Origin: Flavobacterium sp.
GTDB lineage: Bacteria; Bacteroidota; Bacteroidia; Flavobacteriales; Flavobacteriaceae
NCBI RefSeq assembly: GCF_023151265.1
Contig: NZ_JAKLJH010000014.1
Span: 1 to 32,513, forward strand
Length of the DNA stretch: 32,513 nucleotides
Reading direction: 5' to 3'
A program made the translations under genes and the position numbers. This document shows, piece after piece, positions 1-32,513 of this stretch. Every line of letters starts with the position of its first letter. Positions within the stretch are counted from its first letter, which is position 1. Under the pieces are notes generated by a model. That model made no database searches. It was not told the origin of the DNA and saw only the letters and a list, made by a program, of their open reading frames with translations.

Positions 1-56
1 ATATCAATTTCAACTTATTCTTACAGTATTAATAAATTTTTTTCAATTAGTTTAAG

Positions 57-88
57 AAAGCAATCTTTTAATGAAAGGTTGCTTTTTT
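57..88 (+). terminator. Hairpin terminator of a gene upstream of the window
   Basis: AAAGCAATCTTT-TAATG-AAAGGTTGCTTTTTT: stem (one G-U) followed by a T run. Confidence 0.65.
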
Positions 89-163
89 ATTTAATCATAG
101 ATTCTAACTATCAAATTATAAAAACTTTAAACTTTTAAACTTTTAAACTCCTAAACTTCTTAT

Positions 164-171
164 TATCTTTG
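164..171 (+). promoter_or_regulatory. Bacteroidetes-type -7 box upstream of mrp
   Basis: TATCTTTG matches TAnnTTTG about 70 nt before the ATG; no clear -33 element. Confidence 0.45.
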
Positions 172-242
172 CAATCTAAAATCAGTCTGAATAAAAACGT
201 AAGTTGTTCTGTTTTAAACTGATTTATTAAAAACTCGAAAAA

Positions 243-1382
243 ATGAAACTAGATAGAAAAGAAATTTTAGCTGCATTAGAAACCATTTCAATTGCAGGTG
301 AAGGAAAAAATATGGTGGAAAGTGGTGCAGTTCAAAACGTAATCACTTTTGGAGATGAAGTAGTAGTTGATTTACTTTTATCAACGCCTGCTTTGCATAT
401 TAAAAAACGTGCTGAAGTAGATATCATCAAAGTAATCCACGAAAAAGTATACGAAAAAGCCAAAGTAAAAGTAAATATCAAAGTAGAAGCACCAGAAAAA
501 CCAGAAAATCCAAATTTAATTCGTGGGAAACAAATTCCTGGAATTTCAAATATTATCGCAGTTGCTTCAGGAAAAGGTGGTGTAGGAAAATCTACGATTA
601 CTGCAAATCTTGCTGTAACTCTATCTAAAATGGGATTCAAAGTTGGTGTTTTAGATGCGGATATCTACGGACCTTCGATGCCAATCATGTTTGATGTTGA
701 AAACTCAAAACCTATTTCGGTTGAGGTGGATGGCAAATCAAAAATGCAACCCGTTTCAAGTTACGGTGTAGAAATTTTGTCTATCGGATTTTTCACAAAA
801 CCAGACCAAGCGGTTATTTGGAGAGGTCCAATGGCTGCTAAAGCTCTAAACCAAATGATTTTTGATGCCAACTGGGGCGAATTAGATTTCATGTTAATCG
901 ATTTACCACCAGGAACAGGCGATATTCACTTATCAATTATGCAATCGTTGCCAATTACTGGAGCCGTTGTGGTAAGTACACCTCAAGCAGTTGCTCTAGC
1001 TGATGCTAAAAAAGGAGTTTCGATGTTTATGTCAGAATCGATTAATGTTCCTGTTTTAGGAATTATCGAAAATATGGCGTATTTCACTCCAGAAGAACTT
1101 CCTGAAAATAAATATTATATCTTTGGTAAAGAAGGTGCTAAAAACTTAGCAGAAGATTTACAAGTACCTCTTTTAGGAGAAGTACCATTAGTACAAAGTA
1201 TTCGTGAAGCAGGTGACTATGGTCGTCCAGCGGCATTGCAAACGGCTTCAGTTTTAGAGGGTGTTTTCGAGAATATTACAAGAAATGTAGTGCAAGAAAC
1301 GGTAAATCGTAACGAAACATTACCACCTACAGAAGCTATCAAAATAACAACAATGGCAGGTTGTTCTGCTGTAAAAAAATAG
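243..1382 (+). CDS. Mrp/NBP35 family Fe-S carrier P-loop ATPase
   Basis: N-terminal MIP18/DUF59-like domain, then ASGKGGVGKST Walker A and DLPPGTGD. Confidence 0.93.
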   Translation: MKLDRKEILAALETISIAGEGKNMVESGAVQNVITFGDEVVVDLLLSTPALHIKKRAEVDIIKVIHEKVYEKAKVKVNIKVEAPEKPENPNLIRGKQIPGISNIIAVASGKGGVGKSTITANLAVTLSKMGFKVGVLDADIYGPSMPIMFDVENSKPISVEVDGKSKMQPVSSYGVEILSIGFFTKPDQAVIWRGPMAAKALNQMIFDANWGELDFMLIDLPPGTGDIHLSIMQSLPITGAVVVSTPQAVALADAKKGVSMFMSESINVPVLGIIENMAYFTPEELPENKYYIFGKEGAKNLAEDLQVPLLGEVPLVQSIREAGDYGRPAALQTASVLEGVFENITRNVVQETVNRNETLPPTEAIKITTMAGCSAVKK

Positions 1383-1387
1383 TATTC

Positions 1388-1450
1388 AGTTTACAGTCTC
1401 AGTTTACAGTTTAAGCTGTTTACTGCGACTGAAAACTGCGACTGAAAACT
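1388..1450. repeat. Imperfect inverted repeat of 7-nt-like units
   Basis: Arms 1388-1410 and 1428-1450 are complementary at 20/23 positions; fills most of the mrp-nifU gap. Confidence 0.8.
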
Positions 1451-1458
1451 AAAAAAAT

Positions 1459-1698
1459 ATGACTACATTAGAAATAAAGGAGAATGTTGAAAAAGCATTA
1501 GATGAAATTCGTCCGTTTTTGAATTCGGATGGTGGCAACATCTCATTAGTAGAAATTATTGAAGACAAACATGTTAAAGTTCGTTTAGAAGGTGCATGTA
1601 CCAATTGTAGTTTAAGTATCAGTACGATGAAAGCTGGTGTAGAAACTACAATTAAAAAGTATGTCCCTCAAATTGAAACTGTAGAAAATATTGCCTAG
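1459..1698 (+). CDS. NifU-like C-terminal domain Fe-S scaffold protein
   Basis: LDEIRPFLNSDGGNISLVEI ... GACTNCSLSISTMK with CxxC. Confidence 0.92.
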   Translation: MTTLEIKENVEKALDEIRPFLNSDGGNISLVEIIEDKHVKVRLEGACTNCSLSISTMKAGVETTIKKYVPQIETVENIA

Positions 1699-1774
1699 TA
1701 AAGCAATAGTATGATATAAATCATATTTCTACACTTTACGAGTTTGTTACTTTGCTACTTTCAAAATTAAAAAA

Positions 1775-2833
1775 ATGATTCAAACAGATATTCTTATAAT
1801 CGGTGCTGGTCCTACGGGACTTTTCGCTGTTTTCGAAGCCGGACTTTTACAACTTAAATGTCATATCATTGATGCCTTGCCACAACCTGGCGGGCAATTA
1901 GCAGAATTGTATCCTAAAAAACCTATCTTCGATATTCCAGGTTATCCTTCCGTTTTAGCTGGAGACTTGGTAACGAATTTAATGGAACAAATTAAACAGT
2001 TTCAACCTGGATTTACCTTGGGAGAAACCGCTGAAACTATTGAAAAATTAGAAGACGGAACTTTTATAGTAACCACTAACGAAGGTACAAAACACCAAGC
2101 AAAAGCAATTGCTATTGCAGGTGGTTTAGGAACTTTCGAACCAAGAAAACCAATTTTAAAAGATATCGAATTCTACGAAAAAGAAGATCGTGGAGTAGAT
2201 TACTTTGTAAAAGATCCAGAAAAATATCGTGGAAAAAACATCGTTATCGCAGGTGGAGGTGACTCTGCTTTAGATTGGAGTATTTTCTTATCGAATGTAG
2301 CAAATTCCGTGACTTTAGTTCACAGAAGAAACGAATTTCGTGGTGCTTTAGATTCGGTTGAAAAAGTACAAGAATTAAAGAACGCTGGAAAAATTAAATT
2401 AGTTACACCAGCTGAAGTTGTTGGGTTTAATGGTAGTGAAAGAATTACCGCTGTTGACATTGAAGTTAACGGTGCCAGAATGAAAGCAGAATGTGATTAT
2501 TTTATTCCACTTTTCGGATTAACGCCAAAATTAGGACCAATTGCCAACTGGGGATTAGAAATCGAAAAGAATGCTATCAAAGTAAATAACGCTTTAGATT
2601 ATCAAACCAATATCGACGGAATTTACGCTATCGGTGACGTAAACATCTATCCAGGAAAACTAAAGTTGATTTTATGTGGTTTCCACGAAGCAACTTTAAT
2701 GTGCCAAAGTGTATACAACAGAATCAATCCAGGAAAACGTTACGTGTTGAAATATACCACCGTTTCTGGAGTAGATGGTTTTGATGGAACAAGAAAAGAA
2801 GCTGAAAAAGCTGTTGTAAAATCGATTGATTAA
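1775..2833 (+). CDS. NAD(P)/FAD-dependent oxidoreductase, ferredoxin-NADP reductase-like (thioredoxin reductase fold)
   Basis: IIGAGPTGLFAVFEAG FAD motif, VIAGGGDSALDW NADP motif, IYAIGDVN. Confidence 0.9.
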   Translation: MIQTDILIIGAGPTGLFAVFEAGLLQLKCHIIDALPQPGGQLAELYPKKPIFDIPGYPSVLAGDLVTNLMEQIKQFQPGFTLGETAETIEKLEDGTFIVTTNEGTKHQAKAIAIAGGLGTFEPRKPILKDIEFYEKEDRGVDYFVKDPEKYRGKNIVIAGGGDSALDWSIFLSNVANSVTLVHRRNEFRGALDSVEKVQELKNAGKIKLVTPAEVVGFNGSERITAVDIEVNGARMKAECDYFIPLFGLTPKLGPIANWGLEIEKNAIKVNNALDYQTNIDGIYAIGDVNIYPGKLKLILCGFHEATLMCQSVYNRINPGKRYVLKYTTVSGVDGFDGTRKEAEKAVVKSID

Positions 2834-2843
2834 ATAAAATTTT

Positions 2844-2896
2844 GTTTCAAGTTTCAGGTTTCATGTTAAACGAACCTGAAACCTGAAACTTGAAAC
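2844..2896. repeat. Perfect 19-bp inverted repeat built from GTTTCAA/GTTTCAG heptamers
   Basis: GTTTCAAGTTTCAGGTTTC (2844-2862) is the exact reverse complement of GAAACCTGAAACTTGAAAC (2878-2896); 15-nt loop. Confidence 0.9.
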
Positions 2897-2908
2897 CTGA
2901 AACTAAAA

Positions 2909-3241
2909 ATGCCACAAGACGTAACCATTTTCATAACCGACAGAAACGGAGTTAAACACGAAGTGTTAGCGCCAACCGACATGAATATGAACATCATGGA
3001 GTTAATTCGTTCCTATGAATTAGCTGAAGAAGGAACCGTTGGTGTTTGTGGTGGAATGGCCATGTGTGCATCTTGTCAGTGTTATGTTTTAAACGATGTA
3101 GTGTCTTTAGAACGTAATCCAGATGAAGAAGCCATGCTTTGGGAAGCCTATCATGTTAAGGATAATTCACGACTTGGCTGCCAAATTCCAATCACAGAAG
3201 ATTTAGAAGGTTTAGAAATTGAAATAGCACCAGAACAATAA
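2909..3241 (+). CDS. 2Fe-2S ferredoxin
   Basis: CGGMAMCASCQC cysteine cluster and a distal Cys (LGCQI). Confidence 0.92.
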   Translation: MPQDVTIFITDRNGVKHEVLAPTDMNMNIMELIRSYELAEEGTVGVCGGMAMCASCQCYVLNDVVSLERNPDEEAMLWEAYHVKDNSRLGCQIPITEDLEGLEIEIAPEQ

Positions 3242-3242
3242 A

Positions 3243-3267
3243 AAAAGCGAGAAGAAATTCTCGCTTT
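3243..3267. terminator. Bidirectional terminator between ferredoxin and DUF3050
   Basis: AAAAGCGAGAA-GAAA-TTCTCGCTTTT between convergent genes. Confidence 0.75.
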
Positions 3268-3272
3268 TGCTT

Positions 3273-4055
3273 TTATACTAATTCATGCTTGTGTTCCACT
3301 TGCTCTTCAATGGCATTCCAAAGTCCGATTCTTTTTTCCAAAGCTAAAACCGAAACTTCTTGTACTTCTTTCCATTTTTGTTCAGAATCACCGCAAAGTT
3401 CTGCAATCATTTGCATTGCCATTGGACCGTGCTCATCAGCGTCTAATTCAATATGTCTTTCGAAATAGTAAATTAGTTTAGATAAATCAGTTTCTGGGAA
3501 GTTTTGCTGAAAGTTTTTCAAGATTTCAGTAAACATATTCGGAATCAGATCTTCTCTTCCAAAAGTAAAAGCCGCCGCAATTTCATGAGGTTTTCCTTGT
3601 TCAATCACACGGAAAGTAAAATCTAAAAATGCTTTCACATTCGGATGTAAATCACTTTGTTTAATCGATACAAAAATGTTTTTCGTTTCTTCCACATTCT
3701 TCAAAAACGCATTGATTTGAGTAGTAGAAGCGCCACATTGCGTCATAGCATCCAAATACATTTCAAAATGACTTTGACGCGCGCCATCCAATGTTAAATC
3801 AGTTTCTTCAGCTACAACAATTTCATTAATCAAATAACGAATTTCTGGATTTCCAATAGGTAACCAAGGCGTTGTAGTGCAAGTTAATTTATTCTGTAAG
3901 GCTTTTAGTAACGACATAAAATCCCAAACCGCATAAATGTGGTTTTCTAAGAAACAATGTAAATCGTCAATCGTTTTTACTTTATTATACAACGAATGGT
4001 TTAGTAATTGTTCTTTATGATTTTGAATCGATTGGTTTATGGTTTGAATATTCAT
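3273..4055 (-). CDS. DUF3050-type (heme-oxygenase-like fold) protein
   Basis: All-helical, SHFEMYLDAMTQ and ERHIELDADEHGPMAMQM; consistent with DUF3050 from memory. Confidence 0.8.
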   Translation of the reverse strand: MNIQTINQSIQNHKEQLLNHSLYNKVKTIDDLHCFLENHIYAVWDFMSLLKALQNKLTCTTTPWLPIGNPEIRYLINEIVVAEETDLTLDGARQSHFEMYLDAMTQCGASTTQINAFLKNVEETKNIFVSIKQSDLHPNVKAFLDFTFRVIEQGKPHEIAAAFTFGREDLIPNMFTEILKNFQQNFPETDLSKLIYYFERHIELDADEHGPMAMQMIAELCGDSEQKWKEVQEVSVLALEKRIGLWNAIEEQVEHKHELV

Positions 4056-4124
4056 AAGGCAATTTTTAATTTATATACGAAATTCTAACTTCATTTGGTT
4101 TTGAATCCGTACACTACAAATGTA

Positions 4125-4154
4125 AAAATGCTTCCCTAAAAAGAGAAGCATTTT
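4125..4154 (-). terminator. Hairpin terminator after acyl-CoA dehydrogenase
   Basis: AAAATGCTTC ... GAAGCATTTT stem. Confidence 0.65.
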
Positions 4155-4178
4155 GTATCAATTTTATCTATTGTTTAA

Positions 4179-5357
4179 TTATTTGAATGCAGGGAAACCT
4201 GTAACATCCATACCTGTAATTAACAAGTGAATGTCGTGAGTTCCTTCGTAAGTCACTACAGATTCTAAATTCATCATATGTCTCATGATAGAATATTCAC
4301 CTGTAATTCCCATTCCACCAAGCATTTGACGTGCATCACGAGCAATAGTTAACGCCATGTCAACATTGTTTCTTTTTGCCATCGAAATTTGAGCTGTTGT
4401 AGCTTTTCCTTCGTTACGTAAAACACCTAATCTCCAAGTTAATAATTGCGCTTTCGTGATTTCAGTAATCATTTCAGCTAATTTCTTTTGTTGTAATTGC
4501 GTAGCTCCAATTGGTTTGTCAAATTGAATTCTTTCTTTTGAATAACGCAAAGCAGTATCATAACAATCCATTGCTGCTCCAATCGCTCCCCAAGCAATTC
4601 CATAACGTGCCGAATCTAAACAGCCTAGTGGCGCTCCTAATCCAGATTTGTTTGGTAATAAGTTTTCTTTCGGAACTTTTACGTTGTCAAAAATAAGCTC
4701 TCCAGTTGCAGAAGCTCTTAACGACCATTTATTGTGTGTTTCAGGAGTTGAAAAACCTTCCATTCCTCTTTCCACGATTAATCCGTGAATTCTTCCTTCT
4801 TCGTTTTTAGCCCAAACTACAGCAATATCAGCAAAAGGTGCATTCGAAATCCACATTTTAGCACCATTTAAAAGATAATGATCGCCCATATCTTTAAAAT
4901 TAGTTACCATTCCACCTGGATTTGAACCGTAATCTGGCTCTGTTAAACCAAAACAACCAATGAATTCTCCAGTGGCTAATTTTGGTAAATATTTCATTCT
5001 TTGTTCTTCGTTTCCGTATTTCCAAATTGGATACATCACCAATGAAGATTGAACCGAAGAAGTCGAACGTACACCCGAATCTCCTCTTTCAATTTCTTGC
5101 ATGATTAATCCATAAGAAATTTGATCTAATCCAGCACCACCATATTCTACTGGAATATATGGACCAAATCCACCAATTTCTCCTAAACCTTTTACGATTT
5201 GATGTGGAAATTCTGCTCTTTGTGCGTATTCTTCAATAATTGGAGATACTTCTTTTTTTACCCAAGCACGTGCAGCATCACGTACCATTTTATGTTCGTC
5301 AGATAATAATTCGTCTAATAAATAATAATCTGGAGATTGAAATAAGTCTGGTCTCAT
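4179..5357 (-). CDS. Acyl-CoA dehydrogenase (glutaryl-CoA dehydrogenase-like)
   Basis: GCFGLTEPDYGSNPGGM, WISNAPFADIAVVWAK, YEGTHDIH. Start moved from GTG 5378 to ATG 5357 because a TAnnTTTG box covers 5378-5385. Confidence 0.93.
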   Translation of the reverse strand: MRPDLFQSPDYYLLDELLSDEHKMVRDAARAWVKKEVSPIIEEYAQRAEFPHQIVKGLGEIGGFGPYIPVEYGGAGLDQISYGLIMQEIERGDSGVRSTSSVQSSLVMYPIWKYGNEEQRMKYLPKLATGEFIGCFGLTEPDYGSNPGGMVTNFKDMGDHYLLNGAKMWISNAPFADIAVVWAKNEEGRIHGLIVERGMEGFSTPETHNKWSLRASATGELIFDNVKVPKENLLPNKSGLGAPLGCLDSARYGIAWGAIGAAMDCYDTALRYSKERIQFDKPIGATQLQQKKLAEMITEITKAQLLTWRLGVLRNEGKATTAQISMAKRNNVDMALTIARDARQMLGGMGITGEYSIMRHMMNLESVVTYEGTHDIHLLITGMDVTGFPAFK

Positions 5358-5377
5358 AGTTTTTGATTTGAAAGTCA

Positions 5378-5385
5378 CAAAAGTA
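5378..5385 (-). promoter_or_regulatory. Bacteroidetes-type -7 box for acyl-CoA dehydrogenase
   Basis: TACTTTTG on the minus strand, with a TTG about 20 nt further upstream. Confidence 0.5.
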
Positions 5386-5427
5386 AGTAAAGATTTTTAA
5401 CAAATCAACGAACAAGTGTTATAATTT

Positions 5428-5502
5428 TATAAGAAGCTTTTTCCAGCTATCCGCTCTATTCCCGATAGCTATCGGGAGATGCCGCTACTATCTGGGCTAG
5501 GG
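5428..5502 (-). ncRNA. Candidate Flavo-1-like structured RNA/dispersed element
   Basis: Minus strand CCCTAGCCCAGATAGTAGCGGCATCTCCCGATAGCTATCGGGAATAGAGCGGATAGCTGGAAAAAGCTTC directly after the trmN6 stop; contains an 18-bp perfect palindrome. The Flavo-1 name is from memory. Confidence 0.45.
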
Positions 5503-6099
5503 TTACATCTTCAAATAAAACTCTTTCGTCAATTCGATGTATTCCGAAGTATAATTATGTCTGGAAATTTCAATGATTAATTCATCAATTAAAGGAGTTT
5601 GTTCTATTCGGCAAAAAGCCAATAAACTTCTTTTAATTTCTGATGTTGGTGTGCCTTTTACACGAGTAATTTTTAGTGGAAATAAATCCAATTCTTTACA
5701 CATAGCAACAAAACGCTCTTCTTCTTTATAAGGAATAATAACTGAATCGGTGTAAAAAGGCGGATTGGAAATGATTAAATCATACTCATCTTCAGGTTCG
5801 TCCACAAATTCATCCAAACCGGCATGAAAACAAAATAATTTATCACCCCAAGGCGACGCTTCAAAATTTTCGACACATTGTTCGTAAGCGTCTTCATCAA
5901 TTTCAATCGCGTCGATTTGTTCAGCTTTGCTTCTTTGGGCTAACATTAAGGACAAAATTCCAGTTCCGGCACCAATATCTAAAACATTGTAAGGATTATT
6001 GATTAATGGAGACCAAGCGCCAAGCAAAACGCCATCTGTGCCAATTTTCATAGCACAACGATCTTGATTAACGAAAAATTGTTTGAATTTGAAAGTCAT
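5503..6099 (-). CDS. trmN6: tRNA1(Val) (adenine(37)-N6)-methyltransferase
   Basis: FKQFFVNQDRCAMKIGTDGVLLGAW, DIGAGTGILSLMLAQR SAM motif, IISNPPFY. Confidence 0.88.
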   Translation of the reverse strand: MTFKFKQFFVNQDRCAMKIGTDGVLLGAWSPLINNPYNVLDIGAGTGILSLMLAQRSKAEQIDAIEIDEDAYEQCVENFEASPWGDKLFCFHAGLDEFVDEPEDEYDLIISNPPFYTDSVIIPYKEEERFVAMCKELDLFPLKITRVKGTPTSEIKRSLLAFCRIEQTPLIDELIIEISRHNYTSEYIELTKEFYLKM

Positions 6100-6104
6100 T
6101 GGAA

Positions 6105-6632
6105 TTATCCAAGATATAAATCAACCAAACCTTCAGGAGTTTCTAAAGTAATGGTTTTGTTTTCTCTGTCAAGAGCAATAATGAAATCATCAATAAGCGG
6201 AATTAAGATTTCAGTTCCGTTTTTATCGATTTCAAAAAGTGGTTGAGCGCCACTATCATTAATTGCAGTAATTTTTCCAATGTTTCCTCTCATTAAGTCG
6301 ATTACATCAAATCCAATTACTTCGTGGTAATAAAACTGAGTGCCTTCTAATTTGGGTAGCATAGAAAGTGGAAGATAGATTTCGCTTCCCATGATTTCGT
6401 CTGCTTCTGCTTCTGTTTGAATGTCTTCAAAACGAATACGTAAGAATTTTTCTTTGTGAAGCGAACTGCTTTCAATAAAAAATGGAACCAGACTTTTGTT
6501 GATTTCAACAAAAACTGATTCCAAATTTTGATACAATTCGGGTTCATCGGTGTCTAAATACGCCAATACTTCCCCTTTGAAACTAAATTTTTTTGCGATT
6601 TTACCTAAATAGAAACAATCTTCTTTACGCAT
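6105..6632 (-). CDS. rimM: Ribosome maturation factor RimM
   Basis: YLGKIAKKFSFKGEVLAYLDTDEPE; LIPLIDDFI; located next to rpsP. Confidence 0.93.
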   Translation of the reverse strand: MRKEDCFYLGKIAKKFSFKGEVLAYLDTDEPELYQNLESVFVEINKSLVPFFIESSSLHKEKFLRIRFEDIQTEAEADEIMGSEIYLPLSMLPKLEGTQFYYHEVIGFDVIDLMRGNIGKITAINDSGAQPLFEIDKNGTEILIPLIDDFIIALDRENKTITLETPEGLVDLYLG

Positions 6633-6647
6633 GGAATCGCTATAAAA

Positions 6648-7202
6648 TTATGCTTGAGTTTCTTCGTTGTTTTCTTCAACAGCAGGAGCTTCTTCAGCAG
6701 CAGCCTCAACTACTTCTTCAGCAACTTCTTCTGTAGCTTCAGCAGCTTTTGCAGCCTCAGCTTGAGCAGCAATACGTTTTGCGTTTGCTTCTTGTTCAGC
6801 TTTTAAAGCTTTTGCTTTTGCATCAGCTTCAGCTTTAGATAAACCTGATTTCTTAGCATCAACTTTACCAGCTTTTTCTTCTAACCAAGTAGCTAATTTA
6901 GCATCAGCTTGTTCTTGAGTTAAAGCACCTTTACGAACTCCTCCATCTAAGTGGTGTTTTAATAAAGCACCTGTGTAAGATAAAATTGCTCTTGCAGTGT
7001 CAGTTGGCTGAGCACCATTGTGTAACCATTGTGCAGCTTTTTCGATGTTTAAATCGATAGTTGCAGGGTTAGTGTTTGGATTGTAAGTTCCGATTTTCTC
7101 TAAGAATTTACCATCTCTTTTTGATCTTGCATCTGCTGCAACAACCCAATAAAAAGGTTTCCCTTTTTTTCCGTGTCTTTGTAATCTAATTTTTACTGAC
7201 AT
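6648..7202 (-). CDS. rpsP: 30S ribosomal protein S16 with long Ala/Glu-rich C-terminal extension
   Basis: MSVKIRLQRHGKKGKPFYWVVAADARSKRDGKFLEKIGTYNP. Confidence 0.97.
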   Translation of the reverse strand: MSVKIRLQRHGKKGKPFYWVVAADARSKRDGKFLEKIGTYNPNTNPATIDLNIEKAAQWLHNGAQPTDTARAILSYTGALLKHHLDGGVRKGALTQEQADAKLATWLEEKAGKVDAKKSGLSKAEADAKAKALKAEQEANAKRIAAQAEAAKAAEATEEVAEEVVEAAAEEAPAVEENNEETQA

Positions 7203-7249
7203 AATCTTGTGATTAATTTGAGGTTCTCGACCTCGGTTATTTAAGGGTG

Positions 7250-7257
7250 CAAATATA
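7250..7257 (-). promoter_or_regulatory. -7 box of the rpsP operon
   Basis: TATATTTG on the minus strand, 48 nt upstream of rpsP; -33 spacing not ideal. Confidence 0.45.
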
Positions 7258-7375
7258 TAAAACTTTGCAATACAAATCCATAAGTTGTCTGAAAATATTT
7301 TTTTCGATAAAATGTTTTTATTTCAATAAAAAAGTTATTTTTGTTACCTACATATTATAACGAACTTAATTTAAG

Positions 7376-8068
7376 ATGAAAAAAATAGTTTCTTTGTTTG
7401 CGCTTGTTGTTGCTTTTTCTTCGTGTCAAGAGGATCTTCAAACTAATAATCCAGCTTTTCAAGCCAAACAAAATGATGTTTACTGGAGAGCAAGTGATGC
7501 AAGAGTTAGTGTTGATGAGGATGGTAGAATGATAATTACTGCCTATAATCTATACGAGACGGTAACTTTAGAAACGTCAAGTACAGATCCTGGAGTTTAT
7601 GTTTTAGGAACAACTAATCAAGATAACTTTGCTTCTTATTCTAATGAAATTGATGGTTTTGAAGATTATTACGATACAGGCTTGTACACTGGACCTGCGT
7701 TTAAGGTTTCAGGAATGATTAATAGAGGTACAGGTTATCAAGCTTCTGCTGGTGCTCAAACAACTGGAGGAACTGGATCTGGATTAAGAGTAGCTACCCA
7801 AACAACAAATGGCACTGTAACGGCAATTACTGTTGTAGCGAGAGGTATTGGTTACACGCCTGGAGATGTTGTTACAATTGTGGGAGGAAACAATATGGCA
7901 TCTTTTAGAATTATCAATATTCAACAAAGTAATGGTGAAATCGAAATTGAAGAAGTTGAAAACGGATTGTTTACTGGAACGTATAAATTTAATGCAGTTA
8001 ATGAAAATGGTGAAGTAATTACTTTTTCAGAAGGTGTATTTTATAAGATTCCACTTTCAACATTCTAA
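7376..8068 (+). CDS. Lipoprotein of unknown function (DUF6252-like ends with inserted Gly-rich module)
   Basis: Lipobox LVVAFSSC; YVLGTTNQDNFASY; internal GTGYQ...GIGYTPGDVVTIVGG. Confidence 0.7.
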   Translation: MKKIVSLFALVVAFSSCQEDLQTNNPAFQAKQNDVYWRASDARVSVDEDGRMIITAYNLYETVTLETSSTDPGVYVLGTTNQDNFASYSNEIDGFEDYYDTGLYTGPAFKVSGMINRGTGYQASAGAQTTGGTGSGLRVATQTTNGTVTAITVVARGIGYTPGDVVTIVGGNNMASFRIINIQQSNGEIEIEEVENGLFTGTYKFNAVNENGEVITFSEGVFYKIPLSTF

Positions 8069-8087
8069 AAAACAATTTAAAAATAGT

Positions 8088-8120
8088 AAAACCATCTGGA
8101 GCAATTCAGATGGTTTTTTG
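8088..8120 (+). terminator. Hairpin terminator after the lipoprotein gene
   Basis: AAACCATCTG-GAGCAATT-CAGATGGTTTTTTG. Confidence 0.85.
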
Positions 8121-8138
8121 TTTTGTTGATAACTTAAA

Positions 8139-8169
8139 TTGGCATTCAATAACTTAAAATGTATTTTTG
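8139..8169 (+). promoter_or_regulatory. Bacteroidetes-type promoter of dnaE
   Basis: TTG (8139) - 20 nt - TATTTTTG (8162-8169). Confidence 0.5.
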
Positions 8170-8221
8170 TTTTTATTCAAAATCAGCTTTTAAATTTTTC
8201 TAAAGCTTAATTATCAGATAG

Positions 8222-11200
8222 ATGTACTTAATTTTCGATACAGAAACCACAGGATTACCTCGCAGTTGGTCGGCACCCATTACCGATACCGATAACTGGC
8301 CTCGTTGTATACAAATAGCATGGCAATTACACGACGAAATGGGTAATCTTATAGAGCATCAAGATTATTTGGTTAAGCCCGAAGGTTTTAATATTCCTTA
8401 TGATGCTGAGCGAATTCATGGTATTTCTACCGAGTTAGCAATGGAGCAAGGGATTTTGTTATCTGAAGTTTTAGAAAAATTCAACATCGCACTTTCAAAA
8501 GCAAAATTCATAGTAGGTCAAAATGTTGGGTTTGACGTTAATATCATGGGATGCGAATTCCATCGTATGAACATCGGTTCCGATATGACTAAAATGCCGG
8601 TTTTGGATACCTGTACTGAAATCACCGCTAACTTATTAAAATTACCAGGCGGTCGAGGTGGAAGATTCAAATTACCAACGTTAACAGAATTACATCAATA
8701 TCTTTTCAATCAACCTTTTGCAGAAGCACATAATGCAACTGCCGATGTGGAAGCAACAACACGTTGTTTTCTTGAGTTAATTAAAAGAGAAGTTTTTACC
8801 AAAGAAGAGTTAGATGTAACGCCAGAATATTTCAGAAGTTTCCGAGAAAAAAATCTAGGCGAAATCCAGTTAATCGGATTAAAACATATCAATCTGAAAC
8901 AAGCTTCTGACGAAATTAGAGCGCGTTTGAAAAAAATCGAACAAGAGGAAGTTCAAACTACGATTTCAGAAGAGGTAAAATCGGATTTAAAAGACGCTGC
9001 TTTTGCTCATTTGCACAATCACACGCAGTTTTCGGTGTTACAATCGACTATTGCAATTAATGATTTAGTAAAAGCTTCGGCAAAATTTAAAATGCCAGCG
9101 GTTGCTATGACCGATACTGGTAATATGATGGGTGCGTTTCATTTTGTAAGTGCCGTTTTAAATCACAACAAAGCAGCTGAAGCTAAAAACAAAGAATTAG
9201 TCGAAAACGGAGAAGAACCAACAGAAACTGTAATTAAACCCATTGTAGGTTGCGAGTTCAATATATGTGACGACCATAAAGACAAGACCAAAAAAGACAA
9301 CGGTTATCAAGTGGTTTTATTGGCAAAAAATAAAAAAGGCTATCATAATTTAGCCAAAATGTCTTCGATTGCTTACACTGATGGTTTCTATTACGTTCCT
9401 CGTATCGATAGAAAAATTGTGGAGCAATACAAAGAAGACATCATCGTGCTGTCTGGAAATTTATACGGTGAAATTCCAAGTAAAATTCTAAATGTCGGAG
9501 AAAGTCAAGCCGAAGAAGCTTTAATTTGGTGGAAAGACCAATTTGGTTCCGATTTTTATTTGGAATTAATGCGTCACAAACAAGAAGACGAAAATCGCGT
9601 TAACCAAACTTTGATAACTTTCGCAAAAAAGCACAATGTAAAGTTAATTGCGACAAACAATACGTATTACGTTAATAAAGAAGATGCCAATGCACACGAT
9701 ATTTTATTGTGTGTAAAAGATGGTGAAAAACAAGCAACACCAATTGGTCGCGGACGTGGTTATCGTTATGGATTACCAAATCAAGAATATTATTTCAAAT
9801 CGGGTGACGAAATGAAGCAACTTTTTGCCGATTTACCCGAAGCGATTATCAATATTCAAGAAATTATCGATAAAACAGAACCCTATTCTTTATATAGAGA
9901 TGTATTACTTCCAAAATTTAAAATTCCTGATGAATTTGAAGTAGAGGAAGACAAATTAGATGGTGGAGTTCGTGGTGAAAATGCGTATTTGAAACATCTC
10001 ACCATGGAAGGCGCTAAAAAACGCTATGGCGAAATCACACCAGATATTCAAGAACGTTTAGATTTTGAGTTACTTACGATTTCCAATTCAGGTTATCCAG
10101 GTTATTTCTTAATTGTACAAGATTTTATCGCCGAAGCCAGAAAAATGGATGTTTCCGTTGGGCCAGGTCGTGGTTCGGCTGCAGGTTCTGCTGTAGCGTA
10201 TTGTTTAGGAATTACGAACATCGACCCAATTAAATATGATTTGCTTTTTGAGCGTTTCTTAAATCCCGACCGTGTTTCCATGCCCGATATTGATATCGAT
10301 TTTGATGATGAAGGTCGTGGTCGCGTTATGGATTATGTAATCAATAAATACGGTTCTAATCAGGTGGCGCAAATTATTACCTATGGTAAAATGGCTACGA
10401 AGTCTGCGATTCGAGATACCGCTCGTGTACTAGATTTACCACTTTTTGAAGCTGATAGAATTGCGAAACTAATTCCAGGTATGATGCCATCAAAATGGAA
10501 TTTAGCAAGATTCTTAGCCGAAGACGAATCCGAAGTCAAAAAAGCATTACGTTCGGAAGAATTTGACCGAGTAAAAGAATTAATCGAAATTGCGAATTCA
10601 GAAGATTTAGCAGGAGAAACTATTCAACAAGCGAAAGTGTTAGAAGGTTCGATGCGAAATACCGGAATTCACGCTTGTGGTGTGATTATTACACCAGATG
10701 ATATTACGAATTTCGTTCCCGTAACCACAGCAAAAGATTCCGATTTATATGTAACCCAATTTGATAACTCGGTAGCGGAAAGTGCTGGTTTGTTGAAGAT
10801 GGACTTCTTGGGATTAAAAACCCTAACCTTAATTAAAGACACGGTGAAATTGGTAAAATACCGTTTAGGAATCGATTTGAATCCTGACGAATTTCCAATT
10901 GACGATACTAAAACATACGAGTTATTCCAAAGAGGTGAAACGGTTGGGGTTTTCCAATACGAATCGCCTGGAATGCAAAAATACATGAAGGACTTAAAAC
11001 CAACAGTTTTTGCCGATTTAATTGCCATGAATGCATTATATCGTCCAGGGCCATTGGAATACATTCCTTCTTTCGTTCGTAGAAAAAATGGCGAAGAACC
11101 TATCACCTACGATTTAGATGCTTGCGAAGAATATTTAGGAGAAACCTACGGAATTACCGTTTATCAAGAGCAGGTGATGCTTTTGTCGCAAAAATTAGCG

Positions 11201-12745
11201 AATTTCTCTAAAGGTGATGCCGACGTACTTCGTAAAGCGATGGGTAAAAAGCAGAAAGATGTCTTGGATAAAATGAAATCTAAGTTCATCGATCAAGCAA
11301 AAGCCAATGGTCATGACGAGCAAAAATTAGATAAAATTTGGACCGACTGGGAAGCATTTGCGAGTTATGCCTTCAATAAATCGCACTCGACTTGTTATGC
11401 TTGGATTGCCTATCAAACAGCGTATTTAAAAGCACATTATCCTGCGGAATATATGGCTGCGGTGCTTTCGAATAATATGAACGATATCAAACAAGTATCG
11501 TTCTTTATGGAAGAATGTAAACGCATGGGATTAGCTGTTTTAGGTCCAGATGTAAATGAATCGTACTATAAATTTACGGTTAATGAAAACTACGCCGTTC
11601 GTTTCGGAATGGGAGCGATTAAAGGCGTTGGAGCCGGAGCGGTTCAAACTATTGTGGAGAATAGAAAAGATGGAAATTATAAATCCATCTTTGATTTAGC
11701 CAAACGAATTGATTTGCGTGCGGCCAACAAAAAAGCATTTGAAAATTTAGCATTAGCAGGCGGTTTTGATGGTTTTTCCGAAACTCATCGTGCACAATAT
11801 TTTCATCATGATGGCGACGGAATTACGTTCTTAGAAAAGGCGATTCGTTATGGTTCGAAATTCCAAGAAAACGAAAATTCATCGCAAGTAAGCTTGTTTG
11901 GTGATGCTTCGGAAGTGCAAATTGCCGAACCACAAGTGCCGCCATGTGAAGAATGGAGCACAATGGAAAAATTAGCCAAAGAAAAAGAAGTAGTTGGAAT
12001 TTATATTTCTGGACATCCTTTGGATGATTATAAATTTGAGATGAAATATTTTTGTACGGCTAAATTGGAATCGCTTAAAAATTTGGAGCAACATTTAGGT
12101 AAAAATCTTTCTTTTGGAGGAATTGTTACTAATGTGCAGCACAGAACGGCTAAAAACGGAAAAGGCTGGGCAACCTTTGTGTTAGAAGGTTATGACGAAA
12201 GTTATGAATTCCGAATTTTTGATGAAGAATATTTAAAATACCGTCATTTCTTGCTGCAAAATCAGTTTGTGTATTTTAAAATCAATGTGAAAGAAGGTTG
12301 GGTAAATCGCGAAACGGGTAAAAAATCCGATCCAAGAATTCAGTTTTTAGATGCTAAAATGTTGGCTGATGTATTGCCTACATTTGCTAAGAAATTGATT
12401 TTAATGTTCCCAATTAAAGATGTAAAAGAACATGTGATAACCGAATTAAATCGAATTTTTTCTGAAAATAAAGGCGATAATTCAGTAACGTTTGAAGTAA
12501 TGGAATTGGAACGAATAAAGCGAATTGTGGAAGATATTCCAGTTTCAACTCCTGTAGATATAGAAGAAGAAATTTCGGAAGATTCTAATGAAGAAATGGA
12601 AATGAATATTGAAGTTCCAGTTGAAAAAGAAGAAATCATCGTAAAAACAAAACTTTCGATGCCAAGCCGAAAATTGAAAGTTAAGATTTCATCCGAATTG
12701 CTTCAAGAATTGGAACGCATGCAAGTAAATTTTAAACTGAATTAA
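8222..12745 (+). CDS. dnaE: DNA polymerase III alpha subunit with N-terminal DEDDh 3'-5' exonuclease domain
   Basis: Exo motifs FDTETTG, NVGFDVN, HNATAD; polymerase motifs GPGRGSAAGS, PDIDIDFDDEGR; YRPGPLEYIPSFV. Confidence 0.96.
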   Translation: MYLIFDTETTGLPRSWSAPITDTDNWPRCIQIAWQLHDEMGNLIEHQDYLVKPEGFNIPYDAERIHGISTELAMEQGILLSEVLEKFNIALSKAKFIVGQNVGFDVNIMGCEFHRMNIGSDMTKMPVLDTCTEITANLLKLPGGRGGRFKLPTLTELHQYLFNQPFAEAHNATADVEATTRCFLELIKREVFTKEELDVTPEYFRSFREKNLGEIQLIGLKHINLKQASDEIRARLKKIEQEEVQTTISEEVKSDLKDAAFAHLHNHTQFSVLQSTIAINDLVKASAKFKMPAVAMTDTGNMMGAFHFVSAVLNHNKAAEAKNKELVENGEEPTETVIKPIVGCEFNICDDHKDKTKKDNGYQVVLLAKNKKGYHNLAKMSSIAYTDGFYYVPRIDRKIVEQYKEDIIVLSGNLYGEIPSKILNVGESQAEEALIWWKDQFGSDFYLELMRHKQEDENRVNQTLITFAKKHNVKLIATNNTYYVNKEDANAHDILLCVKDGEKQATPIGRGRGYRYGLPNQEYYFKSGDEMKQLFADLPEAIINIQEIIDKTEPYSLYRDVLLPKFKIPDEFEVEEDKLDGGVRGENAYLKHLTMEGAKKRYGEITPDIQERLDFELLTISNSGYPGYFLIVQDFIAEARKMDVSVGPGRGSAAGSAVAYCLGITNIDPIKYDLLFERFLNPDRVSMPDIDIDFDDEGRGRVMDYVINKYGSNQVAQIITYGKMATKSAIRDTARVLDLPLFEADRIAKLIPGMMPSKWNLARFLAEDESEVKKALRSEEFDRVKELIEIANSEDLAGETIQQAKVLEGSMRNTGIHACGVIITPDDITNFVPVTTAKDSDLYVTQFDNSVAESAGLLKMDFLGLKTLTLIKDTVKLVKYRLGIDLNPDEFPIDDTKTYELFQRGETVGVFQYESPGMQKYMKDLKPTVFADLIAMNALYRPGPLEYIPSFVRRKNGEEPITYDLDACEEYLGETYGITVYQEQVMLLSQKLANFSKGDADVLRKAMGKKQKDVLDKMKSKFIDQAKANGHDEQKLDKIWTDWEAFASYAFNKSHSTCYAWIAYQTAYLKAHYPAEYMAAVLSNNMNDIKQVSFFMEECKRMGLAVLGPDVNESYYKFTVNENYAVRFGMGAIKGVGAGAVQTIVENRKDGNYKSIFDLAKRIDLRAANKKAFENLALAGGFDGFSETHRAQYFHHDGDGITFLEKAIRYGSKFQENENSSQVSLFGDASEVQIAEPQVPPCEEWSTMEKLAKEKEVVGIYISGHPLDDYKFEMKYFCTAKLESLKNLEQHLGKNLSFGGIVTNVQHRTAKNGKGWATFVLEGYDESYEFRIFDEEYLKYRHFLLQNQFVYFKINVKEGWVNRETGKKSDPRIQFLDAKMLADVLPTFAKKLILMFPIKDVKEHVITELNRIFSENKGDNSVTFEVMELERIKRIVEDIPVSTPVDIEEEISEDSNEEMEMNIEVPVEKEEIIVKTKLSMPSRKLKVKISSELLQELERMQVNFKLN

Positions 12746-12816
12746 AGTATAAGCTATTGCAATGTAGGTATAATCAAAACTAATTTTAAAAGATGCTTTC
12801 GTTCGTAATTAATTCC

Positions 12817-12824
12817 TAAATTTG
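12817..12824 (+). promoter_or_regulatory. -7 box of the thioredoxin gene
   Basis: TAAATTTG 36 nt before the ATG. Confidence 0.5.
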
Positions 12825-12859
12825 CAATTCAAATAAGTATAAAACTAAAAAGAAATAAT

Positions 12860-13177
12860 ATGGCATTAGCAATAACAGATGCTACTTTTGACGAAGTGGT
12901 ATTAAAATCAGACAAACCAGTAGTAGTAGATTTTTGGGCAGCTTGGTGTGGTCCATGTAGAATGGTTGGTCCAGTTATCGACGAAATTTCTACTGAGTAT
13001 GAAGGAAAAGCAGTAGTAGGAAAAGTAGATGTTGACGCAAATCAAGAATTTGCTGCAAAATACGGAGTAAGAAATATTCCAACAGTTTTAGTATTCCAAA
13101 ACGGAGAAGTGGTTGGAAGACAAGTAGGTGTTGCTCCAAAGAAAACGTATACAGATGCAATTGACGCATTACTATAA
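12860..13177 (+). CDS. trxA: Thioredoxin
   Basis: [29 protein letters not shown]. Confidence 0.96.
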
Positions 13178-13195
13178 TATTTGAAAAAGAAATTC

Positions 13196-13226
13196 AAGGC
13201 TCAACGAAAGTTGGGCCTTTTTTGTT
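13196..13226 (+). terminator. Terminator after thioredoxin
   Basis: AAGGCTCAAC-GAAA-GTTGGGCCTTTTTT. Confidence 0.85.
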
Positions 13227-13283
13227 TTTATAGCACAATTTTTTTTGAAAGTTTAGGTATTTCACTTTTTAGAATTCACTTAA

Positions 13284-13341
13284 GAAAATTAGTTTTATCT
13301 GCGTTTCGCTTTAGCGAATCCGTTTTATCTGCGTTCCAAAA
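13284..13341. repeat. Dispersed repeat copy (TTGGAACGC-RGATRARACGGAT family, minus sense)
   Basis: GTTTTATCTGCGTT at 13292-13305 and 13322-13335 (30-nt period), with inverted repeat TTCGCT-TT-AGCGAA at 13305-13318. Confidence 0.7.
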
Positions 13342-13368
13342 TTTAAAATCTTTTTCTATCTTTACGAT

Positions 13369-14295
13369 ATGAATTTAGAACAGCAAATAGAAAAAATCTC
13401 TAGTTTTGAGCATTTAGAACTTTTGGCTAACCAAATTGTCGAAGGTTTTATTTCGGGTATGCACAAATCGCCTTTTCATGGATTTTCGGCAGAGTTTGCT
13501 GAGCATAAAATTTACAATCCAGGAGAAAGCACCAAGCATATCGATTGGAAATTATACGCTAAAACCGATAGATTATACACCAAACGCTACGAAGAAGAAA
13601 CCAATTTGCGTTGCCATTTGATTTTAGATAATTCTTCTTCGATGCATTATCCGAAATTAAAGGAAAATCAGCCGTTTTATCAGAGTAAAATCGGGTTTTC
13701 GGTATTGGCTTCTGCGGTTTTGATGAATTTGCTTAAAAAGCAACGTGATGCGGTTGGATTGAGCGTTTATTCGGATACGTATGAATATTATTCACCTGAA
13801 AAAGGAAGCGAGCGCCATCATCGCATGATTTTAAATAAGCTAGAAGAAGTTTTATCACAAAACAAAACTGCTCGGAAAACGGATACCGTAACTTTTTTGC
13901 ATCAAATAGCTGAAAATATTCATCGTCGTTCTATGGTGATTTTGTTTACTGATATGTTCCAAAATGAAGATAACGACAAAATATTTAAAGCACTTCAGCA
14001 TTTAAAGCACAATAAACATAAAGTGGTAGTTTTTCATGTATATGATGAAAAAACCGAGTTAAATTTCAGTTTTGATAACACGCCTCGTAAGTTTATTGAT
14101 GTAGAATCGGGAGAAGAAATCAATTTATTTGCCGAAAATACGCAAGAATCGTATCAAAAAGTGATACAAGAATATTTCAAAACGATAGAAGCAACGTGTA
14201 TGCAGTATCAAATTCGCTATGTACCCGTTTCTGTAGGTGAAAATTTTGAAAAAATTTTACTAACCTATTTGGTTGAAAAACAAAAGTTTGACTGA
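13369..14295 (+). CDS. DUF58 domain-containing protein
   Basis: STKHIDWKLYAKTDRLYTKRYEEETNLRCHLILDNSSSM. Confidence 0.92.
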   Translation: MNLEQQIEKISSFEHLELLANQIVEGFISGMHKSPFHGFSAEFAEHKIYNPGESTKHIDWKLYAKTDRLYTKRYEEETNLRCHLILDNSSSMHYPKLKENQPFYQSKIGFSVLASAVLMNLLKKQRDAVGLSVYSDTYEYYSPEKGSERHHRMILNKLEEVLSQNKTARKTDTVTFLHQIAENIHRRSMVILFTDMFQNEDNDKIFKALQHLKHNKHKVVVFHVYDEKTELNFSFDNTPRKFIDVESGEEINLFAENTQESYQKVIQEYFKTIEATCMQYQIRYVPVSVGENFEKILLTYLVEKQKFD

Positions 14296-14332
14296 AAACA
14301 CTGAAAAAAGTTTGTTTTTTTTTGCAAAAATG

Positions 14333-14363
14333 TTTGCAGGAATGAAAAAGCGTAGTATATTTG
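14333..14363 (+). promoter_or_regulatory. Bacteroidetes promoter of tRNA-Asp
   Basis: TTTG (14333-14336) - 19 nt - TATATTTG (14356-14363), shortly upstream of the tRNA. Confidence 0.7.
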
Positions 14364-14381
14364 CACTCGCAATCAAGCACT

Positions 14382-14458
14382 GGTTTGGTAGTTCAGTTGG
14401 TTAGAATACATGCCTGTCACGCATGGGGTCGCGGGTTCGAGTCCCGTCCAGACCGCCA
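14382..14458 (+). tRNA. tRNA-Asp(GTC)
   Basis: Acceptor GGTTTGG/CCAGACC, anticodon loop CTGTCAC, T-loop GGTTCGAGTCC, encoded CCA. Confidence 0.95.
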
Positions 14459-14467
14459 GTAAAGAGG

Positions 14468-14496
14468 AAGCCTTTCGTAAAAGAAAGGCTTTTTTG
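14468..14496 (+). terminator. Terminator downstream of tRNA-Asp
   Basis: AAGCCTTTC-GTAAAA-GAAAGGCTTTTTTG. Confidence 0.85.
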
Positions 14497-14571
14497 CCCT
14501 CTTAAAATATTTAAAATAGTTGTGTTGTTTAGGTACGAAAGTACCAAAAGGTTTAGTAGTTAGACCAATGG

Positions 14572-14600
14572 AAAGCTTTGCATTTATGCAGAGCTTTTTT
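14572..14600 (+). terminator. Second hairpin terminator on the plus strand
   Basis: AAAGCTTTGC-ATTTAT-GCAGAGCTTTTTTG; no plus-strand gene obviously ends here. Confidence 0.65.
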
Positions 14601-14608
14601 GATTTTTA

Positions 14609-15106
14609 TCAAAACCAAACTGCTCTATTTTGCCAAACCACAACAAAGAATACTCCTAAAAAAAGCAAACTCACTAAAAACTTAATAAACGTTCCTGCTA
14701 AGAAACCTAAAAACGATCCTGTGGCTGCTTTAAAAGCCCGCTTTCCTTCGTTTGAGTTGTAAATGAGTTCGCCTATTAACGCACCTAAGAAAGGTCCAAT
14801 TAAAAATCCGAAAGGAGGAAAGAACAAACCAATAACTAAACCTATATTCGTTCCCCAAATCCCATATTTACTTCCGCCGAAATATTTTGTGCCTTGTGCA
14901 GGAATTACATAGTCTAAAATCCCAATCACGACTGCAATAACTAAAGTAATGCCAAGTAACCAATAATTGGTTTCCATTCCTGGACATAAATAAAGCATCA
15001 AAATGCCAACCCAACTAATAGGCGGACCTGGTAAAGCAGGAAGTAAGCTTCCAATAATTCCAACTATCATTAAAAGCAAACCCAGAATCAGTAAAAAGTA
15101 TTCCAT
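14609..15106 (-). CDS. DUF456 domain-containing membrane protein
   Basis: Gly-rich TM protein: LPALPGPPISWVGILML, DYVIPAQGTKYFGGSKYGIWG, FIGAFLGALIGEL-like segment. Confidence 0.9.
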   Translation of the reverse strand: MEYFLLILGLLLMIVGIIGSLLPALPGPPISWVGILMLYLCPGMETNYWLLGITLVIAVVIGILDYVIPAQGTKYFGGSKYGIWGTNIGLVIGLFFPPFGFLIGPFLGALIGELIYNSNEGKRAFKAATGSFLGFLAGTFIKFLVSLLFLGVFFVVVWQNRAVWF

Positions 15107-15171
15107 AAGATTTTAGTTATTGTCTAACAAATTTATAACTTTGTTTCATACAATTATAATTTATTGATTTT

Positions 15172-15786
15172 ATGCGATTTGTTTTTTTACTTTTTATTTC
15201 TTTTTTTGTGGTTAATATTGCTGTTGCTCAAGACAAAACAATGTCAACTCAAGATCGTTTGAAAGAATTGGCAAGAGTAAAAAAAGAAATTGACGAACAA
15301 AGGAAGAAAGAATGGGATGCTTATTTAGTTCGTGTTGAAGAAAGTAAAATTGCAAAACAGAAAAAAAAGCAAGCCGATTCTATTGAGAAGTCAAAACTAG
15401 CTGATAATATCAAAAAAGACGTTGACGGATTTACAAATTGTAGTAATCAAGAATCGCCTTATTACATTAGAAAAAATCCAACAACAGGTTTTGAAGAAAA
15501 AATTACTTTTACAGATTATATAAGAAAGCATATCTATAACAAGTTTAGATATCCTGAATTTGCAATGGATCATGAACTACAAGGAAGAGTTATGGTGCAT
15601 TTTATTATTGATAAAGAAGGGAATCCGCAAATAAAAGAAGCTAATGGTCCAAAAAACGGATTGATTTTGGAAGAAGAAGCTATTCGTATTATTAAATCAT
15701 TACCAACAGCTATTCCAGCTACTTGCGATGGGAAGCCGATAAATATTATGTATGCAATACCTATAAACTTTCAGATGCAAGAGTAA
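15172..15786 (+). CDS. TonB C-terminal-domain protein with signal peptide
   Basis: Signal sequence ending AVAQ; FRYPEFAMDHELQGRVMVHFIIDKEGN ... LPTAIPATCDGKPINIMYAIPINF. Confidence 0.8.
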   Translation: MRFVFLLFISFFVVNIAVAQDKTMSTQDRLKELARVKKEIDEQRKKEWDAYLVRVEESKIAKQKKKQADSIEKSKLADNIKKDVDGFTNCSNQESPYYIRKNPTTGFEEKITFTDYIRKHIYNKFRYPEFAMDHELQGRVMVHFIIDKEGNPQIKEANGPKNGLILEEEAIRIIKSLPTAIPATCDGKPINIMYAIPINFQMQE

Positions 15787-15787
15787 T

Positions 15788-16273
15788 ATGAAAAAAATAA
15801 TTCAGCTGCTTTTTTTGCTTTTGACATTTCATTCTTGTCAGTACTTTGAAAAAGAAGTTCCTAATGAGAAAGAATTGCTAGAACAAGAATTAAAAAAAAT
15901 CAATTGGGACGAAGTCGATGAATTTCCATCAGTTTTGCAATGTGATACGATAAAAGATGCAGAAGTTAAAAAACAATGCTTCTTTGATTATTTAGCACAA
16001 ACCATTCAACAACGAATAGGTATCGATACTTTGCGTATTGAATATCCAGAAATCGATACTATAAACGTAAAAATTACCGTAAATCCCGATTCGAGCTTGG
16101 AATTTGAAACCCTATATCCAAATGACAGCACAGCTTTAGTAGACAAAACAAAAATTGATAGTATTTTAACTTCAAGATTATCCGATTTCCCTAAAGTAGA
16201 ACCCGCAATTAAAAGAGGTGTAAAGGTAAAAACACAATTTGTGCTTCCAGTGATTATAAAAATGGAGAAGTAA
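15788..16273 (+). CDS. Putative lipoprotein, possible divergent TonB-CTD-like fold
   Basis: Lipobox LLLTFHSC; C-terminal FPKVEPAIKRGVKVKTQFVLPVIIK. Confidence 0.6.
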   Translation: MKKIIQLLFLLLTFHSCQYFEKEVPNEKELLEQELKKINWDEVDEFPSVLQCDTIKDAEVKKQCFFDYLAQTIQQRIGIDTLRIEYPEIDTINVKITVNPDSSLEFETLYPNDSTALVDKTKIDSILTSRLSDFPKVEPAIKRGVKVKTQFVLPVIIKMEK

Positions 16274-16448
16274 GCAAGGGCAAAATCAAGAGCAAATTCA
16301 AGTACAAGTTCAAAAATCAAACTCAAAAATTTAATTTTTAACATAAAAGAGATGCTTTCAGCATGACAAGTTTGCGGTTAAAAAAATCTGTAAAAATCAG
16401 TTTTATCCGTCTCATCCGCGTTCCAAATAAATCGTCTTTGCGAGCTAT
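16271..16448. repeat. Convergent intergenic region filled with degenerate dispersed repeat phrases
   Basis: CAAG/CAAA-rich tract 16274-16332; ATGCT-TTC-AGCAT palindrome at 16349-16370; minus-sense TTGGAACGCGGATGAGACGGATAAAACTGATTT at 16395-16426. Confidence 0.65.
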
Positions 16449-17552
16449 TTATTTACTAAATGTTCTCCCTTTCCAAGAATAGTTGCCAAATAACGAATAC
16501 ACGGCCACCGATACATTAAAAAAAGGATACAACAAACTACTCGCTAATACAAACTGCAATTTCGATTCGAAGAAATTAGCGGTTTTGTAAATCAATATAA
16601 AATCGATTAGGAATTTCAAAGCGACAAAAAGCATGAAAATATTTTGGTCTAATACACTTGTCAACCAGAGTAAAAAACTCACTATCCAAACCAAATTCCC
16701 GCCAAAAACCACAAGCGCTAATAACTTACCGTAAAAAGAAGAATATCCCGTACTTTTCGAAGCCCAGCGAACCCGTTGTTGAAATAATTCAGTCCAATTC
16801 TCTACAGGTTTTGTAGCGACAATACTTTCTTTAGCCAACAAAAATCCAACTTTTATTGGAGCCGATAATACTGCTTTCTGCAATAGAAAAACATCGTCTC
16901 CGCTGGCAATCGTTTCATTTCCTTGGAATCCATTTAATTCTTTGAAAAACGCTTTGGAATAGGCAAAATTTGCACCATTACACATAAAAGGTTGATTGAT
17001 TCCAAAACTTCCAATAGTAGCACCTTGTAAACTCAAGAAATCTAAATTCTGAAAAGCCGATAAAAAACCACTTTTAGGAATATAACAAACACCAGAAGCT
17101 AACATTTCAACTTCATTTTCCTGAATATATTGATCGAAAGCTATTAACCAATTTTTCTGAACCAAACAATCGGCATCGGTAGTAATAATCCAATCGTTTT
17201 TGGCAACTTGAATCGCGGTTTCAATCGCATCTTTCTTGGGTGAATTTGATTTACGAATGTTCTTAATTACTTTCAAACTGAACACTGAACACTGAACACT
17301 GAACACTTCTTTAGAGTCATCATCCACTAAAATCACTTCCACTAATTCTTTCGGATAATTCAACAAAGAAATCGAATGCAATAAATTCGGAAGATTTTCT
17401 TTTTCATTTCGGAACGGAACCACAATGGTAAAGGAGGTTTTTGGAGTGAATTCCTTTCTCGAAAAGCGTTTCATTCGATTAAATCCATAAATCAGTTGCC
17501 CAATAAATAGGATGTAAATGAGAAAAACAGTTCCGAGAATTAGTTCTAACAT
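16449..17552 (-). CDS. Family 2 glycosyltransferase
   Basis: FTIVVPFRNEKENLPNLLHSI, VILVDDDS, TTDADCLV, QQRVRWASK; C-terminal TM segments. Confidence 0.92.
   Translation of the reverse strand: MLELILGTVFLIYILFIGQLIYGFNRMKRFSRKEFTPKTSFTIVVPFRNEKENLPNLLHSISLLNYPKELVEVILVDDDSKEVFSVQCSVFSLKVIKNIRKSNSPKKDAIETAIQVAKNDWIITTDADCLVQKNWLIAFDQYIQENEVEMLASGVCYIPKSGFLSAFQNLDFLSLQGATIGSFGINQPFMCNGANFAYSKAFFKELNGFQGNETIASGDDVFLLQKAVLSAPIKVGFLLAKESIVATKPVENWTELFQQRVRWASKSTGYSSFYGKLLALVVFGGNLVWIVSFLLWLTSVLDQNIFMLFVALKFLIDFILIYKTANFFESKLQFVLASSLLYPFFNVSVAVYSLFGNYSWKGRTFSK
17278..17306 (-). repeat. In-frame heptamer tandem array (TGTTCAG x4) inside the glycosyltransferase gene
   Basis: Plus strand CTGAACA CTGAACA CTGAACA CTGAACA; encodes VFSVQCSVFS. 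Confidence 0.9.
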
Positions 17553-17663
17553 AATTAAAAGAATATCAATGTGTTAAATTTTAAAACACATAGAAACATA
17601 GTAAAAGTGTAAAAAAATATTGAGAAGACAAAGAAAACTTCGTTTTTGCACAAAAAAAATGGA

Positions 17664-18593
17664 TTATGCTTTTTTGTCATTCAACTTAAATCGCATTACG
17701 TAATAACTTCCAATTACCACAGGTAAAACTACGTTTAAAAACCACATTAACGTACTAATGAAAATTACAATCCATTCGTTAACACCATATTTTCCGAAGA
17801 AAAACATCGCCACACTTCCTTTTACGGCGAAATCTAAAAATTGAAAACTTGGTAACGAAGAGGCTAAAAAATAAACCGCAGCAATTGAATTAATCAATGT
17901 TAGATAAGGTAAATCGACATCGAAAACCAAAAACAACACATAATATTGATGTGAAAAAACCAAGTAACGACAAACTCCCAATAAAATATTCTTACGGTGA
18001 ATTTTCTTCGGAATTTCGTTGATTTTGTGAAGCAATTTCTGAATGGAATACCCTTTTATGGTGATATTTTTCGAAAGAATTGAAGCGAAAAATAACACGA
18101 TTGCCATTCCAATTATCGCTAACGCCCATTTCCAATACCCAATTAAAATCAATCCAATAGTTCCGAAAATAATGGTCAAAATCATTTGAATTCCGTTGCA
18201 AATCAAATTTAAAAATACCACTTTTTTAGTTTGTTCTTTTTTGAAAAACATGGCTTTTCCGGCATATTCTCCTAAACCATTTGGTGTGAAAATCCCAGCA
18301 GTTAAAGCGCCTAAAACTTGTTTGCTTGCCTCACCAACGGAAATAGGTTTGATGAAATCAACTAAATTCTGCCATTTTAAAATTTCGAAATAGCGATTCG
18401 CAACACTAAACAATAAAATGAATATGATAGTAACTATTGAAGTTTTTTCCAAAACCAAAGTCTGGAATTTACTCCACTCTAACTTTGAATTACTAGCGAT
18501 TTGGTTGTAAATAAAATAAAACGCACCAATTACAATCAAAAGTTTGATGGTAAAAACAAGGAATTGCTTAGCTTTGTGAGGAATTGAAATCAT
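17664..18593 (-). CDS. Lysylphosphatidylglycerol synthase TM-like (UPF0104) membrane protein
   Basis: Multi-TM; GVGEASKQVLGALTAGIFTPNGLGEYAGKAMFFKK-like segment. Confidence 0.8.
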   Translation of the reverse strand: MISIPHKAKQFLVFTIKLLIVIGAFYFIYNQIASNSKLEWSKFQTLVLEKTSIVTIIFILLFSVANRYFEILKWQNLVDFIKPISVGEASKQVLGALTAGIFTPNGLGEYAGKAMFFKKEQTKKVVFLNLICNGIQMILTIIFGTIGLILIGYWKWALAIIGMAIVLFFASILSKNITIKGYSIQKLLHKINEIPKKIHRKNILLGVCRYLVFSHQYYVLFLVFDVDLPYLTLINSIAAVYFLASSLPSFQFLDFAVKGSVAMFFFGKYGVNEWIVIFISTLMWFLNVVLPVVIGSYYVMRFKLNDKKA

Positions 18594-18615
18594 GTTGCAA
18601 AGAAACGAAAACTTT

Positions 18616-18640
18616 GAACTTGAAACTTGAAACTTGAAAC
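18616..18640. repeat. GAAACTT heptamer array upstream of ruvC
   Basis: GAACTTGAAACTTGAAACTTGAAAC; shares GAAACTTGAAAC with the repeat at 2844-2896. Confidence 0.8.
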
Positions 18641-18647
18641 AAAATAA

Positions 18648-19202
18648 TTGGCAAACGAACGCATCATATTAGGAATTGACCCAGGAACGACGATTATGGG
18701 TTTTGGATTGATTAAAGTAGTCAACAAGAAAATGGAATTTCTGCAGTTGAACGAACTTATTTTATCCAAATACGACAATCATTATCAGAAATTAAAAGTC
18801 ATTTTTGAACGAACTATCGAATTAATCGATACACACAATCCAGATGAAATTGCCATCGAAGCCCCTTTCTTTGGAAAAAACGTGCAGTCGATGCTGAAAT
18901 TAGGAAGAGCACAAGGTGTTGCCATGGCAGCCGGACTTTCTAGAGATATTCCTATCACAGAATACGAGCCTAAAAAAATTAAAATGGCGATTACAGGAAA
19001 CGGAAATGCCAGCAAAGAGCAAGTTGCCAAAATGCTCCAACAATTATTAGGTTTAAAAGAATTACCAAAAAACCTCGATTCAACCGATGGTTTGGCAGCA
19101 GCGGTTTGTCATTTTTTCAATTCGGGAAGAGTGGAAGTTGGGAAAAGTTATTCGGGTTGGGATGCTTTTGTAAAACAGAATGAAGATAGAGTAAAAAAAT
19201 AG
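18648..19202 (+). CDS. ruvC: Holliday junction endodeoxyribonuclease RuvC
   Basis: ILGIDPGTTIMGFGLI, IEAPFFGKNVQSMLKLGRAQGVAM, STDGLAAAVCH; TTG start. Confidence 0.96.
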   Translation: MANERIILGIDPGTTIMGFGLIKVVNKKMEFLQLNELILSKYDNHYQKLKVIFERTIELIDTHNPDEIAIEAPFFGKNVQSMLKLGRAQGVAMAAGLSRDIPITEYEPKKIKMAITGNGNASKEQVAKMLQQLLGLKELPKNLDSTDGLAAAVCHFFNSGRVEVGKSYSGWDAFVKQNEDRVKK

Positions 19203-19258
19203 TTTTCAGTCGCAGTTTTCAGTCTCAGCACTGCAAACTGCGACTGCGACTGAACACT
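19201..19258. repeat. Inverted repeat of the same family as 1388-1450
   Basis: 19207-19223 pairs with 19230-19246 at 16/17; 19201-19223 is the exact reverse complement of 1428-1450. Confidence 0.85.
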
Positions 19259-19264
19259 AATAAA

Positions 19265-20395
19265 ATGTCAGGAATCTACATCCATATCCCTTTTTGCAAG
19301 CAAGCTTGTCACTATTGCGATTTTCATTTTTCTACTAATTTAAAGAAGAAAGATGAGATGGTTTTGGCATTGGCTAAAGAAATTCAATTGCGTAAAAACG
19401 AGTTTCAAGATGAGATTGTAGAAACCATTTATTTTGGTGGCGGAACGCCTTCGATATTATCGATTGAAGATTTAAGATTTTTGATTGATGAAGTATATCG
19501 AAATTATAAAGTAGTCGAAAATCCAGAAATTACAGTTGAAGCCAATCCTGATGATTTAACAGAGAATCGAATAATTGAACTCTCAAAAAACAAAGTCAAC
19601 CGTTTATCTATCGGAATTCAATCCTTTTTTGAAGACGATTTGAAGATGATGAATCGTGCTCACAATGCTGAAGAAGCTAAAAAATGTTTGGAAACGGCAA
19701 CACAATATTTTGATAATATTTCCATCGATTTGATTTACGGAGTTCCAAACATGAGTAATGAAAAATGGTTGCAAAACATCGAAACGGCTTTGTCTTTTGG
19801 TGTGCCGCATATTTCGAGTTATGCTTTAACGGTCGAACCTAAAACCGCTTTGCATTCGTTCATTCAAAAAGGAATTATTCCACAACCTGATGATGAAGTA
19901 GCACAAGAACATTTTCAAATTTTGGTTGACAAACTTTCGGAAAACGGATTCATTCACTACGAGTTATCGAATTTTGGAAAAGAGAACTATTTCTCCAAAA
20001 ACAATTCCAGTTATTGGTTAGGTAAAAAATACATCGGAATTGGTCCTTCAGCGCATAGTTATGATGGAAAAAATCGAGGTTGGAATGTTTCAAATAATTC
20101 GCTTTATATAAAATCCATTCAAGAAAATAAACTACCAATTGAAATTGAAACGTTAACCAAAACCGACCGCTACAACGAATATATTATGACAGGTTTACGA
20201 ACGATTTGGGGCGTTTCATTAGAGCGAATCGAACAAGAATTTGGGAAAACCTATTTGGATTATTTGAACCAACAAGCTTCAAAATTTATAGAAGATCATT
20301 TTTTGTTTGTGGATGATAACATTTTACGAACCACTAAAAAAGGAAAGTTTTTGAGTGATGGAATTGCAAGTGATTTGTTTCTGCTGAATTTATAA
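19265..20395 (+). CDS. hemW: Radical SAM coproporphyrinogen III oxidase-like protein HemW
   Basis: GIYIHIPFCKQACHYCDFHFST, IYFGGGTPSIL, RLSIGIQSF. Confidence 0.95.
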   Translation: MSGIYIHIPFCKQACHYCDFHFSTNLKKKDEMVLALAKEIQLRKNEFQDEIVETIYFGGGTPSILSIEDLRFLIDEVYRNYKVVENPEITVEANPDDLTENRIIELSKNKVNRLSIGIQSFFEDDLKMMNRAHNAEEAKKCLETATQYFDNISIDLIYGVPNMSNEKWLQNIETALSFGVPHISSYALTVEPKTALHSFIQKGIIPQPDDEVAQEHFQILVDKLSENGFIHYELSNFGKENYFSKNNSSYWLGKKYIGIGPSAHSYDGKNRGWNVSNNSLYIKSIQENKLPIEIETLTKTDRYNEYIMTGLRTIWGVSLERIEQEFGKTYLDYLNQQASKFIEDHFLFVDDNILRTTKKGKFLSDGIASDLFLLNL

Positions 20396-20397
20396 TT

Positions 20398-20778
20398 CTA
20401 TTTCGATTGAAATAATTGTTCTGCCAAATTCAAAACACCCATTAGCAGTGCGCTTCCAAATTCATCTGTACCACTTGGATTGAACGAGTCAATTTTGGAA
20501 TTAAACACCATGTTTTCTGGAATAAAAACAGAATTTTTGAATTCGTAATGACCTTTGTAAACTGAAAAATTATCATTCATCATCGTAGTTCTATTAAAAA
20601 TAGAAAAATCGTTTTTAGTATAGAAGTTTAGTTGATTAAACGTAAAAAAATGTTTGTTTGTATTCAAATTCATATCGATTTTAATAGGTTGTAAAATCGG
20701 TTGAATGGTGTCTGTTTTCATTTGGGCAAATAAACAAACATTAGACAAAAGCAATAAGATGATAAAATATTTCTTCAT
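20398..20778 (-). CDS. Hypothetical secreted protein
   Basis: Signal peptide MKKYFIILLLLSNVCLFAQ; no domain recognised. Confidence 0.65.
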   Translation of the reverse strand: MKKYFIILLLLSNVCLFAQMKTDTIQPILQPIKIDMNLNTNKHFFTFNQLNFYTKNDFSIFNRTTMMNDNFSVYKGHYEFKNSVFIPENMVFNSKIDSFNPSGTDEFGSALLMGVLNLAEQLFQSK

Positions 20779-20830
20779 TTTGATTATCTTTAAAATCTGA
20801 ATATCATTGTAAATTTAATCAATAGTTGCT

Positions 20831-21598
20831 TTGAAAACAACAATCACTAAGAATAATTTAACACTACAAATCGACTTATCAAAACCTCTTGATATTTCTA
20901 TTCCATTGACCAACGACGAACAAAATCCAATTGCTTGGTATCAAAATTTACCCGAAATTGAACCTGTAACAATGGGCGATTGGATTGGGAAAGTTTCGGA
21001 AGGAAAATCATCTACGAATTTCAATAATATCTTCTTCAATCCGCACGCACATGGCACGCATACCGAGTGTTTAGGACATATTACACGCGATTTTTATTCA
21101 ATAAATCAATGTTTAAAGCAGTTTTTCTTTACTGCGGAATTGATTTCGGTCGAATCAAAAAGGGTTGGAGAAGATTTAATTATTACGAAAGAACAAATTG
21201 AACTTGCTTTGGGAGAAAATTCACCAGAAGCTATCATCATTAGAACATTGCCAAATTCAGAAAGCAAAAAGCATTTGAATTATTCCAATACAAATCCGCC
21301 TTATTTGGAAGAAGCTGCGGCAATTTTCATTAGAGAAAAAGGGATTCAGCATTTGTTAATCGATTTACCAAGTGTTGATAAAGAACACGACGAAGGAAAA
21401 TTATTAGCTCATAAAGCATTTTGGAATGTAAAAGACGTAAACCAAGTCAATAAAGATGCTCGTTTTAATTGTACAATTACCGAAATGATTTACGTTAATG
21501 AAGATGTAAAAGACGGAAGTTATCTATTGAATTTACAATTCGCTTCGTTTGAAAATGATGCTAGTCCAAGTAAACCAGTTCTGTACAAAATGTTTTAA
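20831..21598 (+). CDS. Cyclase family protein (kynurenine formamidase-like)
   Basis: NPHAHGTHTECLGH metal motif; TTG start. Confidence 0.88.
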   Translation: MKTTITKNNLTLQIDLSKPLDISIPLTNDEQNPIAWYQNLPEIEPVTMGDWIGKVSEGKSSTNFNNIFFNPHAHGTHTECLGHITRDFYSINQCLKQFFFTAELISVESKRVGEDLIITKEQIELALGENSPEAIIIRTLPNSESKKHLNYSNTNPPYLEEAAAIFIREKGIQHLLIDLPSVDKEHDEGKLLAHKAFWNVKDVNQVNKDARFNCTITEMIYVNEDVKDGSYLLNLQFASFENDASPSKPVLYKMF

Positions 21599-21602
21599 AA
21601 AT

Positions 21603-21953
21603 ATGATAGTTGCTATTATTCCTAAATTGCCTTTCATTGATAAACAACAAACAATAGATTTTTATCAAAAAATAGGATTTCACTTAGATGCTGATTATGG
21701 CGAGTATCTTATTTTAAATTTTGAGCAAACTGAACTTCATTTTTTTTCATATGAGGATTTGGAACCTAAAAAATCAGATTTTATGATTTATTTGAGAGTG
21801 AATGCAGAGATAGAATTATTTTACAATACGATAATAGAAAAAGGGATTGCTATACATCCAAATGGAACATTAGATAAAAAACCTTGGAATCAAATAGAGT
21901 TTTCAATTATTGATCCTAATGGAACACTTTTAACTTTTGGTCAATTCATTTAA
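21603..21953 (+). CDS. VOC/glyoxalase family protein (bleomycin resistance protein-like)
   Basis: PKLPFIDKQQTIDFYQKIGF ... FSIIDPNGTLLTFGQ; ATG at 21603 preferred to the ORF-track start 21549. Confidence 0.85.
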   Translation: MIVAIIPKLPFIDKQQTIDFYQKIGFHLDADYGEYLILNFEQTELHFFSYEDLEPKKSDFMIYLRVNAEIELFYNTIIEKGIAIHPNGTLDKKPWNQIEFSIIDPNGTLLTFGQFI

Positions 21954-21965
21954 AAAAAACATAAA

Positions 21966-22337
21966 ATGAATATCCAACAACTATACGAATTCTGCCAGTC
22001 TAAAAAAGGCGTCACCGAACATTTTCCTTTTGATGAAGATACTTTGGTGTTTAAAGTAGGCGGAAAAATGTTTTGCCTAACTTCATTATCCGAATGGGAA
22101 AAAGGAACACCATCGTTAAATTTAAAATGTGATCCAGAACGCGCTTTAGAACTTCGAGCGGAATATGAAGCCATTGAACCTGGCTATCACATGAGTAAAG
22201 TACATTGGAATACGGTTCGTTTTCATGGTGATGTTTCCGATAAAATGATGAGCGAATTGATTAATCATTCCTACGAACTTGTTTTCAAAAGTTTAACGAA
22301 AAAAGTCCAACAAGAAATCCAAGAATTAGAAAATTAG
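21966..22337 (+). CDS. MmcQ/YjbR family DNA-binding protein
   Basis: CQSKKGVTEHFPFDEDTLVFKVGGKMFCL; GYHMSKVHWNTV. Confidence 0.92.
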   Translation: MNIQQLYEFCQSKKGVTEHFPFDEDTLVFKVGGKMFCLTSLSEWEKGTPSLNLKCDPERALELRAEYEAIEPGYHMSKVHWNTVRFHGDVSDKMMSELINHSYELVFKSLTKKVQQEIQELEN

Positions 22338-22382
22338 GCATTACTTTTGTGCTATTAAAAAAGAAAATTTAAAGTAACTATC

Positions 22383-23090
22383 ATGATAGATAACTTAAAA
22401 AAAATACTAAACGAAGATCAAGATCCAAAAGCTATTGAGAAAATCACGGCTAAATTGGAGAATCTTTTAATGTCTAACGAAGAAGTAGGCTATATTGCGG
22501 TTCAGAAAAAACCAGCGGTAACTATTTTTCCAGATAGCATTGTGGTAACGAACAAACGTATCATTTTATGTAAGCCAAAAAACTTAGGATTATCAATGGA
22601 ATTCATTGATTACGATTGGGATGATATCGCAGGTTCGTTTGTAAAAGAAGGAATTTTAGGTGCTGATTTTACCTTTACAACCAATTCTGATTTAACACAT
22701 ACGGTTGATTATTTACCAAAGAATCAAGCCCGAAAATTATATACTTACGCTAAAGAGCAATTGGATTTGTTGAAAAATCCTAAAGTAACCGCTCCAATTG
22801 TAGAAGAAGTTAAAACAGAAGCTCCAATTGAAACTCCTGTGCAAGAAGCCGAAGTTGAGGAAATTCCAACAGAAGAAGTAACACTTTATGCTGAAATCAT
22901 GCCAACGCCAAACGATGTAATTCGTGATACAGAAGTAGAAGCGCCTATTTCAGAAGAAAAAGGCTTGGCGCATTTAACGCAAGACGAATTGTTTGCCAAA
23001 CTTCAGAATTATAAAAAATTATTAGACAACGGCTTAATTCTTCAAGGAGAATACGACCGATTAAAGTCGGAAATTTTAAAATATTTGTAA
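22383..23090 (+). CDS. PH-domain and SHOCT-domain protein
   Basis: PDSIVVTNKRIILCKP bacterial PH pattern; C-terminal LQNYKKLLDNGLILQGEYDRLKSEIL SHOCT pattern. Confidence 0.85.
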   Translation: MIDNLKKILNEDQDPKAIEKITAKLENLLMSNEEVGYIAVQKKPAVTIFPDSIVVTNKRIILCKPKNLGLSMEFIDYDWDDIAGSFVKEGILGADFTFTTNSDLTHTVDYLPKNQARKLYTYAKEQLDLLKNPKVTAPIVEEVKTEAPIETPVQEAEVEEIPTEEVTLYAEIMPTPNDVIRDTEVEAPISEEKGLAHLTQDELFAKLQNYKKLLDNGLILQGEYDRLKSEILKYL

Positions 23091-23099
23091 TATAAAATT

Positions 23100-23132
23100 A
23101 AAACCCAACACTTCAAAATGTTGGGTTTTTCT
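23100..23132. terminator. Bidirectional terminator
   Basis: AAAACCCAACA-CTTCAAAA-TGTTGGGTTTTTC between convergent genes. Confidence 0.85.
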
Positions 23133-23143
23133 TTGTTGTAACT

Positions 23144-24244
23144 TTACATCGATTTCTTCTGTTTCTCCACAAAACCATCGGCTTGAAGTTTTAGTAATTC
23201 CGTTGCACTTTTCTTTTTGTAGTTATACAATTCTTTATCTTCTTTGATGTCGGCATAGACTTTATCGTAGATTTCTGCATCGGTTTTCTTTTGTAATTCG
23301 CTTTGGTAACGATTTTGAGCTAGCATGTTTTTTATGCCCATTTCGTTATCTTCTTGTTTAAAATCGTATTCGCTTTTTGGTGATAATAATTTGGCAATAA
23401 TTGGCGAAGTTTCAATCGCTAAAAACAATAACATAATAAAAAACGAAGGCAAGAATGGTAATTTATTCAACGCATTAATTCTAGCCATTAAACCGTCGAA
23501 ACCTTCAATAATGGGTTGGGTTTCGGTGACTTTTTTATCTAAATCGGCTTGTAAGGTTTTAGCTTTCGCTTCTAAATCAGTAATCTTTGCTTGGTTTGCA
23601 GCTTTTAATGTCGCTAAATCTTGCAAAGCAGCATTGTGTTTCTCACGTTTCTCTTTATAAACTGGACCTTTGCCTAACTTTTTAGTTCCGGCAGTTCCTT
23701 CGGCTTCGGTAATGTAAACCGAATATAAATCGTTTACTTCTTTCTCTTTTTTAAGAATATCCGATTTTAAACTATCAATTTGGGTTTTGTTTTTATCTAA
23801 ATCCGATTGAAAATAATTGGCTACTTGTTTTTTGTTGGCCAACATCATTTCGTTCTTTTCTTTTAGTAAAACCGTATTGATTTCTTTTTCGAAGATTTTA
23901 ATTTCCAAAGGTTTTGAAATTACGATAGCAATAATAATCGCTAAAGCAATACGCGGAGTAGCTTGAATGAATTCGTCTAAAAAGCTGTCTCTTTTTTTAA
24001 TGGTTGAAACAATAAATCGGTCTAAATTAAAAATAAGCAAACCCCAAACTAGTCCGAAAGCTATAGCAATAAAAGCATTGTCGAAAACAGTAAAAAGCGC
24101 ATAAGCACTCGCAATAAAAGCCATTACGGCGGTGAAGAAAACGGTAGCTCCAATTCCGGCATATTTGTTTTGCTCGCCATTAGAACAGCCGTTAATTATG
24201 TCGGAATCTACGCCCGAGCATAACATAAAAAATCGTTTTAACAT
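23144..24244 (-). CDS. DUF4407 domain-containing membrane protein
   Basis: LIFNLDRFIVSTIKKRDSF, long coiled-coil loop, late TM segment AIETSPIIAKLLSP. Confidence 0.88.
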   Translation of the reverse strand: MLKRFFMLCSGVDSDIINGCSNGEQNKYAGIGATVFFTAVMAFIASAYALFTVFDNAFIAIAFGLVWGLLIFNLDRFIVSTIKKRDSFLDEFIQATPRIALAIIIAIVISKPLEIKIFEKEINTVLLKEKNEMMLANKKQVANYFQSDLDKNKTQIDSLKSDILKKEKEVNDLYSVYITEAEGTAGTKKLGKGPVYKEKREKHNAALQDLATLKAANQAKITDLEAKAKTLQADLDKKVTETQPIIEGFDGLMARINALNKLPFLPSFFIMLLFLAIETSPIIAKLLSPKSEYDFKQEDNEMGIKNMLAQNRYQSELQKKTDAEIYDKVYADIKEDKELYNYKKKSATELLKLQADGFVEKQKKSM

Positions 24245-24335
24245 GATGATTGATTTTGATTGATGATGATTAGTACAAATTTAACGCCAAATGTTTCAAG
24301 TTGTTGCTAATTTGTTGAAAAATAGTTGGTAAATG

Positions 24336-24365
24336 AAAAAACCCTCACATTGCTGCAAGGGTTTA
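24336..24365 (-). terminator. Terminator of ahcY
   Basis: Minus strand AAACCCT ... AGGGTTTTTTC. Confidence 0.7.
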
Positions 24366-24374
24366 AAATATTTT

Positions 24375-24402
24375 GAGATGCCGAAACGAGTTCAGCATGA
24401 CA
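24375..24402. repeat. Dispersed repeat copy (minus sense TGTCATGCTGAACTCGTTTCGGCATCTC)
   Basis: Related to 16349-16370 (GAGATGC ... TTCAGCATGACA). Confidence 0.7.
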
Positions 24403-24403
24403 A

Positions 24404-25720
24404 TTAGTATCTGTAATATTCAGGTTTAAATGGACCTTGAACTTCAACTCCAATGTAAGCTGCTTGCTCTGAGTTTAAAGTTTCTAATTCAACACCTAAT
24501 TTAGCTAAGTGAAGCGCTGCCACTTTTTCATCTAAATGTTTAGGTAACATATACACTTCGTTTTTGTAAGCTGCACTGTTTGTCCATAATTCAATTTGAG
24601 CTAACGTTTGGTTAGTAAATGAATTACTCATTACAAAACTTGGGTGACCTGTAGCACAACCTAAGTTTACTAAACGTCCTTCAGCCAAAATGATGATATC
24701 GTTTCCGTTGATTGTATATTTGTCAACTTGTGGTTTGATTTCGATTTTAGAAGCACCATGGTTTTTGTTTAACCAAGCCATATCGATTTCGTTATCGAAG
24801 TGTCCAATGTTACAAACGATAGTTTTATCTTTCATAGCTTCAAAGTGACGACCAATAACGATATCTTTATTTCCAGTTGTAGTAATTACGATATCAGCAT
24901 TACCAACAACAGTATCTAATTTTTTCACTTCAAAACCGTCCATAGCGGCTTGTAAAGCACAAATTGGATCAATTTCAGTAACAGTTACAATAGATCCAGC
25001 ACCACGGAAAGAAGCCGCAGTTCCTTTTCCAACGTCACCGTATCCACAAACAACAACTCTTTTACCCGCTAACATAACATCAGTTGCACGACGAATAGCA
25101 TCAACAGCTGATTCTTTACATCCGTATTTGTTATCAAATTTAGATTTTGTAACTGAATCATTTACGTTAATTGCCGGCATGAATAAAGTTCCGTTTTTCA
25201 TTCTTTCATACAAACGGTGAACTCCAGTAGTAGTTTCTTCTGATAAGCCTTTAATTCCAGGAATTAATTCAGGGTAACGGTCAAAAACCATATTAGTTAA
25301 ATCACCACCATCATCTAAAATCATGTTCAATGGTTTTCTATCTTCACCAAAGAATAAAGTTTGCTCAATACACCAATCGAAATCTTCTTCATTTAAACCT
25401 TTCCAAGCATAAACCTGAATTCCAGCAGCAGCAATAGCAGCAGCAGCTTGATCTTGAGTTGAGAAAATGTTACAAGATGACCAAGTAACTTCTGCACCTA
25501 AAGCAATTAAAGTTTCAATTAAAACAGCAGTTTGAATTGTCATGTGAAGACATCCCGCAATTCTAGCTCCTTTTAAAGGTTGAGATGCTCCGTATTCAGC
25601 TCTTAAAGCCATTAAACCTGGCATTTCAGCTTCAGCTAATTCAATTTCTTTTCTTCCCCAAGCTGCAAGCGAAATATCTTTCACTTTATAAGCTACATAA
25701 GGTAATGTTTGTGTACTCAT
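24404..25720 (-). CDS. ahcY: Adenosylhomocysteinase
   Basis: [50 protein letters not shown]-terminus. Confidence 0.98.
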
Positions 25721-25756
25721 CTATTATGTATATTTGTATATTCTAAAATTAGAGCG

Positions 25757-25789
25757 CAAAATTACAAAATAACTTTTTATTTTTTCAAA
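25757..25789 (-). promoter_or_regulatory. Bacteroidetes-type promoter of ahcY
   Basis: Minus strand TTTG (25786-25789) - 21 nt - TAATTTTG (25757-25764). Confidence 0.65.
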
Positions 25790-25850
25790 GATTTCTATTA
25801 ATTTGTGAATTGTTTAGTTTTCTAATGATTTGAAAAACAACAAAATATAA

Positions 25851-26480
25851 ATGCCGCTATATAAAATTATACATATAAACGAAACCACAACTGCGTACTT
25901 TTGGCATATTACTGAAGACGTAACTTCATTATTTAGAGCGGTTTCGTTAAAAGATACTTCGCTTTTTCGTTTAGAAGGAATGAAATCGGAAGAACACCAG
26001 AGAGGATTTTTAGCGGTTCGAATGTTATTACAACATTTAGGTTACACCGATTATGATTTAACATATGATGAAGCAGGTAAGCCACATCTAAGTGATCGTA
26101 AACATATTTCTATATCACATTCGCACGAATTTTCATGTATTTGCATTAGTAATGAATTGATGGGAATCGATTTGGAAAAACTCAAAGACAAAACACTTCG
26201 AATTGCTCCGAGATTTATGGAAATAAAGCATTTAGAAAATCTTTCTGTATTGGAACAAATGGAGAAAGCAACGGTGGTTTGGGGAATTAAAGAATCGATT
26301 TTTAAAATCAAAAACGAAAAAGGAATCAGTTTTCCAGAACATATTTTTGAAGATGAATTTTGTTTTTCTGATGAAAAATGTGCTGCTGAATTGCATTTTA
26401 ATAACACAATAGAAAAGTTTAAAATTCATTTTTATAAAGTAGAAGATTATATCTTTGTGTGTGCCTTTCCAAATAAATAA
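25851..26480 (+). CDS. 4'-phosphopantetheinyl transferase superfamily protein
   Basis: ISISHSHEFSCICIS, MGIDLEKL, VVWGIKESIFKI. Confidence 0.88.
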   Translation: MPLYKIIHINETTTAYFWHITEDVTSLFRAVSLKDTSLFRLEGMKSEEHQRGFLAVRMLLQHLGYTDYDLTYDEAGKPHLSDRKHISISHSHEFSCICISNELMGIDLEKLKDKTLRIAPRFMEIKHLENLSVLEQMEKATVVWGIKESIFKIKNEKGISFPEHIFEDEFCFSDEKCAAELHFNNTIEKFKIHFYKVEDYIFVCAFPNK

Positions 26481-26481
26481 A

Positions 26482-27198
26482 ATGCAAAATCTCTACCAAA
26501 ATATACTTCAAGCTAAAAAAGACAATCGAAAACTATTGGCTATTCTTATCGATCCAGAAAAAGTTTCGATAGAAAAAGTTTTGGTTTTAGCTGATAAAAT
26601 TAAGACTTCACCCGCAACTCATATTTTTGTAGGCGGAAGTACTTTTAGCGGAACGCATTTGGATGAATTGATAGCGACATTAAAAAAAGAAACACAATTA
26701 CCCATTTTAATTTTTCCAGGTCATCCATCCCAAATTTCCAATGAAGCTGATGGAATTCTATTTTTAAGTTTGCTTTCGGGTCGAAATCCGGAATATTTGA
26801 TTGAACATCATATTAATTCGGTTGAAGCGTTAGAAAAATCAAATTTGGAAATTATCCCAACAGGTTATTTACTTATTGATGGCGGAAAAGAAACCGCAGT
26901 GCAACGTGTAAGTCAAACCCAACCGATTGAAAATAATAATATCGAATTAGCTTACAAAACCGCAAAAGCAGGCGAATTTTTAGGAAAGAAATTAATTTAT
27001 TTAGAAGCAGGAAGCGGAGCTAACCAACACGTTTCATTAGAAATGATTCGTTTTGTATCGCAAAATATTAGAATTCCATTGATTGTTGGAGGCGGCATTC
27101 GTTCTATGAAAACCATTCAAGAAGTGTATGAAGCCGGTGCAGATTTGGTGGTAATTGGAACAGCTTTTGAAAACGATAGTAACTTCTTTTCGCTATGA
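26482..27198 (+). CDS. Geranylgeranylglyceryl/heptaprenylglyceryl phosphate synthase
   Basis: LAILIDPEKV, HIFVGGSTFSG, IYLEAGSGANQHV, LIVGGGIRS; ATG 26482 preferred to 26455. Confidence 0.92.
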   Translation: MQNLYQNILQAKKDNRKLLAILIDPEKVSIEKVLVLADKIKTSPATHIFVGGSTFSGTHLDELIATLKKETQLPILIFPGHPSQISNEADGILFLSLLSGRNPEYLIEHHINSVEALEKSNLEIIPTGYLLIDGGKETAVQRVSQTQPIENNNIELAYKTAKAGEFLGKKLIYLEAGSGANQHVSLEMIRFVSQNIRIPLIVGGGIRSMKTIQEVYEAGADLVVIGTAFENDSNFFSL

Positions 27199-27809
27199 TA
27201 GAGTTTTTATTTTCCCAATATAAAGAGTATTCCAACTTCTTAATTGCATTAGAATTAATTGCCGTTGTGTTTGGAGTTATCAGTGTTTTATTTGCTCGAA
27301 AAAATAATATTTTGGTGTACCCAACGGGTTTGGTAAGTACGATTCTTTACGTTTATATTTTGTTTGAATTTCAATTATATGGCGATTTAATTATCAATTT
27401 TTATTATACGATTATGAGTGTTTTAGGTTGGTATTTATGGTCTAAAACAAAAGACGGAGCAGAAGAATTTCCCATTTCAACTATAAATCGGAAAGAATTT
27501 CTAATTTCAACGCTAATTTTTATAATTACCTTAACGTTTGTTGCATTAGTTTACCATTTTTTTGATAAATTTACCCATTGGACAGCTTATGTTGACGCAC
27601 TCACCACAGGATTATTTTTTGTTGGGATGTGGCTCATGGCCAAAAGAAAAATCGAAAACTGGATTTTATGGATTATTGCCGATGCAATTTCAATTCCTTT
27701 ATACTTTTATAAAGGTTTGACCTTTTCGAGTTTTCAATTTATACTATTTACGATTATTGCTATTTTAGGCTATAAAGAATGGAAAAGATTTTTACAGAAG
27801 ACGATTTAA
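27195..27809 (+). CDS. pnuC: PnuC family vitamin transporter (nicotinamide riboside or thiamine type)
   Basis: VFGVISVLFARKNNILVYPTGLVSTILYVYILFEFQLYGDLIINFYYTIMSVLGWYLW. Confidence 0.9.
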   Translation: MIEFLFSQYKEYSNFLIALELIAVVFGVISVLFARKNNILVYPTGLVSTILYVYILFEFQLYGDLIINFYYTIMSVLGWYLWSKTKDGAEEFPISTINRKEFLISTLIFIITLTFVALVYHFFDKFTHWTAYVDALTTGLFFVGMWLMAKRKIENWILWIIADAISIPLYFYKGLTFSSFQFILFTIIAILGYKEWKRFLQKTI

Positions 27810-29314
27810 TATACATACAAAATAGAGGAAATTCAATAGAGAAAATTCAACAACAGTTGGATTTTTTTATCCAAGGAATTCCCAAAATTAACTTAGTTCG
27901 CTCAGCAAAAGTAGGCGATGGTATTTGGCAATTTTTAGAAGAGGATACCACTGTTTTTGTAAACTATTTCGATAAACACAAAGCCAATTATTCTATTGAA
28001 AAGTTTGTGCCTGCTTCAGGTGCGGCTACTCGTATGTTTAAATTTTTGAATGAGTTTTTGAATGAGTTTGATGCCGAGAATGACACTATCAATAGTTACA
28101 TCAATAAGCGAAATGCTAAAGATATTTCAATTTTTATTTTTGGATTGAAAAACTTTCCTTTTTATAGAGAATTGAAGGAAAAAACTATTCAATTGTATCC
28201 AAATTATTATTCGTTATCAAGCGATAAAAAATATCACGCATTAATAAAAACATTGTTAAGCAAAGAAGGATTAGATTTTGCTAACAAGCCAAAAGGTATT
28301 TTGCCTTTTCATGTGAGAGATGAGAAAATAATAACTCCAATTGAAGAAAATATTTTTGAGTCCGATTTTTTTAAGAAAGAAAATCAAAAGACAAAAATTC
28401 ATTTTACCATTACTGAAGAATTTCAACCTGATTTTGAGAAAATTACCAATCAATTTTCAGATTGTGAAATTAGTTTTTCGTATCAAAATCAATCCACTGA
28501 TACCTTAGCGGTTAATGAAAATAATACACCTTTTCGAATTGAAGGTAACAAATTGTTCTTTAGACCCGGAGGACATGGCGCTTTGATTGATAATTTGAAT
28601 GCGTTACAATCGGATATAATTTACATTAAAAATATTGATAACGTTTCTCAAAATCATAGAAAAGTAATTGAAACGAACAAGAAGTTATTAGGTGGTGTTT
28701 TATTTTTTGTTCAGTACAAAATTTTCAATTATTTAAAATTACTTTCAAGCGGAAATGTTACCGAAACTCAAATAACTGAAATCAAAGATTTTGCAGAGAA
28801 TAAAACGTCTTTTCCTTTGCCAGAAGAATTCAATTTTTTCCAAACCGAATACAAAATTGAGTATTTAATTAAAGTCTTAAATCGACCTATTCGTGTTTGT
28901 GGAATGGTTAAAAATGAAGGGGAACCAGGCGGTGGACCATTTTGGGTACAAGATGAAAAAGGGCGTCAAACTTTGCAAATTGTTGAATCGTCTCAAATAG
29001 ATTTGAATAATAAATCGCAAAAAAATATTGCTAAAGAAGCTACGCATTTTAATCCTGTGGACATTGTTTGTGGAGTTAAAAATTTCAAAGGCGAAAAGTT
29101 TGATTTAAACCAATTCATAGATCCAAAAGCAGCTTTTATTACCGAAAAAACAAAAAACGGAAAACCAATTAAAGCCTTTGAGCTTCCCGGATTATGGAAT
29201 GGCGCAATGGCAAAATGGACCACTATTTTTGTTGAGGTTCCGTTAGAAACTTTCAATCCAGTTAAAACTGTAAATGATTTATTAAAATCGTCACATCAAC
29301 CTGATAATGGATAA
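27779..29314 (+). CDS. DUF4301 family protein, possibly UDP-sugar-pyrophosphorylase-like
   Basis: VPASGAATRMFKFL, FRPGGHGALIDNL, KNIDNV, FVEVPLETFNPVKTVNDLL. Confidence 0.85.
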   Translation: MEKIFTEDDLIYIQNRGNSIEKIQQQLDFFIQGIPKINLVRSAKVGDGIWQFLEEDTTVFVNYFDKHKANYSIEKFVPASGAATRMFKFLNEFLNEFDAENDTINSYINKRNAKDISIFIFGLKNFPFYRELKEKTIQLYPNYYSLSSDKKYHALIKTLLSKEGLDFANKPKGILPFHVRDEKIITPIEENIFESDFFKKENQKTKIHFTITEEFQPDFEKITNQFSDCEISFSYQNQSTDTLAVNENNTPFRIEGNKLFFRPGGHGALIDNLNALQSDIIYIKNIDNVSQNHRKVIETNKKLLGGVLFFVQYKIFNYLKLLSSGNVTETQITEIKDFAENKTSFPLPEEFNFFQTEYKIEYLIKVLNRPIRVCGMVKNEGEPGGGPFWVQDEKGRQTLQIVESSQIDLNNKSQKNIAKEATHFNPVDIVCGVKNFKGEKFDLNQFIDPKAAFITEKTKNGKPIKAFELPGLWNGAMAKWTTIFVEVPLETFNPVKTVNDLLKSSHQPDNG

Positions 29315-29708
29315 ATCAATTATTGCATCAGAATTTTCGTTTAAAGCGGTGAGAAGTAGCGGAGCAGGAGGACAAAATGTAAATAAAGTGTCTTCTAAAG
29401 TCGTGCTGACTTTCGATTTAGTCAATTCAAAAGGATTAACAGAAGAAGAAAAAATTTTGTTGCAAGCTAAAATCGCAACTAAATTAACTCAAGAAGGAAT
29501 CCTAATCTTAACTAGCGAAGAAGACAGAAGTCAACTGAAAAACAAAGAAAAAGTTATTAAGAAATGTTTTAAGTTGCTTGAAAATGCGTTGGTTGTTCCA
29601 AAAGAAAGAAAAGAAACTAAAATTCCAAGAGCGGTAAAAGAAAAACGTTTGAACGCTAAAAAAGTAATGAGCGTTTTAAAGCAAAATAGGAAAAAACCAA
29701 AGTTTTAA
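29307..29708 (+). CDS. arfB: Alternative ribosome rescue factor / aminoacyl-tRNA hydrolase
   Basis: RSSGAGGQNVNKVSSKVVLTFDL GGQ motif and basic C-terminus. Confidence 0.93.
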   Translation: MDKSIIASEFSFKAVRSSGAGGQNVNKVSSKVVLTFDLVNSKGLTEEEKILLQAKIATKLTQEGILILTSEEDRSQLKNKEKVIKKCFKLLENALVVPKERKETKIPRAVKEKRLNAKKVMSVLKQNRKKPKF

Positions 29709-29717
29709 AGGTTAAAC

Positions 29718-29749
29718 TTGGAACTTTAAACTAAAGAATCCTATCTTTG
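29718..29749 (+). promoter_or_regulatory. Promoter upstream of the TPP riboswitch
   Basis: TTG (29718-29720) - 21 nt - TATCTTTG (29742-29749), just before the aptamer. Confidence 0.65.
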
Positions 29750-29751
29750 CC

Positions 29752-29835
29752 TCGTCTCAAAGGGGTGCTCTAAATAACGAGCTGAGATCATACCCATAGA
29801 ACCTAGAACAGATAATGCTGTTTAGGGAAACGACA
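29752..29835 (+). promoter_or_regulatory. TPP (THI-element) riboswitch aptamer
   Basis: GGGGTGCTC ... GAGCTGAGATCATACCCATAGAACCTAGAACAGATAATGCTGTTTAGGGAAACGA; P1 TCGT/ACGA. Confidence 0.95.
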
Positions 29836-29930
29836 AAAATAAATGTGCACGTTTATTAGCGTCAAAGAGTATCAATAATTAATTTTTAATCAAGGAATAA
29901 TTACCCCTTTTATTCGTATTTATTTTACGA

Positions 29931-32123
29931 ATGAAAACTTTATTCAAAAAAAATGGCTTAATGCCAAAAACAAAAAGTCGCTATTTTAGTTGCCTTTTAC
30001 CTTTTGCCTTTTACCTTTTGCCTTTTGCTGCTTTTTCGCAAGAAACCAAGAAAGACACCACAAAAGTTACCGAACTTAAAGAAGTTACGGTTTCATCTGT
30101 TAGAGCAAAAGACAAAAATCCAATTACGTACACGAATGTATCCAAAGAAGAAATTGCGCCACGAAATTTAGGTCAAGATGTACCGGTTTTGTTGCAATAT
30201 TTGCCTTCTGTGGTTAGTACAACCGATGCTGGAAATGGAGTAGGTTACACGTACATGAGGGTTCGTGGTTCCGATGGCTCTCGAATTAATGTTACCTTAA
30301 ACGGAGTTCCTTTTAATGATAGTGAAAGTCAAGGAACATTTTTTGTGAATTTACCTGATTTTGCTTCTTCTTTAGAAAGTGTTCAGTTGCAACGTGGAGT
30401 GGGAACTTCAACTAATGGAGCTGGAGCTTTTGGAGCCAGTTTAAACATGGCAACCAAATCCTATCAAGAAAAAGCGTATGCCGAAATTTCAAATTCCTTT
30501 GGAAGTTTTAATGCAAGAAAGCATACTTTGTCTTTTGGGACTGGTTTGCATAATAACTTCGAAATGAATGGTCGAATTTCTAATATAGCTTCGGATGGAT
30601 TTATTGATAGAGCCACATCAAATATGTTTGGTTACTTTTTTAATGTTAATTACGTTAAAGAGTCAACTTTAGTAAAGTTGTTAGCTTTTGGTGGAAAAGA
30701 GAAAACCTATCAAGCTTGGTACGGAATTGAAGATCCTGAAAAACTAAAAAACGATCGAACATTCAATCCTGCAGGAATGTATTTCGATGAATTCGGAAAT
30801 ATGCAATTCTATGATAATGAAACCGATAATTATTGGCAGAATCATTTTCAATTGCATTGGACAGAAAAATGGTCGGAGAACTGGATTTCAAATGCGGCAT
30901 TGCATTACACCATTGGAAAAGGTTATTTTGAGCAATACAAAGAAGATGAAGATTTAACCGATTATAATTTGCCAGCGTTTAACGGGAATTCAATTTCTGA
31001 TTTGGTAAGAAAACGTTGGTTAGATAATGATTTCTTTGGAGCTACTTTTTCCTTAAATTATAAAAATGAAAACGTCGATTTATTATTTGGAGGTGCTGCT
31101 AATCGTTATTTAGGATTGCATTATGGTGAAGTAGTTTGGACACAAAATTACATTCCAAATCCAAATCGCTATTATGATAATTATGGAAATAAAGACGATG
31201 TAAATTTCTATACAAAAGCATCATACAATGTTACAAACAAGTTGAATTTATTTGCTGATTTGCAATACAGAATGGTGTTTTATGATGCAACAAGCGTGAA
31301 ATTCGATGATGTAAACGATACATTCCGATTTTTTAATCCAAAAGCAGGTTTGAATTATCAATTAAACGAAAAAAATGCTTTTTATGGTTATTTCGGAATT
31401 GCTAACAAAGAACCAAGACGCGACGATTACGAAAGCGGAGCAATAAAACCAGAACGTTTATTCGATTATGAATTAGGTTGGAAATACAACACTAAAAAAG
31501 TAAAATTATACGCAAATGCATTTTATATGCGCTATAATGATCAATTAGTTTTGACAGGCGATTTGAATGATGTTGGTGCTCCAATTTTTACAAATAGTGG
31601 AAAAAGTTATCGATTAGGTTTAGAAGTAGAATCAACAATTGCTTTAACAAATAAATTAATTTTAAATCCGAATTTCACATTAAGTCAAAATAAGAATGAG
31701 GATTTTTATTATGAAATTAATGGAGTAGTTCAGAATTTAGGAAATACTAATATCGCATATTCGCCTAATTTTATTTTTGGAAACCGTTTTTCTTATTTAC
31801 CTGTTAAAGGTTTACAATTATCATTGTTATCAAAGTTTGTAGGAGAACAATATATGGGGAATATCGATTCAGATGTTTCAAAATTAGACAGTTATTTTAT
31901 CAATGATTTCAACGTTTCTTACGATTGGCAAATTAATAAAGGAATCAAATCAATAGTTTTTTCAGCGTTAGTGAATAATATTTTTGATGTAGAATATGAA
32001 TCAAATGGTTATTTCTATACGTATGATGACGATTCTTCAGGAAGTACAATTACTTATGGTGGAGCAGGTTTTTACCCTCAAGCGGGAATAAACTTTCTTC
32101 TTGGAATGAATTTAAAATTTTAG
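29931..32123 (+). CDS. TonB-dependent outer membrane receptor, probable thiamine or precursor uptake
   Basis: Plug YMRVRGSDGSRINVTLNGVPFNDSESQG, beta-barrel, C-terminal FLLGMNLKF; behind a TPP riboswitch. Confidence 0.93.
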   Translation: MKTLFKKNGLMPKTKSRYFSCLLPFAFYLLPFAAFSQETKKDTTKVTELKEVTVSSVRAKDKNPITYTNVSKEEIAPRNLGQDVPVLLQYLPSVVSTTDAGNGVGYTYMRVRGSDGSRINVTLNGVPFNDSESQGTFFVNLPDFASSLESVQLQRGVGTSTNGAGAFGASLNMATKSYQEKAYAEISNSFGSFNARKHTLSFGTGLHNNFEMNGRISNIASDGFIDRATSNMFGYFFNVNYVKESTLVKLLAFGGKEKTYQAWYGIEDPEKLKNDRTFNPAGMYFDEFGNMQFYDNETDNYWQNHFQLHWTEKWSENWISNAALHYTIGKGYFEQYKEDEDLTDYNLPAFNGNSISDLVRKRWLDNDFFGATFSLNYKNENVDLLFGGAANRYLGLHYGEVVWTQNYIPNPNRYYDNYGNKDDVNFYTKASYNVTNKLNLFADLQYRMVFYDATSVKFDDVNDTFRFFNPKAGLNYQLNEKNAFYGYFGIANKEPRRDDYESGAIKPERLFDYELGWKYNTKKVKLYANAFYMRYNDQLVLTGDLNDVGAPIFTNSGKSYRLGLEVESTIALTNKLILNPNFTLSQNKNEDFYYEINGVVQNLGNTNIAYSPNFIFGNRFSYLPVKGLQLSLLSKFVGEQYMGNIDSDVSKLDSYFINDFNVSYDWQINKGIKSIVFSALVNNIFDVEYESNGYFYTYDDDSSGSTITYGGAGFYPQAGINFLLGMNLKF
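29993..30027 (+). repeat. Heptamer tandem array CCTTTT(A/G) x5 in the receptor signal peptide
   Basis: CCTTTTA CCTTTTG CCTTTTA CCTTTTG CCTTTTG, encoding LLPFAFYLLPFA. Confidence 0.9.
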
Positions 32124-32141
32124 TTAAATTAAGTTAAGTTG

Positions 32142-32177
32142 AAAAAAGCCTGAAAGTTTTACTTTTCGGGCTTTTTT
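32142..32177. terminator. Bidirectional terminator after the TonB-dependent receptor
   Basis: AAAAAGCCTGAAAG-TTTTA-CTTTTCGGGCTTTTTTG. Confidence 0.85.
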
Positions 32178-32178
32178 G

Positions 32179-32513
32179 TTAATTGTAAACTCTAAGTGAA
32201 ACGGCGTCTAATTGTTCAACACGATAACGTTTCATTGGATATTGCATTCCTTGGGCTTGACCCGAAAATAAACTGTATCGCACATCATCACAAGGACAAA
32301 TGGCATCAATGCCACTCAAAGTCATAGTAGAACATGAACTCAAAGCTTGATTTGGACATGCGGCATCATAAGCAACATAACCAGCTCCAGTATTAAAAAC
32401 AAAAATTCCTCTAATTCCTACACCTGCATTATTTAAATAGATGCCATTACTTGGAAATTGTAAAGAACTATATTGAGGTAAATTCATATTAATGTTTACA
32501 CTAAAGCCATAAT
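32179..32513 (-). CDS. Rieske-like fold protein, truncated at the window edge
   Basis: Frame stays open to the edge (YGFSVNINMNLPQYSSL...); VAYDAACPNQ ... CPCDDVRYSLFSGQAQGMQYPMKRYRVEQ resembles Rieske spacing without His ligands. Confidence 0.6.
   Translation of the reverse strand, partial: YGFSVNINMNLPQYSSLQFPSNGIYLNNAGVGIRGIFVFNTGAGYVAYDAACPNQALSSCSTMTLSGIDAICPCDDVRYSLFSGQAQGMQYPMKRYRVEQLDAVSLRVYN

Follow-up and report, generated by a model that had tools for sequence, protein, structure and literature searches.

Introduction

The locus studied here raises the question of what a conserved protein labelled 'unknown function' does beside genes for vitamin uptake. The window, the whole 32,513-nucleotide stretch of Flavobacterium sp. 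DNA that was analysed, encodes a DUF4301 protein (Table 1), and in the open literature that we searched, a single open-access paper mentioned this name, in passing. The initial annotation, made from the letters alone, proposed a divergent UDP-sugar pyrophosphorylase-type nucleotidyltransferase. With DUF4301 assigned to the UDPGP family, its predicted catalytic residues can be named, its possible substrates are few, and its enzyme class becomes open to experiment.

Results

The window protein was a full-length DUF4301 (644.4 bits against a cut-off of 27 for Pfam PF14134, E 1.8e-193, model positions 2-507 of 507), and neither an NCBIfam model nor a PDB sequence matched it. Its nearest named relative was from Flavobacterium proteolyticum (94% identity). 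Among 297 genomes sampled across the phylum Bacteroidota, 52 had the family, and within the Flavobacteriaceae it was present in 85 of the 101 genera sampled. An alignment of 86 diverse members, which share 32-55% identity with the window protein, contained 43 invariant columns. In one Flavobacterium genome (G290, locus L072, 3980-5499), an in-frame stop or frameshift left DUF4301 as two ORFs, and the DUF4301 match of genome G393 had an internal TAA.

Table 1. Features of the DUF4301 locus, with residue numbers of the window protein
Feature	Position	Strand	Basis
pnuC-family transporter	27195..27809	+	Pfam PF04973, E 2.8e-55
DUF4301 protein, 511 aa, predicted UDPGP-like nucleotidyltransferase	27779..29314	+	Pfam PF14134, AlphaFold2 model, Foldseek
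Nucleotide-binding loop VPASGAATRMFKFL, residues 77-90	28007..28048	+	S80, G81, R85 and M86 invariant (86 members)
PKGILPFH, residues 171-178	28289..28312	+	K172 on the UGPase phosphate-binding Lys (UGP2 K127, AnUGP K135)
SFSYQNQSTDT, residues 232-242	28472..28504	+	Q236, candidate uracil-reading Gln (AnUGP Q198)
FRPGGHGALIDNL, residues 261-273	28559..28597	+	G265 and H266 on UGPase G222/H223
YIKNIDNV, residues 282-289	28622..28645	+	N285 and D287 on UGPase N251/D253 (Mg-binding Asp)
TLQIVESSQID...THFNPVDIVCG, residues 398-432	28970..29074	+	E403 and N425 on sugar-pocket E307/N329 (AnUGP numbering)
FVEVPLETFNPVKTVNDLL, residues 484-502	29228..29284	+	K496 on the UGPase catalytic Lys (UGP2 K396)
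ArfB ribosome-rescue hydrolase	29307..29708	+	NCBIfam NF006718 over cut-off; 8 bp overlap with DUF4301
TPP riboswitch	29751..29846	+	RF00059, 43.6 bits, E 3e-7; below the Rfam gathering score of 54.3
TonB-dependent receptor	29931..32123	+	Pfam PF00593/PF07715; downstream of the TPP riboswitch

The AlphaFold2 model of the window protein, built with the 86-member alignment, reached a pLDDT of 94.7 and a pTM of 0.92. When it was compared with the PDB by Foldseek, all of the best 50 matches were UGPase or UAP, enzymes of the UDPGP family, and the top match was human UGPase (E 1.5e-10, probability 1.00). The TM-scores to UDPGP enzymes were moderate (0.37-0.54), the highest being those of UAP1/AGX1 (1JV1; AfUAP1; 0.50-0.54); by query length they were 0.37-0.52, values to be expected when the core matches and the insertions are large. 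The predicted fold is common to the UGPases of PF01704 (human UGP2, 4R7P/3R3I; yeast Ugp1, 2I5K; L. major UGP, 2OEF), with the same order of strands and motifs and about 9-17% identity over the structural alignments. DUF4301 differs from them in a helical insertion of about 80 residues between the nucleotide loop and the PK motif and in another of about 60 residues after the DN motif. It also lacks the C-terminal left-handed beta-helix domain of UGPase, ending at residue 511, nine residues past NPVKTVNDLL. The initial annotation had named a predicted structure without a GT-A/UDPGP fold as the outcome that would speak against it, and the structure came out UDPGP-like, in concordance with the sequence evidence. 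For its other condition, that the motif residues gather in a common pocket, the alignment of these residues with known UGPase active-site positions gives indirect support. A SUPERFAMILY match of DUF4301 to the nucleotide-diphospho-sugar transferase fold may already exist; if so, the fold call is less novel, while the novelty of the residue map is unaffected.

Searches of the PDB sequences with DUF4301, single-sequence and profile, did not find a UDPGP match, and the Pfam scan of the window protein itself gave no PF01704 match. The link was visible solely via the structure, the per-member Pfam scans and the profile-profile comparison. When the members were scanned one by one with hmmscan, 28 of 86 matched PF01704 at E<=1, and the next most frequent family apart from DUF4301 was matched by four of 86. 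Member L074 scored 24.3 bits, above the Pfam gathering cut-off of 22 bits, and L004 and L019 fell just under it (21.8 and 21.4 bits). Most of these matches shared model positions about 240-345. Conversely, a PF01704 search of 61 genomes retrieved the DUF4301 gene of genome G009 unprompted. In hhalign, the DUF4301 profile aligned with four UGPases at E 8.3e-7 and a score of 59.1, the aligned part being the second half of the protein only; the controls reached 19.9 (reversed), at most 28.4 (60 column shuffles) and at most 38.5 (60 block shuffles). Against five UDPGP enzymes, the profile scored higher with the UGPases than with UAP, and AGX1 was the lowest. The query sequences of human UGP2, AGX1 and L. 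major UGP were identical to the PDB chains over the aligned range, and those of yeast and A. fumigatus were copied from PDB alignments. Taken together, homology of DUF4301 to UDPGP and a UDPGP fold are nearly certain.

The four motifs quoted in the initial annotation were all present in the window ORF, in the order claimed. Their core residues were invariant or nearly so in the 86 proteins; this conservation, together with a UGPase alignment far better than the controls, indicates that the motifs are not due to chance. Four MAFFT strategies, run unguided, concurred in placing K172, G265, H266, N285, D287, E403, N425 and K496 on active-site positions of UGPase (K127, G222, H223, N251, D253, the sugar-pocket E, the first N of FNxNN and K396), and each was conserved in 85-86 of 86 members. 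K172, H266, D287 and K496, the counterparts of the phosphate-binding Lys, the GHG His, the Mg-binding Asp and the catalytic C-terminal Lys, were found in 86 of 86. Q236 was conserved to the same extent, and the alignments put the uracil-binding Gln of UGPase one column off, on residue 237. DUF4301 carries the UGPase-like signatures GHG, NIDN, ESAQ and PVKT, from which the UAP motifs GQGTRLG, GNGG, CVDN and SPLKN differ. The fold, the homology and the conservation of the aligned residues were established in this way.

The N-terminal loop had been likened to G-x-GTR. The stretch in question is present, but it reads S-G-A-A-[T/S]-R and not G-x-G-T-R; in DUF4301 the GG[LQ]GT nucleotide-binding loop of the UDPGP family (GGLGT in UGPase) was absent, with SGAA[T/S]R in its place. 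MAFFT E-INS-i paired S80 with the first glycine of NGG in the UGPase loop and T84 with the threonine of LGT, a placement that the other MAFFT modes did not reproduce. In addition, V427 of DUF4301 sat on UGPase N331 in the MAFFT alignments. As both the loop and this position are changed, substrate handling may differ from that of UGPase.

The claimed overlap of pnuC with DUF4301 was real, 31 bp being shared. In the Flavobacteriaceae, the usual order was pnuC, NadR-type kinase, DUF4301, arfB, TPP riboswitch and TonB-dependent receptor, and a TPP riboswitch lay at the equivalent site in dozens of relatives. The receptor of the window is presumably a riboswitch-controlled thiamine receptor. The kinase of the cluster is a Pfam AAA_28 protein and was NadR-type by NCBIfam, PDB sequence and fold. 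A thiamine operon of the form OMthi-pnuT-tnr3 has been reported in Bacteroides (PMC5613172). Several genomes without DUF4301 retained pnuC, kinase, TPP riboswitch and TonB receptor, and one of them (G311) had receptor-pnuC-thiamine pyrophosphokinase instead, with a more distant PnuC. In other Bacteroidota, DUF4301 was found without the vitamin cluster genes. The suggestion of vitamin or cofactor metabolism drawn from the overlap fits the neighbourhood but is only a possibility for DUF4301: the cluster persists in several genomes without DUF4301, and DUF4301 occurs without the cluster. These data suggest that the cluster of pnuC, kinase, riboswitch and receptor salvages thiamine, with nicotinamide riboside possible too, and that DUF4301 is dispensable for this salvage. 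A geranylgeranylglyceryl phosphate synthase family gene (an archaeal-type lipid enzyme; 26455-27198, +) adjoins pnuC and is kept in the cluster. Elsewhere in the window, a Flavo-1 RNA (RF01705; 5436-5502, -) was above the gathering score, and this RNA was also found at locus L079.

The NadR-type kinase was fused N-terminally to DUF4301 in one ORF at 26 loci in three lineages (including L020, 829-3036; L017; L078). The tree of the kinase-DUF4301 loci needs several fusions and about three losses of the kinase within Flavobacterium, including the lineage of the window, where the kinase is missing, yet DUF4301 retains every invariant residue. NadD was above the cut-off in 98 of 101 Flavobacteriaceae genomes, and because it is nearly universal, DUF4301 was rejected as a replacement for the NMN adenylyltransferase. 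Thiamine pyrophosphokinase (TPK) was detected in only seven of 101 Flavobacteriaceae genera and was absent from 94; it was present in 18 of 24 DUF4301 genomes outside this family and in all same-genus genomes tested. DUF4301 was likewise rejected as a TPK replacement, as the two co-occur. The idea that TPK is confined to genomes that have lost the kinase failed, given its presence in all the same-genus genomes tested. It is possible that the NadR-like kinase, as at loci L126-L135 with the order pnuC-AAA_28-TPP riboswitch-TonB receptor, acts as a thiamine kinase substituting for TPK, a nicotinamide riboside kinase being the alternative; no directly relevant paper on a NadR-like thiamine kinase came up in our literature searches.

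Discussion

In this study, we found that DUF4301 is a distant relative of the UTP-dependent sugar-activating enzymes in which nearly all active-site residues are kept. It is a predicted bacterial UDPGP-type enzyme with a different nucleotide loop and without the beta-helix domain. We regard it as a divergent branch of UDPGP, a GT-A-like nucleotidyltransferase, and probably a UTP:hexose-1-phosphate uridylyltransferase, our best guess because its scores favour UGPase over UAP. In the UGPase of A. nidulans, K135, H228 and K403 serve the phosphates and D258 the Mg ion, Q198, G227 and the NB loop the uridine, and N256, N329, N331 and E307 the glucose (PMC10470519). In AfUAP1, the lysine equivalent to K403 (K437) is required for catalysis, and T140/R141 bind the gamma-phosphate of UTP (PMC8386105); judged by eye, T84/R85 of DUF4301 could be their counterparts.

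We infer a catalytic activity, its NTP and its sugar, UTP and a hexose-1-phosphate being the best inference for the substrates and somewhat better than an even bet. DUF4301 would bind Mg-UTP, the phosphate of the sugar-1-phosphate would attack the alpha-phosphate of UTP, and a UDP-sugar and pyrophosphate would be released. Phosphate binding would fall to K172, H266 and K496 and sugar binding to E403/N425/N285, with the Mg ion bound by D287 and the uracil by Q236. Among the sugars, glucose-1-phosphate comes first as a candidate, because UGPase is closer to DUF4301 than UAP is and because three relatives have the gene of a GT3 glycogen synthase next to that of DUF4301.

A UDPGP-fold nucleotidyltransferase with a vitamin phosphate (TMP, TPP or NMN) as its substrate, acting in sequence with the NadR-like kinase fused to it, like the kinase and the adenylyltransferase within NadR, would account for the widespread Flavobacteriaceae order pnuC-kinase-DUF4301-TPP riboswitch-TonB receptor, with or without arfB, for the recurrent one-ORF fusions and for the NadR-type character of the kinase. 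NadR, a ribosylnicotinamide kinase and NMN adenylyltransferase, is likewise a kinase-nucleotidyltransferase protein, as is the kinase-DUF4301 fusion of many Flavobacterium, but in the fusion the domain order is reversed and the DUF4301 part is UDPGP-like and not of the NadR adenylyltransferase fold. The genomes that hold the cluster without DUF4301, the survival of DUF4301 through about three losses of the kinase, its presence without the cluster genes in other Bacteroidota, the near-universal NadD, which leaves no NMN adenylyltransferase missing, and the invariant sugar-pocket residues E403/N425 all argue against it, and we consider a vitamin substrate unlikely. Its extended form, in which the fusion would work in two steps, first phosphorylating a salvaged vitamin and next adding a nucleotide by the UDPGP-fold domain to give a nucleotidylated vitamin, is very unlikely; if it were true, a thiamine phosphate in adenylated or uridylylated form would be one conceivable product. 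To our knowledge, vitamin nucleotidylation is not a known chemistry of the UDPGP fold.

The UDPGP fold and the aligned catalytic residues would also suit a uridylyltransferase for another sugar-1-phosphate, such as a hexosamine, a pentose, a uronic acid or an unusual Bacteroidota sugar. The change from N331 to V427 may shift the choice of sugar, and the neighbours of DUF4301 differ outside the Flavobacteriaceae; against this stand the four signatures, which are UGPase-like and not of the UAP type, and the higher scores to the UGPases than to AGX1. Such a sugar seems quite unlikely. The least probable of these readings, a long shot at best, makes DUF4301 a sensor of a nucleotide sugar, a UDPGP homologue that is either catalytically dead or regulatory; the altered nucleotide loop would agree with it, but the aligned catalytic residues are all invariant or nearly so in the 86 sequences, which is not required of a sensor.

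As to the hexose-1-phosphate reading, GT3 glycogen synthase uses UDP-glucose, and its gene lay directly upstream of DUF4301 in L080, L081 and L223. In the relative L062, an isoamylase/alpha-amylase-type gene was upstream of DUF4301. Across the phylum, the co-occurrence with GT3 was weak and only suggestive (DUF4301 in four of 10 GT3 genomes vs 52 of 297 overall, p = 0.08), and no GT3 match was found in the Flavobacteriaceae genomes of the 297-genome sample.

In the deep Flavobacteriales loci L223 (2465-7539) and L236 (5635-10965), where GT3 is directly upstream of DUF4301, a gene for a small conserved protein lies further upstream. At L223, pnuC was also present further upstream of the GT3-DUF4301 pair.
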